NCBI GenBank assembly: GCA_937924525.1
Contig: CALDSU010000002.1
Coordinates: forward strand, 186,001 to 250,000
Direction of reading: 5' to 3'
DNA length: 64,000 bases
From: an uncultured Bryobacteraceae bacterium
Lineage (GTDB): Bacteria > Acidobacteriota > Terriglobia > Bryobacterales > Bryobacteraceae
The translations under genes were made by a program, and so were the position numbers. How positions within the stretch are numbered: the stretch's first letter is position 1; each line of letters begins with the position of its first letter. Below are positions 1 through 64,000 of this stretch, piece after piece. Under the pieces are notes generated by a model. That model did not search any database, had not been told where the DNA came from, and saw only the letters and a list, made by a program, of their open reading frames with translations.

Positions 1-2138
1 TGATCCTGGCGGGTGGATTGCTGCCGTTGCTGGCTGCCCACGGCTTGGGGCGACGCCTCACGCGCGGCCGGGCCTGGCCGGAAGTCCTGCGGTTCGCTTG
101 CGGCGTACCTTTGCTGAGCCTGGGGATCTTCCTTCTGATGGCGGCGGGTTTCGGGAAGCCCTGGGTGACCCTTCCGCTTTGCGCGCTCGCCGCAGCGCTG
201 CTTTGGCGGGACCGCCCGCCGCGGCGCGCTCCGCGCCTCGAGGGCGCCGCGAAATGGGTGTGGGCCGGCCTCGCGCTTGCCTATGGCGGATGCTACGGCC
301 TCCACGCGCTGGCGCCCGAGATCCAACCCGACGGCATGACCTACCACCTTGGCCTGGTCCGCGAGTACGCCCGGACCGGCGCGCTGCCCGCCCAGGTGGC
401 CTTTTTCGATGTGTTGCCGCACGGCATTGAGATGCTCATGGCCGTGGCGCACCAGGCCGGCGGACAATCGGCGGCGAAACTGGTGGAGTTCGGCTTTCTG
501 TTGGCGCTGCCGTGGGCGCTCGCTGAGTTGGCGGCGGCCCTGGGCTGGCCGGCGCTGCTGGGCTGGGCGGCGGCGGGACTGCTGGTGGCGGTTCCCGTGG
601 TGGGAGTCACCGCCACTTCGACCTACAACGATGTCGCGCTGGTTTTTTTTGCGGTCGCGGCGTGCTGGTTGCTGTGGCGGGCTCCGGCCGATGCCCCGCT
701 GGCGGGATTGGTCGCGGGGTTCTGCTTCGCCATCAAGATGAACATGGGACTGGTGGCGCTGGCCGGAGTGATTTGGGTTTGGCGCGCGGGCGGGTGGCGC
801 GCCGCCGTCCGCTTTGCCGCCGGGGCCGCCGCCGTGGCGCTGCCCTCGGTGTTGCGCAACGCGATCGTGGTGCGCAATCCGTTGGCCCCTCTCGCCAACC
901 GGCTGTTTCCGAATCCGTACTTCCACCCGACGATGGAGCAAGCGCTGCGTGAGAACTGGAGTTCCTGGCAGGGGCTGGACGGCGCCGAGATCCTGTGGGC
1001 GTTGGCGGCGGGCGGCGAGTTGCAAGGAGTTCTGGGGCTGGGGTTCTTCCTCCTGCCGGCCGGCCTGCGCGCGCTCGGGGAAAGGGAAGGGAAGTGGCTG
1101 TGGGGCGCTGCGGCGGTGGCCGCCCTGCCGTTTGCGCTGAATCACGGCGCGCGTTTCCTGATGCCGGCGCTTCCGTTCGCGTTCCTGGCGCTGGTGCGGA
1201 GCATCCCCCGCGCCGCCGTCTGGCCGCTGGTGGCGGTCCACGCGGTTCTCTGCTGGCCGGAGCTGCTGCCGCGCTACGGTGGCGACCACGTCTGGCGGCT
1301 GGAGGGGATGCCCTGGCGGGCGGCGCTGCGCCTCGAGTCGGAGGACGCCTACCTCAAACGCACACGGGACGAATACCAGGTGGCCGACATGATTCGCGAG
1401 TCCGCGGCTCCCGGTGAGCGCATTTTCGCGCTGATGGACGCGCCCCGCGGCTGGCTCGACCATCGGTTCGTCGAACTCTGGCAGTCCGCCGAGGGCGAGC
1501 GTTTCACGGACACGCTGCGCGTCGCCTCGCAGTACCGCGGCGACCCGCTGTTCGAGGTCCGGACGGAGATGACGCCGGTGCTGGCGCACGGGGTGCGGGT
1601 GCGCCTGACGGAGGTCGGAGGTTCGGCGCGCGGCAAGGAGTGGTGCGCGCACGAAATCCGCCTGTGGCTGGGTGACGCCCGCATCTATAGCAGCCCGCAG
1701 TGGACCGTGACGGCGCGTCCGAACCGCTGGGAAGCGCCCGTGGCTTTCGACGGGAACCTGGCCTCGCGCTGGCGGACCTGGGAGCCCATGCGGCCCGGCA
1801 TGAGCATCGAGGCGCGCTTGGACCGCCCGCAGCGCATCTCGGCCGTCGAGATGATTTCGCACACGCCGGTCTTCCCGGTGCGGTGGGAATTCTCCGTACT
1901 CGACGGAGGTGGCGCATGGCGTCCGCTTGAGGAACCGCAGGCGCGCCGCCGCGCTCCCGAGGATTTGCGGCACGCGGCCGTCCGCTACCTGAGCCGGTCG
2001 GGCATCCGCTATCTCCTGCTGCCGGTGGCCGAGACCGGCGGCTGGCAACTGGCGCGTTTCTTCGAAGGCCAGGAAGCGGAGTGGGGAATGACCCTGGTGA
2101 ACCAGCGCGGTTACGCGCGGCTCTACCGGTTACCGTAG
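1..2138 (+). CDS. Multi-pass membrane protein, glycosyltransferase-C-like, with C-terminal F5/8C-like domain (5' partial)
   Basis: The frame is open to the window edge, so the true start probably lies upstream; the first internal start is TTG at 18. Roughly the first 430 residues are many hydrophobic segments separated by short loops, with an acidic loop (APEIQPDGMTYH) early on, as in GT-C type lipid-linked sugar transferases. The last ~250 residues are soluble. They include a stretch (AFDGNLASRWRTWEPM, then DRPQRISAVEMISHTP) that resembles an F5/8 type C (discoidin) carbohydrate-binding fold. A role in transferring sugar from a lipid carrier at the membrane is inference from topology; no catalytic motif is proven. 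Nothing of its upstream context is visible. Confidence 0.6.
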   Translation, partial: ILAGGLLPLLAAHGLGRRLTRGRAWPEVLRFACGVPLLSLGIFLLMAAGFGKPWVTLPLCALAAALLWRDRPPRRAPRLEGAAKWVWAGLALAYGGCYGLHALAPEIQPDGMTYHLGLVREYARTGALPAQVAFFDVLPHGIEMLMAVAHQAGGQSAAKLVEFGFLLALPWALAELAAALGWPALLGWAAAGLLVAVPVVGVTATSTYNDVALVFFAVAACWLLWRAPADAPLAGLVAGFCFAIKMNMGLVALAGVIWVWRAGGWRAAVRFAAGAAAVALPSVLRNAIVVRNPLAPLANRLFPNPYFHPTMEQALRENWSSWQGLDGAEILWALAAGGELQGVLGLGFFLLPAGLRALGEREGKWLWGAAAVAALPFALNHGARFLMPALPFAFLALVRSIPRAAVWPLVAVHAVLCWPELLPRYGGDHVWRLEGMPWRAALRLESEDAYLKRTRDEYQVADMIRESAAPGERIFALMDAPRGWLDHRFVELWQSAEGERFTDTLRVASQYRGDPLFEVRTEMTPVLAHGVRVRLTEVGGSARGKEWCAHEIRLWLGDARIYSSPQWTVTARPNRWEAPVAFDGNLASRWRTWEPMRPGMSIEARLDRPQRISAVEMISHTPVFPVRWEFSVLDGGGAWRPLEEPQARRRAPEDLRHAAVRYLSRSGIRYLLLPVAETGGWQLARFFEGQEAEWGMTLVNQRGYARLYRLP

Positions 2139-2296
2139 TCGCGTCTGCGCACTCGACCATCCATCTTTGGGCGGTTGCGCGAACCCGCTCGCCTGACCCG
2201 ACTCCCGAACGAACCCCTCCCTGTCCCTCTGGCGCCGTTCGTGTCATCAGTTTGTGCGGCAAGGGGGCCATAATGACAGGAGGGAGGAACTCCGTA

Positions 2297-2977
2297 ATGA
2301 CGAAACGATTGGCAGCTCTCTTGGTGGCCGGGATCCTTCCCCTCCTGGGGGCGGACAAGAAGAACCAGAACCGGCTCGAAGATGCCGCCATGGTCTTCGA
2401 AGAAATCATGGGCATCAAGGACCGGGCGATTCCGCAGGAGCTGCTCGACAAGTCCACGTGTGTTGTCGTGGTGCCCGGGATGAAGAAGGGTGGCTTTATT
2501 CTCGCCGCCAAGTACGGCAAGGGTTACATCAGTTGCCGGCAGCAGGACGGGACGGGCTGGAGCGCCCCTGGCGCGATCCGCATGGAAGGCGGCAGTTTCG
2601 GCCTGCTCATCGGCGGCGCGGAGACGGATATCGTGCTGCTGGTCATGAATGAGCGCGGGGCCGACAAGCTCCTCTCGAGCAAGTTCACGCTGGGCGGAGA
2701 GGGCTCGGTAGCCGCTGGCCCGGTGGGCCGCGATTCCTCGGCGCAAACCGATGCGCAGATGCGGGCCGAGATTCTTTCCTACTCCCGTTCGCGCGGGGCA
2801 TTCGCCGGCGTGTCCCTCACCGGTTCCACGATGCGCGAAGATTCGTCGGACAATGAAACGCTGTACGGCAGGCGGCTGACCAATCGCGAGATCGTGCGGG
2901 GCAAGGTGGCGCCTCCGGAGTCCGCCAAGCGGTTCATTTCGCTCTTAAACAAGCACTCTCCGCGGAAGAGCGCGTAA
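2297..2977 (+). CDS. Exported SYLF (Ysc84-like) lipid-binding domain protein
   Basis: This 226-residue protein has an N-terminal signal-like segment (MTKRLAALLVAGILPLLGA) followed by a SYLF domain. Family hallmarks are CVVVVPGMKKGGFILAAKYG, GSFGLLIGGAETDIVLLVMN and the glycine-rich AAGPVG stretch. SYLF domains bind phosphoinositides in eukaryotes; bacterial members are usually exported and of unknown role. The ATG at 2297 is chosen because a strong AGGAGGGAGG ribosome site ends nine bases upstream and gives a clean signal peptide. An in-frame ATG at 2273 is possible but lies before that site. It stands alone between the membrane protein and the MFS gene. Confidence 0.85.
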   Translation: MTKRLAALLVAGILPLLGADKKNQNRLEDAAMVFEEIMGIKDRAIPQELLDKSTCVVVVPGMKKGGFILAAKYGKGYISCRQQDGTGWSAPGAIRMEGGSFGLLIGGAETDIVLLVMNERGADKLLSSKFTLGGEGSVAAGPVGRDSSAQTDAQMRAEILSYSRSRGAFAGVSLTGSTMREDSSDNETLYGRRLTNREIVRGKVAPPESAKRFISLLNKHSPRKSA

Positions 2978-2987
2978 CGCTCGCGGT

Positions 2988-3017
2988 TTGACAGCGCCCC
3001 GCGGCATAAAGGAGAAT
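2988..3017 (+). promoter_or_regulatory. Possible sigma-70 promoter for the MFS transporter
   Basis: A perfect TTGACA box is followed after 18 bases by GAGAAT, a 4/6 match to the -10 consensus. Transcription would begin about ten bases before the ATG, leaving almost no leader. There is no clear ribosome site before that ATG, so a near-leaderless message would fit. The -10 is weak, so this is tentative. Confidence 0.35.
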
Positions 3018-3033
3018 CCCTGTTCATCTCCCC

Positions 3034-4284
3034 ATGCCGCCCGCACCTGAGCCCGCCGCCGGCGCTGACCGGCCGACTCGCGTCCGCCACGTGGTGCTGT
3101 GGCTGACCGTGGCGGCATACATGATCACCTACATGGACCGGGTGGTGATCTCGTCGGCGGTGCCGGTCATCCAGGAGGAATTCGGTTTCTCGCTGATGAC
3201 CATGGGCTGGATCCTGGCCGCGTTCCGGTGGGGCTATGCCTTGTTTCAGATTCCCGGCGGGTGGCTGGGTGACCGCATCGGACCGCGCCGCGCGCTGACG
3301 CTGATTGTCTCCTGGTGGTCGGTTTTCACCTCGCTGACCGCCGCGTCCTGGAATGCGGCGTCGATGGCCGCCTTCCGGTTCCTGTTTGGCGTCGGGGAGG
3401 CCGGGGCCTTTCCGATCGCCACCCGCTCGCTGTCGCGCTGGATGCTGCCCGAGGAGCGCGGGTTCGCGCAAGGCGTCACCCACGCGGGGTCCCGCCTAGG
3501 GGCGGCGGTGACTCCCGTGGTGGTGGTCTGGCTGATTACGCATTATGGCTGGCGCGAGACCTTTGTCGGGTTCGGGTTGCTGGGCATCGGTTGGGCCGGC
3601 ATCTGGTTCTGGTATTACCGCGACACGCCCGCCGAGCACCGCGCGGTGAACCCCGCCGAACGCGAACTGATTCACCGCCACCTGGGCGGCGCGCGGTCGC
3701 GGACCACGCGCCATGTGCCGTGGCGGCAGATTCTCCGCAACCGGTGGTTGGGGACTCTGTCGCTGATGTACTTCTGCTACGCCTATTGCATCTCGGTCTA
3801 CCTGGATTGGTTCCCCAAGTACCTCAACGATCACCGCGGCTTCAGCCCGCGCGAAATGGGCTCTTACGCCAGCCTGCCGCTGCTGGCGGGCGCCTTGGGC
3901 GACCTGTGCGGCGGGTGGGCTTCCGATATCTGGGCCAAGCGGAGCGGCAGGTTGACGGTGGCGCGCCGCGGCGTGGCCATCGCCGGCTTGCTGGCGGCGG
4001 CTCTTTCGATTCTGCCCGCCGCCCTGACGCCCGACCCGGTGGCCAGCGTCTGGTTTACCTGCGCCGCGGTATTCGGCCTGGAACTGACCGTGGGAGTGTC
4101 CTGGGCCATTCCGCCCGACATCGGGGGGGACTTCGCCGGGTCCGTGGCCGCCGTCATGAATACCTGCGGCAACATCGGCGGCGCGCTCTCCCCGGCGGTG
4201 CTGGCCTACCTGGTCGGCGGTTTCGGATGGGAGGCGCCGTTCCTGGTGGCCGCCGTCATGAGTTTGCTGGCCGCCCTGTTGTAG
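3034..4284 (+). CDS. MFS transporter, anion:cation symporter (sugar-acid) type
   Basis: A 416-residue protein with about twelve hydrophobic segments. The first-helix motif YMITYMDRVVISSAVP and the loop 2-3 motif GGWLGDRIGPRRAL place it in the major facilitator superfamily, near the ACS group that moves hexuronates, glucarate and similar organic anions. The substrate cannot be read from sequence. It lies 61 bases upstream of the ferredoxin-domain gene on the same strand, so co-transcription with the unknown pair that follows is likely. The ATG lacks an obvious ribosome site. The C-terminus ends soon after the last helix, slightly shorter than usual. Confidence 0.85.
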   Translation: MPPAPEPAAGADRPTRVRHVVLWLTVAAYMITYMDRVVISSAVPVIQEEFGFSLMTMGWILAAFRWGYALFQIPGGWLGDRIGPRRALTLIVSWWSVFTSLTAASWNAASMAAFRFLFGVGEAGAFPIATRSLSRWMLPEERGFAQGVTHAGSRLGAAVTPVVVVWLITHYGWRETFVGFGLLGIGWAGIWFWYYRDTPAEHRAVNPAERELIHRHLGGARSRTTRHVPWRQILRNRWLGTLSLMYFCYAYCISVYLDWFPKYLNDHRGFSPREMGSYASLPLLAGALGDLCGGWASDIWAKRSGRLTVARRGVAIAGLLAAALSILPAALTPDPVASVWFTCAAVFGLELTVGVSWAIPPDIGGDFAGSVAAVMNTCGNIGGALSPAVLAYLVGGFGWEAPFLVAAVMSLLAALL

Positions 4285-4345
4285 CTGAAAATAGACTCTA
4301 CCCAACAGGTGATCGCGGCCGGGTGAAACCGGACGAGAGGCCGCA

Positions 4346-5188
4346 ATGTACATCAATCCGAACAAATGCGTGGCTTGCGGAAACTGCACCTACGTCTGTC
4401 CGATGGGCGCGATTTATGTCGACCCCGCCAGCCGGCGCGCCACGGTCGACCGCAACGAATGCGTGGAGTGCCACGCGTGTTTCCATGGCCTGAGCCAGGA
4501 ACACCTGAATCCCACGCTGGTTCGCCTGCTGAGCAAGGCGTTTGAATACGCGCGGCTGCGCTTCGACCCGGAGCCAGACGTCTGTCCGACCGCGGCGTTT
4601 GAACCGGACAAACTGGAATGGCCGCGCGCGGTCCGGCGGGCCTTCTCCGATCCCCGCGTGCCCCACGAATCTACCGGGGTGGTGGGCCGCGGCACCGAAG
4701 AGGTGAAGACCAACGACGTCACCGGCCGGGTGAAGCTGGGCGAGTTCGGTATGACCGTCGAGTTCGGCCGCCCGGGGGTCGGCGTGTGGTTCCGGGATAT
4801 TCAGCGCATGGCGTGGGCGCTCGCCAAGGTCGAGGGGGTGACGTTCGAGAAGAAGAACCCCGTCACCAGCCTGATGACGGACGTGGCCACCGGCACGCTG
4901 CGCGACGACATCCTGGAAGAAAAAGTGATGTCGGCGATCATCGAAATCAAGTCCACGGTGGACAAGCTGGAAGAAGTCATCCGCGTGGTCCGCGAGACGG
5001 AGAAACACCTGGATACCGTCGTTTCTTTGGGGGTGGGAGTGCGATGCGACGATCAGGGCGAAGATCCCCTCGTGCTGCCGCTGCTCGAAAAGCTGGGCTA
5101 CCGGGTCCACCGCGGGAAAACGAATGTGGGATTGGGCAGGGCGGCGGCCGCGGAAACCGCTCCGCCGGAACCGGCGGTGACAGCCTGA
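4346..5188 (+). CDS. Ferredoxin-domain protein with split second [4Fe-4S] motif and unknown C-terminal domain
   Basis: The first ~85 residues are a 2[4Fe-4S] ferredoxin-like domain. Cluster one is C8-x2-C11-x2-C14-x3-C18-P. The second set is C39-x2-C42-x2-C45, and its fourth ligand candidate C80-P81 comes 34 residues later instead of the usual three, so a helix-like insert separates them. Residues ~90-280 form a domain I do not recognise, with EFGRPGVGVWFRDIQRMAWA and a charged probably helical stretch near residue 200. A GAGAGG ribosome site precedes the ATG. It is followed after 19 bases by the cysteine-rich gene, so the two probably form one electron-transfer or redox unit. There is no signal peptide, so a cytoplasmic location is expected. 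Confidence 0.7.
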   Translation: MYINPNKCVACGNCTYVCPMGAIYVDPASRRATVDRNECVECHACFHGLSQEHLNPTLVRLLSKAFEYARLRFDPEPDVCPTAAFEPDKLEWPRAVRRAFSDPRVPHESTGVVGRGTEEVKTNDVTGRVKLGEFGMTVEFGRPGVGVWFRDIQRMAWALAKVEGVTFEKKNPVTSLMTDVATGTLRDDILEEKVMSAIIEIKSTVDKLEEVIRVVRETEKHLDTVVSLGVGVRCDDQGEDPLVLPLLEKLGYRVHRGKTNVGLGRAAAAETAPPEPAVTA

Positions 5189-5207
5189 TCCCGGAGGATG
5201 GAACCCC

Positions 5208-5885
5208 ATGACGAACACGCTGCACCGGTTCGGCGACGCCGACAGTTTCCACGACGATTACATCGTCTTCGCGATCCCGGCCAAGGGGAAAAACGACGCG
5301 GGCAGCCTGCCCAAGCTGCGGAAGTTTCTCGAGATGGCGCTTGCGTTCCACCCCATCAACCTGGGTGACGCGCGCAACGGGGGCGCGCTGCGGCCCCGCC
5401 GGGACATGGATCCGACGCAACACTGGCGGCGTTCCCACCAGCCGGATTTCCAGGCGGTGATCCAGGGGCTGGACGCGCCCACCACCGTCTCCGCTGTCTT
5501 CGACAACCGCGAAGCCGCCGAGGGTTTTCTGAAGGCGGTGAAAGAGGCTGATCTGGGCATGTGCGTCACCGTGTCGACGTCGCTCGACGGCGCGGAGCAG
5601 ATCTGTTGGGCGGCCAATCAGCCCCGCCACAGCATCAACTACTCGCTCGGGTTCGAAGGACGGACCGACCAGCTACCCAACCGCCAGATCCTGATGCTCT
5701 CCACCATGTGTGGCCACGGCATGGTCAGCCATAGTCTGTGCAAAAAGATGGTGGACTGGGTGAAAGAGGGACGGCGGTCGCCCCCGGAGGCCGCCGCGTA
5801 TCTGGCCCGCTTCTGCTCCTGCGGCATCTTCAACACCACGCGGGCGGCGCGCATCATCGACGCGGCGCGGCGGCGACAGGAGTAA
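5208..5885 (+). CDS. Cysteine-rich protein of unknown function, partner of the ferredoxin-domain protein
   Basis: I do not recognise a family for this 225-residue protein. It is soluble with no signal peptide. Cysteines cluster in the second half: LGMCVTV, EQICWA, STMCGHGM, HSLCKK and a C-terminal RFCSCGIFN. The CGHGMVSH and FCSCG motifs could bind a metal or an Fe-S cluster. A GGAGG ribosome site lies ten bases upstream of the ATG. The 19-base gap to the ferredoxin-domain gene and the MFS gene before it suggest a three-gene unit, perhaps a reductase or dehydratase acting on an imported compound; that is inference only. Confidence 0.6.
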   Translation: MTNTLHRFGDADSFHDDYIVFAIPAKGKNDAGSLPKLRKFLEMALAFHPINLGDARNGGALRPRRDMDPTQHWRRSHQPDFQAVIQGLDAPTTVSAVFDNREAAEGFLKAVKEADLGMCVTVSTSLDGAEQICWAANQPRHSINYSLGFEGRTDQLPNRQILMLSTMCGHGMVSHSLCKKMVDWVKEGRRSPPEAAAYLARFCSCGIFNTTRAARIIDAARRRQE

Positions 5886-5899
5886 CAGAGAAACCGGGC

Positions 5900-6901
5900 T
5901 CAGTGGTCGCGCTCGGTCACCAGTTCGGTGACGGCGTACAGGGCCCGCTGATAGGGGGACTCCGGGAATTCGCCAATGAGGGTCCGGGCTTTCTCCGTGT
6001 ATTGCTCCGCGCGCAACTTTGCGCGCTCGAAACCGCCATGGCGTTCGATCATGCGGCGGACGTCGGCAAACGGCGCCGCAGCGTAGGAACGCTCGCGCAG
6101 GATTGTCGCCACCATGTCCTGTTCGGCCGGCGTGGCTTGTTCGAGGGCGTAGATCAGCGGGAGCGTGACTTTTCCTTCGCGCAAGTCGTTGCCGACGGGC
6201 TTGCCCAGGACCTGCTCGCGGGCCGTGAAATCGAGGACGTCGTCAATTAACTGGAACGCCATGCCAAGGTTCCAGGCGTAGTCGCCGAGTTTCGCTTCCA
6301 GGGACGGGTCGGCGCCGGCGACCAGCGCGCCCAGCCGCGCGCAAGTGGAAAACAGCGCCGCGGTCTTGCGGTCGACCAAGTCCATGTAGTCGGCTTCCGA
6401 GACATCGGCTCTGCCCAGCCGCTCGAACTGGATCAGTTCGCCTTCCACCATCATCTGCGTGAGGGAAATCAGAATATCCAGAATGCGGAAGTTGCGCTCG
6501 CGGAGGGCGATCTGGAACGCCTGCATGTAGAGCCAGTCGCCGGCGAGCACGGAGGTGTGGTTTCCCCACTGGGCGTTGGTGGACACGCGGCCGCGCCGGG
6601 TAGACGCTTCATCGATCACGTCGTCATGCACCAGGGTGGCGCAGTGGATGATCTCGACAACGGCGCCCAGCCGGATGGCGCTCTTGCCGCCCCCGCCTAA
6701 CAGCCTGGCGGAAAGCAGCAGCAGCGCGGGACGGAGACGCTTGCCGCCGCTCGCCTGGAGATAGCGGGCGATCGAAGTGATCGTATCGACGCTGGCGACC
6801 GATTCCAGCGCGATCTCGTTTTCCACCTGACGCAGATCTTCCCCGATCAGGTTGAAAATCTCGCGCGCGGTCAGCGCTTGCCCGATTCTGCCAATGGCCA
6901 T
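5900..6901 (-). CDS. Trans-polyprenyl diphosphate synthase (octaprenyl/heptaprenyl type)
   Basis: This 333-residue enzyme condenses isopentenyl diphosphate onto an allylic diphosphate to make the side chain of respiratory quinones. Both aspartate-rich motifs are present, D93-D94-V-I-D97 and D220-D221-V-L-D224, together with GGKRLRP near residue 53 and the EIIHCATLVHDD lead-in. Length and motifs match the long-chain IspB/HepT group; the chain length made is not readable. It is the last gene of a minus-strand run, starting six bases after the TatD family gene, and ends convergently with the cysteine-rich gene. Confidence 0.95.
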   Translation of the reverse strand: MAIGRIGQALTAREIFNLIGEDLRQVENEIALESVASVDTITSIARYLQASGGKRLRPALLLLSARLLGGGGKSAIRLGAVVEIIHCATLVHDDVIDEASTRRGRVSTNAQWGNHTSVLAGDWLYMQAFQIALRERNFRILDILISLTQMMVEGELIQFERLGRADVSEADYMDLVDRKTAALFSTCARLGALVAGADPSLEAKLGDYAWNLGMAFQLIDDVLDFTAREQVLGKPVGNDLREGKVTLPLIYALEQATPAEQDMVATILRERSYAAAPFADVRRMIERHGGFERAKLRAEQYTEKARTLIGEFPESPYQRALYAVTELVTERDH

Positions 6902-6907
6902 GAGAAA

Positions 6908-7687
6908 TCACCTAGTGTATCGCAAACACAGCCGTTCGAAGTTCGCCGTGGTGGCTTCCGCCAGCGTCTCCACCGGCATTTGACGCTCCTCGGCCACCCG
7001 GCGGAGCGTGTCGGCGGCAAACGCGGGTTCGTTCCGTTTGCCGCGATGCGGAACCGGGGCCAGATAAGGGGCGTCGGTCTCCAGCAGCAGGCGGTCGAGC
7101 GGCGCCAGCCGAGCCGCCTCGCGCAGAGCGTGTGCTTTGGGAAAGGTGATCACGCCGCCCAGACCGAGGTAAAAACCCAGCTCCCACGCATCCTCGGCTT
7201 CGGCGGGTCCTCCGCTGAAACAATGAAACACGCCTCCGGCGGGAGGACGCACCTGCTGGAGCAGCGCGATCGTGTCCGCCCACGCCTCGCGCGTGTGAAT
7301 GACCACCGGTTTGTGCTCCTCCGCGGCAAGTTCCAGCTGGCGCAGGAAGACTTCGCGCTGCGCTTCCGGCGGAGAAAAGTTATAGTGGTAATCCAATCCC
7401 ATCTCGCCCAAAGCCACGACGCGGGGATGCCGGCTGCAAGCGCGCAAGGCATTCGCCCATCCTTCCGCCACCCGGCCGGCATGGTGCGGATGCACCCCGA
7501 CGCTGGCGTAGATGCGGCGATCGGCTTCGGCCAGCCGGATTCCCGCCGCGAAGTCCGGTGGACCTTCTCCGGTGCCAATCGCCAGCAGGGAAACCAGACC
7601 TGCCGCCCACGCCCGATCGAGCACCGCTTGCCGGTCCTCATCGAAGCGGGGGTCATCCAGATGGCAGTGCGAATCGACGATCCGCAT
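6908..7687 (-). CDS. TatD family metal-dependent deoxyribonuclease
   Basis: A 259-residue TIM-barrel hydrolase. The N-terminal MRIVDSHCHLDD supplies the H7-x-H9 metal pair. Further family motifs are SVGVHPHHA, ALGEMGLDYHYN, PVVIHTREAW and LLLETDAPYLAP. TatD proteins are metal-dependent 3'-5' exonucleases and D-aminoacyl-tRNA-related hydrolases; the exact substrate here is not known. The ATG overlaps the metG stop by one base in a TGATG arrangement, which fixes the start and implies translational coupling. A metG-tatD neighbourhood is common in bacteria. Confidence 0.95.
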   Translation of the reverse strand: MRIVDSHCHLDDPRFDEDRQAVLDRAWAAGLVSLLAIGTGEGPPDFAAGIRLAEADRRIYASVGVHPHHAGRVAEGWANALRACSRHPRVVALGEMGLDYHYNFSPPEAQREVFLRQLELAAEEHKPVVIHTREAWADTIALLQQVRPPAGGVFHCFSGGPAEAEDAWELGFYLGLGGVITFPKAHALREAARLAPLDRLLLETDAPYLAPVPHRGKRNEPAFAADTLRRVAEERQMPVETLAEATTANFERLCLRYTR

Positions 7688-9633
7688 CACTTTAGGCGCG
7701 CGCCCGGGGCAATCTCCTCGTGGAAGCCAGCTACCACCGGCGGGCCTCCCTCCACGCTTGCCGCTACAATCATCCCTGACGATGTGATGCCGCGCAGCTT
7801 CCGCGGCTGCAAATTCGCCACAATGACCACCTTGCGGTTCAGCATCGCTTCGGGCGAATAAGCCTCGGCAATGCCGGCGACAATCGTCCGGGGTTGGGCC
7901 TCGCCGATATCCACCTTCAGGTGCAGCAGCTTGTCGGAGCCCTTCACCCGTTCGGCGGAGACCACCACGCCCACTCGCAGGTCGACTTTGGCGAAATCGT
8001 CGATAGTGATCTCGGGCGCCAGCGGCGGGTTCAGCGCCCCCGGCGGCGGGGCGGCCTTGCCCAGCAGACGGTTCTGTTCGGCCACCACCTCGGCTTCGAG
8101 TTCCAGCATCCTGGGCACGGCTTCCTTGGCGTCGACGCGCGGAAAAACGCCAGCGATCACGCCGATCTTCTGCCCGGCGGCCAGCTGGCCCCACCGCAGA
8201 TCGTCCAGCCGCACGGCGGTCACCTCGCCCGGCATTCCCAACTGTTCCCAGATCTTCGGCGCGGACTCCGGCAACACCGGCGCCAGCAGGGCGGTGGCGA
8301 TGCGCAGAACCTCCGCCGAAGTGTAGAGGGTCTCCTCCAGGTCCCGCCGCGCCTCGTCGCCTTCGGCGCGGGCGAGTTTCCACGGAGCTTTCTTGACGAT
8401 GTACCGGTCGACCTCCGATAGCAGCCCCCACAGGGCGTCGAGTCCGCGCGAAAAACCAAACTCATCGAAATGCGCAAAGTACGCGCGGATCACCTTGCCG
8501 GCTTGCTGGGCGATGGCCGGGTCGCCCGCCGCCGCGGGAATCGCGCCGCCGCGATACTGCTGGAGCATATTGAGCGTGCGGCTGGCCAGATTGCCGAGCC
8601 CGTTGGCCAATTCCGCGTTGTAGCGGGCGATCAGCGCGTCGTAGGAGAAACTGCCGTCGTTGCCGAACACCACTTCCCGCAACAGGAAATAGCGGAGCGC
8701 GTCTGCTCCCACCACCCGGCGGATGGGGTCTGGCCGGACCACATTGCCGCGGGACTTGCTCATCTTGTCCTGCTCGAACAGCAGCCAGCCGTGCGCGAAG
8801 ATCTTCTTCGGCAGCGGCAAATCCGCCGCCATCAGAAACGCCGGCCAGTAGACGGCGTGAAACCGGATGATCTCCTTGCCGATCAGGTGGACGTCCGCGG
8901 GCCAGACGGGCTCCCCGTTGATGGTCTGCTCCCGCACCGCCGTCAGGTACGCAATGAGCGCGTCGAACCAGACGTAGATGACGTGCTTGCCCTCGACCGG
9001 CGCAGGGATGCCCCATTCGATCGTGGTCCGGGTGATGGAAAGGTCCTTCAGGTCTCCCTGCACAAACGCCAGGACTTCATTCCGGCGCGTCTCCGGCTGA
9101 ATGAAATCGGGCTGCGCGGCGTATAACTCGAGCAGCCGGTCCCGGAACGCGGAGAGCTTGAAGAAATAGTTCTCTTCGGTGACCGTCTCGGTGGGACGGC
9201 CACAATCCGGGCAAGGGTCGCCGGGTTTGGCCTCGTTGACGTAGAGATTGCAGAACACACAGTACTGGCCGGTGTACTTGCCGGGATAAATGTAGCCGTT
9301 CGCCCGGCAGCGCTCGAACAGCCACTGCACGGTGCGGTGATGGGCGGGGTCGCTGGTGCGGACAAAGTGGTCGTATTGGATCCCGAGCCTGTCCCACTGC
9401 TTGCGCCACTCCGCGGCCAGGATGTCGCAGAACTCCTGGGGCGCCTTGCCCTGGTTGCGGGCGGCCCGCTCGACGTTGACGCCGTGCTCGTCGGTGCCGG
9501 TGGTGAGCACGGCGTCGTAGCCGCGCATGCGTTTGTAGCGGCGGACCAGGTCGGCCACCATCGTGCAGTAGGTGTGGCCGATGTGCGGCGTCCCGTTGGT
9601 GTAGTAAATCGGCGTGGTCAGGTAGTATTTCAT
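7687..9633 (-). CDS. metG: Methionyl-tRNA synthetase
   Basis: A 648-residue class I synthetase that charges tRNA-Met. The HIGH signature is exact at residues 17-20, and KMSKS is at 290-294. A zinc knuckle is formed by C125-x2-C128 and C141-x2-C144. The anticodon-binding helical domain follows, then a C-terminal EMAP-like tRNA-binding domain (DFAKVDLRVG, AEAYSPEAMLNRKV). The ATG overlaps the larC stop as ATGA, and its own stop overlaps the TatD family start, so the three are translated in a coupled series. Confidence 0.98.
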   Translation of the reverse strand: MKYYLTTPIYYTNGTPHIGHTYCTMVADLVRRYKRMRGYDAVLTTGTDEHGVNVERAARNQGKAPQEFCDILAAEWRKQWDRLGIQYDHFVRTSDPAHHRTVQWLFERCRANGYIYPGKYTGQYCVFCNLYVNEAKPGDPCPDCGRPTETVTEENYFFKLSAFRDRLLELYAAQPDFIQPETRRNEVLAFVQGDLKDLSITRTTIEWGIPAPVEGKHVIYVWFDALIAYLTAVREQTINGEPVWPADVHLIGKEIIRFHAVYWPAFLMAADLPLPKKIFAHGWLLFEQDKMSKSRGNVVRPDPIRRVVGADALRYFLLREVVFGNDGSFSYDALIARYNAELANGLGNLASRTLNMLQQYRGGAIPAAAGDPAIAQQAGKVIRAYFAHFDEFGFSRGLDALWGLLSEVDRYIVKKAPWKLARAEGDEARRDLEETLYTSAEVLRIATALLAPVLPESAPKIWEQLGMPGEVTAVRLDDLRWGQLAAGQKIGVIAGVFPRVDAKEAVPRMLELEAEVVAEQNRLLGKAAPPPGALNPPLAPEITIDDFAKVDLRVGVVVSAERVKGSDKLLHLKVDIGEAQPRTIVAGIAEAYSPEAMLNRKVVIVANLQPRKLRGITSSGMIVAASVEGGPPVVAGFHEEIAPGARLK

Positions 9634-10796
9634 TGCGAGAGCGTGTTCAGATACTGGCGGGCGGCTTCCGCCAGAACTTGTTTCAATGGCACTTGGCTCT
9701 GTTTGGCCAGGCGGCGGCAGTCTTCATATTCCGGAGCGAAGTGGCCGCCGCCGGAAACCTTGATCCGGACAGGCCCCCAGGGGGTGGCGACTTCCCGCCA
9801 CTGGCGGGCCTGCACCCGGCGTTCGGCGGAGTAGAAGCGCAAGCCGAGGGTGCTGGTCTCGGCGAAAACCAGGTGCGCCATCCGGTCGCGGTCCTCGGGA
9901 TCGCACAGCACGCGCAGGAGATGGCCGGGACGCCCTTTCTTCATCTGGAGGGGCTGGACGGAAACGTCGACCGCCCCAGCTTCCGCCAGCCGGTCCATGG
10001 CGTACGCCAGCACCTGGGGGCTGAGGTCGTCCAGATTCGCTTCCAGCACGGTGATGGTGGTGGATTCCGCGGCGCCGGAGCGCTCCCCCAGGACCGCGCG
10101 TAAGACGTTGGCCTGCCCGGAAAAATCGCGCGTGCCGGCGCCGAATCCGCTGGCCAGCAACGTCATCGCCGGCATCGCGCCGAAATGGCTGGCGAGAGCC
10201 GCCACGACGGCCGCGCCGGTAGGCGTCGTTAGCTCCATGGCCGGACCGCGCGCGTAGACCGGCTTTCCCTCCAACAGCCGGGCGGTGGCGGGGGCGGGCA
10301 CCGGCAGCAGGCCGTGTTCCGTCTCCACGGTTCCGCTGCCGACGTTGATCGCAGAGCAGGCGATCTCCTGAACCCCCAACAACTCCAGCGCGTAGCAGGC
10401 GCCCACGATGTCCGCGATGGAATCGAACGCCCCGACCTCGTGGAAGTGGACCTTTTCAAGCGGAATATTATGAACGGCGGCCTCCGCCTCTCCCAGCCGC
10501 TGAAACACGGAGAGGGCGTTTTGTTTCGCCCGTTCCGGCAGGGCCGCGGCTTCAATCATCCGCTGGATCTGCGGCAGGTGCCGGTGCGCCTTCTGCTCTC
10601 CGCCAGCGACGTGGAAGCGCGTGGCGGCGATTCCCCGGCGCTTCACCTTTTCGAACGAAACGGTCGCCCCCGTGCCCAGGGAATGGATCGCCTCCGTGAG
10701 CGCTTCCTGGCTGGCCCCGGCATCCGCCAGGGCGCCTACCAGCATGTCGCCGCTGATTCCCGAAAAAGCGTCGAAAAAACAAATCCTTCCAGACAA
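9630..10796 (-). CDS. larC: LarC, nickel-pincer cofactor synthesis cyclometallase
   Basis: A 388-residue protein matching LarC, which inserts nickel into the pyridinium-thioacid precursor of the lactate-racemase cofactor. The conserved start is CFFDAFSGISGDMLVGALADAG-like; later motifs are EKVHFHEVGAFDSIADIVGA, ELTTPTGAAVVAAL and TTITVLEANLDDLSPQ. I chose TTG at 10796 because the family motif begins four codons later and AAGGGG lies eight bases upstream. The frame stays open to 10961 but the extra residues look non-coding. No larA, larB or larE is in the window. It heads the run that continues into metG through an ATGA overlap. Confidence 0.88.
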   Translation of the reverse strand: MSGRICFFDAFSGISGDMLVGALADAGASQEALTEAIHSLGTGATVSFEKVKRRGIAATRFHVAGGEQKAHRHLPQIQRMIEAAALPERAKQNALSVFQRLGEAEAAVHNIPLEKVHFHEVGAFDSIADIVGACYALELLGVQEIACSAINVGSGTVETEHGLLPVPAPATARLLEGKPVYARGPAMELTTPTGAAVVAALASHFGAMPAMTLLASGFGAGTRDFSGQANVLRAVLGERSGAAESTTITVLEANLDDLSPQVLAYAMDRLAEAGAVDVSVQPLQMKKGRPGHLLRVLCDPEDRDRMAHLVFAETSTLGLRFYSAERRVQARQWREVATPWGPVRIKVSGGGHFAPEYEDCRRLAKQSQVPLKQVLAEAARQYLNTLSQ

Positions 10797-10911
10797 GCGG
10801 ATACCCCTTGTGCGGCGGGCCAGCGCGCCGCGGTTACTGGCAGCCAGAAACGGAGGAGCGCGGCGGAGCGGAGCAGACGAGCGCCGGCGAAGATCCGTGT
10901 ATACGATAATA

Positions 10912-10921
10912 ACAATATTGT
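10912..10921. promoter_or_regulatory. 10-bp perfect palindrome in the larC-lysS divergent promoter region
   Basis: ACAATATTGT lies in the only AT-rich stretch of the 151-base gap between two divergent genes. Promoter boxes for both directions should be nearby (TATACGATAAT precedes it) but no clean -35/-10 pair stands out. It could be an operator or chance symmetry. Confidence 0.25.
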
Positions 10922-10947
10922 CCTTATCACCCTCCGAATCAGCAGCC

Positions 10948-12510
10948 ATGCAGGAAATCAAGCCGACGCCGCCGCTCGCCGCCTTGCGCGACGTGCGCCT
11001 GGAAAAAGTGAAGGCGCTCCGCCAGTTGGGGCTGAACCCCTACCCGGCCAAAGCGTCCCGCACGCATTACGCCGCGCCCATTCTCGCCGGCTATGAGCAA
11101 CACGAAGGCCAGACGGTCACGGTGGCCGGGCGGCTGATCTCCTGGCGGAAGCAGGGCGCGATGGCCTTCGGCCACCTCCTGGACCAGACGGGCCAGATTC
11201 AACTGGTCCTGCGGCGCAACACCCTGGCGCCGACCGACCCCACCACGGGCAATCTCGGCTATGCCGAACTGCACCTGCTGGATCTCGGCGATCTGGTGGA
11301 AGCCACCGGCGTGGTCGGCAAGACCCAGCGTGGCGAAACTTCAGTGATGGCCGAGTCGTTCCGGATCCTGACCAAAACGCTCCGCCCCCTGCCCGAGAAA
11401 CACGCCGGACTGAAGGACCGTGAGTTGATCCTCCGCAAGCGCTACCTGGATTGCATCGTGAATCCGGAGTCGAAGGAGCGCTTCGAGACGATCGCGCGTA
11501 TGCTGTACGGGGTGCGGGAGTTCCTGCACGGGCGCGGCTTTCTGGAGATTCCCACGCCGATCATTCAGCCGCAATACGGCGGCGGGACGGCGCGTCCCTT
11601 CCGGGTGAAGGTGAACGCGCTGGGGGTCGACATGTACCTGTCGATCTCGCATGAACTGTATCTGAAACGCCTGATCGCCGCGGGATTCGACAAGGTCTAC
11701 ACCATTGGCCGGTACTTCCGGAACGAGGGCATCGACAAAACGCATCACCCAGAGTTCCAGATGATCGAGACGATGACCGCCTATGAGAACTACGAGTACA
11801 ACATGGCGCTCGTCGAGGACCTGTTCCGCCACCTCGCCGTGCAGGTGTTCGGGCGGACGGTGTTTCCGGTGCGTGGCCACGAAGTGGACTTCGGACCGGC
11901 CTGGCCGCGCCTGCGCATGACGGACCTGGTGCGGGAGAAAACCGGCGTGGATTTTCTCGCGTGCGCCAGCGTGGAGGAAGCCAATGCCCGGCTGGCGATG
12001 TTGCACCTGCCGGAACCGCAGACTTCCCTCGGGCATGCGATCGTTTACGCGTTTGAAGAAAAGGTGCAGCCGCTGTTGATCCAGCCGACCATCGTGTACG
12101 GGCACCCGGTGGAGATTTCGCCGCTGGCGAAGCCCATGGACCGCGATCCGCGCTTTGCCGAGCGGTTCGAGATCTTCATCGCCGGCATGGAGTGCGGCGA
12201 CAACTGGAGCGAGCAGAACGACCCGGTGCAACTGCTGGAACGGTGGCGCGAGAACTACCGCGCCGAGGCGCGCGACGAAGGTGAGTTCCATCCGCTGGAC
12301 TTCGACTTCATTGAAATGCTGGAGCACGGCATGCCGCCCACGACGGGCATCGGCCCGGGCATCGAGCGCATGGCGATGATCTTCACCGGGCAGGAGGACA
12401 TCTACGACGTGATCTTCTTCCCGCTGATGAAGCCGCGGATCTCGCCGGTGAACCGCCAGATCTTTGGCATCACCGGCGGGGAAGCGGAGGCGGGCGAGTC
12501 CGACGAGTGA
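10948..12510 (+). CDS. lysS: Lysyl-tRNA synthetase, class II
   Basis: A 520-residue class II enzyme that charges tRNA-Lys. The N-terminal OB-fold anticodon domain (VTVAGRLISWRKQGAMAFG) is followed by the catalytic domain: motif 1 near RGFLEIPTPIIQPQYGG, motif 2 FRNEGIDKTHHPEF near residue 256, and motif 3 GIGPGIERMAM near 468. The ATG at 10948 is chosen because MQEIKPTPP leads directly into the family's N-terminal helix. There is no strong ribosome site. Divergent from larC. Confidence 0.97.
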   Translation: MQEIKPTPPLAALRDVRLEKVKALRQLGLNPYPAKASRTHYAAPILAGYEQHEGQTVTVAGRLISWRKQGAMAFGHLLDQTGQIQLVLRRNTLAPTDPTTGNLGYAELHLLDLGDLVEATGVVGKTQRGETSVMAESFRILTKTLRPLPEKHAGLKDRELILRKRYLDCIVNPESKERFETIARMLYGVREFLHGRGFLEIPTPIIQPQYGGGTARPFRVKVNALGVDMYLSISHELYLKRLIAAGFDKVYTIGRYFRNEGIDKTHHPEFQMIETMTAYENYEYNMALVEDLFRHLAVQVFGRTVFPVRGHEVDFGPAWPRLRMTDLVREKTGVDFLACASVEEANARLAMLHLPEPQTSLGHAIVYAFEEKVQPLLIQPTIVYGHPVEISPLAKPMDRDPRFAERFEIFIAGMECGDNWSEQNDPVQLLERWRENYRAEARDEGEFHPLDFDFIEMLEHGMPPTTGIGPGIERMAMIFTGQEDIYDVIFFPLMKPRISPVNRQIFGITGGEAEAGESDE

Positions 12511-12996
12511 AGAGGCGCGGTCTGGGGCTTCGGGCCTCGGGCGTTGGGCCTCCACGCGGGCGTCCGTGCCCAGACCGGGAAGCGGAATGAGCCCCTCGCC
12601 GTGACCGCGCACCCAAATCGGGACGGCGGCTCCGCCCGGAACCCGACGGGTCTCCGCGACCGGCGCCCAGCCGATTTGCGCGACCAGACCGTCCACGAAC
12701 ACGGTCCGGCGGCCATCGCACGGTTGTCCTTGCCAGCAAATGACGATTGGACGGCCGGGCCATGTGGCGCCGGTCTCGGTCCGGCGCGGCTGGCCTACCT
12801 TCGGGAGAAGAATGCGGAAACTGGAAGGGCCGAAGTCCGCAAGCAACCCGCGTTCATCCAGGTCCGGCGCCTCGCTGGGAGTGGAACGCCCGGCCGGCCG
12901 GGATCGGCAAACCGTTCACGGCCGGCCGGGCGCCTTCCTTCGGACTGGAAAACTTGCGATGCTGGCAATCTGGTAGCTGACCGAGCCGGACCTGCC
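12511..12996. other. 486-base stretch without a confident gene
   Basis: No convincing plus-strand gene is present between lysS and the cytochrome gene. On the minus strand a frame running down from the stop at 12918 reads like protein (RPIVICWQGQPC, RRTVFVDGLVAQIGWAP) but has no stop before it passes deep into lysS antisense. It may be a gene remnant or codon-composition noise. The stretch also contains a 14-bp inverted repeat, described separately. Confidence 0.4.
12887..12932. repeat. Perfect 14-bp GC-only inverted repeat
   Basis: Arms 12887-12900 and 12919-12932 are exact reverse complements around an 18-base loop. Folded as RNA this would be a very stable hairpin. It has no T-run, lies 377 bases after lysS and 65 bases before the cytochrome start. 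It could be a terminator-like stem, a REP-type element or a structured leader for the cytochrome gene. Confidence 0.6.
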
Positions 12997-13701
12997 ATGC
13001 CTCGAACGTTGAGACTTTCTGCTCTTGTCTTTGTTGTTCTGCCTGCCGTGCTGCCCGCCGCGGAGGAAGCGGCCGCGCGCGGCGAAGCCATTTTCCGCCA
13101 GCGCTGCGCCGGCGCTCCGTGTCACGGCGACGCGGGAGATGGCGGCCGTTTCCGCCTCAAGGACCGCGGCCTCAACCGGGGCGTCGTGCTGCGGGCCGTG
13201 CGGGAGGGACTGCCCAACTCCACCATGCCCGGTTTCCAGGACAAGCTGGACGCCGCCGCGCTGGCGGAAGTGACGGCCTACGTCGTCCGCCTCATGCAGC
13301 CGCCGCCGAAGGGCGAACGCACGCACACGGCTTCCGCCACGGCGTCGAGCCCGGAAGCGCTGCTCTTCAAGTCCAACTGCGGGTTCTGCCACACCGAGCA
13401 CGGCGCGGGCCCCTGGATGGACGGGCTCGACAAGTCGGCGGTGCTGCGCGGCTTCGCCACCAACCGCGTGAAGCGGGTAAAGACGATCACGCTGAAAGAC
13501 GGCGAGACGTTCCCCGCCCTCATTGTCATGGAGGATGAAAAGGAGATGGAGGCGTGGGACCTGACGGATTCCCCGCCGATCAAACGCTCGCTGGAAATGG
13601 CCGAGATCGAATCCATCACGCCCGCGAAAAGCTGGTCCCACCCGAAGGTGCGCAACGCCACGGTGCTGAGCCGGATCGCCGAATATGTGGCGGCGTGGTG
13701 A
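12997..13701 (+). CDS. Exported diheme cytochrome c with one unusual CX4CH site
   Basis: A 234-residue protein with a signal peptide (LRLSALVFVVLPAVLPAAEE). The first heme site is C37-AGAP-C42-H43, four residues between cysteines instead of two; the second, C128-GF-C131-H132, is canonical. Methionine candidates for axial ligation follow, such as STMPGFQD in the first domain. Heme c is attached in the periplasm, so it likely carries electrons there. The ATG is chosen because it gives the signal peptide; the frame is open further upstream without good signals. The C-terminal third (TLKDGETFPALIVMED) resembles the small beta domain found in exported cytochromes of Acidobacteriota. Confidence 0.82.
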   Translation: MPRTLRLSALVFVVLPAVLPAAEEAAARGEAIFRQRCAGAPCHGDAGDGGRFRLKDRGLNRGVVLRAVREGLPNSTMPGFQDKLDAAALAEVTAYVVRLMQPPPKGERTHTASATASSPEALLFKSNCGFCHTEHGAGPWMDGLDKSAVLRGFATNRVKRVKTITLKDGETFPALIVMEDEKEMEAWDLTDSPPIKRSLEMAEIESITPAKSWSHPKVRNATVLSRIAEYVAAW

Positions 13702-13709
13702 AGCGCGGC

Positions 13710-14861
13710 TTACCTGGCCGGCACCAACCGCACGCAGATCGGCGTGGGCGCTTCCACCTGATTCCCGGTGGGCGCGAGCATCCCGCTGGCCGGGTCGACG
13801 CGGTAGATCACCACATTGTCCGTGTCCTGGTTCGCGGCCAGCAGCCACAATCCCGAGGGGTCGAGGTTGAAATTGCGCGGGAACTTGCCCTGCGTGGAGA
13901 TGGTCTGGATGGGCGACAACTCGCCGGACGCGGGATGGATGGCGAACACGGCCAGACTATCGTGGCCGCGATTGGAACCGTACAAGAACCTGCCGTTCGG
14001 GTGGATGCGCACCTCCGCCGTATAGCTGGTGGCGGTGTAACCGGCAGGCAGCGTCGTGATGGTTTGCATTTCCGTCAAGACGCCGCTGCGCGCATCGAAA
14101 GCAAACGCCGTCACCGTGTTGGCCAGCTCGTTGATGGCGTAGCCGTACTTGCCGGAGGGGTGAAAAGCGAAGTGGCGTGGTCCGGACCCGGGCGCGACGC
14201 GCGCGGCGGGAGGGGTATTGGGCGTGATGGTTGCGCGGGCGGCGTCCAGACGGTACACGCGCACCTCGTCGGTGCCCAGGTCGGCGGCCACGGCCCAGCG
14301 GTTGTCCGGCGAAATGTTGAACGAATGCGGGTGCGGCTTTTCCTGGCGTTGCGGGTTGGCGCTGCTGCCGGTGTGCTCGATGACGGAGGCGGCCTCGCCC
14401 AGCCGCCCGTCCTTGCCGATGGGCAGAGAAGCAACGGTGCCGCCGCCATAGTTGGCCACTAGGGCGCAACGCCCCGTGCGGTCGATGCTGATGTGGCATG
14501 GCCCGGCGCCCTGAGAGGAAACCTGGTTGAGCAGAGCAAGCCTTCCGGACGCAGGGTCCAACGCGTACGCCATCACGCCGCCCTGAGTCTTGCCGTCCGG
14601 CGCGGGAATATTGCCCACCGCGTGGAGGAATTTCCGGCTGGGGTGGATTTCGAGGAAGTTCGGGTTATTGGCTTCGGCGGCAAGTTCGGCGCGCGTGGTC
14701 TCACCGGTGTTCGGGTCGAAGCGGAAAACGTAAATGCCCTGGCTCTTCCGCCCCGTGGAGGTGCCGAGGAAAACCAGGTATTCGCGCGGGAGTTTCGGCG
14801 CGGCCAGCGTGGGCAGCGCCGCCGCGGAGAGATGCAGCAGAAAGGCACGGCGGTTGGACAT
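13710..14861 (-). CDS. Tat-exported lactonase, beta-propeller (6-phosphogluconolactonase-like)
   Basis: A 383-residue seven-bladed propeller of the lactonase family related to Pgl and 3-carboxymuconate cyclase. The N-terminus MSNRRAFLLHLSAAALP is a twin-arginine signal, so it folds in the cytoplasm and is exported. Propeller motifs include YLVFLGTSTGRKSQGIY, NPNFLEIHPSRKFLHAV, PHSFNISPDNRW, ALVANYGGGTVA and RFLYGSNRGHDSLAVF. Exported members are common in Acidobacteriota and their real substrate is unknown. The ATG at 14861 is fixed by the Tat signal. It ends eight bases from the cytochrome gene, convergently. Confidence 0.88.
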   Translation of the reverse strand: MSNRRAFLLHLSAAALPTLAAPKLPREYLVFLGTSTGRKSQGIYVFRFDPNTGETTRAELAAEANNPNFLEIHPSRKFLHAVGNIPAPDGKTQGGVMAYALDPASGRLALLNQVSSQGAGPCHISIDRTGRCALVANYGGGTVASLPIGKDGRLGEAASVIEHTGSSANPQRQEKPHPHSFNISPDNRWAVAADLGTDEVRVYRLDAARATITPNTPPAARVAPGSGPRHFAFHPSGKYGYAINELANTVTAFAFDARSGVLTEMQTITTLPAGYTATSYTAEVRIHPNGRFLYGSNRGHDSLAVFAIHPASGELSPIQTISTQGKFPRNFNLDPSGLWLLAANQDTDNVVIYRVDPASGMLAPTGNQVEAPTPICVRLVPAR

Positions 14862-14941
14862 GGGCTTGTGCGGCCATGGTACGAGAGCGGGGCTGCGGGT
14901 GCAACCGTCCTGCCGCGCGCTGACGGGTAGGTGAAATAACC

Positions 14942-15006
14942 GGGGCCCGACACCTTTTTTCGAGCCACCCACCGTGGCTGCTGCACGGCTCGCGGATCGA
15001 AAAAGG
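14942..15006. repeat. Nested inverted-repeat element with GGGGCCCGACACC lead-in
   Basis: In the 216-base gap between two divergent genes, a GGGGCCCGACACC phrase runs into a structured block. CCTTTTTTCG (14953 on) faces CGAAAAAGG (ending 15006), and CGAGCC (14961-14966) faces GGCTCG (14987-14992). A competing inner hairpin pairs AGCCAC (14963-14968) with GTGGCT (14974-14979). The arrangement resembles small mobile REP-type elements, but a regulatory leader is also possible. Confidence 0.45.
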
Positions 15007-15077
15007 CTGTCTGGTCGCTGCAAATTCTCTCACCCTGGCGTCTGGCGGCCGGGGATCGCTAAGCTGAAACCAGAGCG

Positions 15078-15824
15078 ATGCGCACGCTGGGCTTGTTCGA
15101 GATCCTCCTGATTGCATTTGTGGTCCTGCTTCTGTTTGGCGGGCCGCTGATTCCCCGCCTGGCGGCGTCGCTGGGCCGCCGCGTACGGACGACCGCGGAT
15201 CAGGCCCGCTGGGTCTACGAGTCGATGGCCGGGAGCGAAGAAGACGAGATGGAGGCGGAAGCACGGGTCGGCAGGCAACTGGCGCAGGCGTTTCGCGAAC
15301 AGATGCCGCCCGACCCGGACCCGGAGGCCGGCCACCGCGTCGCCCGGCTCGGCCGCCGGTTGGCGGAAACGGAAACGGCGCGCCAGCGCGCATTTTCTTT
15401 CGAGGTGGTGGGTGGCGCGGCGGCGAACGCCTACGCGCTCCCCGGCGGTCATGTCTTCATCACTCGCCGCCTGTTAGACCTGTGCGAGGGGGACGACGAG
15501 GTGGCCTTCGTGCTGGCCCACGAAATGGGCCATGTGCTCTGCCGCCATTTCGTGGCGAAATACACCCTGGAGATGGCGCTCCAGCACCTGCGGGCCGGTC
15601 AGCTGATCGGCCAGTTGTTGGGCAAGGGGTACAGCCGGGAACAGGAGCATGAGGCGGACCGCGCCGGCGTCGCGCTCGCGCAGGAGGCCGGGTTCGGCTC
15701 CGGCGGCGCGCCGCGCTTTTTCCGCAAGCTCGCCGCGCTTTCCCGCGAACACTCTTTTCTGGCCGAGTACCTTTCTACCCACCCGGCGCCCGCCGAGCGC
15801 ATGGCCGCGCTCCGGCAAGGCTGA
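15078..15824 (+). CDS. M48 family metalloprotease with a TatA-like N-terminal membrane anchor
   Basis: A 248-residue protein. Residues 8-36 (EILLIAFVVLLLFGGPLIP, then RLAASLGRR) look like a TatA/TatB subunit: a short polar-headed membrane helix, an F20-G21 hinge, then an amphipathic basic helix. A protease domain follows with NAYALPGGHVFITRRLL, the zinc motif H148-EMG-H152 and the third-ligand region E190-HEA-D194. M48 proteases degrade misfolded or envelope proteins. The short anchor would place the catalytic domain on one membrane face. The domain is compact compared with HtpX. The ATG begins directly at the anchor. Confidence 0.85.
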   Translation: MRTLGLFEILLIAFVVLLLFGGPLIPRLAASLGRRVRTTADQARWVYESMAGSEEDEMEAEARVGRQLAQAFREQMPPDPDPEAGHRVARLGRRLAETETARQRAFSFEVVGGAAANAYALPGGHVFITRRLLDLCEGDDEVAFVLAHEMGHVLCRHFVAKYTLEMALQHLRAGQLIGQLLGKGYSREQEHEADRAGVALAQEAGFGSGGAPRFFRKLAALSREHSFLAEYLSTHPAPAERMAALRQG

Positions 15825-15903
15825 CCTGAGCACCCCGCGCTCTCCGCCGGTTGCATTTCCCGGGCGAAATGCGTCACAGTAAGAAGTTTTCCCCCGGGGC
15901 TCC

Positions 15904-16881
15904 ATGCGCTTTCGCGTCCTCTATCACGACCACTGCTTCGACGGGGCGGCGTCGGCCGCTTTCTTCACGCGCTTCGTCGAAGGCGCGCTCGCTCCGCGCG
16001 CGGAATTTGCCTTCACGGGGCTCGCCCACCGCGCCTCGCAGGCGTTCGAGGAATCTCTCTTCGATGGCGACGAGAACGCCATCGTAGACTTCAAATATTG
16101 CAGTTCGCCGCGTCTCACCTGGTGGTTTGATCATCATCAGAGCGCGTTCCTCTCGCCGGAGGACGCCGAACATTTCCGCCGCGACCGCAGCGGCAAGAAA
16201 TTTTACGATCCCAGCTTCAAATCCTGCACGCTGTTTATCGCCACCATCGCCAAGAGACATTGGGGCTTTGAGGCGCCGGACCTGAACGAACTGGTGAAGT
16301 GGGCCAATATCATCGACGGCGCGCAATACCCCAGCGCGAAGGTGGCCGTTGAACTGGCAGAGCCGGCCATGCAACTCACGCTGGTGATTGAAGCGGCCAA
16401 GGGCAGCGCCATCGTGCAGCAGATTATCCGCTGGATGCGCCAGCAGCCTCTGGGCGCCATCATGCGCGAACCCGAGATTCAAGCCCTCTATCAGCCGCTG
16501 TACGAACGGCACCTGCGCTCAGTGGACACGATTCGCGAGCGGGCGGCGCTTGAGGCCGGCGTGTTGTACTTCGACCTGACCGGATGCGAGCTGGAAGGCT
16601 ACAACAAGTTCATCCCCTACTATCTGTTTCCCGACACGGTGTACACGGTGAGCGTAAGCCCTGCGACGTTCCGCACCAAGATCTCCGTGGGGTCCAACCC
16701 CTGGGCTCCGCGGGAACCGGAGCACAACCTGGCCACGATTTGCGAGCGGTATGGTGGCGGAGGGCATCCGCGGGTAGGCGCCATCAGTTTCGAGCCGGGG
16801 GAAATCGAGCGTGCGCGCCAGGTGGCGCGGGAGATTGTCGGGATTCTCCAGCGGCCGCCGGAGGAAGGCCACCCCGCGTGA
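15904..16881 (+). CDS. DHH superfamily phosphoesterase
   Basis: A 325-residue protein of the DHH/DHHA1 type. Metal-binding motifs are HDHCFDGAASA with D13, VDF around D62, and D76-H77-H78 (WWFDHHQS); the DHHA1 signature YGGGGHPRVGAISF sits near residues 282-295. Members include NrnA-like oligonucleotide and cyclic-dinucleotide hydrolases and RecJ. Which substrate this one cuts is not readable. It is soluble and lacks a signal peptide. It lies 79 bases after the M48 gene on the same strand. Confidence 0.88.
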   Translation: MRFRVLYHDHCFDGAASAAFFTRFVEGALAPRAEFAFTGLAHRASQAFEESLFDGDENAIVDFKYCSSPRLTWWFDHHQSAFLSPEDAEHFRRDRSGKKFYDPSFKSCTLFIATIAKRHWGFEAPDLNELVKWANIIDGAQYPSAKVAVELAEPAMQLTLVIEAAKGSAIVQQIIRWMRQQPLGAIMREPEIQALYQPLYERHLRSVDTIRERAALEAGVLYFDLTGCELEGYNKFIPYYLFPDTVYTVSVSPATFRTKISVGSNPWAPREPEHNLATICERYGGGGHPRVGAISFEPGEIERARQVAREIVGILQRPPEEGHPA

Positions 16882-16982
16882 AGGCCTGCTGCGGGTGGCG
16901 GTGGGCGCGGTTGGCGCCACAAGGTTCCCGGCCCGCTCGCTTCCGCTCGCGGCTCCGGCTGGCGGGTAAGGGTGGCGATTGG

Positions 16983-17594
16983 TCAGCGGGGGCCTTGGGG
17001 GCGCAGAATCTCGCCCCAGACCACTTCGTAGGCTTCCACTTCATCCCACAGGTTCTTGCCTGCCCGCACGAACACGCGCGTCTGGGTCGGCAGCGCGGCG
17101 CGTTCCGCCAGCCGGCCCTCGCCGCGGAAGGTGGTGTCGTAGCGCAACTGGAACGTCTTCTGCTCGCCGTTGCGCAGGCGGAGCACCAGGCGTTCCTCGC
17201 TCACCTCGGTCACGATGCCGGTAAAGGTCAGGTTGCCCCTCACCAGGAGACTGGAGGAAGAGCTCAGTGACCGCCACGACAACGCCGGCGCGGCGCGGGG
17301 ACGGGTCAACACCAACTTCACCAGTCTGGCGTGCGGCGGGGCGGGTTCCCGAGCGGAAACCACGTCGACAATGTCGCCGCGTTGCAGCGCCTGGAAACGA
17401 ATCCGCTGGTTCTCGCGCTCAATCCAGGTCTGTTCGTCGGTGCGATAGCGATGCACGCGGTAATCGGCGGTGCGAATGGAGAATTCGCGCCCTTCGATTT
17501 GGACCACCTCTCCGCGCAGGAGCATCAGCGGCGCTTCCTCCTGGGCAAAGCAGGCCGGCGGCAGAATCGCGATGACCAACCACGCGTACCGCAT
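16983..17594 (-). CDS. Exported protein of unknown function, beta-rich
   Basis: A 203-residue protein with a signal peptide (MRYAWLVIAILPPACFAQ). The mature part is mostly short beta-strand-like stretches in two similar halves: LRGEVVQIEGREFSIRT then VHRYRTDEQTWIE, and TFTGIVTEVSEERLVLRL then QLRYDTTFRGEG. Such repeats look like the small OB/DUF5666-like domains of exported bacterial proteins. The ATG at 17594 has GGAGG just upstream; a GTG at 17612 is less likely. No function is assigned. It is divergent from the toroid-protein gene. Confidence 0.65.
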   Translation of the reverse strand: MRYAWLVIAILPPACFAQEEAPLMLLRGEVVQIEGREFSIRTADYRVHRYRTDEQTWIERENQRIRFQALQRGDIVDVVSAREPAPPHARLVKLVLTRPRAAPALSWRSLSSSSSLLVRGNLTFTGIVTEVSEERLVLRLRNGEQKTFQLRYDTTFRGEGRLAERAALPTQTRVFVRAGKNLWDEVEAYEVVWGEILRPQGPR

Positions 17595-17669
17595 CTGCCT
17601 CCAGGCTACCACCGGGAGCGGGTGTTAGACTGGAGGTTTCATTCGTCAGCAAAAGGATTCGCATCGATC

Positions 17670-18746
17670 TTGGACATAGAATCGTTGTTGGCGCGCGCCG
17701 GCGCGTGGTTTCTGCATTCGGGCATTCAGGAGCCGGAAGGAGGCGTGGCGCGCTTTTACCTTGCCGACCGGCAGCTCAATCGCCCGGTGTCCACCGAAAT
17801 TACGGGCTACGCCATCAGCGCGCTGTTGTACTTGGCGGCGCGGACCCGGCAGAGCGAATATCGCGCGCGCGCCGAGCAGGCGGGACAATTCCTGGTTCAC
17901 CGGGCGTGGGACCCGGCGTCCGCGATTTTCCCCTTCGAGTGCTCCCCCGAGCGGCCGCTGGCGTACTTTTTCGACTGCGGCATCATTGTCCGCGCGCTTC
18001 TTCAGCTCTGGCGAGCCAGCGGCCGGGAGGAGTATCGCCAGTACGCCGTGGCCTGCGGCCAGGCCATGGCGGCGGACTTTCCCCGCGCGGAGAACGGCGT
18101 GGAGCCGATTTTGGAGCTGCCCGGCAAGCGCCCCCTGGCGCGGGGCGAGACCTGGTCCCGGCAGCCGGGCTGTTATCAGTTGAAGTCGGCGCTGGCATGG
18201 TACGAACTCCATGCCGCGGCTGGGGCGGAGAGCTTCCGGGAGGCGTATGAGGACATGCTGCGCCGGACCTTGCCCACCCACGGAGACTTCCTGCCCGGAT
18301 CGCCCGATCCGCACCGGGTGATGGACCGGCTGCACGCGTACTGTTACTTCCTGGAAGGACTGCTGCCTGTGGCGGGGCGGGCGGAGGCCGCGGAAGCCTT
18401 GCGCGCCGGCATCGCGACGGTCAGCCGGTTGTTGCGGGACATCCGCCCCGAGTTCGCCCGCTCTGATGTCTACGCCCAGTTGCTGCGCCTGCGGATTCTG
18501 GCGGAAGCGGCGGGCGCCGCCGCGCTGGAGCGCGACGCCGCCGGCGAGGAGGCCGCCTGCTTACGCCGCTTCTCCATCGACGATCCGGACCCGCGCCTGC
18601 GGGGCGGCTTCTACTTCGGCGCGCGCCATGGATCCTTTGTGCCGCACGTCAACCCCGTCTCGGCCAGTTTCGCGGTACAGGCGCTGGCGCTCTGGGATGA
18701 CTACCTGGCCGGACGCCGGGACGCGTCCTGGCAGGCGCTGATCTGA
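17670..18746 (+). CDS. Alpha/alpha-toroid protein, glycosidase- or epimerase-like
   Basis: A 358-residue soluble protein of helical repeats with aromatic and acidic pairs (STEITGYAISALLYLA, YFFDCGIIVRALLQLW, QLKSALAWYELH, HVNPVSASFAVQALALWDDY). This is typical of (alpha/alpha)6 toroids such as uronate hydrolases, epimerases and lyases. The TTG at 17670 is the best start in reach, giving MDIESLLARAGAWFL; the ribosome site is weak. It ends three bases before a glycosyltransferase start, so both probably act on the same surface or secreted glycan. Exact chemistry is unknown. Confidence 0.65.
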   Translation: MDIESLLARAGAWFLHSGIQEPEGGVARFYLADRQLNRPVSTEITGYAISALLYLAARTRQSEYRARAEQAGQFLVHRAWDPASAIFPFECSPERPLAYFFDCGIIVRALLQLWRASGREEYRQYAVACGQAMAADFPRAENGVEPILELPGKRPLARGETWSRQPGCYQLKSALAWYELHAAAGAESFREAYEDMLRRTLPTHGDFLPGSPDPHRVMDRLHAYCYFLEGLLPVAGRAEAAEALRAGIATVSRLLRDIRPEFARSDVYAQLLRLRILAEAAGAAALERDAAGEEAACLRRFSIDDPDPRLRGGFYFGARHGSFVPHVNPVSASFAVQALALWDDYLAGRRDASWQALI

Positions 18747-18749
18747 AAC

Positions 18750-21434
18750 GTGGCTGCCCCGCCGGTCAAGGTCGCCTGCTGTTCCGGCACTGAGGAGTTG
18801 AACGCCGAACTGGTGCGGCGGGTCGCAGAATTGTATCCGGACTTGCCGCTGTACGTGGTCGCCGAGTTTCCGCCCGAGCGCGGCCGCTGGATTCCTTATC
18901 ATCCGGCGCGCAGCTTCGCCGAGAACCTCGCGCGCTGCCGGGCGGCGCTGGCCGGCAAGCGCATCCGGATCGCGGCCGTCCTGCTGGTTCCGAACCTGCC
19001 GTACCGCCGCCTGCGCTGGATCGCCTGGTGCCTTTCGCCGCGGGGGTGGCTGGCGTATAACGAACACTTCGGGTCGTTCATGTTGCGGCCCCGCTGCCTG
19101 GGAACCATCGTCCGGCACGCCCTCTGGCGGACGCGCAATTTCCTGCGCTGGCAAACCAATCCCGGCGGACCTTGGTACACGTTCTGGTGGAGACTGGCCC
19201 GCCCGGCGGAGTGGCGCCTGCCGCTGGCGCTGGCCGTGGCGCGAAGCGCGGGCTTGCTCGCCTGCTTGCTCAAAGGGGTGTGGCCGCCCGCGGCAACGCC
19301 GGAGGACTCCGCCGTGCTGGCCGAGGGCGTTACGGTGGTGATTCCTTCCCGCAATGGCCGCGACCTGCTCGCCAGCGCGCTGCCGCCCGTGCTGGAGGAC
19401 CTGCCGGAGGCCTCCGAAGTGATCGTGATCGACAACGGCTCACAGGACGGCACGGAGGTAGTGCTGCGCGAGCGCTTTCCCAAAGTCCGGGTAGAGTGTT
19501 TTGTCGAACCCCTGTCGTTCGCGCGCGCGGTGAACCGGGGGATCCGCCTGGCCCGATTCTCCCGCGTCTGCCTGCTGAATAACGACATGCGCGTGTTCCC
19601 GGGATTCTTCGCCGCGCTGCAATCCGCGTTTGAGAGAGTTCCCGATCTGTTCTGCGCGACTGCCCAGATTTTTTTCGAAGCGGGCAAGCGTCGCGAAGAA
19701 ACCGGCAAAGCCGTTTGGGCGCGGGAGGGCCCGGCCGATTTCCCCGTCCGGTGCGAAACGCCGCTCGCGGGCGAGGATGGCGCGTTCGTTCTCTATGGCA
19801 GCGGCGGATGCTCCCTGTACGATACCCGCAAGCTGCGCGCTTTGGGCGGCGCGGACGAAGCGTACGAGCCGGCGTACGTCGAGGATTTGGACCTGGGTTA
19901 TCGCGCCTGGCTGCGGGGATGGCCCAGCGTCTTCTGCGCCGAGGCTCGCGTCGAACACCGGCACCGCGCCACCACGGCCCGGTATTATTCGGCCGCGCAA
20001 CTGGCGGAAGCGCTCGAGACGAATTATCTGCGCTTTCTGTGCCGCGCCGTGGCGCATCCCGACCGGTTCCGGAAGTTGTGGCGGGAGGCGTTACGCCGCC
20101 TGCACCTGAAGGCGGTCGCAGGGCACGCGGAAGCGCTGCCAGTGCTGAGACGGGCCGGGCGCGCCCCCTGGTGGTTGCGACCCGCGCCGCCGGAGCCGGG
20201 AGACGAAGAAGAAATCCTGGCGCTGGGCAGCGGTCAGGTGGCGGTGTTCCCCGGCCGGGCGCCGCGCGGACGTCCGGTCGTGATGATTGCTTCTCCCTAT
20301 CCGCCGTATCCGCTCGCCCACGGCGCGGCGGTGCGGATGTACAACCTGATGCGCAGGGCGGCGGAGGAGTTCACCCAGGTGCTGATCTGCTTTGTCACCG
20401 AGTGGGCGCCCCCGCCGCCCGAACTGCTCGAGATCTGCGCGGAGGTGATCTATGTGCTGCGGCGTGGGGCGCACAACCTGCCCCCGTCGGCGCGTCCGGA
20501 CACCGTGGAGGAGTTCGCCTCGCCGGCGTTTCGCGCCGCGCTACGACAGGCCGTTCGCCAGTGGCGGCCCGGCCTGGTCCAACTCGAATTCACCCAGATG
20601 GCCCAATACGCCGCCGCGGCGCGGCCCGCGCGGACCCTCCTGGTGGAGCACGACATCACCTTCGACCTGTACGAGCAGATGCACCGGCTGGAGCCGGATT
20701 GGGAAACCCGGCGGCAACTGGAACGCTGGCGACGGTTCGAGACGCAGGCCTGGCGGGAGGTGGATGCGGTGGTCGTCATGTCGGAACGGGACCGCCGCCG
20801 CGTGCGCGGCGCCCCCGCCGAGGTGTTGGAGAACGGCGTCGATTTGGAGCGGTTCCAGCCCGGCGCGGAACCGCCTGCGCCGGGAAGGCTGCTGTTCATC
20901 GGATCGTTCGGACACCTGCCCAATCTGCTGGGTCTGGAATTCTTCCTGAAACACATCTGGCCGCAACTCGAGCCCCTCCACCCGGTGCTGCATGTGATCG
21001 CCGGCCGGACGCCCGCATACTTCCTGGACCGCTATCGGGACCGCGTGTCCCTGGACTTGTCGCAGCCGGGCATCGAGTTGGAAGGGTTCGTGGCCGACGT
21101 GCGTCCCGCTTACCGGCGCGCGGCGGTCGTGATTGTCCCGCTGGTGGCTTCGGCAGGGACCAACATCAAAGTGCTGGAAGCGATGGCGATGGGCAGGGCC
21201 GTGGTCAGCACGCCGGCCGGGGTGAACGGTCTCGAGCTGGGCGCCGAATCAGGAGTCGCGATTGCCCGGGATGCCGAGGCGTTCGCCGGCGCGGTGAGCG
21301 ACCTGCTGCTGAGCGAGGAAGCGCGGCGGGAAGCGGAGCAGGCGGCGCGGCGCGCCGTGACCGCCCGTTTCGGCTGGGACGAGATCGCCTGCCGGCAGAG
21401 CCGCTTCTACCGCCGCCTGTGGGGTGGCCCGTGA
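18750..21434 (+). CDS. Two-domain glycosyltransferase (GT2 plus GT4) with unknown N-terminal region
   Basis: An 894-residue fusion. Residues 1-190 are unassigned. A GT2 domain runs from about 192 (VTVVIPSRNGRDLLASALPP) through NNDMRVFPGF near 277 to EDLDLGYRAWLRGW near 378. A GT4 domain begins near 510 (SPYPPYPLAHGAAVRMYNLM) and ends with VLEAMAMGRAVVSTPAGVNGLE. The first is inverting and the second retaining, so one polypeptide may add two sugars in sequence to a polysaccharide or cell-surface glycan. It starts with GTG three bases after the toroid-protein stop, indicating an operon. Confidence 0.85.
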   Translation: MAAPPVKVACCSGTEELNAELVRRVAELYPDLPLYVVAEFPPERGRWIPYHPARSFAENLARCRAALAGKRIRIAAVLLVPNLPYRRLRWIAWCLSPRGWLAYNEHFGSFMLRPRCLGTIVRHALWRTRNFLRWQTNPGGPWYTFWWRLARPAEWRLPLALAVARSAGLLACLLKGVWPPAATPEDSAVLAEGVTVVIPSRNGRDLLASALPPVLEDLPEASEVIVIDNGSQDGTEVVLRERFPKVRVECFVEPLSFARAVNRGIRLARFSRVCLLNNDMRVFPGFFAALQSAFERVPDLFCATAQIFFEAGKRREETGKAVWAREGPADFPVRCETPLAGEDGAFVLYGSGGCSLYDTRKLRALGGADEAYEPAYVEDLDLGYRAWLRGWPSVFCAEARVEHRHRATTARYYSAAQLAEALETNYLRFLCRAVAHPDRFRKLWREALRRLHLKAVAGHAEALPVLRRAGRAPWWLRPAPPEPGDEEEILALGSGQVAVFPGRAPRGRPVVMIASPYPPYPLAHGAAVRMYNLMRRAAEEFTQVLICFVTEWAPPPPELLEICAEVIYVLRRGAHNLPPSARPDTVEEFASPAFRAALRQAVRQWRPGLVQLEFTQMAQYAAAARPARTLLVEHDITFDLYEQMHRLEPDWETRRQLERWRRFETQAWREVDAVVVMSERDRRRVRGAPAEVLENGVDLERFQPGAEPPAPGRLLFIGSFGHLPNLLGLEFFLKHIWPQLEPLHPVLHVIAGRTPAYFLDRYRDRVSLDLSQPGIELEGFVADVRPAYRRAAVVIVPLVASAGTNIKVLEAMAMGRAVVSTPAGVNGLELGAESGVAIARDAEAFAGAVSDLLLSEEARREAEQAARRAVTARFGWDEIACRQSRFYRRLWGGP

Positions 21435-21446
21435 TAGGTTGAAGGG

Positions 21447-22856
21447 GTGGTGCCCGTCCGCTCCTCGCTCGTGCTGATGGCGTCGCTCGTTCGGGACGGC
21501 CAGATCTCTCCCGTGGAACTCGTGGAGGCTCACCTGGAGCAGATCGAACGACTGGATCCGCGCCTGCGCATGATGGTGCGCGTGTACGCCGACGAGGCGC
21601 GCCGGGCGGCGCGAGAAACCGAAGCCCGGCTGGCGCGCGGCGAGGCTATCGGCCTGCTGCCCGGATTGCCCCTCACCGTGAAGGACAGCTTCGACGTGGC
21701 CGGCTCGCCGACCTGGTGCGGCAGCCGGACCCGGCGCGATCACCGTGCCTCGCGCGACGCCACGGCGGTGGCCCGCCTGCGGGCCGCCGGGGCGATTATC
21801 CTGGGCAAGACCAACACCGCCGAGTTTCTTTATCACTATGAAACCGAGAACTGGATCACCGGCCGCACCGTGAATCCCTGGGATCCGGAGCGCACGGCCG
21901 GCGGTTCCAGCGGCGGGGAGGCGGCGGCGATCGCGGCGCTGTGTTCGGGGGGAGGCATTGGCAGCGACGGAGGCGGATCGATTCGCGTTCCGGCCCACTG
22001 CTGCGGGATTGCGGGCCTCAAGCCTACGCCCGGCCGCATTCCCGCTACGGGGCATTTCCCGGAGATCGGGCACCCCGGCGGGCTTCTCGGCGTGGCCGGA
22101 CCCATGGCCCGCCACGCGCGCGACCTGACGCTGCTGTTCGCCGCGCTTTGCGGCCATGACGACCAGGATCCCTTTTCCGCGCCGGTCCCCTTGCGCACTC
22201 CCGAAACCGCCGGTTTCCGCATTGGCATGGCGGAACAGTTCCCGGGGGTTCCGGTCCATCCGGAGATCCGCGCGGCGGTCCGCATCGCCGCGGGACACCT
22301 GGAGACCGCGGGATTCCCGGTGGAACCGTTCGATCTGCGCCCGGTGGAGCGGGCCCCGCGCCTCTGGTGGTTCTTCTTCGGCCGGCTGTTCGCCCAGGTG
22401 CTGGGACCGGTGGTGGATGAGCATGCCGAGCAGGTGCACCCGCTCGGGAGGGAATTGGTAGACCAGGGCCGCGCCGAGCCGCCGCCCACGGCGGTGGAGA
22501 TTCTGGAGGCGTTGGCCGCGCGGGACAAGTTACGCGCCGGCCTGCTGCGACGGATGCGCGACACCCGCGTCCTGCTGTTGCCGGCCTGCGGCGTGGCCGC
22601 GTGGCGGCCCGGCGAGCGCCGGTGGGAGACGCCGGACGGGCCCCTGGCGTTTCTGGACGCCATGGCGCCCTCGGCTGCGTTCAACCTGCTGGGACTTCCG
22701 GCGTTGACGCTGCCGGCGGGCCAGAACAGCGACGGCCTGCCGCTGGGCATTCAACTCGTCGGCCGCCCTTATGAAGAAGAATTGATACTGGAAGTGGGCG
22801 AGCGGTTCGAAGAGGTGCGGGGCGCTTATCCCGCGCCACCGCTGGCCTGGGCATAG
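21447..22856 (+). CDS. Amidase signature family hydrolase
   Basis: A 469-residue amidase. The Ser-cisSer-Lys centre is visible as LPLTVKDSFDVAG (lysine), GGSSGGEAAAIAAL (cis-serine) and GSDGGGSIRVPAHCCGIAG (nucleophile serine). GatA and free amidases share these; no gatB or gatC is adjacent, so a stand-alone amidase is more likely. The GTG at 21447 keeps the N-terminal helix of the family; ATG at 21477 is an alternative. It starts 12 bases after the glycosyltransferase and overlaps the convergent prmA by 31 bases. Confidence 0.88.
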   Translation: MVPVRSSLVLMASLVRDGQISPVELVEAHLEQIERLDPRLRMMVRVYADEARRAARETEARLARGEAIGLLPGLPLTVKDSFDVAGSPTWCGSRTRRDHRASRDATAVARLRAAGAIILGKTNTAEFLYHYETENWITGRTVNPWDPERTAGGSSGGEAAAIAALCSGGGIGSDGGGSIRVPAHCCGIAGLKPTPGRIPATGHFPEIGHPGGLLGVAGPMARHARDLTLLFAALCGHDDQDPFSAPVPLRTPETAGFRIGMAEQFPGVPVHPEIRAAVRIAAGHLETAGFPVEPFDLRPVERAPRLWWFFFGRLFAQVLGPVVDEHAEQVHPLGRELVDQGRAEPPPTAVEILEALAARDKLRAGLLRRMRDTRVLLLPACGVAAWRPGERRWETPDGPLAFLDAMAPSAAFNLLGLPALTLPAGQNSDGLPLGIQLVGRPYEEELILEVGERFEEVRGAYPAPPLAWA

Positions 22857-23662
22857 GCGATGGCGCACCAATTGCCCTTCTGCCGCTCTTCCAGGATCGG
22901 GTAGCCCAGCGCCGCCACCGCCGACAACACCTGGCCAAGTTCGGGAGTCTCAAAACCTGACAGTACGGCAATGCCGCCGGGCGCCAGCGCCCGCGCCAGT
23001 TCCGGCGCCAGCGCGATGTCCGCCTCCGGACTGATGTTGCAAAGGGCCAGATCGAAGGACGCGGTGGGGGCTGCCGTGGTCGAACCCAGCACGATCTCCC
23101 CGGCCACGCCGGCCTGCGCCAGGTTCGCGCGCGCGATCTCCACGGCTTGCGGATCCAGGTCGCAGCCCCACACGCGGGACGCGCCCAGCAGGGAGGCCGC
23201 GATGCAGAGAATCCCCGAGCCACAGCCGACATCCAGCAGGCGGGTCCCGGGTTTCACATACCGTTCCAGCGCCTCGAGACACAATTGGGTGGCCTCGTGC
23301 GCGCCCGTGCCGCACGCCAGGCCGGGGTTGAACCGAATCACCCAGCGGCCCGGCGGGGCGGAATCGTTCCGCCACTCCGGCACCAGGTAAAACCGCTCGC
23401 CCACCGCAAAGGGCTCCCAGAGGGCGCGGGAAGCGGCCACCCAGTCCTGGGCTTCGTGCCGGACCAGGCGCGCTCCGCGCCGCGCCAGCAGGTCCTGCGC
23501 CATCGGCGGCGCCGGCTCCTCGAAAAACACCCGCAGCCAGACGCCGTCTTCCGGCAAATCCGTCTCCAGAATGCCGGTGCAGCCGGCTTCCCCTAAGTCC
23601 GCAATCAACCCGTCGCGTTCGGCCGCGGCGGCGGGAAATTCGATGGAAATCGTGTCGCCCAA
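22826..23662 (-). CDS. prmA: Ribosomal protein L11 methyltransferase
   Basis: A 278-residue SAM-dependent methyltransferase that trimethylates ribosomal protein L11. The Rossmann motif LLDVGCGSGILCIAASLLGA is preceded by the family-specific FNPGLACGTGAHEATQLCLE, and the catalytic-loop region is DLALCNISPEADIALAPEL. The N-terminal substrate domain is somewhat divergent. I chose TTG at 23662 with AAGG upstream, because upstream residues look unlike protein. The 3' end overlaps the amidase convergently. Confidence 0.88.
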   Translation of the reverse strand: MGDTISIEFPAAAAERDGLIADLGEAGCTGILETDLPEDGVWLRVFFEEPAPPMAQDLLARRGARLVRHEAQDWVAASRALWEPFAVGERFYLVPEWRNDSAPPGRWVIRFNPGLACGTGAHEATQLCLEALERYVKPGTRLLDVGCGSGILCIAASLLGASRVWGCDLDPQAVEIARANLAQAGVAGEIVLGSTTAAPTASFDLALCNISPEADIALAPELARALAPGGIAVLSGFETPELGQVLSAVAALGYPILEERQKGNWCAIAYAQASGGAG

Positions 23663-23771
23663 AACTGCCTTGAGTATCGCGCACCCCGGCCGCGGGCGCA
23701 AAAGGATCGCGGCGTTATACTGAGGGTGCAATCCCGACCCTCCGATCATTTCCATACCAGAAGGATTCTCC

Positions 23772-24875
23772 ATGCGAATCGGCGTTCCGAAGGAAATCAA
23801 GGATCATGAATCGCGCGTCGCCCTGGTGCCTCATGGCGTGACCGCGTTACGAGAAGCTGGCCATGAGGTTTTTGTCGAGGCCCTGGCGGGAGCGGGCAGT
23901 TCGTTCACCGACGAAGAGTATGCCGCCGCCGGCGCGGTGATTGTCCCCACCGCCGCGGAAGTCTGGAAGGCCGCAGACCTGATCGTCAAGGTCAAGGAGC
24001 CCCAACCGGCGGAGTACCGTTATTTCCGGAGCGACTTGACGCTATTTACCTACCTGCACCTGGCGCCGCTTCCCGAGTTGACCCAGGCCATGCTGGACAG
24101 CGGGATCACCGGCATCGCGTACGAAACCATTGAAGAGGCGGATCGCTCGCTGCCCCTGCTCACGCCCATGAGCGAAGTGGCGGGCCGGATGGCGGTGCAG
24201 ATCGGCGCCCAGTACCTGGAGGCGCCGAACGGGGGACGCGGCGTTCTGCTGGGAGGCGTGCCGGGAGTGGCGCCCGCCAATGTCGCCATCATCGGCGGCG
24301 GGGTGGTGGGAACTAATGCCGCCAAAGTCGCCATCGGCATGGGCGCGCACGTCACGATGATCGACCGCAGCCTCAATCGTCTGCGCCAGTTGGACGATAT
24401 CTTCAACGGGCAGGTGGTCACGCTGGCGTCGAATCAATGGACGATCCACGAGACGCTGAAACTGGCGGATCTGGTGATCGGCGCGGTCCTGGTGCCTGGG
24501 GCGTCCGCGCCCCGCCTGGTGCGGCGGCCAACCCTGGTCGCCATGAAACAGGGCGCGGTGATGGTGGACGTCGCGATTGATCAGGGCGGATGTTTTGAAA
24601 CCTCCCGGCCCACGACCCACAGCAATCCGGTGTATTACGAGGAGGGCGTGCTCCACTACTGCGTGTCGAACATGCCTGCGGCGGTGCCCCACACCTCGAC
24701 GTTCGCGCTGACCAACGCGACGTTCCCCTACTTGCAGGAAATTGCCCACCAGGGCGTGGAGCGCGCCATCCGCGGCAACGCGGCGATCCGGCTGGGAGTG
24801 AATATCTACCAGGGGAAAGTGACCTACCGCGGCGTGGCGGAGTCCCAGGGTCGCCCCTATCACGAGATTGTCTAG
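23772..24875 (+). CDS. ald: Alanine dehydrogenase
   Basis: A 367-residue NAD-dependent enzyme interconverting L-alanine and pyruvate plus ammonia. The start [20 protein letters not shown], the substrate lysine and histidine regions ([19 protein letters not shown]) and the NAD fold [20 protein letters not shown] near residue 174 are diagnostic; [20 protein letters not shown] is a conserved C-terminal block. An AGAAGGA ribosome site lies six bases upstream. It is divergent from prmA with 109 bases between. Confidence 0.97.
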
Positions 24876-25070
24876 CCGAGGGCGCGAGACCGCGCCGGCG
24901 CCCAACGCCGAAGCGACTGCCGCCTGTCTTATTCCGGAAACGCGCCGGATTCGGCCTGCATCCAACCAAGTGACGGGATTCATCCGGGAGTAGCCTGTGT
25001 GAAACCGGCTCCGTCGCCAAGCCCGGTCCGAGGCGTGAGACGGGAGACTTTCGCTGCCATTTCCCCCGTT

Positions 25071-26936
25071 TTATTGGTTTGCCCGCCTGGGGGCCGGGTT
25101 TGGTTTTTCTGCTCCCGCCAGTGAACGGGGAGCGGCAGGCGGTTTCGCTTTCACGGCGTGGCCTCCAAACATCCGCGCCAGCGCCGCCAACGCCGCTTTC
25201 TCACGCCGATCCACCGTCACCACCCCGTAAGGGCCAAAGGCCGCGTAAACGATGAAATTCCGGCGGTGATAGTAATCCGCCCAGGACCACAACACTCCCC
25301 CGGACACGTCCGGGCAGCGCCGGATGGCGCCCCAAACCGCCTCGATCACGGCCGCCTGAAACTCCTCGGTGTACTGGACATCCCCGTGGATCCCGCGCAC
25401 GCCCGGCGTGCCGAACTCGGCGACCAGCAGCGGCTTGTCCGGGTAAGCCGCCAGTTGCCGGCGCAGGTACTCCTCGGCGCCGCGGCCGATCACCTCCTCG
25501 GCATCGGCGACGCGGAGCGCGGGCCGCTTCTGGCGCCCGCCCAGGTAAACGTTCACCGCCACCAGGTCGGCGTCTGCGAAAGCCTTGTGCTCGGCGGCCT
25601 CCCGCGTGGCGATCACAAAAGTAGCCGGACGGGTGGGGTCGAGTTCCTTGGCGCGGCGGAGCAATTTGCGCATCACAGCGATGCCGACTTCCGTCTGAGT
25701 CTGCGATTCGTTCGCCATGCTCCAAAACGCGACGCTCGGGTGGTTCTTGTCCCGCCGGATCATCCCTTCGAGCATGGGCATGGCGTATTCCAGGATGTCT
25801 TCCTTCATGACTTCGCCGCCGGCGCCGGAGAAGCGATTCCCCCACCAGTTAAGCGGGACCTCCTCCATCATGAGGAACCCCATTTCGTCATAGAGGCCAA
25901 TCAACGCGGGCGACTGGGGATAATGAACCCGGACGAAGTTGACGCCCGCGGCCTTCATTCGGCGCAGGTCCTCCACCACCAACTCCCGCGGCGCGTTCGG
26001 CCCATGCCGCGCGTACTCGTCGTAGCGGTTCACGCCCTGCACCCAGAGCGGCTCTCCGTTCAGGAGGATCTGCCGGCCCCGGATCGCAATCGCGCGGACG
26101 CCAAAACGCACCGTGGACTCGTCCCGGCCCGGCAGCGCGGCGCGCAGCGTGTACAGATTGGGCGTCCGTGGCGACCAGCGCCGCGCGCGGTCCCATGCGA
26201 GCGCGACGCGGTGACGCGACACGCCGGGCGGCGCCGGGACAGTGGTTTCCTGAACGGCCCGAGGCACGCCGTCCACTCCCACTCGCAGGCTTACCGTCTG
26301 CTCCGCCGCTTCCGCCGAGGTGATCTCGAGCAGGCATTCGGCCTCGGCGCCGCTTCCGCGGGGGACCGCGCGGACCGTCAGGTCCGACAGGTAGATCCTG
26401 CTCCTCGTCTCCAGCGTCACCGGCTCGAGAATGCCGCCAAACTGCATCCATTCGATCTGTTTGGCCCCCGGCGGCCATTCCAGACGGGGACGATTGTCCA
26501 CCCTCAGGACCAGGAGGTTGGGCTCACCGGGACGGAGTTTGCCCGTGACGTCGAACTCAAACGGCAGGTAACCACCTATGTGTTCGCCCAGCGCTTCGCC
26601 ATTCAGCCATACCTTGCTGTGGTACATCACGCGCCCGAACCGGAGCCTTTGCACCCGTTCGGGCCGGGACCGGGAGCCGCTGATCGAGGCGACATACCAG
26701 CCGATTCCTTCAAAGCCCCAAAGCCCTTCGTCATAGGTGTCCCAAGCGCGGGGGACGGGGACTTGCGACCATCCCGAGTGATCGAAACCCGGCCGGAACC
26801 AGGCCTCCTTCTCGCCGATTTCGGCCATGTCCATCTGAAAACGCCATCCGGTCGCAAGCGCCACCGACTCGCGGACCGTTTGGGCCGGGCCCGCGCTGGA
26901 CCACGCCAGTAGACACAGCAGGAGAAAGGAACGCAT
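25071..26936 (-). CDS. Secreted glycoside hydrolase family 2 enzyme
   Basis: A 621-residue exported enzyme: signal peptide MRSFLLLCLLAWSSAGPAQ, jelly-roll sugar-binding domain (GFDHSGWSQVPVPRAWDT, VWLNGEALGEHIGGYLPFEF), immunoglobulin-like domain, then a TIM barrel. Acid/base candidate E410 sits in WSMANESQ, and nucleophile candidate E507 in LLVAEFGTPG. GH2 covers beta-galactosidase, beta-glucuronidase and beta-mannosidase; the specificity is open. It lies 100 bases after the GH88/GH105-like gene on the same strand, so both may act on one plant or microbial polysaccharide. The start is set by the signal peptide. Confidence 0.9.
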   Translation of the reverse strand: MRSFLLLCLLAWSSAGPAQTVRESVALATGWRFQMDMAEIGEKEAWFRPGFDHSGWSQVPVPRAWDTYDEGLWGFEGIGWYVASISGSRSRPERVQRLRFGRVMYHSKVWLNGEALGEHIGGYLPFEFDVTGKLRPGEPNLLVLRVDNRPRLEWPPGAKQIEWMQFGGILEPVTLETRSRIYLSDLTVRAVPRGSGAEAECLLEITSAEAAEQTVSLRVGVDGVPRAVQETTVPAPPGVSRHRVALAWDRARRWSPRTPNLYTLRAALPGRDESTVRFGVRAIAIRGRQILLNGEPLWVQGVNRYDEYARHGPNAPRELVVEDLRRMKAAGVNFVRVHYPQSPALIGLYDEMGFLMMEEVPLNWWGNRFSGAGGEVMKEDILEYAMPMLEGMIRRDKNHPSVAFWSMANESQTQTEVGIAVMRKLLRRAKELDPTRPATFVIATREAAEHKAFADADLVAVNVYLGGRQKRPALRVADAEEVIGRGAEEYLRRQLAAYPDKPLLVAEFGTPGVRGIHGDVQYTEEFQAAVIEAVWGAIRRCPDVSGGVLWSWADYYHRRNFIVYAAFGPYGVVTVDRREKAALAALARMFGGHAVKAKPPAAPRSLAGAEKPNPAPRRANQ

Positions 26937-27036
26937 GGGGAATTCGCCGGAACTCATCATAGGCCCGCAGCGCGCGGCGGGTAAGCCCGCGCGACAACGC
27001 TTGCCGGGCTGTCCGGGCTGATCGCGACTTGCCGTT

Positions 27037-28245
27037 CTAATACCGGGTCCGCGGCGCCGTCTTCGCGGTACGGAGCCGGTGTACCTCGCTGCCCGCCAGC
27101 AGGTACGCTCCGGTCCCCCAAGTTTGCGTGCCGAGAGGGATCTTTTTGTAGTCGTCGCGCGTGCCGGGATCGGTGCCGGCGGATACGCCCAATACTTGCC
27201 CCTGGCGGACATTCTGGCGATTGACCGTAGTCCAGGCGCGCAGGGCGGCTTCGCGGCAGGGCTCGTCCAGAATCCCCAGCCGGGCCAGTTTCAGGAAGCC
27301 GTACACCATCATGCACGTCGCCGAAATCTCGGGATAACTGGCCGGGTCGTCCAGCACCGTGTGCCAGAGGCCGGAGGAGGTCTGGTATTCGAGCAGGCCT
27401 TTCGCCATCCGCTGGACGAGGGAGGCCACCGAAGCCCAATGGGTGTCGGACTTCTGCATCACCTCGAGGGTGTCGGCGGCGGACATCAGCACCCAGCCAT
27501 TGCCGCGGCCCCACGGATCGCGCGTGCGCATGTTCATCTTCCAATCCCACATGTGGGCGAACAGGCCGGTGGCGGGGTCCTGGAGATGCGCGGCATACAC
27601 CAGGATCTGGTGCGCGGCGTCGTCGATCAGCTTCGGACGCCGCTGGATCCGGGCGAGCGCCGCCAGCAGCGGGCACGCCATATAAAGCGTGTCCACCCAA
27701 AGCTGGTGGCTGCCGGTCCAGTGTCCCAGCGCCCGTTCGGGGCTTCGTTCGGCGTGGTGCTCGATGTAGTCGGTCACCTGGACGGCCATGCGGAGATAGG
27801 CAGGTTTGCGCCGGGCTTCGAACAGGAGCGCGGCGGCCGTCGCCGGGCTCCAATGACCACAGTAGCCCGGCTTCGTCGGCGGCTGTTTCAGACCGTCGCG
27901 CAACAGGCGCGGCAGATCCTCAGCGAGGTAGGCGGAAAACCAGCGTTCCAGGTAATCCGGGTAGCGCGGGTCCCCGCTCTGCTCATACGCCTTCATCAAG
28001 CCGATCCACTGGACGCCCTCCCCCCAGTTCCACGGGTAAGATTCCGGGGGCGTGGTGATCAGCCGGTTGGCGACGGCCAGCCACTCATCGACAAACAAGT
28101 CCGCACTCCAGACGGACGGCGCGGCCGCCAAGGCCAGGAACCCGCGGCGGGGGATGCGCAGCGGCGCCGGGACGGCTCGCGCTGTCCGGCTGGCGGCTCG
28201 GCTTGCATGGCCCGCACTCACCCGTTTGCGGCTCAGGGTTTTCAT
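27037..28245 (-). CDS. Exported GH88/GH105-like unsaturated uronyl hydrolase
   Basis: A 402-residue (alpha/alpha)6 toroid. The N-terminus has a long basic region, then RRGFLALAAAPSVWSA, a Tat-like signal. Family motifs are YPWNWGEGVQWIGLMKAYE, WVDTLYMACPLLA, MWDWKMN and WGRGNGWVLMSAAD, the last being the hallmark of rhamnogalacturonyl and glucuronyl hydrolases. These enzymes remove unsaturated uronic acids left by polysaccharide lyases. The ATG at 28245 is the first with that signal. It lies upstream of the GH2 gene, probably co-transcribed. Confidence 0.85.
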   Translation of the reverse strand: MKTLSRKRVSAGHASRAASRTARAVPAPLRIPRRGFLALAAAPSVWSADLFVDEWLAVANRLITTPPESYPWNWGEGVQWIGLMKAYEQSGDPRYPDYLERWFSAYLAEDLPRLLRDGLKQPPTKPGYCGHWSPATAAALLFEARRKPAYLRMAVQVTDYIEHHAERSPERALGHWTGSHQLWVDTLYMACPLLAALARIQRRPKLIDDAAHQILVYAAHLQDPATGLFAHMWDWKMNMRTRDPWGRGNGWVLMSAADTLEVMQKSDTHWASVASLVQRMAKGLLEYQTSSGLWHTVLDDPASYPEISATCMMVYGFLKLARLGILDEPCREAALRAWTTVNRQNVRQGQVLGVSAGTDPGTRDDYKKIPLGTQTWGTGAYLLAGSEVHRLRTAKTAPRTRY

Positions 28246-28292
28246 CGTTGTCAGACGCCCCGCGTCGCCCGGCAGCCCTCGCGACGCGGCTC

Positions 28293-28478
28293 CTAACCGT
28301 GACCGAGCTTCATCACCCACGCCAGGCCGATCAGCGTGGCGACAAAGCACCCGAACAAGTACAGACCATAGGAAAGCCGCTCCTTGTCCGTGCGCTTGCT
28401 GGTGATCGCCATGACGATCGACGCAAATAGCGCAAAAAGAATGGCTGCCTCAAAATGGCTGAGGTTGACTTTTGGCAT
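28293..28478 (-). CDS. Small two-helix membrane protein
   Basis: A 61-residue protein with two predicted membrane helices (AAILFALFASIVMAITS and GLYLFGCFVATLIGLAW) joined by a charged loop (KRTDKERLSYG). Its ATG overlaps the stop of the preceding gene by one base (TGATG), which supports real, coupled translation. No family is recognised. It may be a subunit partner of the membrane protein encoded before it. Confidence 0.65.
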   Translation of the reverse strand: MPKVNLSHFEAAILFALFASIVMAITSKRTDKERLSYGLYLFGCFVATLIGLAWVMKLGHG

Positions 28479-28906
28479 CAGTCCTTCTTTCCGGAAGCGA
28501 TTTCGTAGGCGTCCACCATGCCCAGGATATTCAGCAGGCCCGCCGAAACCAGGAACTTGGTGCCGTAGTCGTGGACGTGACCGGCCAAGTCGGGCTGGTC
28601 GTAGCCGAGCCAGGTGGCCAGAAAGTACAGCAGGCCCGTGCACAGGTTGCCGACAAAGCCGCCCACGTTGATCAAGGTGGTCAGCAGGTCGCCGGTTTGG
28701 GGCGTGAAGAACGCCCCCCGCATGAACAAGCCAAACAGAAACATCAGGATGACGCTGAGCGAGATCATCCAGGCGCGGCCGCGCCGCCGGAGCAGAAAGT
28801 GGCCCCCGCCGGGAATCAGCCACCCCAGCAAGACCACCGGGAGCCAAGACATCAGGCCGGGAGCAGGCTTAGACTCGGCAGGCATCATGCATTCTCTTTT
28901 CTCCAT
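28478..28906 (-). CDS. Membrane protein of unknown function (four hydrophobic segments)
   Basis: A 142-residue protein with hydrophobic segments WLPVVLLGWLIPGGGHF, MISLSVILMFLFGLFM, GFVGNLCTGLLYFLATW and FLVSAGLLNILGMVDAYEIA. The first segment with a following basic LLRRRGRAW, and the last ending in DAYEIA, resemble TM2/DUF6677-type small membrane proteins. The start is uncertain: ATG at 28906 lacks a ribosome site, and ATG codons at 28888 and 28885 are possible. It is coupled to the 61-residue protein and starts four bases after the nucleoside hydrolase stop. Confidence 0.75.
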   Translation of the reverse strand: MEKRECMMPAESKPAPGLMSWLPVVLLGWLIPGGGHFLLRRRGRAWMISLSVILMFLFGLFMRGAFFTPQTGDLLTTLINVGGFVGNLCTGLLYFLATWLGYDQPDLAGHVHDYGTKFLVSAGLLNILGMVDAYEIASGKKD

Positions 28907-28910
28907 CCTA

Positions 28911-29879
28911 TCATCGGCGGACGGGAGGCTGACTTGTCAGTTCGAGGAAGGCGGCGAGAACTCGCCGGCGTTGCGCCGCCGACACAGTCAGATAGCGGTG
29001 CGGACCCCGGCGCCGCGGTTCCAGCCGGGTGCGGCCCTGGTCATCCACCACAATCCGCCCTGGGGCCGATAGACCGAAATACTTCCCCGCGGGCCGCGCC
29101 GCGTACAGCACGGAGGTCAGGTCCCAGGTTGGCCGGTCGTACGGCATCTGTTGATAAGCGCGATACGCCTCAGCAATCGGGTGATCCGGCGCGTAGGCGA
29201 AATCCTGTTCGATGCTGGAAGCCGGGTAGAGAATGGACTCGCCGATTTCGAACCCGCTCGCCACGATCGGGGAAGGCCACTCCGCGAACAGTTTTTGGGC
29301 GGAGGGGATATCCATCTTGATGTTGTATTCCGGCTTGCCGGCGGGAAACGCGCCGCCCATGAGGGAGAGAAGCCGGACCTTGCGCGCCGCCAGATCGCGG
29401 CCGCCGGGCGCGGCCAGCAGGCGGGCGAGGTTGGTGCTGAAGCCCACCTGAATCATCACCACCGCCCCATTCGCTTGTGATTCCAGGACTTGGCGAAGGA
29501 CAGCGACCGCCTCGGGGGCGTCGGCGCCGGTCGCCAGCCGGCGCGGGTAAACGTACTCCCCGGAGGGCCGTTTGCGGTCCACGGGAAGTTGGATCATGGG
29601 AGTGTCGCCTGGGGTTTTTCCGTCGCGCACGACGCCGACAGGAATGCCTGGGCGGCCGTAGAAGTGATTCACCAGATCCACGAAGGGGGCTGCGGACCGG
29701 CAATCCTTAGTGATCGTGACCGCCAGGAGCCGCACCTCGCCGCGGCTTTCCAGGGCGTGGAGCATGGCCAAAGCCAAGGCGTCGTCGATGTCGTTGCCCA
29801 TGTCGGTGTCGAAGACGACAGGGACTGGTACTGCCGCGGCGGGCATCGCCAGCACCAACGTAAAGAAAATCAAAAACAT
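28911..29879 (-). CDS. Exported inosine/uridine-preferring nucleoside hydrolase
   Basis: A 322-residue enzyme that splits ribonucleosides into base and ribose. The calcium-binding signature VVFDTDMGNDIDDALAL (D-x-D-x4-DD) follows a signal peptide MFLIFFTLVLAMPAAAVP, so it acts outside the cytoplasm, unlike most enterobacterial homologues. Later motifs include MIQVGFSTNLARLL and LLSLMGGAFPAGKPEYNIKM. The ATG at 29879 is chosen for the signal peptide. It is the first gene of a minus-strand run and divergent from the Tad genes. Confidence 0.88.
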   Translation of the reverse strand: MFLIFFTLVLAMPAAAVPVPVVFDTDMGNDIDDALALAMLHALESRGEVRLLAVTITKDCRSAAPFVDLVNHFYGRPGIPVGVVRDGKTPGDTPMIQLPVDRKRPSGEYVYPRRLATGADAPEAVAVLRQVLESQANGAVVMIQVGFSTNLARLLAAPGGRDLAARKVRLLSLMGGAFPAGKPEYNIKMDIPSAQKLFAEWPSPIVASGFEIGESILYPASSIEQDFAYAPDHPIAEAYRAYQQMPYDRPTWDLTSVLYAARPAGKYFGLSAPGRIVVDDQGRTRLEPRRRGPHRYLTVSAAQRRRVLAAFLELTSQPPVRR

Positions 29880-29964
29880 ACCGATATTGTAAGGGGCGGC
29901 GGCCGGGAATGGTTCGTAGGACAAAAACAGGGAATTCCTTAGCACTCGTAGAACTTAAACCCGA

Positions 29965-29993
29965 TTGATCCATCGCCGGCCGGACCATAGAAT
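29965..29993 (+). promoter_or_regulatory. Sigma-70-type promoter for the Tad-like genes
   Basis: TTGATC at 29965-29970 and TAGAAT at 29988-29993 are separated by exactly 17 bases. Both differ from consensus at one or two positions. The leader to the first ATG would be about 54 bases and contains a GGAGG ribosome site. This is the cleanest promoter in the 174-base divergent gap. Confidence 0.5.
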
Positions 29994-30053
29994 TGGGTTG
30001 ACGTTTCTCGAAGCGGCGCGGCGCGCGCGGAGAAAACGTCCGGAGGAACACGG

Positions 30054-30590
30054 ATGCTCCCGCCAAGGATTCGACAAAACAACCAGCGGCGCGGTTCGGC
30101 GGCGGTCGAGGCGGCGCTGGTGATGCTGCCGTTTTTCGCGCTGTTGTACGCCATCATCGACTACTCGGTGGTGTTCTTCATCCAGGGCACGTTCAAGCAT
30201 GCGGCGCGGGAAGGAGTGCGGTTTGCGATCACCCAGCGGGGATTGGGCACGATGACCCCGAGTCAATCCATCAAGAAAGTCGTCCAGGATCACTCGATGG
30301 GCTTTCTGAGCGGGACCTCAGGGCTGGAGAAGATCTCCATCAAATTCTACAACCCGACGACGCACGCCCAAGTCAGCGGCCCGGGCATGAACGCGGCGGG
30401 CAACATCGTGGAGGTGACCATTTCGCCGTGCGAAAAAGCGGATGGCAGTGACTGTTTTCGCTGGGGATGGATGGCCCCTTTGCAGGCCGAACCAGGAGGC
30501 AACAGCGGCCGCTCCAACCCGATGGTGATCCGGGCGCGATCATCGGACCTGATGGAAGCCCCGCGCGGGGGCATTCTGCCGGTATTTTAA
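30054..30590 (+). CDS. TadE-like pseudopilin/pilus assembly protein
   Basis: A 178-residue protein with the TadE signature: a short basic head ending RRGSAAVEAALVMLPFFALL, one membrane helix, then YSVVFFIQGTFKHAAREGVR. In tad loci these are minor pseudopilins cleaved before the AxxE region by TadV/FppA-type peptidase. The rest is an extracytoplasmic domain with a CEKADGSDC pair. A GGAGG ribosome site precedes the ATG. First of three linked genes. Confidence 0.85.
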   Translation: MLPPRIRQNNQRRGSAAVEAALVMLPFFALLYAIIDYSVVFFIQGTFKHAAREGVRFAITQRGLGTMTPSQSIKKVVQDHSMGFLSGTSGLEKISIKFYNPTTHAQVSGPGMNAAGNIVEVTISPCEKADGSDCFRWGWMAPLQAEPGGNSGRSNPMVIRARSSDLMEAPRGGILPVF

Positions 30591-30603
30591 GGAGGCCAGC
30601 GCA

Positions 30604-31233
30604 ATGAAGAATCCAGGCAGGCGCCGCCAGTCCGGTAACGTCATGATCGAGTTCGCCCTGTCGAGCGTGGTGGCGGTGCCGTTGATGCTGGGCATCGTGT
30701 TCGGAGGCATTACGCTCGGCCGGGGGATTCAGGCCAGCCAGGTCGCCCGCGACACCGCGCACATGTTCGCCAAGGGGGTGGATTTCGCCAAGCTTAACTG
30801 CGTCGAAGGCGACATCACCAGTTGTAACCAGCATTTGATTGTGCGACTCGCAGAAGGCACGGGCATGACCCTCAACGGAGGCAACGGCGTGGTCATCCTG
30901 TCCCAGGTCACCAAGGTGTTCGCCGAGGATTGCGAGGCCGCCAGCCTGAGTGACGCCGACTGTAGGAACAAAGGTCAAGCAGTGTTCCTGTTTCGCACTA
31001 CGGTGGGCAACGAGGGGTTGCGGTCCAGTAATTTCGGCACTCCCGCGGCCAACCTGATTCAGGATGACAACACGGTCAAGGATTACCTCAAGGATCCAGG
31101 CGCGCAGGCGAGCGGAATCCTCAATCTGATCGACCTCGGACGCGGTGATGTGGCGTTTGTGGTGGAGTGCTACTTGCAGACGTCGGATCTGTTCGGCGGC
31201 GGACGGGGCATCTACGCCTATTCGATCTTTTGA
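30604..31233 (+). CDS. Second TadE-like protein
   Basis: A 209-residue protein again with a basic head RRRQSGNVMIEFALSSVVAV, one helix, and GIQASQVARDTAHMF. The NVMIEFALS segment is the TadE cleavage-helix motif with conserved glutamate. The extracytoplasmic part has four cysteines (LNCVEGDITSC, EDCEAASLSDADC) that could form two disulphides. It begins 13 bases after the first TadE gene, with AAGGAGG upstream. Confidence 0.82.
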   Translation: MKNPGRRRQSGNVMIEFALSSVVAVPLMLGIVFGGITLGRGIQASQVARDTAHMFAKGVDFAKLNCVEGDITSCNQHLIVRLAEGTGMTLNGGNGVVILSQVTKVFAEDCEAASLSDADCRNKGQAVFLFRTTVGNEGLRSSNFGTPAANLIQDDNTVKDYLKDPGAQASGILNLIDLGRGDVAFVVECYLQTSDLFGGGRGIYAYSIF

Positions 31234-31250
31234 CGCGGGAGGAGATGAGC

Positions 31251-32675
31251 ATGAAACCCGGACTACCTTCCCAACGGCGGCGCGGATTCGTTCTGCTGCT
31301 GTTCATCATGTCGAGCGTCGCCATCTTTCCCATTACGGGTCTGGCGGTGGACGTGGTGTTGCTTTATTTCGTCAAAGCGCGGTTGTCGGCGGCGGTCGAC
31401 GCCGGCGCGCTTGCCGGCGCGCGGTCGCTGTCCCGCGGCGGGGACTTCGCCGCGCAAAAAGAGAGCGCGATCGTCACCTCCACCAATTACTTCAACGCCA
31501 ATTTTCCCAGAGGTTACCTGTTGACGTCCGCCGCGGGGCCCTCCATCAGCGTCGATGTGAACCAGACCATGGATCGCACCCGGACGGTGACGATCAATGC
31601 GACGGTGGAGGCGCCGCTGTATTTCTTGCGGCTTCTGCGCTTTGACCGCACGCCGGTCGCGGCCATGGGCCAGACCTCGCGGCGCGACGTCAATATCATG
31701 CTGGTGATTGACCGCACGGGGTCGCTGGAGACCGCCGGCGCCTGCGGCGCAGTAAAGGCCGCCACCATCGGCTTCGCGGAAAAGTTCTCCGAGGGTAACG
31801 ACTATCTCGGCTTGGCGACGTTCGCCGTCGCCTCCCGGCCGGACGTCCCTGCCACCAACACGAATTTCAAGCAGTTGGTCCGCACGGTGATGGATGCCAT
31901 GGTATGCAGCGGCTGGACGGGTGGCGCCCAGGGCCTTTCGATCGGGTACAACGAACTCAAGCGCCTCAATGACCCTGGCGTGTTGAACGTCATTCTGTTC
32001 TTCACTGACGGCCAGCCCAATACCCTCACCGGCAGTTGGCCCATCCGCAAACCTCCTTACTACCCGGATCCTCCGGGCAGCGGCAATTCCGCGATGAGTC
32101 CCTGCTCAAACCGGGATGACAAATTGGGCGCCATCACCCCGAATAGTCCGGTACGTGGCTTATACGGCTGGGTATCCACGGGATTCCCCCGCCCGCAGGA
32201 TCCCGGAGTCCTGACCACGTCCGTCTATAACAACTGTTCGTTCCGGACAGCCGGCGTCAACACCGTGAACCTGGACGTCTCCCACATCCCCGATTACGAC
32301 TACTTCGGGAATTACACACGGTCGGGGTGGGGCGGTGCGCCGTCACTGAATAGCACGACCCACCGCAGCTACAACTATCCTCCGGTCGGCCGCAAGATCG
32401 CTCTCACCACGTCCAATGTCGAGCGGGTCAGCATCAATGCCCTGGATAACGCGGCCATCCGCATCCGCAACGACGCAACCTTGAATCCGGTCATCTACTC
32501 TGTTGGGTTTGGCGACGTTGTGGACGCGCTGTTGCGGCGCGTGGCCAACGACCCGCTGGCGGATAACTACGACCCGACCAAGCAGACGGGGATGTACATC
32601 TATTCCCCGACGGCGGACGGCATCAGCTTGGCGTTCAGCCGGATCGCTGCCGAGATTCTCCGGATTTCGTTGTAG
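31251..32675 (+). CDS. TadG-like protein with von Willebrand A domain
   Basis: A 474-residue protein. The N-terminal Tad domain (RRGFVLLLFIMSSVAIFPIT, then DVVLLYFVKARLSAAVDAGA) anchors it in the inner membrane. A vWA domain follows with a MIDAS-like DRTGSLETAG near residue 153 and VILFFTDGQPNTL. TadG tethers or presents the pilus in the periplasm. The ATG at 31251 is preferred to 31245 because the GGAGG ribosome site lies eight bases before it. No TadA, TadB, TadC, RcpA or flp gene is nearby. Confidence 0.85.
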   Translation: MKPGLPSQRRRGFVLLLFIMSSVAIFPITGLAVDVVLLYFVKARLSAAVDAGALAGARSLSRGGDFAAQKESAIVTSTNYFNANFPRGYLLTSAAGPSISVDVNQTMDRTRTVTINATVEAPLYFLRLLRFDRTPVAAMGQTSRRDVNIMLVIDRTGSLETAGACGAVKAATIGFAEKFSEGNDYLGLATFAVASRPDVPATNTNFKQLVRTVMDAMVCSGWTGGAQGLSIGYNELKRLNDPGVLNVILFFTDGQPNTLTGSWPIRKPPYYPDPPGSGNSAMSPCSNRDDKLGAITPNSPVRGLYGWVSTGFPRPQDPGVLTTSVYNNCSFRTAGVNTVNLDVSHIPDYDYFGNYTRSGWGGAPSLNSTTHRSYNYPPVGRKIALTTSNVERVSINALDNAAIRIRNDATLNPVIYSVGFGDVVDALLRRVANDPLADNYDPTKQTGMYIYSPTADGISLAFSRIAAEILRISL

Positions 32676-32730
32676 GCGTAGCCCCCTCCCTGCCGGTCGG
32701 GGCGCGGTTCGGAGCGGAGCGCGTTGACAC

Positions 32731-34113
32731 CTACGCGAGCAATTCCCGGACGACATGGCCGTGGACGTCTGTCAGGCGGAAGTCGCGTCCGGAATAGTGA
32801 TAGGTCAGCCGCGTGTGGTCCAGACCCATCAGGTGGAGCAGAGTCGCGTTGAGATCATGCACGTGCACCGGTTTTTCGACCGCCCGGTAGCCGAAATCGT
32901 CCGTCGCCCCATGGATGGAGCCGCCCCGGACCCCGCCGCCGGCCAGCGCGATGGAATAGCCCAGAGAATTGTGGTCCCGGCCGTTGTGCAGTTTGAGAGT
33001 CGAACTGTTCTGCACGGCTGGCGTACGGCCGAATTCCGTCCCCATCACGACCAGCGTCTCCTGCAGCAGCCCCCGCTCGTGCAGGTCATCGACCAGCGCC
33101 GCGATCGCCGGATCCGCCTGCGCCGCCAGCCTGCGGTGGCTCAGGATGTCCTCATGCGCGTCCCACGGCTGGCTGTTGCCGAAGTAGATCTGCACCATCC
33201 GCACACCGGCCTCCACCAGGCGCCGGGCCAGCAGACATCCGCGTCCGAAGTCGCTGTCGCCGTAACGGGCCCGCGTGGCCTCGCTCTCCTGGCGGATGTC
33301 GAAGACTTCGGGCGCTTCGGTCTGCATGCGGAAGGCGGTCTCCATCGTCTCGATGGCCGCCTCCAGTTGCGAATCTCCCGGCCGGCCGCGCAAATGCTCG
33401 CGGTTGAGCGCGTTCAGTAGCGCGAGTTGCCGCCGCTGCACCGCCCGGTCATGCCGGCCGTTCTCGATGAAGCGGATGAGCTTCTTCGGGTCGATCTCGG
33501 TGTTCTGAAAGTAAGTGCCCTGGTAGACTGCAGGCAGGAACGCCGATTCCCAAAGCGGCGGTCCCACGACGGGCGTTCCCGGACAGAGCACCACAAATCC
33601 CGGCAGATTCCGGTTCAGCGTTCCCAAACCATACGTCAGCCAAGAACCCAGCGACGGGCGTCCGGGCTGGATCGCGCCGCAGTTCATCATGAACAGGGAC
33701 GGTTCGTGGTTCGGCACGTTGGTGTGCATCGACCGGATGACGGCGAAGCGGTCAATCCGCTGGCCGATTTGCGGAAACAGCTCGCTCACCTCGATGCCGC
33801 TCTGTCCGTACTTGCGGAACGAGAACGGCGAACGCATCAGACTGCCCACCGAGCTTTCCGTTTGCGGCGCGCCCCCCGGCACCGGCTGGCCGTGGTATTT
33901 GTCCAGCGCCGGCTTCGGATCGAAGGAATCCACCTGCGACAACCCCCCGTTGAGCACCAGGTAGATCATGTTCTTCGCCTTGGCCGCATAGTGCGGCGGT
34001 TTCGGGTCGAAGGGGCTTGCCGACGCAGCCAGCAGCCGTTCGAGGGCCAGCAGCCCGAAGCCGCTGCCCATCCGGGCGAGCGCGGCGCGGCGGTGGATTC
34101 CAGGCAAAGGCAT
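32731..34113 (-). CDS. DUF1501 protein, Tat-exported sulfatase-fold family
   Basis: A 460-residue protein. The head (GIHRRAALARMGSGFGLLALER) resembles a Tat signal. Family motifs are MIYLVLNGGLSQVDSFDPKP, RPSLGSWLTYGLG, AFRMQTEAPEVFDI, FGRGCLLARRLVEAGVRMVQ and VVMGTEFGRTP. DUF1501 proteins share the alkaline-phosphatase/sulfatase fold but lack a known reaction. It begins five bases after the PSD1 gene, the usual partner, so the two are co-expressed. It is a paralogue of the protein encoded at 57245-58663. Confidence 0.93.
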   Translation of the reverse strand: MPLPGIHRRAALARMGSGFGLLALERLLAASASPFDPKPPHYAAKAKNMIYLVLNGGLSQVDSFDPKPALDKYHGQPVPGGAPQTESSVGSLMRSPFSFRKYGQSGIEVSELFPQIGQRIDRFAVIRSMHTNVPNHEPSLFMMNCGAIQPGRPSLGSWLTYGLGTLNRNLPGFVVLCPGTPVVGPPLWESAFLPAVYQGTYFQNTEIDPKKLIRFIENGRHDRAVQRRQLALLNALNREHLRGRPGDSQLEAAIETMETAFRMQTEAPEVFDIRQESEATRARYGDSDFGRGCLLARRLVEAGVRMVQIYFGNSQPWDAHEDILSHRRLAAQADPAIAALVDDLHERGLLQETLVVMGTEFGRTPAVQNSSTLKLHNGRDHNSLGYSIALAGGGVRGGSIHGATDDFGYRAVEKPVHVHDLNATLLHLMGLDHTRLTYHYSGRDFRLTDVHGHVVRELLA

Positions 34114-34118
34114 AGGCG

Positions 34119-36788
34119 TCAATCCAGGTAAGCGAATTCGTTTGAGCTGAACAACACCTGCGCGTATTGGCTCCACGCCCCCGGACCCGCTTCGGCCGCG
34201 TACGCCTTTCCCAAGCGCAGTTCCGTCCCGTCCGGCGTGCGCCCAAACAGAAGCCGGTAGGCCTCCCGAACCCGCGCCTCCGGATCCGGCCCCGCGCCAG
34301 CTAGGCGACCGGCCAGTGCGTCCGCCTGCGCCATCACAAACTCGCTGTTCAAAAAGAACAGCCGCTGCAAGGGCACGTTGGTCACCACGCGTTGCTCGTT
34401 GGTGATGCTGGCGCTTGGGAAATCGAACAGCGCCAGGGTGGGTTCCTGCCGGAAGCGGCCCACGCGGGCATAGATGGATCGCCGGGCCAGCTTGTCGTCC
34501 AGTTCCGCCGACGGCCCGCCGACGGTACCGTCGAGCCGTCCCGCGGCCGCCAGCAGGGAATCCCGCAGCGCTTCGGCGTCCAGCCGCCGCCGGTTGGCCC
34601 GCCACCACAGCCGATTGTCGGGGTCGCGCCGGGCATTTGCGGCGTGATGTGCGCTGGATGCCTGATAGGTCGCTGAGAGCACAATTTCCCGGATCAACTG
34701 CTTGATCGACCAGCGCGCCGCCACCAGTCTCGCCGCCACATACTCCAGCAGTTCCGGCTGCGCCGGCCGGTCGCCGGTAAACCCGAAATTGGAAGGCGTG
34801 CGGACCAGTCCCGCGCCGAACAAGTGCAGCCAGATGCGGTTCGCCATCACGCGCGCCGCCAGCGGTTGCGCCACGATCGCCTCGGCCAGTTGCAAGCGGC
34901 CGCTGCCCCGGCGCAGGTCCGCCTTGCCCAGCACCGCCAAGAACCGCCGGGGCACGATCTCCCCCAGGTCCTGCGGATTGCCGCGCACGTTCAGATTCAG
35001 GTCGATGGGCTGCTCATGTTCGGCCACGCCCATCACAAACGGATACGCCGGCGGCGCGGACTTGCGGGCCTCCTCGAGTTCCCGTTTGAGATGCGCCAGG
35101 TGCGCCCGCCACTCGCCGTGCAGGAACCGTTCGATCTTTTCGCCGTCGAAGCGCAGCACGCCGTCTTTCGGGGCGAACAGCGCCCGCCAGAGCACGAACC
35201 GGTCTCGCTCGAGGGAACGTGTCGGTACATCGGCGCCGGGGTTGAAGTCGTCTTCGGAGTCGTAATTGCCGGGCAGGATGGTGCGCCGCCGCCCGGCGGT
35301 GCGGGGCGGCCTGGCTTTGGCGACCAGGATGCGATTCTCCTCGTCCAGGTTCTTCTTATCCTCCAGAATGCGGAGCAGTTCATCCTGGAATTCCGCCGCG
35401 AGGCGCTCCCGGTCGGGAGCCGCAGCCTGCTGCCACGGCGTCAGCAGCGGCTGGTCCTGTTTCTTCGCGAAGGCGATCCACCGCTCGAGCACTTCTGGAT
35501 CCAGCCCCCGCCGCGCCGCCTCCTCCGCGGGGTTCTCCGCCGCAGTCGCGGCGGCGGCCAGCAGGTATCGCGCCGCCTGCCGCGCCAGGATTTCTGCAAG
35601 CTGTTCGCTTTGCCGGTTGCGGAACTCGTCGAGCGCCTTTTCCGCCCGCCGCATGCGCTGCTGCGCCGCCTCGTGCGCCGCCACCTGTTCCGCCGGCGCC
35701 AGCGGATATTCCTGATACTTCGTGCTCGCGAACACCCCGGCCAGGCCGTAGTAGTCCTGCATCGAGACCGGGTCGTACTTGTGGTCGTGACAGCGGGCGC
35801 AGGCGACGGTCAGCCCCAGGAAACCCCGCGTCACCATGTCCACCCGGTCGTGGCGCTCGTCCGCCCGGGCTTGGACGGGCTGCGCAATACCGTAATACCA
35901 GGGACCGAGCCCGAACAATCCCAGCCCGCCAAAGTCACGTTGCCCTTCCGGCAGAAGGTCTCCGGCGATTTGTGCTTTGACGAACCGGTCGTAGGGCAGG
36001 TCGCGATTGAAGGCGTTCACCACCCAGTCGCGATAGCGCCAGGCGTTCGGGTATGGCTTGGGCTGCGTGCCGGTGTAGTCGTCCTCGCCGTAGCGCGCCA
36101 CATCCAGCCAGTGGCGTCCCCAACGCTCGCCGAAGTGTGGCGAGGCCAGCAAACGGTCCACGAACCGTGCGGTGGCATCCGGGCGCGGGTCGGCGGCGTA
36201 CTGCGCCACTTCGTCGGGGGATGGGGGCAGCCCGGTCAGGTCGTAACTCAACCGCCGGATCAGCACCGCGCGCGACGCGGGAGGATTCGGCGTGAGCCCC
36301 TCCTTCCGCAGACGCGCTCGCACCAGGCCGTCGATGGAGGCGCCTGGCGGGGGATGCAGCGGTCGAAACGCCCAATGGTTCTTTTGTTCCGGTGTGGGCT
36401 CCGGTTCGGCGGACTTGCGCAGCGCGGCGGCCTCCTTCGGCGGCCAGTACGCTCCGGCGCGCACCCAAGCCGCGATCGCCTCCACCTGTTCGAGCGGCAG
36501 CTTGCCCTGCGGGGGCATCCGGACGCTGTCGTGCGCGTGACGCAGCACCTGCACCAACAGGCTCTTCTCCGCGTCTCCCGGCACAAGCGCTGCGCCGCGA
36601 TTGCCGCCCTTCAGCAGCGCCTCGCGCGAATCCACGCGCAGCCCCGCGGTGTTCATTTCCGCGTGGCAGGAGTAACACTTCTCGGCCAGCACGGGCCGGA
36701 CCTTGTTTTCGAAGTATTCGGCCGTGTTCGGCTGGCCGAACGCGCCCAGCGCGACACAGGCGAGCGGGAACAAGCCTATCCTCGGCAT
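34119..36788 (-). CDS. PSD1 protein with planctomycete cytochrome C domain (PSCyt1-DUF1549-DUF1553)
   Basis: An 889-residue exported protein. After a signal peptide (FPLACVALGAFGQP) comes a PSCyt1 domain with heme site C38-YS-C41-H42 and distal MPPQGKLP. Then comes DUF1549 (RWGRHWLDVARYGEDD, ACARCHDHKYDPVSMQDYY with another CxxCH), a coiled-coil-like central region (HEAAQQRMRRAEKALDEFRN), and DUF1553 (LAARVMANRIWLHLFGAG, RLDAEALRDSLLAAAG). The role is unknown; the family is abundant in Planctomycetota and Acidobacteriota and always next to DUF1501. It probably carries electrons to or from the exported partner. Confidence 0.93.
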   Translation of the reverse strand: MPRIGLFPLACVALGAFGQPNTAEYFENKVRPVLAEKCYSCHAEMNTAGLRVDSREALLKGGNRGAALVPGDAEKSLLVQVLRHAHDSVRMPPQGKLPLEQVEAIAAWVRAGAYWPPKEAAALRKSAEPEPTPEQKNHWAFRPLHPPPGASIDGLVRARLRKEGLTPNPPASRAVLIRRLSYDLTGLPPSPDEVAQYAADPRPDATARFVDRLLASPHFGERWGRHWLDVARYGEDDYTGTQPKPYPNAWRYRDWVVNAFNRDLPYDRFVKAQIAGDLLPEGQRDFGGLGLFGLGPWYYGIAQPVQARADERHDRVDMVTRGFLGLTVACARCHDHKYDPVSMQDYYGLAGVFASTKYQEYPLAPAEQVAAHEAAQQRMRRAEKALDEFRNRQSEQLAEILARQAARYLLAAAATAAENPAEEAARRGLDPEVLERWIAFAKKQDQPLLTPWQQAAAPDRERLAAEFQDELLRILEDKKNLDEENRILVAKARPPRTAGRRRTILPGNYDSEDDFNPGADVPTRSLERDRFVLWRALFAPKDGVLRFDGEKIERFLHGEWRAHLAHLKRELEEARKSAPPAYPFVMGVAEHEQPIDLNLNVRGNPQDLGEIVPRRFLAVLGKADLRRGSGRLQLAEAIVAQPLAARVMANRIWLHLFGAGLVRTPSNFGFTGDRPAQPELLEYVAARLVAARWSIKQLIREIVLSATYQASSAHHAANARRDPDNRLWWRANRRRLDAEALRDSLLAAAGRLDGTVGGPSAELDDKLARRSIYARVGRFRQEPTLALFDFPSASITNEQRVVTNVPLQRLFFLNSEFVMAQADALAGRLAGAGPDPEARVREAYRLLFGRTPDGTELRLGKAYAAEAGPGAWSQYAQVLFSSNEFAYLD

Positions 36789-36836
36789 GGCAGGACTAAT
36801 CTTTGCAGTCTATCAAGGCCGGCTGACGCCGCGCGG

Positions 36837-37538
36837 CTAACGCGGCCGGCTGGTCGAGGTTTCCTCGCGAATGATGCCGCTCATGGCCGCCAGGCGCGCC
36901 GGCTTGGGAGTATCCGGTCCACTGAGCGTCGCGTAAAGCGCCAGCGCCTGGTCGCGTTGACCTTCCGCCAACAGCCGCTCAGCGCAAATGAGCGCGGCGT
37001 CCGCGACGGCCAGCTTGAGCGCGCCGCTCGCCTTGGGCAGCGCCGCGGTCAACTCCTTGGCGGATGCCGGCCCGCCAATGTTTCCCAACGCCGCCGCGGC
37101 GGCGCGAGCCGCCTCCGGGTCGGGGCCGCGCATCAGCCGGATGAGCGCCTGGCTCGCCTTTGCGTCCCGCCGCTTGCCGATCGAGTTGATGACGCCAACC
37201 AGCAGGTTGCCTTTCAGTTTCCCCAGCGCGGCGCGCAGCGCCTCATCGGCCGCCGGGTCGGCGATCGGTTCGAGGCCATAACGGGCGTACGCGTTCAGAT
37301 GTTCATCCGCCAACAGAGCCGCCAATAAGGGGACGGCTTCCTTGACCCCCAGCTCCCCGAGGCGCACGCAAGCCTTGGCTTTTTGAAACTCCGAGGAGCC
37401 CGAGTTCTGTAAGATACCCATGAGCCCCGCGCCGTCCATGGTGGCGATGGCGCCCTCCTGGAGTTCGGGGGGAGGAGCCGGAGGCTTCGGCTTGGCAGGT
37501 GTGGCCGCCGGCGCGGGCGTAGTGGTGGTTTGCTGCAC
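36837..37538 (-). CDS. HEAT-repeat-like protein
   Basis: A 233-residue soluble protein: a proline/alanine/lysine-rich N-terminus (AATPAKPKPPAPPPELQEG) followed by helical repeats (AKACVRLGELGVKEAVPLLA, ARAAAAALGNIGGPASAKEL, ALKLAVADAALICAERLLA). HEAT repeats bind protein partners. The GTG at 37538 is chosen because GAGGAG lies seven bases upstream; an earlier GTG would overlap the preceding gene. It sits between the Gfo/Idh and PSD1 genes on the same strand and may assist assembly of that system. Confidence 0.75.
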   Translation of the reverse strand: MQQTTTTPAPAATPAKPKPPAPPPELQEGAIATMDGAGLMGILQNSGSSEFQKAKACVRLGELGVKEAVPLLAALLADEHLNAYARYGLEPIADPAADEALRAALGKLKGNLLVGVINSIGKRRDAKASQALIRLMRGPDPEAARAAAAALGNIGGPASAKELTAALPKASGALKLAVADAALICAERLLAEGQRDQALALYATLSGPDTPKPARLAAMSGIIREETSTSRPR

Positions 37539-37555
37539 GGTGCGTCTCCTCTCCT

Positions 37556-38833
37556 TCAAATCCGCCACGGCTCGCGCAGAGAGCGCGCGCGCATGCGGTT
37601 GGCCACGTCGTCGTTGGTGAACTCACTGCGAGCCGGGTCCCAGGTGAGCGTCTTGCCCCGCTGAAACGCGATGAACGCCGCGTGGCAGGCGACGTGGGAA
37701 TTGGCTGCCGCGGCCGCGCTGGCGCTCGGCTGCTGGCGCGTCCTGATGCAACGGACAAACTCTTTCACGTGGTTCTCCAGCGCGAGGCTGGCGGGCTCGG
37801 TGGGCCGCAGCAGCGGCCGGATGTTGTCCGAGCAGGCGATGGTCGTCCGATCCCCGGTCTCCACCCAGCCCAGATCGCCCTCGATGCGAAAGCTGCAAGA
37901 GCCCGTATGGAGCGCGCCTTCCCAGCCGTTGTCGCGCATCACCAGCTTGACGCCGTCGGCGTATTTGCAGTTCACCGCATAGGGACCGGTGTTGCCACCC
38001 ACGGGTTCGTATTCCACGGGCTGCGTGTGATCGTAGCCGGCCGCCCAGTGGCAAAGATCCACGGTGTGCGAACCCCATTCGAGGATCCCGCCGCCGTGGA
38101 AGTCGTAGTAGTTGCGCCAGCCGCCGCGCACGTAAGAAGGATGGTAAGGACGCCAGTGCGCCGGTCCCAGCCACCGGTCCCAATCGAGCACTTGCTTGGG
38201 AGGCGGATCCTCGCCCGCCAGCCAGTCGCGGCTGGGAATGGGCGGCCAGTTCACCGACGGACCGACGTTGGCATAGAGGGTTTGGAGCTTACCCAGCGCG
38301 CCGGCGTTCAACAGTTCCTTACAGAGGGCGAAGTTCGCGCCGCTCCGCCGCTGGCAGCCGGCCTGATACAGGCGGTTATAGCGGCGGAACGCGTCCGCCA
38401 GCGCCCAACTCTCTTCGATGGACATCGAGCACGGCTTTTCGCAATAGACATCTTTGCCGTGTTGCGCCGCGATGATCGACAGCGGGGTGTGCCAGCGGTC
38501 GCCGGTGGCGATCAGCACCGCGTCGATGTCCTGCCGCGCCAGCAGTTCGAACTGGTCGTCGTACATGCGGCAGTCGCGGTCGCCGTAGTTCTGGTCCACC
38601 GTCGATTTGATGGTTTCCCGCCGCTCATTGCGCACGTCGCAAATCGCGATGAACTTGGTTTCGGGGAGTTTGAGCAGCTTGCTCAGCACGTGCGCGCCGC
38701 GCCCGCCAATGCCGATCCCGCCGAAAAGGATCCGGTCGCTTGGCGCCACGTGGCCGGCGCGCTGGCCCAGCACCACGCTCGGAACGATCATCGGCGCGAG
38801 GGCGCTTTGCAAAATCTGCCTTCTGGTAGTCAT
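37556..38833 (-). CDS. Tat-exported Gfo/Idh/MocA family oxidoreductase
   Basis: A 425-residue NAD(P)-dependent oxidoreductase. MTTRRQILQSALAPMI is a twin-arginine signal. The nucleotide-binding segment is GGIGIGGRGAHVLSKLL, the EKP motif is DVYCEKPCSMSIEES, and the substrate domain has YYDFHGGGILEWGSHTVDL. These enzymes oxidise or epimerise sugars and polyols. Bound cofactor must be loaded before Tat export. It heads a minus-strand operon with the HEAT, PSD1 and DUF1501 genes. Confidence 0.92.
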   Translation of the reverse strand: MTTRRQILQSALAPMIVPSVVLGQRAGHVAPSDRILFGGIGIGGRGAHVLSKLLKLPETKFIAICDVRNERRETIKSTVDQNYGDRDCRMYDDQFELLARQDIDAVLIATGDRWHTPLSIIAAQHGKDVYCEKPCSMSIEESWALADAFRRYNRLYQAGCQRRSGANFALCKELLNAGALGKLQTLYANVGPSVNWPPIPSRDWLAGEDPPPKQVLDWDRWLGPAHWRPYHPSYVRGGWRNYYDFHGGGILEWGSHTVDLCHWAAGYDHTQPVEYEPVGGNTGPYAVNCKYADGVKLVMRDNGWEGALHTGSCSFRIEGDLGWVETGDRTTIACSDNIRPLLRPTEPASLALENHVKEFVRCIRTRQQPSASAAAAANSHVACHAAFIAFQRGKTLTWDPARSEFTNDDVANRMRARSLREPWRI

Positions 38834-38913
38834 GCCATTATCCAACCGGATTCTACCAAGTGCCGCAGTAGATCTCACCCTGCCGCGGCGGCGCGTCTGC
38901 GCGAAAATGGAGG

Positions 38914-39948
38914 GTGCTGCCCCGAGAGCGAGTCTTCGCCGCCCTGGAGTTTCAGCCGCCGGATGTGGTTCCGCTCGAATACCATCCTTCTCCGGCGGGA
39001 ACGTATGAACACGGCCGTAAACTGCTGGAGCTCTTCGCGCGGTATCCGGGTGATTTCGGCGACCCGCGGGAGTTCGTCCTGGCGGCGCCGGAGCCGCGCT
39101 GGGTGGACGCGCACGGCCGCTATGAAGAACTGCGCCGGGATGAATGGGGCGTGCTCTGGAAACACTTGATCTTCGGCGTGGCCGGCCATCCGGTGGAACG
39201 TCCGCTCGACGACTGGTCGCGCCTGGCGAGTTTTCAACCGCCTCCGCCGCCGCGCATCGAAGGAGAGGCGTTTGCGGCGGAGCGCCAGCGGGCGGAGCGC
39301 CACCGCCGGACGTGGTTTCTCAAAAGCGGCTGGATCAGTCTGTTCGAGCGGATGCATGCGCTGCGGCGCTTTGAGGACGTGTTTTTGGATCTCGCCGCCG
39401 AGCGCCCGGAACTGGAGGCGCTGGCGGACCTGCTGGAGCGGCACGAAGCGGCCTGCATCGACTACTACCTGCAGCGCGGCGTCGACGCGATTCAGTTCGG
39501 CGACGACTTTGGCACCCAAACCGGCATGATGTTGTCGCCCAGGATCTGGCGGCGTTTCTTCAAGCCGCGGTATCGGCGCCTGATGGAACCCGTTCACGCC
39601 GCGGGAAGGAAAGTTTTCTTTCACACCTGCGGACAGGCGCGCGCGATCTGGGAGGATCTGGCCGAACTCGGCGTCCATGCGCTGTGGCCCCAACTGAGCC
39701 TGTACGACGCCGGGACTTTGGCCCGTGAATGCCGCCGGTTGCGGATGGCGCTGGCGCTGCATGTGGATCGCGGCGACCTGATGACCAAAGGCGCTCCGGA
39801 GGAAGTCCGCGCGGCAGTCCTGCGCGCGGCCGAGGATTTTCGGGTGGCCGAAGGCGGCGCCTGGTTTTACGTCGAGATCGACAGCGGATTCCCGTTTGCG
39901 AACGTGGAGGCTTTAGTCGAGACGATCAGCGAACTGAGAAACATCTGA
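38914..39948 (+). CDS. Uroporphyrinogen decarboxylase (URO-D) superfamily protein
   Basis: A 344-residue TIM-barrel protein. The start LPRERVFAALEFQPPDVVPL is typical of URO-D-like methyltransferases rather than HemE; further motifs are RGVDAIQFGDDFGTQTGMML, FFKPRYRRLMEPVHAAGRKV and FFHTCGQARAIWEDLAELG. Known relatives include corrinoid methyltransferases and HemE, but many Acidobacteriota members are unassigned and sit in sugar loci. The start is GTG; GGAGG abuts it, which is closer than normal. Divergent from the Gfo/Idh gene. Confidence 0.85.
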   Translation: MLPRERVFAALEFQPPDVVPLEYHPSPAGTYEHGRKLLELFARYPGDFGDPREFVLAAPEPRWVDAHGRYEELRRDEWGVLWKHLIFGVAGHPVERPLDDWSRLASFQPPPPPRIEGEAFAAERQRAERHRRTWFLKSGWISLFERMHALRRFEDVFLDLAAERPELEALADLLERHEAACIDYYLQRGVDAIQFGDDFGTQTGMMLSPRIWRRFFKPRYRRLMEPVHAAGRKVFFHTCGQARAIWEDLAELGVHALWPQLSLYDAGTLARECRRLRMALALHVDRGDLMTKGAPEEVRAAVLRAAEDFRVAEGGAWFYVEIDSGFPFANVEALVETISELRNI

Positions 39949-40018
39949 TCCGCTTTGTAAGGCCCCGAGCCTCGGGCGGAAGCGAGTAGGCCGCCGTCAG
40001 GCGGGCCGCGGTGCGGAA

Positions 40019-40467
40019 TCAACCTGACTGCGCGCCTCCCCACTCGTGCACCGCCTCATACAAAGCCAGGATGTTCGCCGTCGGCGTGTTGGGTTGCAGG
40101 TTGTGACACGGCGCGACGATGTAGCCCTTGCCGCTCCCGAAGATGCGAAGGTTGTCCCATACTTCGCGGCGCACATCCGCGGGCGAACCGAAGGGCAGCG
40201 TACGTTGGTCGCCACCTCGCGGGTCCCGACGCGCCAGATGCTGTACAGCGAATTCAGGTACCAGTTGGTTTCGCGGGCGCGGGGGTGAAGCGGCGCGACG
40301 CGGACCAGGCGGTCGACGCCGAGGCGGCGCCACAAGTCGCGTTCCGCCGGGCAATTCAGCTCTCGCTGGAGCCGGGCCGTCACCTCGGCCGCACCCCAGT
40401 AATCGCAGGGGACGCGGTCGGGCTGGCGGCCTTCGCAGACCGCCAACCAGCGTTCGCGCGGCGTCAC
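40019..40467 (-). pseudogene. URO-D family gene with its middle deleted
   Basis: The first ~89 codons read as a URO-D N-terminus (VTPRERWLAVCEGRQPDRVP, YLNSLYSIWRVGTREVA). Near 40200-40215 the frame changes. The other frame then encodes a typical URO-D C-terminus (LPFGSPADVRREVWDNLRIF, YIVAPCHNLQPN, NILALYEAVHEWG). Intact relatives are about 340-370 residues, so about 200 residues are missing and the halves are out of frame. The GTG overlaps the MFS stop as GTGA, showing it was once the last translated gene of the operon. Sequencing or assembly error cannot explain the missing core unless a collapse occurred. Confidence 0.82.
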
Positions 40468-41672
40468 CGGCGGTCCCTCAGCATCAGGTTCACGGTGAGA
40501 GCGGCGATGGGGTGCAACGCGCCGGCCAGCATGAACGCCGCGGGATAGCCAAAGGCCGTAATGACGAGCGCGAGCAGTTGGGCAAACAGCGCGCCGGCCA
40601 GGCTGCCGGCTGTGCCCATCATCCCGACCACGGTTCCGGTGGATCCCGCCGGCGACACATCGGCGGCCAAAGTGGCGATGTTCGCGGCCCAGCACTGGCT
40701 GAGCAGCGTGGCCAGGCAAGTGAGCGCGATCGCCAGCGCCACCGAATGCACCAGGCCCACCAGCGCGCCCAGGGGAGCCAGACAGCCAACGCCCGCCAGC
40801 ACCAGCAAACGGGCGCGCTTGGCCGGCAATCCCCGCCGGACCAACCCATCCGACAGCGCCCCGCCGCCGACCGCCCCGAGGTCGGCGAACAGGAACGGAA
40901 TCCAACCGTAGTAGGCGATTTCGGTCAGGTTCAGATGCCGTTCGCGCTGCAAGTAGTCGGGCAGCCAGAACAGGTAGAAATACCAGACCGGGTCGCTGGC
41001 CAGCCGGGGCAGGACCAAGCCCCAGACCTCGCGCCGCCGCAGCAAGCGTCCCCAGGGTTCCCGGGCGGGTTCCGCGGCCGCCGCCGGCTGACCGCCGCCG
41101 TCCCCGGCGCTGGGCGAGCGGTACGCCCAGAACCAGAACGGCAGCCAGACAAAACCGACCAGCCCGGGAATCACGAAAGCCCAGCGCCAGCCGAAGTGCA
41201 GCGTCAACAGCGCAATCATCGGCGCGGCAATCAGCGCCCCCACCGCGCTGCCCGAGGAGAAGAAGCCCGTGGGCAGCGCGCGCTCCTTGGGAGGGAACCA
41301 CTCCGCGCACGCCCGCACGCCCGCCGGAAAGATGGCCGGTTCGCCGACTCCCAGCAAGAAGCGGAACGCCGCCAGTGAAATCGCGTTGCGGGACAGCGCC
41401 GTCAACATGGTCGCCGCCGACCACCAGGCGATCGCGAGCGCCGCGCCGAGCCGCACGCCGATCCGGTCGATCAGCCGCCCGCCGAGCGAGTACATGATGG
41501 TGTACGGCGCCAGAAACGCCGTCACCACGTTGGCGTAGTCCTGCTCACTCAAATTCAACTCGCGGCGCAGCAGCGGACTCAGGACGGAGAGCGTCTGCCG
41601 GTCGACGTAGTTGATGGCGGTGGCCACAAACAACAGCGTGGCCACCACCCAGCGCAACGAGCGGTATGACAT
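40464..41672 (-). CDS. MFS transporter, hexuronate/sugar-acid (ACS) type
   Basis: A 402-residue protein with about twelve hydrophobic segments. It opens with WVVATLLFVATAINYVDRQT, the ACS-family first helix, and has GGRLIDRIGVRLGAALAIAW in the loop 2-3 position and LGVGEPAIFPAGVRACAEWF in helix 4. Homologues carry hexuronates or related acids by proton symport. It lies three bases after the FAD oxidoreductase and four bases into the URO-D pseudogene, so it belongs to the GH38 operon. Likely role: import of the sugar released outside. Confidence 0.9.
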   Translation of the reverse strand: MSYRSLRWVVATLLFVATAINYVDRQTLSVLSPLLRRELNLSEQDYANVVTAFLAPYTIMYSLGGRLIDRIGVRLGAALAIAWWSAATMLTALSRNAISLAAFRFLLGVGEPAIFPAGVRACAEWFPPKERALPTGFFSSGSAVGALIAAPMIALLTLHFGWRWAFVIPGLVGFVWLPFWFWAYRSPSAGDGGGQPAAAAEPAREPWGRLLRRREVWGLVLPRLASDPVWYFYLFWLPDYLQRERHLNLTEIAYYGWIPFLFADLGAVGGGALSDGLVRRGLPAKRARLLVLAGVGCLAPLGALVGLVHSVALAIALTCLATLLSQCWAANIATLAADVSPAGSTGTVVGMMGTAGSLAGALFAQLLALVITAFGYPAAFMLAGALHPIAALTVNLMLRDRR

Positions 41673-41675
41673 GGC

Positions 41676-42944
41676 TCAGAGCGCCAGGATCGCACCCTGG
41701 GCGGCCAAACGGTCCTGCACGCGGGCGATGGGGAGGCGGCGCGCAGCCAGCCCGGAATCGTGCGCCAGGGCGGCCAGGGTGCCCGCGGCCTGGCCGAGAG
41801 CCATGGCGGTTCCGCTGACGCGCGTCGAGCCATGCGCTTCGTGCGTCGCCGAGATGCAACGCCCCGCGGTGAGTAGGTTGTCGAACCCGCGCACCATCAG
41901 GCACCGCGCCGGAATCGGATACGGGGCGGGCGGCTCGTCCTTGTGGGGATGCACGCCCACCCGGCCGTCGGCGGGATGGATGTCGATCGGCCAGCTTCCC
42001 AACGCGATGGCATCGGCGCAGGGGCGGCCCTCCCGCACATCGGCGGCGGTGATCTGGTAGTCGCCCAGGATCCGGCGCGTCTCCCGCACCCCGATCTGGC
42101 AGGCGGACGCCAGCAGGTACGCGTCGCGGAACGGCGGGCCGGCCTCGCGCAGAATGTTGAGAATCGAGATCATGTCCCGGCGGCCCTGGCGCTCCGCGCG
42201 GGACAGGTCGGCGGTGTTCGTGCCGTCGCCATAGAGCCGGGTGCAGTTGGCGCTGACTTCCCCGTCGCGGATCCGGATGATCCACGGGCCGCCGTACTTC
42301 GGCGCCAGCCCGGCGGCGTAAGCGGCGTCCATGGCGCGCCGCGCGGCCTGCTCCAGTTCATCCCAGGGCACGCCGGGCTGCACGCCGCCGATCCGAAAGT
42401 GCATGGACATGGTTTGGAGCTGGCGGTCCATCTCGAATTCCGCGCCGGCGAAGGCGGAGACATCGCCGTCTCCGGTGCAATCGACGAACTGGCGGGCGCG
42501 CAACCGCCACAAGCCTTCCTTACCCGCCGCGATGACGGCGGTGACGGTGTTTCCTTCCACTTCCGCCGCGGCGGCCATCAGGTGAAACAGCACCTCGACG
42601 CCAGCTTCTTCCAGCAGGCAGTCGGCGGCCAGCTTGAAGGCCTCAGGATCGAACGTGACGCACTCGGGCGGGTTGTCGGGCGTCGCCATGCCGCCAGCCG
42701 CCAACATCCGGCCGACGATCTCGCGGCCGACGCCGCCGACCACGAACTGGCTATAGTTCCGGCAATTGCGCAGGCCGTCCAGCGTATGAACCAGCGAGCC
42801 AACGCAGATGCCGCCGCAGAATCCGTAGCGTTCGAGCAGCGTCGTGCGCGCGCCATTGCGTGCCGCCGCCAAGGCCGCGGCGACGCCCGCCGTACCTCCC
42901 CCGCACACCAGGACGTCGCATGCGTGTTCTTTCCCCACGCGCAT
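41676..42944 (-). CDS. FAD-dependent oxidoreductase (FAD_oxidored family)
   Basis: A 422-residue flavoprotein. The FAD fold is DVLVCGGGTAGVAAALAAAR, then LLERYGFCGGICVGSLVH; the distal FAD motif is NLLTAGRCISATHEAHGSTR followed by VSGTAMALGQAAGTLAALA. These enzymes are widespread in Acidobacteriota sugar loci, presumably oxidising a sugar or its acid, but no substrate is proven. GAGGAGG lies eight bases before the ATG. No signal peptide is visible. It is between the GH38-like and MFS genes with short gaps of 26 and 3 bases. Confidence 0.88.
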   Translation of the reverse strand: MRVGKEHACDVLVCGGGTAGVAAALAAARNGARTTLLERYGFCGGICVGSLVHTLDGLRNCRNYSQFVVGGVGREIVGRMLAAGGMATPDNPPECVTFDPEAFKLAADCLLEEAGVEVLFHLMAAAAEVEGNTVTAVIAAGKEGLWRLRARQFVDCTGDGDVSAFAGAEFEMDRQLQTMSMHFRIGGVQPGVPWDELEQAARRAMDAAYAAGLAPKYGGPWIIRIRDGEVSANCTRLYGDGTNTADLSRAERQGRRDMISILNILREAGPPFRDAYLLASACQIGVRETRRILGDYQITAADVREGRPCADAIALGSWPIDIHPADGRVGVHPHKDEPPAPYPIPARCLMVRGFDNLLTAGRCISATHEAHGSTRVSGTAMALGQAAGTLAALAHDSGLAARRLPIARVQDRLAAQGAILAL

Positions 42945-42970
42945 GGTGGATGCCTCCTCAAGGGTAGCCG

Positions 42971-45900
42971 TCAACGCGCCGGCGTAGTGGCCTGCGCGAG
43001 CGCGGAGCGGGTCTGCCGGTGGCCAGCCCAGTCTTCGGAGAGAACCCGGTAATAGTAAGTCCTCCCGGGCACGAGACCCGTATCCATGAAGGTCTCCAGG
43101 AAGTAGCCGCTGGGACGAACGACAGCCACCGGCCGCGCCCCTTCCATCGCAAAATCGGGACGCTCGCCCCGGAATACGAGAAAGCGCGCGAGGTCGGGGT
43201 CGGGGCTCTTCCGCCAGTAGACGATCAGGCGGTCCGCCGCGCGCCGCACCACGCCCAGCTCCTCCACCGGGCGCGGCGGCGATGTGTTCGCCTGCGCGGT
43301 GCGCGCGCGCACCTTTCCGGAAACCGGACCCTGCTGGTTGGCCGGCGTTACCGCGGCCACAACATAGTGGTATTCGGTGTCGAGTTTCAGCCCGGTGTCG
43401 GTGAAGGTCGGGTGGGTGGCGCGGGCGGCCAAGGAGTAAGCGGTGGGTGGCGCGCCGGGATCTTCCGAGCGATAAATGTTGTAGACTGAGCCCGGCACGG
43501 GTTTCCAACGCAGGCGGATGCTCTGATCGGAGACCGCTTCCGCCGTGACGCCCTCCACCGCCGCCGGACCGGGACCGCGGTCGAACAGCCGGACCGTGGC
43601 GAACGCGAAGGGGCCAAGGTCCAAAGTCACCGAGCGGTCCCGGACCTCAAGCGGCTGCTGGTCGTTCTCCACCAGGTCGCATTGCATGGCGCCCGTGATC
43701 GGGAAGCGGGGTAGCTGCACCCGCACCGGGCCGGCTTTTCCTTCGGTCTCCACCAACCGCAGGATCCAGCCGCGGCCGGGCTGTTCGCTCTGCTTGAACG
43801 TGACCAGGTGCACGTGCGGCACGCTGACGGAAGCGAAACTCGCCTGGTCCGCCGGCAGGGCGCCCTGCTGACCGGCCGGGAGCCGCCGCGCCGCCAGCGG
43901 ACTCGCCACCGACCAGCCTAGCCGTGTCGCCGCCCCGCTAGTCCAGTCACCCGCATGCGAAGTGAACGAATACCGCAGCGTCGCGTGGTAGTCCTCCGGC
44001 TGCAAGGCCAGCAAGCTGGCCATGCGGTTGGAGTACGCGTAGCTGTACAGATGGGAGTTGGCGGGCTGATAGTCGATCGAGAACCGGTTGTACCGGATCT
44101 GCCCGAAGTTCACCGTAAACGCCTCGACCGGCGCCATCGTCACGCCGTAGTCGCGGTTGCTGACATCCACCCAGCGATTCACCATCAGGTAGTCGTGCGA
44201 GCCCCAGCGCAACTGGTCGTGGTAGGGACGCACCACGCCGCCCGGGGCCTCGGCGCGCGCCTGGAAGCTGTCCACGCGGATCGGGAAGGCATAATACAGG
44301 TTGTCGCGGTAGCGATCTTCATAGCGGTCGGAGTAGAGCGCCTGCATGGCGCGCAGGTCGTTGACGATATCGATCCGCTTCAATCCGTCATACAGGATCA
44401 CGGTCTGGGTAATGCGGCCGCCGATCTTTGGGTCTTCAATCCGGGCGGTCATCTCGGCGCGGAGCGGGCCGACGCGACCTTCCAACGCCTGGGCCGCGGC
44501 CGGGGAGTGCTCGAAATCTCCCGGCTGGGGATGCAGACCCGGGTAGCGGTAGAAATCCGGATCGCGATCCTTGTGCACGTAGACGATTTGGTTGAAGCGT
44601 CGGCTGGCGTTCTGATCTACCAGTTCGCGCTTCAGTTCCTTGTCGAAGATGCTGCGGATCGTGCCGGTGGCGCGGTCGAAAGCGATCTCATAATACTGGT
44701 TGGCCAACCGGTCCGCAGCCGCGGTCAGGGCTGGGGAGGCCGGCGGCGGCGCCGCGGCGCCGCCGCCGATGCGGTACACCTTGTAGCCGAATGCCGGCAC
44801 GCGCTCGGCCACGAAGACCGTCCGGCCGTCCGCCAACTCCTGGGTGACCACCGCTCTTCCGGTGGCAGGATCGACCAGACCAGCCACGCCCGATTCCACT
44901 TCCACCAGGTCCGTGCGTTCGTGCGCCAGCGGATTGAAGACCGTCAGCACGGGCTGCGCGCCGGTGCGGATGTGCCGGGCGAACGCGGCGAAACCGCGGT
45001 CGAACGCTTCCCTCGCGCCGTCGAGCGCGCGCCGCGCCTCGTGTTGCTTCACCCACTGGGCGTTGAAAACTTGAAAGTCGTTCGCCCGGGGCAGCGTCGG
45101 CCAGGAGTGCTCGTCGTAGTCAAACAGCCGGGTGAACGTCCGCTCGATCAGCGCCGCCGGAGGCAGAAACGCCGGGTCCAGCAAGCTGGCGATGGCGGCC
45201 AATCCCTCCGCCAGCGGCAGGAGCCGCGCCGCGCGCCGCTTCCAGCCCTGCGATTCCGGGTCGATGGAGGCATAGTCGGCGGAGAAATTGTTCAAGTCGC
45301 CGGTGAGCGACGGAATCTCCGCGCCGTACTTGTGCTCCAGGTACTCGAAGAACCGCTCGGGGTGGTCCGTACGGATCTCGGGATAGCGGTAACGGCTCGC
45401 CCAGTCGCGCAGGGCGCCGGCGTTTGAGAAGGGAATCTCGTGATCGGTGTACTCGGGATTCACCAAAGCGTCGTAAGGATACGGCCCCAGCGTGGCGCCG
45501 GTCTCGATGCCCTTCAGGATGCGATTCACATTGTCGGCGCCTGATTCCAGCAAACCTCCATAACCACGCGCCTGGCCAAACCAGAAACTCATGCCATATC
45601 CGCTCCGCCAGGCGTAGAGCACGCGGCTCTTGCCGTTGGGCGCCACCCACCAGAAGATGGCGGGCAACCCGGTAGTGCGATAGTCGTTATTTCCGCCGGT
45701 CCGCCAGCTTTGCCCCCAGCGCGCCAGGTACCGGAACCCCGCGTCCGCAATCGCCTGGCAACCTGCCCAGGACATGCTGGGGTTGTCGACGATAAGGAAG
45801 GTTTTCAGGTCGAGCCCGAAGCGATCCTTGGCTTCGCGCCGGCCCGGGTAAGTCATGCGGGCCAGTTCTTCGTAATCCATCCAGTGCGCGTGGACGCCGT

Positions 45901-46525
45901 GCGGAGTGCCGAAGATGCCCATGCGCCCCGTTTTGAGGCGCTTTTCCACGATTTCGCGCCAGGCGGCCTCCGAGCGCTCTTCCAGGTAGTTGCGCTGAAA
46001 CAACAGACTCTCCATCATGTAGTGGTAACCGGGCGTGGCGCCGCCGCCCGGCCCGCTCAGGCCGCGCGCCAGGTCGATGAAGGTGGCGATCTCGCGCTGC
46101 TTGTGGAAGATGTAGTTCTCGTAGCCAAGGTCCTCATGGGAGGACTTCATTAGGTAGACCTTCCAGTGGCGCTGCGGCTGCCAGGACTGCTCCCACGAGG
46201 CGAGCACGTTCCCCTCGCCTTCCACCAGCGAAACCGTGACGAAGCGGGGTGATGAGATGTCCGGAATCAGCGCCCGCACGCGCGTGACGCCCGGCGCCAG
46301 CGTGACCTTCTCGCGGTCTCCGGTGTCCGCGCCATCCACTTGAACGCGCACCTCGCACGCGAGCGGCTGGGCGCTCCGGTTGACCGCCTGCACCCAGGCG
46401 ATCTGCCGCAGCGGTTCTTGTCTTGGGAACAGGACCGTAGGCTCGACGGAGAGGATCTCGAGGGTGGCGGCGGGGGCGAGAACCGCGCACGCCAGCAGGA
46501 TGTTAAGCCGAAAGAGGGAAAGCAT
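42971..46525 (-). CDS. Secreted GH38-like glycosidase with C-terminal fibronectin III domains
   Basis: An 1184-residue exported protein with signal peptide LNILLACAVLAPAAT. A short beta domain is followed by a GH38-type barrel: KSSHEDLGYENYIFHKQREI, where H and D match the two zinc ligands of the HxHxD motif, and LKTFLIVDNPSMSWAG with the nucleophile-aspartate candidate. Beta-sandwich domains follow, then two fibronectin type III repeats (IRLRWKPVPGSVYNIYRSED; YYRVLSEDWAGHRQT). GH38 enzymes are mostly alpha-mannosidases; the altered first histidine (Ser) suggests a different sugar. It is the first enzyme gene after the TonB receptor. Confidence 0.82.
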   Translation of the reverse strand: MLSLFRLNILLACAVLAPAATLEILSVEPTVLFPRQEPLRQIAWVQAVNRSAQPLACEVRVQVDGADTGDREKVTLAPGVTRVRALIPDISSPRFVTVSLVEGEGNVLASWEQSWQPQRHWKVYLMKSSHEDLGYENYIFHKQREIATFIDLARGLSGPGGGATPGYHYMMESLLFQRNYLEERSEAAWREIVEKRLKTGRMGIFGTPHGVHAHWMDYEELARMTYPGRREAKDRFGLDLKTFLIVDNPSMSWAGCQAIADAGFRYLARWGQSWRTGGNNDYRTTGLPAIFWWVAPNGKSRVLYAWRSGYGMSFWFGQARGYGGLLESGADNVNRILKGIETGATLGPYPYDALVNPEYTDHEIPFSNAGALRDWASRYRYPEIRTDHPERFFEYLEHKYGAEIPSLTGDLNNFSADYASIDPESQGWKRRAARLLPLAEGLAAIASLLDPAFLPPAALIERTFTRLFDYDEHSWPTLPRANDFQVFNAQWVKQHEARRALDGAREAFDRGFAAFARHIRTGAQPVLTVFNPLAHERTDLVEVESGVAGLVDPATGRAVVTQELADGRTVFVAERVPAFGYKVYRIGGGAAAPPPASPALTAAADRLANQYYEIAFDRATGTIRSIFDKELKRELVDQNASRRFNQIVYVHKDRDPDFYRYPGLHPQPGDFEHSPAAAQALEGRVGPLRAEMTARIEDPKIGGRITQTVILYDGLKRIDIVNDLRAMQALYSDRYEDRYRDNLYYAFPIRVDSFQARAEAPGGVVRPYHDQLRWGSHDYLMVNRWVDVSNRDYGVTMAPVEAFTVNFGQIRYNRFSIDYQPANSHLYSYAYSNRMASLLALQPEDYHATLRYSFTSHAGDWTSGAATRLGWSVASPLAARRLPAGQQGALPADQASFASVSVPHVHLVTFKQSEQPGRGWILRLVETEGKAGPVRVQLPRFPITGAMQCDLVENDQQPLEVRDRSVTLDLGPFAFATVRLFDRGPGPAAVEGVTAEAVSDQSIRLRWKPVPGSVYNIYRSEDPGAPPTAYSLAARATHPTFTDTGLKLDTEYHYVVAAVTPANQQGPVSGKVRARTAQANTSPPRPVEELGVVRRAADRLIVYWRKSPDPDLARFLVFRGERPDFAMEGARPVAVVRPSGYFLETFMDTGLVPGRTYYYRVLSEDWAGHRQTRSALAQATTPAR

Positions 46526-46640
46526 GGAGGATGTCCTGGGGCTCGCTGCTTGATTGCCAAAGATCGGCAAGGCGCCAGCCGCCGGACAGCCAGCCGCCGC
46601 CGCGCGGCGAACGCCGCGTCTGGATTCGCATGTCACTGCG

Positions 46641-49600
46641 TCAGAAAATGACCTTCAAACCCAACTGTCCTTCGCGGTTCCCGCTCTTGGCCACCACGCG
46701 GCCAAAGTTCGGCGTGTCTACCGTGGTGCCGGGATCGTTCCACATCGGGTGGTTGAGGAAGTTGAAGAACTCGGCGCGGAATTGCAGGTTGACGCGCTCG
46801 GTGATCAGGGTGTTTTTGAAGAACGACACCGTCCAGTTGTTGGTGCCGCGTCCGCGGAGGTCCGGCGAATAGCGGGAGATGTTGCCGAAGGTGAACGGTG
46901 CGGGTTGGGAGAAGACGCTGGTGTCAAACCAGCGGTCCGTGGTGCGCTGGCTCTTGGGGAGCTTGGCCGATTGACCGTTGTTCAGTGGCCGCGAGCCCGC
47001 GCCGAAACCGATCTGGTTGGCCGGGTTAGTGATCTGGAGCGGCAAGCCGCTCTGGAACGAGGTGATGCCATTCACCTGCCACCCGCCGAGCAAGAGGTCG
47101 GCGGCCCGGGGGATGGAGTTCAGGTACGGCTTACCCCTGCCGACCGGGAGTTCCCACAAGTACGAGATCACCAGCACGTGGGGCACGTCGATCGGCGACA
47201 AGCCGCGCTCGGCACGCAAGTTGTAAACATTCGCCACGCCTGCGCCGCGCCAGTAGCGCTCCCCGACATTGCCGATGTTCTTCGACCAGGTGTAGTTGGT
47301 GAGGAACGCGATGCCATTGGCAAAGCGCCGCTCGAGTTTGGCCTGCAGCGAGTTGTAGCTCATGCTGCCCTGGGTGGTGTAATTGTTCTGTACCCCGGTG
47401 AAGTGAGGGAAGGGGCGCTCGAGCTGACCGCGGCTGAGCGTGGCGGCGGCGAAGGGTCCCCGGTCGACCAGGCCCCGGAACGGGTTGGGCACCTGGCTGT
47501 TCAAAGCGGCGCCGGCGCTATACTGCTCAGGCCGCAGTTGGTTCAACTGCAAGTCAATCGCCTGCTTCACCCCATGCGAACCGACATACCCCACGTCGAG
47601 CAGAAACGACCGGATTTGATACTGGAGGCCGACATTGTATTGCTGGCTGTACGGAATCACGATGTCGCGTAGTTGCGAGGTCACGCTCTGGCCGATTAGC
47701 GTGTCGGCGCCCAGCGCGTTGCCAACCGGTTGGTTAAAGCCGTCCGGGAAGGGATTCCGCAGAAACCGGTAGGGCGTTAGCCCGCCATCGATGGTAGCGA
47801 CGAATGGCGTCTCGCCTTCGTAGCCGGCCGCGCCGAACACCAACTGTCCATAGCCATTGACCAGCGAGGGCTGGTAGAAGATGCCGTAGGCGGCGCGCAG
47901 CACCAACGATTCGCGGAACTTGTAGGCGAGACCCACGCGCGGGCCCCAGTTGTTGCGGTCGACCGGGTTCCGGTACCGCGAGGCGATGTCCTTGCCCATA
48001 AACTGCAATCCGCCCACCGCGCTCGCCAGGCGCGGCGTCGCGGAGTTGCGCACGGTGAGGTCGAAGGTCGTGGTCCGGTTGAAGCGCTCGGTGAAAGGAG
48101 TTTCCAGATCATAGCGGAGTCCCAGGTTCAGAGTCAGGCGCTGATTGACCCGCCAGTCGTCCTGGAGGTAACCGCTGGTGTAGAAAAATTGAACCGCCAC
48201 CGAGGCCGGAATGCGGTTGGTGCCGCTGGCGGGCGTTCCCAGCAGGAACGACGCCATGCTCCAGCCTTCCAGCGCGTTGGCCGAGAACGGGTCGCGCTGA
48301 GTCCAGGTCTGGTTGAAGCTGAACGAAGGCGTGATGTCGGAAGCCTGAATGTCGAAGTAGCGGAACACGCGGAAGTCGCCCCCGGCCTTGATCGTGTGGC
48401 CGCCCATCATTTTCGTGATGCTACCTTGTCCTGCGTGCGTGATGTCGCCCCGCCGCAGGTAGTCGCCGTTGGATCTTACTCCCAGCCCCTGGTAGTTTTG
48501 GATGGTGAGAGGCGGAAAAACCGCGTAGAAGACGCTGCTGGCAAGTTCGCGGGGCCAACCCAAGCCCACCAGATCAAAGCCTCCGGACTGCGGCAGGCGG
48601 CTCAGCAACTGGCGGTTGACCGAATAGCGCATGTCCAACAGCGTCGTGGGGGAGAGCGTGTGCGTGTACCCCACCACCGCATTCTTCGGAAAAATGAAGA
48701 GATCGGATCCACCACCCCGCGGGGAGAACGATCCGGCGGGGTTTCCGGGCCTCAGGCAGGTCTGGCAGGCGGGGGTGGCGCCGAAGTAGTTCGACGCTCC
48801 GCCTCCCTGCTCGCTCTGCGAGTAGCGGGCAAACAGGCGCCGGTTGTCGCCGATGTTCTGGTCGATCTTGACAGCCCATTGATTCTGAATATTCCGGGCC
48901 GAGTCCGCCGACAGGAAGTTCTGGATGTTCGTGAATGAGTCGGCGGGGGCGACGTTGGGATTCGGGTAGTAACCCACCGCGTTGCGCGCCACCGGGTCGA
49001 GGCGCGAAGCGGGAATCGTGTTGCCCGCAAACGGCGCCCGCGCGTACCGGTTGGCTTGTCCCGGCACCGGAGCGGTGGATAGGGGATCGAACACCTGGAT
49101 CAGGCGTCCGCTACGGTCTCGCCGTTCGGAAAAGTTCCCCGCTTTCTCCAACTCCGTGGGCACGGAGAGCAGATTGCGCGCAGGCATCACATCGCGGTAT
49201 CCCTCGTAGTTCGTGAAGAAGAACGTCTTGTTCCTCCCGTCGAACAGCTTGGGAATGAACACCGGTCCGCCGGCGGAGTACCCAAAGGTGTGCACGTTCA
49301 GGAAGTCGCGCGTGACGCCGTTTCGGTTATTGAGCCAGGTGTTCGCGTTGAGAACCCGATTCTTCCAGAAATCGTACACCGTGCCGTGCACCGCGTTGGT
49401 CCCGGACTTGTACGTCGCGTTGATCACCGCGCCGCCGGTCCGGCCGAATTCCGCGCTCATGGCGTTGGTGTGAATCTTAAACTCTTCGATCGCGTCGATC
49501 GTCGGCACGATGGACGCGGCGTTCATGTTGGCCAGAATCGCCGTAGCGCCGTCGAGCATGAATTCGTTCGAGTTGGTCATGCCGCCATTGGAACTCCAGC

Positions 49601-50147
49601 GCCCGAACGCCACGGAACCCGAGCGCGCCGGAGCAACGCCCGAACCGTGGTCGACTACGCCCGCCACCAGTCCCACCAGTTGCAGGACATTCCGGTTCGA
49701 AAGCGGAAGGTCCACGATCTTCTTGTTGTCTACTACCTGGCCCACGGAGGACACTGTGGTCTGAAGCAGAGGAGTCTCGCCGGTCACCTGGACCGTCTCT
49801 ACCACGTCGCCGGGCGTCAGGATGATGGTGACTTCCAGGCGCTGGCTGATGTCCAGTTTCAATTCACTGCGCCGGAAGCGCTTGAACCCCGCGGTTTCCG
49901 CGGACAGGTCGTACGTGCCGGGCGGCAGCAAGGGGACTTCATAGAAGCCGCGCTCGTTGGACACGGTGAAGCGTTCCGTGTTCGTGCGGACTTCCCTTAG
50001 GCTGATTCTCACGTTGGGGACTACGGCGTCCGTCGAGTCTTTCACCGTGCCCAGAATCGTTCCGGTGAAGGTCTGCGCCGCGCCGTTCAGCGCGGCAAGC
50101 GAAATCAGACAAGCGACGCAGCCAAGGCGTTGACCAAGCGTCATCAT
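46641..50147 (-). CDS. Oar-like TonB-dependent receptor with carboxypeptidase-regulatory N-terminus
   Basis: A 1168-residue outer-membrane protein. Signal peptide (RLGCVACLISLAALNGAAQ), then a CarboxypepD_reg domain (GTILGTVKDSTDAVVPNVRI, RGFYEVPLLPPGTYDLSAET), a plug (LPLSNRNVLQLVGLVAGV, FKIHTNAMSAEFGRTGGAVI) and a large beta-barrel with many aromatic strand ends. It ends in a C-terminal strand GQLGLKVIF with terminal phenylalanine, as outer-membrane barrels do. Such receptors import oligosaccharides or peptides using TonB energy. GGAGG lies just before two consecutive ATGs. The divergent promoter and operator directly upstream point to repression by the adjacent regulator. Confidence 0.93.
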   Translation of the reverse strand: MMTLGQRLGCVACLISLAALNGAAQTFTGTILGTVKDSTDAVVPNVRISLREVRTNTERFTVSNERGFYEVPLLPPGTYDLSAETAGFKRFRRSELKLDISQRLEVTIILTPGDVVETVQVTGETPLLQTTVSSVGQVVDNKKIVDLPLSNRNVLQLVGLVAGVVDHGSGVAPARSGSVAFGRWSSNGGMTNSNEFMLDGATAILANMNAASIVPTIDAIEEFKIHTNAMSAEFGRTGGAVINATYKSGTNAVHGTVYDFWKNRVLNANTWLNNRNGVTRDFLNVHTFGYSAGGPVFIPKLFDGRNKTFFFTNYEGYRDVMPARNLLSVPTELEKAGNFSERRDRSGRLIQVFDPLSTAPVPGQANRYARAPFAGNTIPASRLDPVARNAVGYYPNPNVAPADSFTNIQNFLSADSARNIQNQWAVKIDQNIGDNRRLFARYSQSEQGGGASNYFGATPACQTCLRPGNPAGSFSPRGGGSDLFIFPKNAVVGYTHTLSPTTLLDMRYSVNRQLLSRLPQSGGFDLVGLGWPRELASSVFYAVFPPLTIQNYQGLGVRSNGDYLRRGDITHAGQGSITKMMGGHTIKAGGDFRVFRYFDIQASDITPSFSFNQTWTQRDPFSANALEGWSMASFLLGTPASGTNRIPASVAVQFFYTSGYLQDDWRVNQRLTLNLGLRYDLETPFTERFNRTTTFDLTVRNSATPRLASAVGGLQFMGKDIASRYRNPVDRNNWGPRVGLAYKFRESLVLRAAYGIFYQPSLVNGYGQLVFGAAGYEGETPFVATIDGGLTPYRFLRNPFPDGFNQPVGNALGADTLIGQSVTSQLRDIVIPYSQQYNVGLQYQIRSFLLDVGYVGSHGVKQAIDLQLNQLRPEQYSAGAALNSQVPNPFRGLVDRGPFAAATLSRGQLERPFPHFTGVQNNYTTQGSMSYNSLQAKLERRFANGIAFLTNYTWSKNIGNVGERYWRGAGVANVYNLRAERGLSPIDVPHVLVISYLWELPVGRGKPYLNSIPRAADLLLGGWQVNGITSFQSGLPLQITNPANQIGFGAGSRPLNNGQSAKLPKSQRTTDRWFDTSVFSQPAPFTFGNISRYSPDLRGRGTNNWTVSFFKNTLITERVNLQFRAEFFNFLNHPMWNDPGTTVDTPNFGRVVAKSGNREGQLGLKVIF

Positions 50148-50191
50148 GGACGAGCCTCCTGACCCAGGGGACTGGGACCGTTATCAGCGCA

Positions 50192-50220
50192 AATATATAC
50201 CGGTTAATTACCGGAGTCAA
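50192..50220 (-). promoter_or_regulatory. Promoter of the TonB receptor operon
   Basis: Read on the minus strand: TTGACT (50220-50215), a 17-base spacer, TATATT (50197-50192). Each box matches the sigma-70 consensus at five of six positions, with ideal spacing. The whole spacer is occupied by the palindrome described next, so a bound protein would block RNA polymerase. Confidence 0.75.
50200..50214. promoter_or_regulatory. Candidate operator, 15-bp palindrome CCGGT-N5-ACCGG
   Basis: CCGGTTAATTACCGG has exact 5-bp arms around TAATT. It lies entirely between the -35 and -10 of the receptor promoter and 14 bases before the -35 of the regulator's own promoter. The adjacent regulator has a GntR winged helix, whose dimers bind such spaced palindromes. 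No second copy was seen in the window. Confidence 0.7.
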
Positions 50221-50228
50221 CAATGATC

Positions 50229-50256
50229 TTGCACTTTTCTTCCCGCCGGGTACAAT
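50229..50256 (+). promoter_or_regulatory. Promoter of the GntR/LacI-type regulator
   Basis: TTGCAC (50229-50234), 16-base spacer, TACAAT (50251-50256). Both boxes are close to consensus. Transcription would begin about eight bases before the ATG at 50271, so the upstream in-frame ATG at 50223 is before the promoter and is unlikely to be the real start. Confidence 0.6.
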
Positions 50257-50270
50257 GGCAGCTTGGAGAT

Positions 50271-51404
50271 ATGCGCAAGAGTGCAGCGGTGCTGAAACGG
50301 GAACAGATCACAGCGCAGCTTGCGTCCCGTTTGGAGAAAGGCGTTTATCCGGAGGGGAGCTTCTTGCCGCCGGAGCGCCAACTAGCTGAAGAATTTGGGG
50401 TTTCCAGGCCAACCCTGCGAAAATCCATGGCTCCGCTCTTGAAGGCCGGGCTGCTGGTCAACCAGCAGGGCGTCGGCACCAGAGTGGGTTCGAAAGCGGT
50501 CGAAGGCAGCTCGGCCCAAGCCGTACGGGACGGCTGGCGGGTGATCGCCCTGCTTTTACCAGACATTACCAATCGCTTCTATGTCGAACTGACCGAGGCC
50601 GTCGAGTATCACGCCCTCCAACGGGGTTACCAGTTGCTCCTGTGCAATTCCCGCCACCAGTTAGCGGTGGAAGAAACGCACCTCCGGCAACTCGCCCAGC
50701 GGCGGGTCGACGGCGTCATCCTGGCGCATGATCCCCACCTGGCCTTTCCGACGGCCATGGCCGTGCTACGCGAGGCGAGGATTCCCTTTGTGCACCTGTT
50801 CAGTTCGCCGGCGCACGCCTTGGCCGATACCGTGATGCTGGATGAGCGGGACGGCGCGGCGCAGGTGATGCGGTACCTGTTTTCCCTGGGCCACCGGCAG
50901 ATTGCGTTCTGCCAACCGGTGGCAGGGGAGAACCCGCATCCGCGGGAGCGCGCCTACCGGGAGTTGATGGCGCAGCAGCAGTGCCCGGTTCTTCCGCACT
51001 TCGTGCTGCCGTATCGCGATTGGGATGACGCGGCGTGCGCCGCCGCTCTGGAACGTGTCTTTGCAAGTCAGCCGGCGCCCACCGCCTTTTTCGCCGGCAA
51101 TGACCGTGTGGCGCTGGTGCTGCTCAAGAATCTGTCGATTATGGGCCTCGATGTTCCGAACGATGTTTCCGTGGTGGGATTCGACAACCTGCGATTCACC
51201 GAACACCTGCCGGTGCCGCTGACCACCGTCGACCAACCCAAACGGGAGATGGGCCGGCGTGCGGTGGAGTTGCTTGTCGAGCGCATCGAGATCAGTCAGG
51301 ACCTTGCGCCGCGCACCGAGGTGTTCCGGCCGCACCTGGTGATCCGCAGTTCCTGCGCCATCGCGCCGCAGCGCGAACGCCACGTCGCGCTGGCCCTCCG
51401 GTAG
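50271..51404 (+). CDS. Transcriptional regulator, GntR HTH fused to LacI-type sensor (AraR architecture)
   Basis: A 377-residue protein. Residues ~5-75 are a GntR winged helix (LKREQITAQLASRLEKGVYP, LPPERQLAEEFGVSRPTLRK). The rest is a periplasmic-binding-protein fold of the LacI/GalR type (VIALLLPDITNRFYVELTEA, VDGVILAHDPHL, FFAGNDRVALVLLKNL, VSVVGFDNLRFTEHLPVPLT). This combination is that of AraR, which releases DNA when a sugar binds. The sensor ends in the usual domain of LacI members. It is divergent from the receptor operon with a palindrome between them, so it most likely represses it until the imported sugar is present. Confidence 0.92.
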   Translation: MRKSAAVLKREQITAQLASRLEKGVYPEGSFLPPERQLAEEFGVSRPTLRKSMAPLLKAGLLVNQQGVGTRVGSKAVEGSSAQAVRDGWRVIALLLPDITNRFYVELTEAVEYHALQRGYQLLLCNSRHQLAVEETHLRQLAQRRVDGVILAHDPHLAFPTAMAVLREARIPFVHLFSSPAHALADTVMLDERDGAAQVMRYLFSLGHRQIAFCQPVAGENPHPRERAYRELMAQQQCPVLPHFVLPYRDWDDAACAAALERVFASQPAPTAFFAGNDRVALVLLKNLSIMGLDVPNDVSVVGFDNLRFTEHLPVPLTTVDQPKREMGRRAVELLVERIEISQDLAPRTEVFRPHLVIRSSCAIAPQRERHVALALR

Positions 51405-51893
51405 ACTCGAAGACGTCGGCATGCGCGGCGGTGGCCCTGGCGCCCGATGATCCCGTTTGGCGCACGCGCATGGCGACCACCGCCGCGTGTTCCGAGTACT
51501 GGCTGGCGCGGTAGCCCGATGGCCGTGTCCGCTTTCGCAGTTCGTGGTGCAACTGCCGTGAGGCGGACCTGTTGCCGGCCCGGAGCGTGGACGTGTTCAT
51601 GAACGTCCGGGCGATGTGCTGGAGACGAACGCGGATGTGCTTCGCCTGCGCGCGTCCAGCTTCGAGGCGGAGGAGCGGGAAATCCCGCTGCGGATAGGGC
51701 AACTTTCGCCCGGCGAGTATAGGTGGCGGGCGGGCTCCCGCCCCGGCCGGGTCCGGATCGCAAGCCCGGCGCAGACCATCACGCTGCCGCTTCCTCCGCG
51801 GCGGGAAACCGCCATCACGATTTCCCGGGCGCGGCAGGACCGTTGACGGAGCGCTGCCTCACCCCCGGGGTGGAGAGAGCGCGTGCTGGCGCC
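51405..51893 (+). pseudogene. 489-base stretch with remnants of a decayed gene
   Basis: No intact gene is visible. Fragments look like protein in changing frames. From GTG at 51431 VALAPDDPVWRTRMATTAAC runs to a stop at 51514; from GTG at 51616 there is a 76-codon frame (DVLRLRASSFEAEEREIPLR, then IGQLSPGEYRWRAG) ending at 51846. The second half reads like the beta-sandwich end of an exported glycosidase. A broken gene that once followed the regulator is the simplest reading; coding composition by chance is the alternative. Confidence 0.4.
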
Positions 51894-53909
51894 CTACATC
51901 ATCGCGGTGGGCGGCGCGGGCTCGTCCGGGCTGCCTGCCTTGGACAGCGGCACCTGCACCATCACCCAACCGATCAACCCGAGCACCGCCAGCCCGAACA
52001 GGTACGACGGTTCCTTAAAGATCTCCGGCAGCGGCCACTCAAAGAACCGGAAGGTCGCCACCAGCAGCCCGGTCAGCGCCTCGCCGGCGATCAGGCCAGA
52101 AGCGGTCAGCACGCCCGCGTTCTCGACGCGCGCCTTCTGCGCTTCATTGAAACCTTTCTTTTCCCGCAGCGAGTCCGTGATCCAGCGGATGACGCCGCCG
52201 ACGAAAATGGCCGACGTGGTTTCCAACGGCAGGTACATGCCCACGGAGAACAACATGGGACTGCGCACTTGCACCATGATGAGCGCGAAGCCCATGAAGA
52301 TGCCGACGACGACGAGCGGCCATGGCATGTCGCCGCCGACGATGCCTTGCGCCAGCGACGCCATCAGGCCGGCCTGCGGCGCGGAAAGTTGCGGATCGCC
52401 AAACCCGGTGCCCCCCGCCTTGATGTTGCCTTCATGGAGCACCAGCAGCGGAAAGTAGAGCAAGGCGCTGGCGAAGAAGATGCCCATGAAGTCGCCGATC
52501 TGCATGCTGCGCGGCGTGCCGCCGAGAATGTGGCCGACTTTCAGGTCCTGGAGCATTTCGCCGGCGACGGCGGAGGAAACGCACACCACCGCCGCCACGC
52601 CCAGCACGGCCGCGACGCCGCTCATGCCGGAGACGCCGATCGACACCATCAGCAAAGCCGCCACAATCAAGGTGGAAAGCGTCAGGCCGGACACCGGGTT
52701 ATTGGACGACCCGATCATGCCCACGAGATTCCCGGACACGGCGGCGAAGAAGAAGCCAAGCACGATCATGACCAGCGCGGCCGCCACGGCGCCGGAAATG
52801 GTCCCCGCGAAGTAGTAGTACAGCGCCACCATGCAGACGAACGTGACGCCCAGGCCGCCGAACACGGTTTTCGAGCCGAGGTCGCGCTCGGTGCGCGACG
52901 CGGTCGCGCTAACGCCGCCGGCCTTTTTCAGATCGGAGACCGCCCGCCGCATCCCCACCGCGAGATTCTTGCGCATGCGGAAGAGGGTGTAACCCGCGCC
53001 GACCAGCATGCCGCCCACGGCGATGGGTCGGACGATGAAGCGCCAGACGGCGACGCTCAAACCGGCCCAGGTCTCCGCGCCCGCGTCGGCGGGCAGGGTG
53101 GCGCGCAACTGCGGACCCAGAAAGTAAATCAGCAGCGGCACCATCAGTCCCCACGCGATCACCCCGCCCGAGAAATTCAACGCGGCCAGGCGCGGGCCGA
53201 TGATGTAGCCCACGCCCACGTAAGCGGGAGAGATGCTCGGCGCCGATGCGGTGGTGACCCCCCCGACGCCCAGGTTGCCGCGGTCGCCCATTTTCACCAC
53301 GCTCTGGCCCAGCTCGCCCAGGTGCACCACGAAGTCTCTGGCCGCGGCGAAGAGCTTGACGACGCCCAGCAAATACACCGCCGCGCCAAACGCCATCGCG
53401 TTAAACAGGATCTTCGCCGCCCCGCTGCCGGACTGACCCGCTTTGTGGATCTCGGCCGCGGCGACCGACTCGGGGAAGGGAAGCTCGCGATCTTCCACCA
53501 TCACCCGCCGCAAGAGCGTGACGAACAAGATGCCCAGCACGCCTCCCACCGCCATCAGCGCGCTCGACTTCCAGTAGGCATGCTCAAAATCGAACGACGG
53601 CCAGGCTTTCGCGATGACAAACGCGGGGATGGTAAAGATCGCTCCTGCGGCCACCGACTCACCGATCGATCCTACCGTGCGCGCGATGTTCTCTTCCAGA
53701 ATGGAGCCCTTCATCAGGCGCAGCACGGCCATCCCGATCACCGCCGCCGGATAGGTGGCGGCGATGGTCATCCCGGCCTTCAGGCCCAGATACGCATTGG
53801 CGGCGCCCAGCACCACCGTCATGATCAGCCCCAGGATCACGGCCCGCGCCGTGAACTCCAGCATCTGGACGTCCTCGGGAACGTAAGGGCGGAACTTTCT
53901 TTCGCTCAT
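51894..53909 (-). CDS. OPT family oligopeptide transporter
   Basis: A 671-residue membrane protein with about 15 hydrophobic segments. Signature blocks are AVILGLIMTVVLGAANAYLG, then LKAGMTIAATYPAAVIGMAV, with ENIARTVGSIGESVAAGAIF, and GNLVGMIGSSNNPVSGLTLS. Bacterial OPT proteins take up small peptides or peptide-bound metals by proton coupling. The C-terminal tail carries SPDEPAPPT and is probably cytoplasmic. GGGGG lies four bases before the ATG. It follows the YqeY-like gene on the same strand; a strong hairpin stands between them. Confidence 0.94.
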   Translation of the reverse strand: MSERKFRPYVPEDVQMLEFTARAVILGLIMTVVLGAANAYLGLKAGMTIAATYPAAVIGMAVLRLMKGSILEENIARTVGSIGESVAAGAIFTIPAFVIAKAWPSFDFEHAYWKSSALMAVGGVLGILFVTLLRRVMVEDRELPFPESVAAAEIHKAGQSGSGAAKILFNAMAFGAAVYLLGVVKLFAAARDFVVHLGELGQSVVKMGDRGNLGVGGVTTASAPSISPAYVGVGYIIGPRLAALNFSGGVIAWGLMVPLLIYFLGPQLRATLPADAGAETWAGLSVAVWRFIVRPIAVGGMLVGAGYTLFRMRKNLAVGMRRAVSDLKKAGGVSATASRTERDLGSKTVFGGLGVTFVCMVALYYYFAGTISGAVAAALVMIVLGFFFAAVSGNLVGMIGSSNNPVSGLTLSTLIVAALLMVSIGVSGMSGVAAVLGVAAVVCVSSAVAGEMLQDLKVGHILGGTPRSMQIGDFMGIFFASALLYFPLLVLHEGNIKAGGTGFGDPQLSAPQAGLMASLAQGIVGGDMPWPLVVVGIFMGFALIMVQVRSPMLFSVGMYLPLETTSAIFVGGVIRWITDSLREKKGFNEAQKARVENAGVLTASGLIAGEALTGLLVATFRFFEWPLPEIFKEPSYLFGLAVLGLIGWVMVQVPLSKAGSPDEPAPPTAMM

Positions 53910-53919
53910 GTAACCCCCA

Positions 53920-53939
53920 GGCCGGCCTGGAGGCCGGCC
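53920..53939 (-). terminator. Perfect hairpin between the YqeY-like and OPT genes
   Basis: Arms GGCCGGCC (53920-53927 and 53932-53939) with loop TGGA; a T-A pair closes the loop further. There is no T-run after it. It lies seven bases after the YqeY-like stop and just before the OPT ribosome site, so it could end the upstream message, or control OPT translation. Confidence 0.45.
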
Positions 53940-53946
53940 AATCCTC

Positions 53947-54408
53947 TCACCCCGGTAGCAGTCCCGCCAGCCGGGCGCGCACCTTTTCGCTGAGCGCCTT
54001 GCCGTCGACCCGCTTGCCCGCAAGTCTGGCCTGTGCGGCTTTCATCACCGCCCCCAGCTGCTTTGCCGAGGCGGCGCCGGTCTCGGCCAGCGCTTCCCGG
54101 ATGGCGGCGTCAATTTCCGCCTCCGTCGCGGCGGCCGGCATATACGACTCGATCAGCGCCCGCTCGGCGTCCTCCTTGGCGGCCTGCGCCTCCCGGCCGC
54201 CTTTCCGGAACATTTCCGCTGCGTCGGCGCGCTGCTTGATCAGGCCTTTCAGCACCTGCATTTCCGCCGCTTCGTCCAGGTCCTTCATGCTGTCGACCTT
54301 GTGTTTCATCAGCGCCGCTTTGACCATCCGGAGCGCGCTCAGGCGGGCCTCGTCCTTCGCCTTCATCGCGTCCACCAGGTCCTTCTGGAGGCGTTCGAGC
54401 AATGCCAT
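53947..54408 (-). CDS. GatB/YqeY domain protein
   Basis: A 153-residue helical protein like YqeY, whose fold matches the C-terminal tRNA-binding part of GatB. Motifs are LLERLQKDLVDAMKAKDEAR, LSALRMVKAALMKHKVDSM, LIESYMPAAATEAEIDAAI and GAVMKAAQARLAGKRVDGKA. A role in tRNA-dependent amidation or tRNA binding is suspected for the family, not proven. Its ATG is only 30 bases from the divergent aminotransferase ATG, so promoters must overlap the coding ends. Confidence 0.9.
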   Translation of the reverse strand: MALLERLQKDLVDAMKAKDEARLSALRMVKAALMKHKVDSMKDLDEAAEMQVLKGLIKQRADAAEMFRKGGREAQAAKEDAERALIESYMPAAATEAEIDAAIREALAETGAASAKQLGAVMKAAQARLAGKRVDGKALSEKVRARLAGLLPG

Positions 54409-54438
54409 GATCTGCTATTCTAGAGAATTCTCCCGACC

Positions 54439-55611
54439 ATGTATATCAAGAAACAACGTCTTTTGACCCCCGGCCCGACCCCTCTCTACCCGCCGGCCCT
54501 TCACGCCATGATGGCCTCCGACCTGCATCACCGGACCGAAGACTTCCGGAATGTGTACAAGTCCGCCCTCGCCGATTTGAAGGAAGTCATGGCCACCACG
54601 CATGACGTGCTGCTGTTCGCCGCCTCCGGCACCGGCGCGATGGATGCGGCGGTCTCGAATCTGTTCTCCGCCGGCGATAAGGTGATCGTATGCTCGGCGG
54701 GCAAATTCGGCGAGCGCTGGGTGGAAATCGCCAAGGCTTACGGGTTGAACGCCATCGTATTGCAGAAAGAATACGGCGACGTGGTTTCGCCGGACGAGGT
54801 CGCCGAGACACTGCGGCGGGAAAGCGGCGTCAAGGGCGTCTTCTTGCAGGCTTCGGAAACCTCCACGGGCGCGGCGTTTGATGTGGAAGGGATGGGCCGC
54901 GTGGTTTCGCCCTCCGGCGCCCTGCTGATTGTGGACGCGATCACCGGGCTCGGCACCATGCCGCTGGAGATCGATGAGTGGGGCCTGGACGTGGTGATCG
55001 GCGGCTCGCAAAAGGCCTTTATGATTCCGCCCGGCCTGGCGTTTTGCTCGGTAAGCCCGAAAGCGTGGAAATTCTACGAGACTTCCACGCTGCCTCATTT
55101 CTATTTTGACCTGAAAAAAGAGAAAAAGAACGGCGACAAAGGGGAGTCGAGCTGGACGCCGGCGACTTCGCTGATCCTGGCGCTGGGCGCCGCGTTGAAA
55201 TATATCCAGCAGGTCGGCATGCCCCGGCTGGTGGAAAATGCGCAACTGCTGGCCCGCGCCACGCGCGCGGCGGTGCGGGAACTGGGCCTGGAGCTGTTCG
55301 CCCGCCGGCCCGGTGCTTCGGTGACGGCCGTGCGCGCGCCGGCAGGCATGGATTCCGGCGTCATCGTCAAGGAGTTTCGCAACCGTTTTGGCGCCATTAT
55401 CGCCAACGGCCAGGGGACGATGAAAGGGCAGATCTTCCGCATGGCCCACTTGGGTTACTTCGACATCGCGGACATGTTCGCCATCATCGCGGGACTCGAG
55501 GTCATCCTGCATGCCAACGGGTATCCGGTCGAGTTCGGGCGCGGCGTCGCCGCCGTGCAGCGCTTATATGCAGAAGCCGCGGTGGCCGAGCCGGCCGGAG
55601 CGAGGGCGTAG
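54439..55611 (+). CDS. Class V PLP aminotransferase (phosphoserine or serine-glyoxylate type)
   Basis: A 390-residue PLP enzyme. It opens with LLTPGPTPLYPPALHAMM and DLHHRTEDFRNVY, and the PLP lysine is K192 in GGSQKAFMIPPGLAF. The motif set is that of the serine-glyoxylate/alanine-glyoxylate group. Because serA follows after eight bases, its likely job is making phosphoserine from phosphohydroxypyruvate, the SerC step, in serine synthesis. An alternative is transamination of glyoxylate. The C-terminal extension after YPVEFGRGVAAVQ is short. Confidence 0.9.
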   Translation: MYIKKQRLLTPGPTPLYPPALHAMMASDLHHRTEDFRNVYKSALADLKEVMATTHDVLLFAASGTGAMDAAVSNLFSAGDKVIVCSAGKFGERWVEIAKAYGLNAIVLQKEYGDVVSPDEVAETLRRESGVKGVFLQASETSTGAAFDVEGMGRVVSPSGALLIVDAITGLGTMPLEIDEWGLDVVIGGSQKAFMIPPGLAFCSVSPKAWKFYETSTLPHFYFDLKKEKKNGDKGESSWTPATSLILALGAALKYIQQVGMPRLVENAQLLARATRAAVRELGLELFARRPGASVTAVRAPAGMDSGVIVKEFRNRFGAIIANGQGTMKGQIFRMAHLGYFDIADMFAIIAGLEVILHANGYPVEFGRGVAAVQRLYAEAAVAEPAGARA

Positions 55612-55619
55612 GACCGACC

Positions 55620-57209
55620 ATGAATATTCTGATTGCCGAAAAAGTTTCCGACGCGTGTCTTCAGATCCTTCGCCGCGAAGCCGGCTGGAATGTAATCTGT
55701 TCCACTCCCAAGGAGTATCGGCAGCACCTGGCGGATGCCGACGCGCTGCTGGTGCGGAGCGCGGTCCAGGTGACCGCCGAGGTACTGGCGCAGGCGCCGC
55801 GGCTGAAGGTGATTGGCCGGGCCGGTGTGGGGGTGGACAACGTCGACCTCGACGCCGCCACCGCCGCCGGCGTGCTGGTGATGAACACGCCGGGCGGGAA
55901 TGCGGTCTCGGTGGCCGAGCACACCCTGGCCCTGATGCTGGCCATGGCGCGGCAGATTCCCAAGGCGAACGCGACGACGCGCGCCGGCCAGTGGGAGAAG
56001 AAAAACCTGGTGGGCAGCGAACTGCGCGGCAAGACCCTCGGCGTGATCGGCCTGGGCAGTATTGGCCGGGAGGTGGTCAAGCGGGCGCGCGCGTTCGCCA
56101 TGAAGATTGTCGCGCACGACCCGTATGTGACCAGCCAGATCGCCCGCGACCTCGATGTGCAGCTGGTCGCGCTGGAAGAGCTGTACGCCCAGTGCGACTA
56201 TATCACCCTGCACCTGTCGCTGACGCCGGAAACACAGGGGCTGATAGGACGGGAGGCGCTGGCGCGGATGAAGACGGGCGTGCGCCTCGTCAATTGCGCA
56301 CGGGGCGAACTGGTGGATGAAGCGGCTTTGGCGGAGGCCCTCCACGCTGGCAAAGTGGCGGGCGCGGCCCTGGATGCTTTCTCGATTGAGCCCCCGCCCG
56401 CCGGGTTCCCGCTCTTCGCTCTGGATCAGGTCATCGCCACGCCCCACATCGGCGGATCTACCGAAGAAGCGCAGGAGATCGTGGGCGTTCGCATTGCCGA
56501 GCAGGTCTCGGAATACCTCAGGAGCGGTATCGCGATCAACGCCGTCAATATGGCCGCCGTGCCGCCGGAACAATACCGCGCCATCGGTCCCTACATTGCT
56601 CTGGCGGAGCGGCTCGGCATGGTGGCCGCCCACGTGGCGGCGGGAAATCCCAAAGCGGTCCAGGTGGCCTATTGCGGCAAGCTGGCGGACCTGAATACCA
56701 CCCTGATCCGGAACGCGGCGCTGGCGGGCTTGCTCCACCGCTCCACGGAAGGCCGCGTGAATCTGGTCAATGCCCGGCAAGCCGCCGGGCAGCGCGGCTG
56801 GGAAATCGCCGAGCGCCATGAAGCGCGCGCGGCCTTCAGCGACTCCGTGCAGGTGGAGTTGGAAACGGATTCGGGCCGCGTGAGCCTGGAGGGGGCGGTG
56901 CTGCTGGGGCAGCCGCGGCTGGTGAACGTGGACGGCATCTACATCGAGGTGCCGCTGACCGGCCACCTGCTGCTGATGCGGAACCATGATGTCCCCGGCG
57001 TCATCGGCTACGTAGGCAGCACCCTTGGCCAGCACGGGGTGAATATCGCCAACTTCTCCCTGGGCCGGCGCGACGCCCCGCTGCATCCCGGAGCCCCCCT
57101 GGAAGCGATTTCGGTCGTGACTACTGACCAGCCGGTGCCCGAAAGCGCCGTCGCCAGGCTGCTTGAAAATCCCGCGGTGATCACCGCGCGGCTGGTGACG
57201 CTTCCGTAA
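55620..57209 (+). CDS. serA: D-3-phosphoglycerate dehydrogenase
   Basis: A 529-residue, long-form SerA that opens serine biosynthesis by oxidising 3-phosphoglycerate. NAD fold TLGVIGLGSIGREVVKRAR near residue 142, preceding GRAGVGVDNVDLDAATAAGV, catalytic-histidine loop IATPHIGGSTEEAQEIVG near residue 276, then an ASB domain and a C-terminal ACT domain (LLLMRNHDVPGVIGYVGSTL, HGVNIANFSLGRR) for serine feedback. The full length including the ASB domain is as in Mycobacterium. It is the second gene of the pair with the aminotransferase. Confidence 0.97.
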   Translation: MNILIAEKVSDACLQILRREAGWNVICSTPKEYRQHLADADALLVRSAVQVTAEVLAQAPRLKVIGRAGVGVDNVDLDAATAAGVLVMNTPGGNAVSVAEHTLALMLAMARQIPKANATTRAGQWEKKNLVGSELRGKTLGVIGLGSIGREVVKRARAFAMKIVAHDPYVTSQIARDLDVQLVALEELYAQCDYITLHLSLTPETQGLIGREALARMKTGVRLVNCARGELVDEAALAEALHAGKVAGAALDAFSIEPPPAGFPLFALDQVIATPHIGGSTEEAQEIVGVRIAEQVSEYLRSGIAINAVNMAAVPPEQYRAIGPYIALAERLGMVAAHVAAGNPKAVQVAYCGKLADLNTTLIRNAALAGLLHRSTEGRVNLVNARQAAGQRGWEIAERHEARAAFSDSVQVELETDSGRVSLEGAVLLGQPRLVNVDGIYIEVPLTGHLLLMRNHDVPGVIGYVGSTLGQHGVNIANFSLGRRDAPLHPGAPLEAISVVTTDQPVPESAVARLLENPAVITARLVTLP

Positions 57210-57218
57210 GGGGTCAGA

Positions 57219-57244
57219 CGCGCGTGTCGCGCCCGGCACGCGCG
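57219..57244. terminator. Hairpin between convergent serA and DUF1501 genes
   Basis: CGCGCGTG (57219-57226) and CACGCGCG (57237-57244) are exact 8-bp complements with a 10-base loop. It sits in the 35-base gap and abuts the stop of the minus-strand gene, so it can serve both directions. There is no clear T-run on either side. Confidence 0.5.
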
Positions 57245-58663
57245 CTACACGATCTCCCGGATCACCTGGCCTTCGATCTCCGTCAGCCGCTCCTTGCGGC
57301 CCAGGTGCATGTAGCTCAACGCGTTCTGCTCCAGGCCAAGCTGGTGGAGGATGGTGGTGTGGATGTCGCGCAGGTGGTAAGGCTTTTCGATCGCCCGCAG
57401 CCCGATGTCATCGGTGGCGCCCACTGCCTGCCCGCCCTTGATGCCGCCGCCAGCCAGCCACATCGTGAAGCCCAGGTTATGGTGATCGCGGCCTTGGGCG
57501 CCCTGCGATTCCGGTGAGCGGCCGAACTCGCCGCCCCACAGCACCAGGGTCGAATCGAGCAACCCGCGCCGCTTGAGATCTTTCAACAGGGCGGCCACCG
57601 GCTGGTCGGTCTGCGCCGCCATCCGCTGATGGTTTTCTTCAATGTCGCTATGGGCGTCCCATTGCAGGTCGCCGGTGCCGCCGCCCGACACCACGCAGAC
57701 GAACCGCACGCCTTTTTCCACCAGCCGCCGGGCCAGCAGGCAGCGCCGTCCGAAATCGTCGGTGGGCTGCTTGCCGATGCCGTACATCTCCAGGGTTGCC
57801 GCCGGCTCGTTGCGCAAGTTGAAAATCTCCGGCGCCTCCGTTTGCATGCGGAACGCCAAGTCATAGGCATTCAAGCGCGCGTTGAATTCCGCATCATCGG
57901 CCGCCATGTTGGCCTCGTTGAGTCCCCGGATCAGGGCCAGCGTGTTTTTGCGCTCCTCCAGCTTCACGCCGGGCGGAAGGTCCAGATTCAACACCGGACG
58001 CCCACTCGGACGGAACATGGTTGGCTGATAGACCGCGGGCAGAAAGCCCTGCGCGTACATCGGCTGGCCGGCTTCCTGGGCGCCGTGCGGATCCGGCATC
58101 ACGACGTAACCGGGCAGCGACCGGCTCTCCGCTCCCAGTCCGTACAGAAGCCACGATCCCACGCTGGGGAAACCCGGGATAATCCGCCCCGTGAACAACT
58201 GATACTGCGCCGCCGAATGCACCACCATATCGCCGTGGCAGGAGCGGATCACCGCGAGGTCGTCGATGCATTCGGCGGTGTGCGGCAGCAGGTCCGACAC
58301 CGGCAGGCCGCACTTGCCCGCCGGCCGGAACGAGCGCTTCGTGCCGAGCAACTTGGCGTCCGCGGTGACGAACTGATACTTGACCTCGCCGAACTCCTTC
58401 GGCCGGGGCTGGCCGTGCAGTTTGTTGAGCAGGGGCTTGGGGTCGAAAGTCTCCAGGTGACTGGGGCCGCCCGACATAAACAGGAAGATCACCGCCTTGG
58501 CCTTGGCGGCGTGATGCGGGGGCTTGGGGGCCAGGGGATCGGCGGCTCCGGCGCGGGCGCGCTCCTCGGCCAGCATCGCAGAGAAAGCCAGCGAGCCAAA
58601 GCCGCAAAAGGCGTCCGTCAGGAACTCGCGTCGATTTCGGGTGGGGCGGCAGTGGCGGGACAT
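57245..58663 (-). CDS. DUF1501 protein, second copy
   Basis: A 472-residue paralogue of the protein encoded at 32731-34113. The N-terminus NRREFLTDAFCGFGSLAFSA is a Tat signal; MFMSGGPSHLETFDPKP-like, FPSVGSWLLYGLGAESRSLP, AFRMQTEAPEIFNLRNEP, FGRRCLLARRLVEKGVRF and VLWGGEFGRSPESQG are family blocks. The fold is sulfatase-like with metal-binding aspartate and histidines (AQGRDHHNLG). It begins two bases after the PSD1 partner stop, and that close spacing fixes the ATG at 58663. Confidence 0.93.
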   Translation of the reverse strand: MSRHCRPTRNRREFLTDAFCGFGSLAFSAMLAEERARAGAADPLAPKPPHHAAKAKAVIFLFMSGGPSHLETFDPKPLLNKLHGQPRPKEFGEVKYQFVTADAKLLGTKRSFRPAGKCGLPVSDLLPHTAECIDDLAVIRSCHGDMVVHSAAQYQLFTGRIIPGFPSVGSWLLYGLGAESRSLPGYVVMPDPHGAQEAGQPMYAQGFLPAVYQPTMFRPSGRPVLNLDLPPGVKLEERKNTLALIRGLNEANMAADDAEFNARLNAYDLAFRMQTEAPEIFNLRNEPAATLEMYGIGKQPTDDFGRRCLLARRLVEKGVRFVCVVSGGGTGDLQWDAHSDIEENHQRMAAQTDQPVAALLKDLKRRGLLDSTLVLWGGEFGRSPESQGAQGRDHHNLGFTMWLAGGGIKGGQAVGATDDIGLRAIEKPYHLRDIHTTILHQLGLEQNALSYMHLGRKERLTEIEGQVIREIV

Positions 58664-58665
58664 AA

Positions 58666-60657
58666 TCAATTCACGTACAGGAATGCGTTTAGGTTGAACA
58701 TGGCGAGGGCGAACTCGCGCCGTGAGCCCGTGGCGAGGTAATTCCGCGCCAGCGCCAGCTCGCGAGGCGCGGGCGGCCGGCCCGTCACCAGCCGAAAGGC
58801 CAGTTCGGCCTGGCGGTCCGCACGCGTTCCCGCCTCTCGTTCCAGGCGCGCGGCAAGGCGTGCGGCCTGCTGGTTGGCGAGCGCGCCGTTGAGCAGTTCG
58901 AGCGCCTGCGGCGCGTGGGTGGAGGATTCACGGCGCGGGCAGCTCACCTGGAAGTCGGGCGCGTCGAACACTTCCATGAACGGCAGCCGCAAGTTGCGCT
59001 TGGCGATCAGGTAAATACTGCGCCGGTCATGCTCGCGCGGATCCTTGTGGACCTGCCACTGCGCCGGCTTGTACAGCGCCGCGACCAGCTCCTTTTCAAT
59101 GGGCACCATGACGCTGGGACCGCCCGCTTTCAGGTTCAGGCTGCCGGAAATCGCCAGCATGGCGTCCCGGATCTCTTCCGCCTCCAGGCGGCGCCGGCTG
59201 AACTTCCACAACCATTTGTTCTCCGGGTCCTTTTCCTCGGCAGCGGCGTCGCGCGTGGAGGAAGCCTGACGGTACGCGCGCGTGTTCAGAATCAGCCGGT
59301 GCATGTGTTTGACGCGGAATCCGGAACGGACAAACTCGTTGGCCAGGTAGTCGAGCAGCTCCGGATGAGTGGGGCGGGCGCCCATGCGCCCGAAGTCGTT
59401 CGGCGTCGAAACCAGGCCGCGGCCGAAGTGGTAGTGCCAGATGCGATTCACCATGACCCGCGCCGTAAGCGGGTGATCCGGATGGGTGATCCACTTCGCC
59501 AGTTCCAGCCGCGGGGCGGGCGTATCCTCGGGCAGTTCCGGCGCACCATCAGGCAGCAGCACTCCCAACGGGCGCATCCCCACGCGATCGCCCTTGTGTT
59601 GATAGTCGCCCCGCGCGAGCAGGTGAATCGCTGACTTTTTCGCCGGGTCGTTGGCGACCGTGTAGATGGCCGGCAGCGGAGGCGGCATCTTGTCCTGCAT
59701 CGCCTCGATCTTCATCAGCCACTGGCCGCGCTCCTCGCGCGGCGCTTTGTTCATGGCTTCGCGCAAGCGTTTGATTTCCGCCTCCACCGGTTCGGCCTGA
59801 ACCTGCCACGCCTTGCGCTCCTCGGGACTGGCCTTGTCGATGTCGCGGTCGTGCACTGCCGCGAAGTAGGCCTGGATGCGGTAGTAGTCGCTCTGGCGGA
59901 TCGGGTCGAACTTGTGGTCGTGACAGCGCGCGCAGCCCAGCGTGACGCCCAGCAGCGCCGCGCCCACCGCGTTGGTCATCTCCGTGAGCACTTCGTTGCG
60001 GCTGGACGCCACCTCCTGGTTGCCGGCGTTCTGGCGCAGCGGTCCCAGGCGGTTGAAACCCGCGGCCACCAGCGCCTCGTCGTCCTGCGGACTCAGTTCG
60101 TCGCCCGCCAGTTGTTCCTGGATAAACCGGTCGTAGGGTTTGTCGTCGTTGAACGCCCGGATCACGTAGTCGCGGTAGCGCCACGCGTCCTGCCGGTGAG
60201 TGTCGTACTCGAAGCCGTCGGTCTCGGCGTAGCGCACCACGTCGAGCCAGTGCTGTCCCCAGCGCTCTCCATACCGGGGGCTGGCCAGCAGGCGGTCCAC
60301 CAGGCGGGCGTAAGCGTCCGGCGCGCGGTCCCGCACGAACGCGTCGACCTCCGCGGGCGTGGGGGGCAGACCCCAGAGATCAAAATAGACCCGGCGGACC
60401 AGGGTGGCGCGGTCCGCAGGAGGGGAGGGACGCAAACCTTCCTTTTGGAGCCGGTGCAAGATGAAGGCGTCAATCGGTGAGGCCGCCCACGCCCGGTCGC
60501 GCGCGTCCGTAAAGCGCGGAGGCGGGATCTCGGAGCGCGGCACAAACGCCCAGTGACGCCGCTCCGCCGGCCGGTACGTTCCCAGCGGCGCGACCGGTTC
60601 CGCCGCGGCCAGCAGCGATGCGGCCGCCAAGGCCCCTATCCACGGTTTTCCCGACAA
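58666..60657 (-). CDS. PSD1 protein without cytochrome domain (DUF1549-DUF1553), second copy
   Basis: A 663-residue exported protein. It lacks the PSCyt1 heme domain of the copy at 34119-36788, but has DUF1549 (ERWGQHWLDVVRYAETDGFE, LGCARCHDHKFDPIRQSDYY with one CxxCH) and DUF1553 (LTARVMVNRIWHYHFGRGLV, RRLEAEEIRDAMLAISGSLN, STHAPQALELLNGALA). A TTG start follows GGAGGGAGGG and gives a signal peptide (WIGALAAASLLAAAEP). Function is unknown; it pairs with DUF1501 as in the other copy. Confidence 0.92.
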   Translation of the reverse strand: MSGKPWIGALAAASLLAAAEPVAPLGTYRPAERRHWAFVPRSEIPPPRFTDARDRAWAASPIDAFILHRLQKEGLRPSPPADRATLVRRVYFDLWGLPPTPAEVDAFVRDRAPDAYARLVDRLLASPRYGERWGQHWLDVVRYAETDGFEYDTHRQDAWRYRDYVIRAFNDDKPYDRFIQEQLAGDELSPQDDEALVAAGFNRLGPLRQNAGNQEVASSRNEVLTEMTNAVGAALLGVTLGCARCHDHKFDPIRQSDYYRIQAYFAAVHDRDIDKASPEERKAWQVQAEPVEAEIKRLREAMNKAPREERGQWLMKIEAMQDKMPPPLPAIYTVANDPAKKSAIHLLARGDYQHKGDRVGMRPLGVLLPDGAPELPEDTPAPRLELAKWITHPDHPLTARVMVNRIWHYHFGRGLVSTPNDFGRMGARPTHPELLDYLANEFVRSGFRVKHMHRLILNTRAYRQASSTRDAAAEEKDPENKWLWKFSRRRLEAEEIRDAMLAISGSLNLKAGGPSVMVPIEKELVAALYKPAQWQVHKDPREHDRRSIYLIAKRNLRLPFMEVFDAPDFQVSCPRRESSTHAPQALELLNGALANQQAARLAARLEREAGTRADRQAELAFRLVTGRPPAPRELALARNYLATGSRREFALAMFNLNAFLYVN

Positions 60658-60763
60658 CCCTCCCTCCGGCTGAATAATTTTCGCTTATTGTATCCCAGCC
60701 CGCCGCGCGGCCGCTGCCGGACGGACTGACAGTATCCTGAAAGGTCAGGCCAGCGGCGGCGGC

Positions 60764-61930
60764 ATGGTTTTTTCCCGACCGAACATCCTCTATTTCACTT
60801 CCTTCGCCACGGATTACGCTTATTTCGCGTTCCTGTTCGTCATCACCCGCCTGCTGGCCGAAACGGGCTCGTCGCAGTGGCACCTGGGCGTGTTCGGGGC
60901 CTGCACATCCATCTGTTATGCGCTGAGCGGGCCGTGGGCGGGCGCGCTCTCCGATCGCATTGGCCGCCGGCGGGTGATCCTGTCCGGGGCGGCGGGGGCT
61001 ATGGCCGTACTCCTGATCTGCGCAACATGGCGGTCGCGGCCGCTGTTCTACATCGCCGGCGCGCTGTGTGGCGTCGCGGCCGCGCTCATCTATCCCCCTT
61101 TGATCGCCTGGCTGACCGAAGATGGCAGAGACACCAGCCGCCGCCTGTTCCGCTTCTGCGTTGCCTGGAATAGCGGGGTGATCGCGGCGCAGATCAGCGG
61201 GGGTGGGCTGTACGCAGTTCGCCCGCCACTCCCCCTGCTGGTGGCGGCGGTTCCCATGGCCGGGGTCCTCGCGCTGATGCTGGCGTGGAAGCCGTCCGCC
61301 CTGTCCGGATCAGGCGCCGCTCCCGCGGTTGGCTCTCCGCCGGCGACCCACGATGCCGCGTCGCGCGCCCGCGTGTTCGTCTACCTTGCCTGGCTGTCCA
61401 ATATCGCCGGCGCGTTTTGCTTCAGCCTTCTGGTCCACCTGTTTCCCTACCTGGCGCACGAGTCCGGCATCAGCCCGCCGGTGCACGGCCTCATGCTCGC
61501 GCTCAACCGGCTGGGGGTCATCGGGACGTACGTGCTGATGTACCGGTTCGCCTTCTGGCGCTATCGCCTCTGGACCGCGGTCGCCTCCCAACTGCTGGCG
61601 ATGGCGGGCTTGAGTCTGCTGGGCTTCGCCGGCTCGGCGCCCGTGCTGACGCTCGGCCTTGTGCTCACCGCCTTGATGCTGGGCTATAACTACTTCGCGA
61701 GCATTTACTACAGCACGATGGCGTTCGGCACGGAACGAAAGGGAGCCGCCAGCGGCATGCATGAAGCCACCCTGGCCATGGGAAGTGGCCTGGGCGCCCT
61801 GGGCGGAGGCATCTGGGGAACGGTGTATGGCGCGCGCGCGCCGTACCGCCTCTGCGTGGTTCTGCTTGGGGTGTTTATCATCCTTCAAGGGGCGATCCAC
61901 CGCTGGCGCCGGGAACCGCCACGAGTGTGA
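60764..61930 (+). CDS. MFS transporter, DHA-like
   Basis: A 388-residue protein with about twelve hydrophobic segments. It begins MVFSRPNILYFTSFATDYAY; loop 2-3 is GPWAGALSDRIGRRRVILSG, the general MFS motif; a central loop links the halves. The substrate is not readable; the drug/H+ antiporter style is a guess. The ATG has no close ribosome site, but is the first residue before the opening helix. It stands alone, divergent from the PSD1 gene and convergent with the adaptor gene. Confidence 0.82.
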   Translation: MVFSRPNILYFTSFATDYAYFAFLFVITRLLAETGSSQWHLGVFGACTSICYALSGPWAGALSDRIGRRRVILSGAAGAMAVLLICATWRSRPLFYIAGALCGVAAALIYPPLIAWLTEDGRDTSRRLFRFCVAWNSGVIAAQISGGGLYAVRPPLPLLVAAVPMAGVLALMLAWKPSALSGSGAAPAVGSPPATHDAASRARVFVYLAWLSNIAGAFCFSLLVHLFPYLAHESGISPPVHGLMLALNRLGVIGTYVLMYRFAFWRYRLWTAVASQLLAMAGLSLLGFAGSAPVLTLGLVLTALMLGYNYFASIYYSTMAFGTERKGAASGMHEATLAMGSGLGALGGGIWGTVYGARAPYRLCVVLLGVFIILQGAIHRWRREPPRV

Positions 61931-61966
61931 CCAGCGGACGCGGACACGCGCGGTCGATCTGCCTGG

Positions 61967-63172
61967 CTACTTCTTGCTGACCAGCACCTTCACTCCCGAG
62001 TCCAGCCGCGGCAGGCTGGACACGGCAATCATTTCGCCGGCGGCGAGCCCTTCGACGATCTCGACGTGATCGCCCAGCCGGTCGCCGAGTTTCACGTCGC
62101 GGGCTTCGATGGCATCGCCCTTGACGACGAACGCCTTGTTCGTGCCGAAGACATACAGGATACCCAGGACGGGCACGGTGCGGATCGTGTCGATCTTGGT
62201 GGTCTTGATGCGCCCCCGCGCGTAAGAGCCGGGCTTGAGCAGATTCTCCTTATTGTCAATCAGCGCTTCGACCACGAAGGTGCGCTTGGCTGGGTCGACG
62301 GTCGGGGAAATCCGCCAGACCTTGCCGGTGAATTTCCGCTCTGGATAGGCTTCCAGGCTGACCTCCGTGAGCTGACCCACCTGAATCCAGGGAGCCATCC
62401 GCTCCGGCACCTCCAGGCGCAAACGGACGGGGTCGGTCTTGACCAGTACAAACACCGGCGTATTGGTGCGCACATACTGGCCGACATTCACCAGGCGTTC
62501 CTTGACGTGGGCCGTGAAGGGCGCCAGGATGCGGGTGTCCTGGAGCTTCTTGCGTTGCAACTGGACCGCGGCACGGTAGCGTTCCACCTCCTGAATCAGA
62601 TTGCCGGCCTGATGCAGCGCGGAATCCACCGCGGCCTGCGCCGCCTGGTAGCGCGCCTGGGCTTCGTCCAGGTCCTGGCGGGAGCCGATGCCCTGATCCA
62701 CCAGGTCGCGGACGCGTTTGAATCGCTGCTCGGCGTCGAACAGGTCGGCGCGGGCCCGCCGCACCTCCGACGCCTGGTTGATGTCCTGAATGCGGTCATT
62801 TTCATTGCGCAGCCCGAGTTTCTCCAGAGCCTGCCGAAGCTGCGCCTCATCGCCGGCCAGTTTGAATCTCTCTTCTTCCTCCGAGATCCGTACCAGCACC
62901 TGGTTCTGCACGACGCGGTCGCCCAGGTCCGCGTTCACCTCCGCCACCCTCCCGTCGATCTCCGAACTGATGGTGACCTCTTCGAAGGGGAACAAGGAGC
63001 CGACCGATTCGACCTCCCGCTGGATCTGACGCGTGTTCACTCGCGCCACCTTGACGGTGACCGGCCCGCCATCTTCTTTCTTCGCTGCCGGCGCGGTTGT
63101 CCTTTGGCAGGCGCTCGTGGCCAAGGCCACTACCGCGACCCAGCCCGCCCGTCTTTTCCACAGTTGTTCCAC
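61967..63172 (-). CDS. RND/HlyD-type efflux adaptor lipoprotein
   Basis: A 401-residue periplasmic adaptor. GTG at 63172 gives VEQLWKRRAGWVAVVALATS followed by a lipoprotein cysteine (ATSAC), with AGGA eight bases upstream. Domains are in order: lipoyl (SLFPFEEVTISSEIDGRVAE, GDRVVQNQVLVRIS), alpha-hairpin coiled coil (~residues 90-210), beta-barrel (RLRLEVPERMAPWIQVGQLT) and membrane-proximal. It links an inner-membrane pump to TolC. No RND pump or TolC gene is adjacent, so its partner lies elsewhere or is shared. Confidence 0.88.
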   Translation of the reverse strand: MEQLWKRRAGWVAVVALATSACQRTTAPAAKKEDGGPVTVKVARVNTRQIQREVESVGSLFPFEEVTISSEIDGRVAEVNADLGDRVVQNQVLVRISEEEERFKLAGDEAQLRQALEKLGLRNENDRIQDINQASEVRRARADLFDAEQRFKRVRDLVDQGIGSRQDLDEAQARYQAAQAAVDSALHQAGNLIQEVERYRAAVQLQRKKLQDTRILAPFTAHVKERLVNVGQYVRTNTPVFVLVKTDPVRLRLEVPERMAPWIQVGQLTEVSLEAYPERKFTGKVWRISPTVDPAKRTFVVEALIDNKENLLKPGSYARGRIKTTKIDTIRTVPVLGILYVFGTNKAFVVKGDAIEARDVKLGDRLGDHVEIVEGLAAGEMIAVSSLPRLDSGVKVLVSKK

Positions 63173-63276
63173 TGGCTCTTTCCTTCTCCCGGCTTGCCTT
63201 TTGAACAAAATCGGGACACCTCTTTCGACACACCATGCGTTGATTCCTCACACCGGTTGGCTTGCGACACGGGCTG

Positions 63277-64000
63277 CTAGCGCCCGCGAAACCGGCGATT
63301 CAAGGCCGCCACCTGGTCGTGCAACTTCACCGGTTTGGGTTTCTCCCGGGGCCTGGACGGCGCGGCCGTCCGCTCTTCCAGCGCCTTGAGCGAGAGCGCC
63401 ACGCGCCTGGCCTTCGCGTCCACCGCCAGCACTTTCACCCGGACGATCTGCCCCGCCTTCACCACCTGCTGCGGATCCTTGACGTAACGCGAGGAAAGTT
63501 CGCTGACATGGATCAACCCGTCGTGGTGGACGCCGATATCTACAAAGGCGCCAAAATTGGTGACGTTCGTTACCGCGCCTTCCAGAATCATCCCGGGCTG
63601 CAGATCGCGCAACTCCTTCACGTCGTCGCGCCACTGGGGCGCGACGAACCGGTCGCGCGGGTCGCGGCCGGGTTTCTTCAGTTCCTCCAGGATGTCTCGC
63701 AGCGTGTACTCGCCGACTTCCAGGCCGGGGATTTCTTCGATGCGGACCCGCGTCACCACTTCGGGCTGAGCGATGAGGCCCGCCACGGTCACGCCCAGCG
63801 CCGCGGCGATTTTGGCGACCACCGGGTACGACTCGGGGTGCACGGCGGTGGCGTCCAGCGGGTCATCCCCACCGCGGATACGCAGGAAGCCCGCGGCCTG
63901 CTCGAAGGTCTTGGGCCCCAAGCCCGGGACCGCCAGCAACTGCACACGCGAGCGGAACGCCCCGTGTTCGTTCCGGTACTCCACGATGCGCCGGGCCGTG
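63277..64000 (-). CDS. tex: Transcription accessory protein Tex, C-terminal part (5' end outside window)
   Basis: The frame is open to the window edge, so about 240 C-terminal residues are seen. It contains the helix-hairpin-helix part (LLAVPGLGPKTFEQAAGFLR), the long linking helices (EIPGLEVGEYTLRDILEELK) and the C-terminal S1 RNA-binding domain (GMILEGAVTNVTNFGAFVDI). Tex binds RNA and supports transcript integrity in many bacteria. A short basic tail (SRPREKPKPVKLHDQVAALN) follows the S1 domain. It is upstream of the adaptor gene on the same strand. Confidence 0.93.
   Translation of the reverse strand, partial: TARRIVEYRNEHGAFRSRVQLLAVPGLGPKTFEQAAGFLRIRGGDDPLDATAVHPESYPVVAKIAAALGVTVAGLIAQPEVVTRVRIEEIPGLEVGEYTLRDILEELKKPGRDPRDRFVAPQWRDDVKELRDLQPGMILEGAVTNVTNFGAFVDIGVHHDGLIHVSELSSRYVKDPQQVVKAGQIVRVKVLAVDAKARRVALSLKALEERTAAPSRPREKPKPVKLHDQVAALNRRFRGR

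Follow-up and report, generated by a model that had tools for sequence, protein, structure and literature searches.

A phased pair of same-strand half-sites as candidate operator in the promoter of a TonB-type receptor gene divergent from a GntR-LacI regulator

In a stretch of 64,000 nucleotides from an uncultured Bryobacteraceae bacterium (the window), a gene for a regulator with a GntR-type head and a LacI-type sensor and a gene for a TonB-type outer membrane receptor point away from each other across 123 bases, which probably act as the control region of this divergent pair. We propose that phased half-sites on one strand form an operator within the receptor promoter, that the adjacent regulator binds there as a repressor, and that a ligand releases it; judged from recurrence at related loci, this is the likely reading. 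As part of the same joint reading, the recurring feature would be the phased direct repetition of two or three half-sites at a promoter, and not the 15-base palindrome that the initial annotation had named as the operator. The features concerned are, in window coordinates:

40464..41672, minus strand: MFS transporter (PF07690, domain scan)
41676..42944, minus strand: FAD-dependent oxidoreductase (PF12831, domain scan)
42971..46525, minus strand: glycoside hydrolase family 38-like protein with an fn3 domain, next gene in the putative receptor operon (domain scan)
46641..50147, minus strand: TonB-dependent receptor-type outer membrane protein (CarboxypepD_reg and OMP_b-brl_4), 1168 aa (Pfam, sequence)
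50192..50197, minus strand: -10 hexamer TATATT of the receptor promoter (sequence, promoter scan)
50214-50198, minus strand: 17-base spacer of the receptor promoter (sequence)
50215..50220, minus strand: -35 hexamer TTGACT of the receptor promoter (sequence, promoter scan)
50198..50203, minus strand: candidate half-site 2, CCGGTA, continuing into TATAT, partner of half-site 1 at 11 bp
50209..50214, minus strand: candidate half-site 1, CCGGTA, partner of half-site 2 at 11 bp
50200..50214, no strand: 15-base palindrome CCGGTTAATTACCGG, mostly the same bases as the half-sites, read as an inverted repeat
50229..50234, plus strand: weak -35-like TTGCAC toward the regulator, 3/6 match to TTGACA
50251..50256, plus strand: -10-like TACAAT toward the regulator (sequence)
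50271..51404, plus strand: regulator with GntR winged helix and LacI-type sensor, 377 aa from ATG 50271 (Pfam on the frame from 50223)

Read directly from the sequence, TTGACT-N17-TATATT on the minus strand faces the receptor gene, whose ATG at 50147 lies seven bases after AGGAGG. The two hexamers agree with the consensus at 10 of 12 positions, and this was the sole promoter-like site in the 801 bp scanned (0.1 expected in shuffles). Every element of this arrangement as initially described is present, including the palindrome in the spacer: its arms are perfect over 5 bp and it fills 15 of the 17 spacer bases. On the receptor strand the operator bases also form a direct repeat, CCGGTAATTAA/CCGGTATATAT, with a period of 11; in the window the palindrome and the direct repeat coincide because ACCGGT is self-complementary. 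The description as a near-consensus divergent promoter applies to the receptor side only, as TTGCAC of the regulator-directed TTGCAC-N16-TACAAT, 14 bases away from the palindrome, is a 3/6 match. The word TACAATGG at the regulator -10-like element also occurs shortly 5' of the regulator gene in two relatives, G105 and G142.

The regulator gene is divergent from the receptor gene, and Pfam domains confirm the GntR-type assignment of its product: PF00392 (1.4e-16, residues 26-88 of the frame from 50223) marks an N-terminal winged helix-turn-helix, and Peripla_BP_3 (PF13377, 1.5e-35) together with PF00532 (1.1e-21) a C-terminal sensor domain of the LacI/GalR type. PDB matches include the sensor chains of PurR and AraR. 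The frame opens at ATG 50223, six bases after GGAG, and ATG 50271 has a GGAG only two bases before it. Because of the relatives, the start is likely, although not certainly, ATG 50271; were ATG 50223 the true start, the proposed regulator promoter would fall within the gene. At 50213-50225, GGAG abuts the right edge of the palindrome, and a start at ATG 50223 would place the operator edge in the ribosome-binding site. Besides the receptor, the neighbours of the regulator are the GH38-like, FAD oxidoreductase and MFS genes, and no pentose enzyme was recognised at the locus.

The regulator clade, clear of the next matches, comprises 10 of 237 family genomes including the own genome and the truncated G110, and an order search with alignment A1 returned the same 10 in 257 genomes. 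In a phylum sample only the own genome carried a clade regulator (1/396), and a class sample (5/399) added G707, from another family, and the truncated G736; the regulators of G110 and G736 are cut by contig ends and were left out of the counts. Identity to the window regulator is 49-54% in the eight relatives of A1 and 55% in G707. In seven of the eight full-length family relatives the divergent gene is receptor-like and encodes about 1150-1180 aa; for two of them (G246 and G142) this is backed by Pfam scans. As in the window, FAD-oxidoreductase-like and then MFS-like starts occur in G246, G142, G115, G245 and G117, called by N-terminal sequence except in G246, for which there is a domain scan; in G105 and G106, PSD1/PSCyt-type genes take their place (domain scan for G106). 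We refer to the window and its seven receptor-bearing relatives as the eight receptor-linked regions, to these plus G707 as nine regions, and to the nine plus G124 as ten. In G124, the eighth family relative, the divergent gene is of PQQ type and not a receptor, which is why it is excluded from the counts of eight and nine. To keep G707, where a PhyH gene comes first, and yet drop G124 is uneven, and 7/10 is therefore the stricter figure below. The G124 region holds one GGT and one ACC, hence no pair, and the signal is absent from it. By eye, this region resembles that of G106 in GAACCAA-Y-GG-Y-CAA.

Two GGT on the same strand at 11 bp were found in six of the eight receptor-linked regions against 0.46 expected from 2000 dinucleotide-shuffle sets, statistics that ignore the shared ancestry of the regions; whatever the orientation and the offset (up to 33), no set had a pair in more than four regions. 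With G707 the count is 7/9, and with G124 it is 7/10, G707 being the only held-out case since the GGT core and the 11-bp offset were picked in the same eight regions that were later counted. The pair alone is common (31 of 639 100-bp bins of the window), and it occurred once in 54 control regions, which were taken upstream of the regulators of other relatives from the furthest in-frame start, a crude choice. All eight regions have TTGAC on the receptor strand, where 5000 mononucleotide shuffles gave an expectation of 0.69 and a maximum of 5; the opposite strand has it in none of the eight. TTGAC with an overlapping 11-bp GGT pair was found in seven of nine regions (7/10 with G124), with a shuffle mean of 0.016 and a maximum of 1 in 3000; within the 64 kb of the window this composite occurs once, at the operator site. 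Its seven loci represent five branches of the regulator tree, some forks of which are weakly supported: the window, G246, G245 with G117, G142 with G106, and G707. The half-site consensus is about YGGT(A/C/T)A, and half-site polarity relative to the receptor varies among the loci. An outward-facing inverted pair, ACC-N3-GGT, was also enriched (4/8 against 0.20 expected) and is not explained by the direct-repeat reading.

How the half-sites relate to the promoter differs between loci. In the window, G246, G245 and G117, the best receptor-strand promoter has a spacer of 17-18 bases, and both half-sites lie inside it. TTGACC of G142 and G106 is half-site and -35 element at once, and the second half-site lies 11 bp upstream; G115 has a similar layout with 10 bp between the two. 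G105 lacks the 11-bp pair and shows only ACC-N3-GGT, upstream of TTGACA. Matches to the -10 consensus range from 3 to 5 of 6, with 3/6 in G246, G105 and G106, and in G117 the -10 element ends 9 bases before the receptor ATG. The suggestion that the site is placed to block the receptor promoter is thus borne out as far as position goes: in 7/9 regions (7/10), the putative half-sites fall on the -35 element or the spacer of a receptor-strand TTGAC promoter. Position by itself may leave the sign of regulation undecided, and the adjacent regulator could be an activator or a dual regulator here rather than a simple repressor. We regard this as very improbable. Activation from within the -35/-10 core is unusual, half-sites lie on or within that core at seven of nine loci, and the core promoter of the window is already near consensus.

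The initial annotation took the operator to be the palindrome CCGGT-N5-ACCGG. Accordingly, a symmetric dimer on this palindrome in the spacer would block the receptor promoter, and the relatives would have drifted to other sites. The perfect arms in the window agree with this, as does G246, which carries GGT-N5-ACC twice; many GntR-family sites are, moreover, GT-Nx-AC palindromes according to a survey of the family (PMC4494728). GGT-N5-ACC is mildly enriched in the receptor-linked regions (2/8 against 0.20 expected, 0.0135 of shuffles). However, the window and G246 are the only two of nine regions that contain this core, compared with 7/9 for the direct 11-bp pair, and in both of them ACCGGT merges the two readings. 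The GT-N5-AC spacing also differs from that of AraR (N4, PMC4218819) and of most HutC sites (4 nt, PMC4494728). Furthermore, the pattern is common background in the own genome, and G707 retains the repeat with a broken dyad. We therefore judge the palindrome unlikely to be the operator, a claim that the related loci do not support.

Some distant GntR-LacI relatives do have palindrome-like words upstream, and these count in favour of a palindromic site. By eye, we noted CCTGTAATATCAGG (G015) and CCTGTATTGTCAGG (G022) before such regulators, and looser ones in G026 and G001 (loci L115, L118, L119 and L121), hinting that the wider GntR-LacI family may use inverted repeats. Nine distant regulators at 28-33% identity, of which eight carry a GntR-type head and G241 a LacI-type one, had no comparable array upstream when these regions, which are also among the 54 controls, were read by eye.

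G707 offered an independent look at the direct-repeat operator, as the prediction was fixed before this locus was read: the region upstream of the regulator, some 130 bp long, was expected to contain GGT twice at 11 bp, TTGAC in the opposing direction and a receptor gene pointing away from the regulator. The pair was found as predicted, 43 and 54 bp before the regulator ATG. The opposing TTGAC was found only beyond the predicted stretch of about 130 bp, in a distal array 216 bp upstream that reads TTGACA-ACCGGTATAGCATCGGTA-TATATA and contains an 11-bp pair. The receptor prediction was correct in part: PhyH comes first, followed near the contig end by a receptor-like N-terminus. The distal array is close to that of the window, but ACCGG has become ATCGG, so that the direct repeat is kept and the palindrome broken. 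With 466 bp, the control region of G707 is long. At about 1598-1661 of L188, the two arrays are separated by an insert whose ends, ATTCCCGCGAAAGC...GCTTTCGCGGGAAT, are inverted and which perhaps splits the control region.

From the elements, their positions and their recurrence we infer regulator binding, repression, ligand release and the extent of the operon as follows. The ligand-free GntR-LacI regulator would bind the two CCGGTA half-sites, which lie on one strand and are offset by one helical turn (11 bp). As these take up the spacer of the receptor promoter, RNA polymerase would be sterically excluded. A ligand, probably sugar-like, would free the regulator from the half-sites, and the receptor operon would then be expressed with the receptor, the GH38-like enzyme, the FAD oxidoreductase and the MFS transporter. 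The idea that the bound regulator might also touch its own promoter is plausible, as is autoregulation, because the best regulator-direction promoter begins on a half-site in G142, G106 and G115; this part draws on three relatives, the window palindrome ending 14 bases from TTGCAC.

Steric repression itself is ordinary; the unusual part for a protein of AraR architecture is the head-to-tail arrangement at one turn. To occupy direct repeats, a symmetric dimer would require either a linker that flexes or contacts between dimers. AraC binds its own direct repeats with swivelling-type DNA-binding heads on a symmetric dimer. Tentatively, and without favouring the idea, we suggest that this clade of GntR-LacI repressors may read head-to-tail half-sites one turn apart through winged helices that swivel on a symmetric sensor dimer or through stacked dimers, and that operator polarity may change by way of the self-complementary ACCGGT, which is direct and inverted repeat at once. 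Among the titles and abstract openings that searches of the open-licence PMC literature listed, none describes a GntR-LacI regulator with direct-repeat operators or examines operators of such receptor genes in Acidobacteria.

The initial annotation spoke of an AraR-like regulon. The likeness to AraR is justified for the domain architecture, as AraR of Bacillus subtilis likewise joins a GntR winged helix to a LacI/GalR sensor (PMC4494728), and it too has repressor sites in promoters. In addition, the AraR recognition residues E30, R41 and R45 are matched by E35, R46 and R50 of the window regulator, invariant in all nine rows of A1 (positions placed by spacing from the conserved Glu). The likeness does not extend to the operator. 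B. subtilis AraR sites are described as palindromes of the type At(T/A)tGTaCGTAcaa(A/T)T, that is GT-N4-AC, with eight boxes in the regulon (PMC4218819). By contrast, the window has GT-N5-AC instead of GT-N4-AC and CCGGT arms instead of TTGT/ACAA-like ones, YGGT half-sites direct at 11 bp, and a single site found, and the relatives have mostly direct YGGT repeats. R36, invariant in all nine rows of A1, occupies, when placed by the same spacing, the position of FadR Arg-35, which contacts G; AraR has Asn at this position (PMC4494728). An arginine at this G-contacting position fits YGGT half-sites rather than the TTGT of AraR.

Direct repeats are known from other GntR-type regulators. The E. coli NanR, of the FadR type, binds a (GGTATA)3 operator with three dimers cooperatively, for which it uses an N-terminal extension of 32 residues; it needs two or more repeats at defined spacing and sits downstream of the site of the polymerase (PMC8012715). 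The loci studied here also show same-strand GGTATA-like repeats at a fixed spacing, here 11 bp, in 7/9 regions (7/10), and GGTATA itself occurs in the window, G707 and G105; the likeness to NanR is one of the repeat word. In contrast to NanR with its alpha-helical sensor, the window regulator has a LacI-type sensor and, provided that translation begins at ATG 50271, only few residues ahead of the helix-turn-helix, and its repeats lie 11 bp apart inside the promoter and not downstream of the polymerase site. NagQ has TGGTATT direct repeats (PMC4494728) and, compared by repeat word, is similar to the window in its direct TGGT-type repeats; its sensor domain differs. Where a single GntR site stands between two divergent operons, it generally acts on both and is placed near the middle (PMC4494728). 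As expected for a divergent regulator-target pair with its operator on the core promoter, the candidate site overlaps the -35/-10 region of its target promoter in 7/9 regions.

The palindrome had further been taken to predict the binding motif of a new regulon, which the genome-wide searches did not support. CCGGT-N5-ACCGG has 46 sites in the 5.52 Mb genome compared with 32 for a reversed control pattern; 19 of the 46 lie outside genes as called by a crude codon-usage script. A regulon via this pattern was rejected on these counts, and one non-genic site, C1:33038, sits at the stop codon of the upstream gene. The palindrome alone, background-like in its own genome, is weak evidence. The exact repeat CCGGTA-N5-CCGGTA has one copy, at the window locus. 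With up to one mismatch there are 33 sites against 34 in the control, and among 30 fetched sites of this kind TTGAC was near none except the locus itself. The composite TTGAC-N1-4-GGT-N8-GGT-N-TA, a pattern drawn from the window site itself and searched in GGT polarity, occurs once in the 5.5 Mb genome, at the locus, and not in the control. As this composite occurs only once, the regulator looks like a dedicated local repressor rather than the head of a regulon in this genome. Across nine genomes, YGGTMA-N5-YGGTAA has 32 sites compared with 60 for the reversed pattern; six of the 32 are at regulator loci, and the flanks of 30 of the 32 were read by eye without gene calls. Among these, at least C66:68357 of G117 has an A/T-rich look and could be intergenic, and some relatives may possibly have a second target of this kind. 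Separately, the 17-mer TGGTCAGTATCTGGTAA at the candidate operator of G117 recurs unchanged in G115, at C143:11341-11357 (L139).

Ten of the 46 palindrome sites are the REP-like word CCGGTCTCCGACCGG or its complement, all outside the script-called genes. This REP-like family thus shares CCGGT-N5-ACCGG with the candidate operator, and the palindrome is a minus-strand hit in a terminator scan; the element could accordingly be a REP-like repeat, a terminator hairpin or a product of chance. All three appear highly unlikely. The REP-like copies have a middle containing G or C, whereas, alone among the 46, the window site has a middle made up of A/T only. As a hairpin the element scores poorly (-6.7 kcal/mol, z -1.06; 34 of 200 shuffles did equally well), and it does not stand at the end of any gene. 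The composite, moreover, is unique in the genome and recurrent at related loci. The dispersed intergenic REP-like word CCGGTCGGAGACCGG or its complement was seen in L008, L010, L016, L017, L105, L107, L110, L113, L114 and L090 (near 1459).

In the own genome, scoring 65 of 93 candidates gave 69 matches to the OMP_b-brl_4 receptor family, which correspond to about 65 genes; these figures are lower bounds. The phased operator would assign a candidate dedicated switch to one of these at least about 65 outer membrane receptors of the same Pfam family. It also offers a cheap and concrete test case for DNA recognition by a LacI-type dimer that carries GntR heads. For motif prediction it carries a warning: a perfect palindrome in one genome may be a disguised direct repeat if the half-site is self-complementary.

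A scan of genome contigs with the regulator returned one match, an unrelated LacI-type protein. In G105, C111:101072-101386 (in L083), within an open frame of 140 codons, is 63% identical to regulator residues 265-369 and is perhaps the remnant of a second copy.
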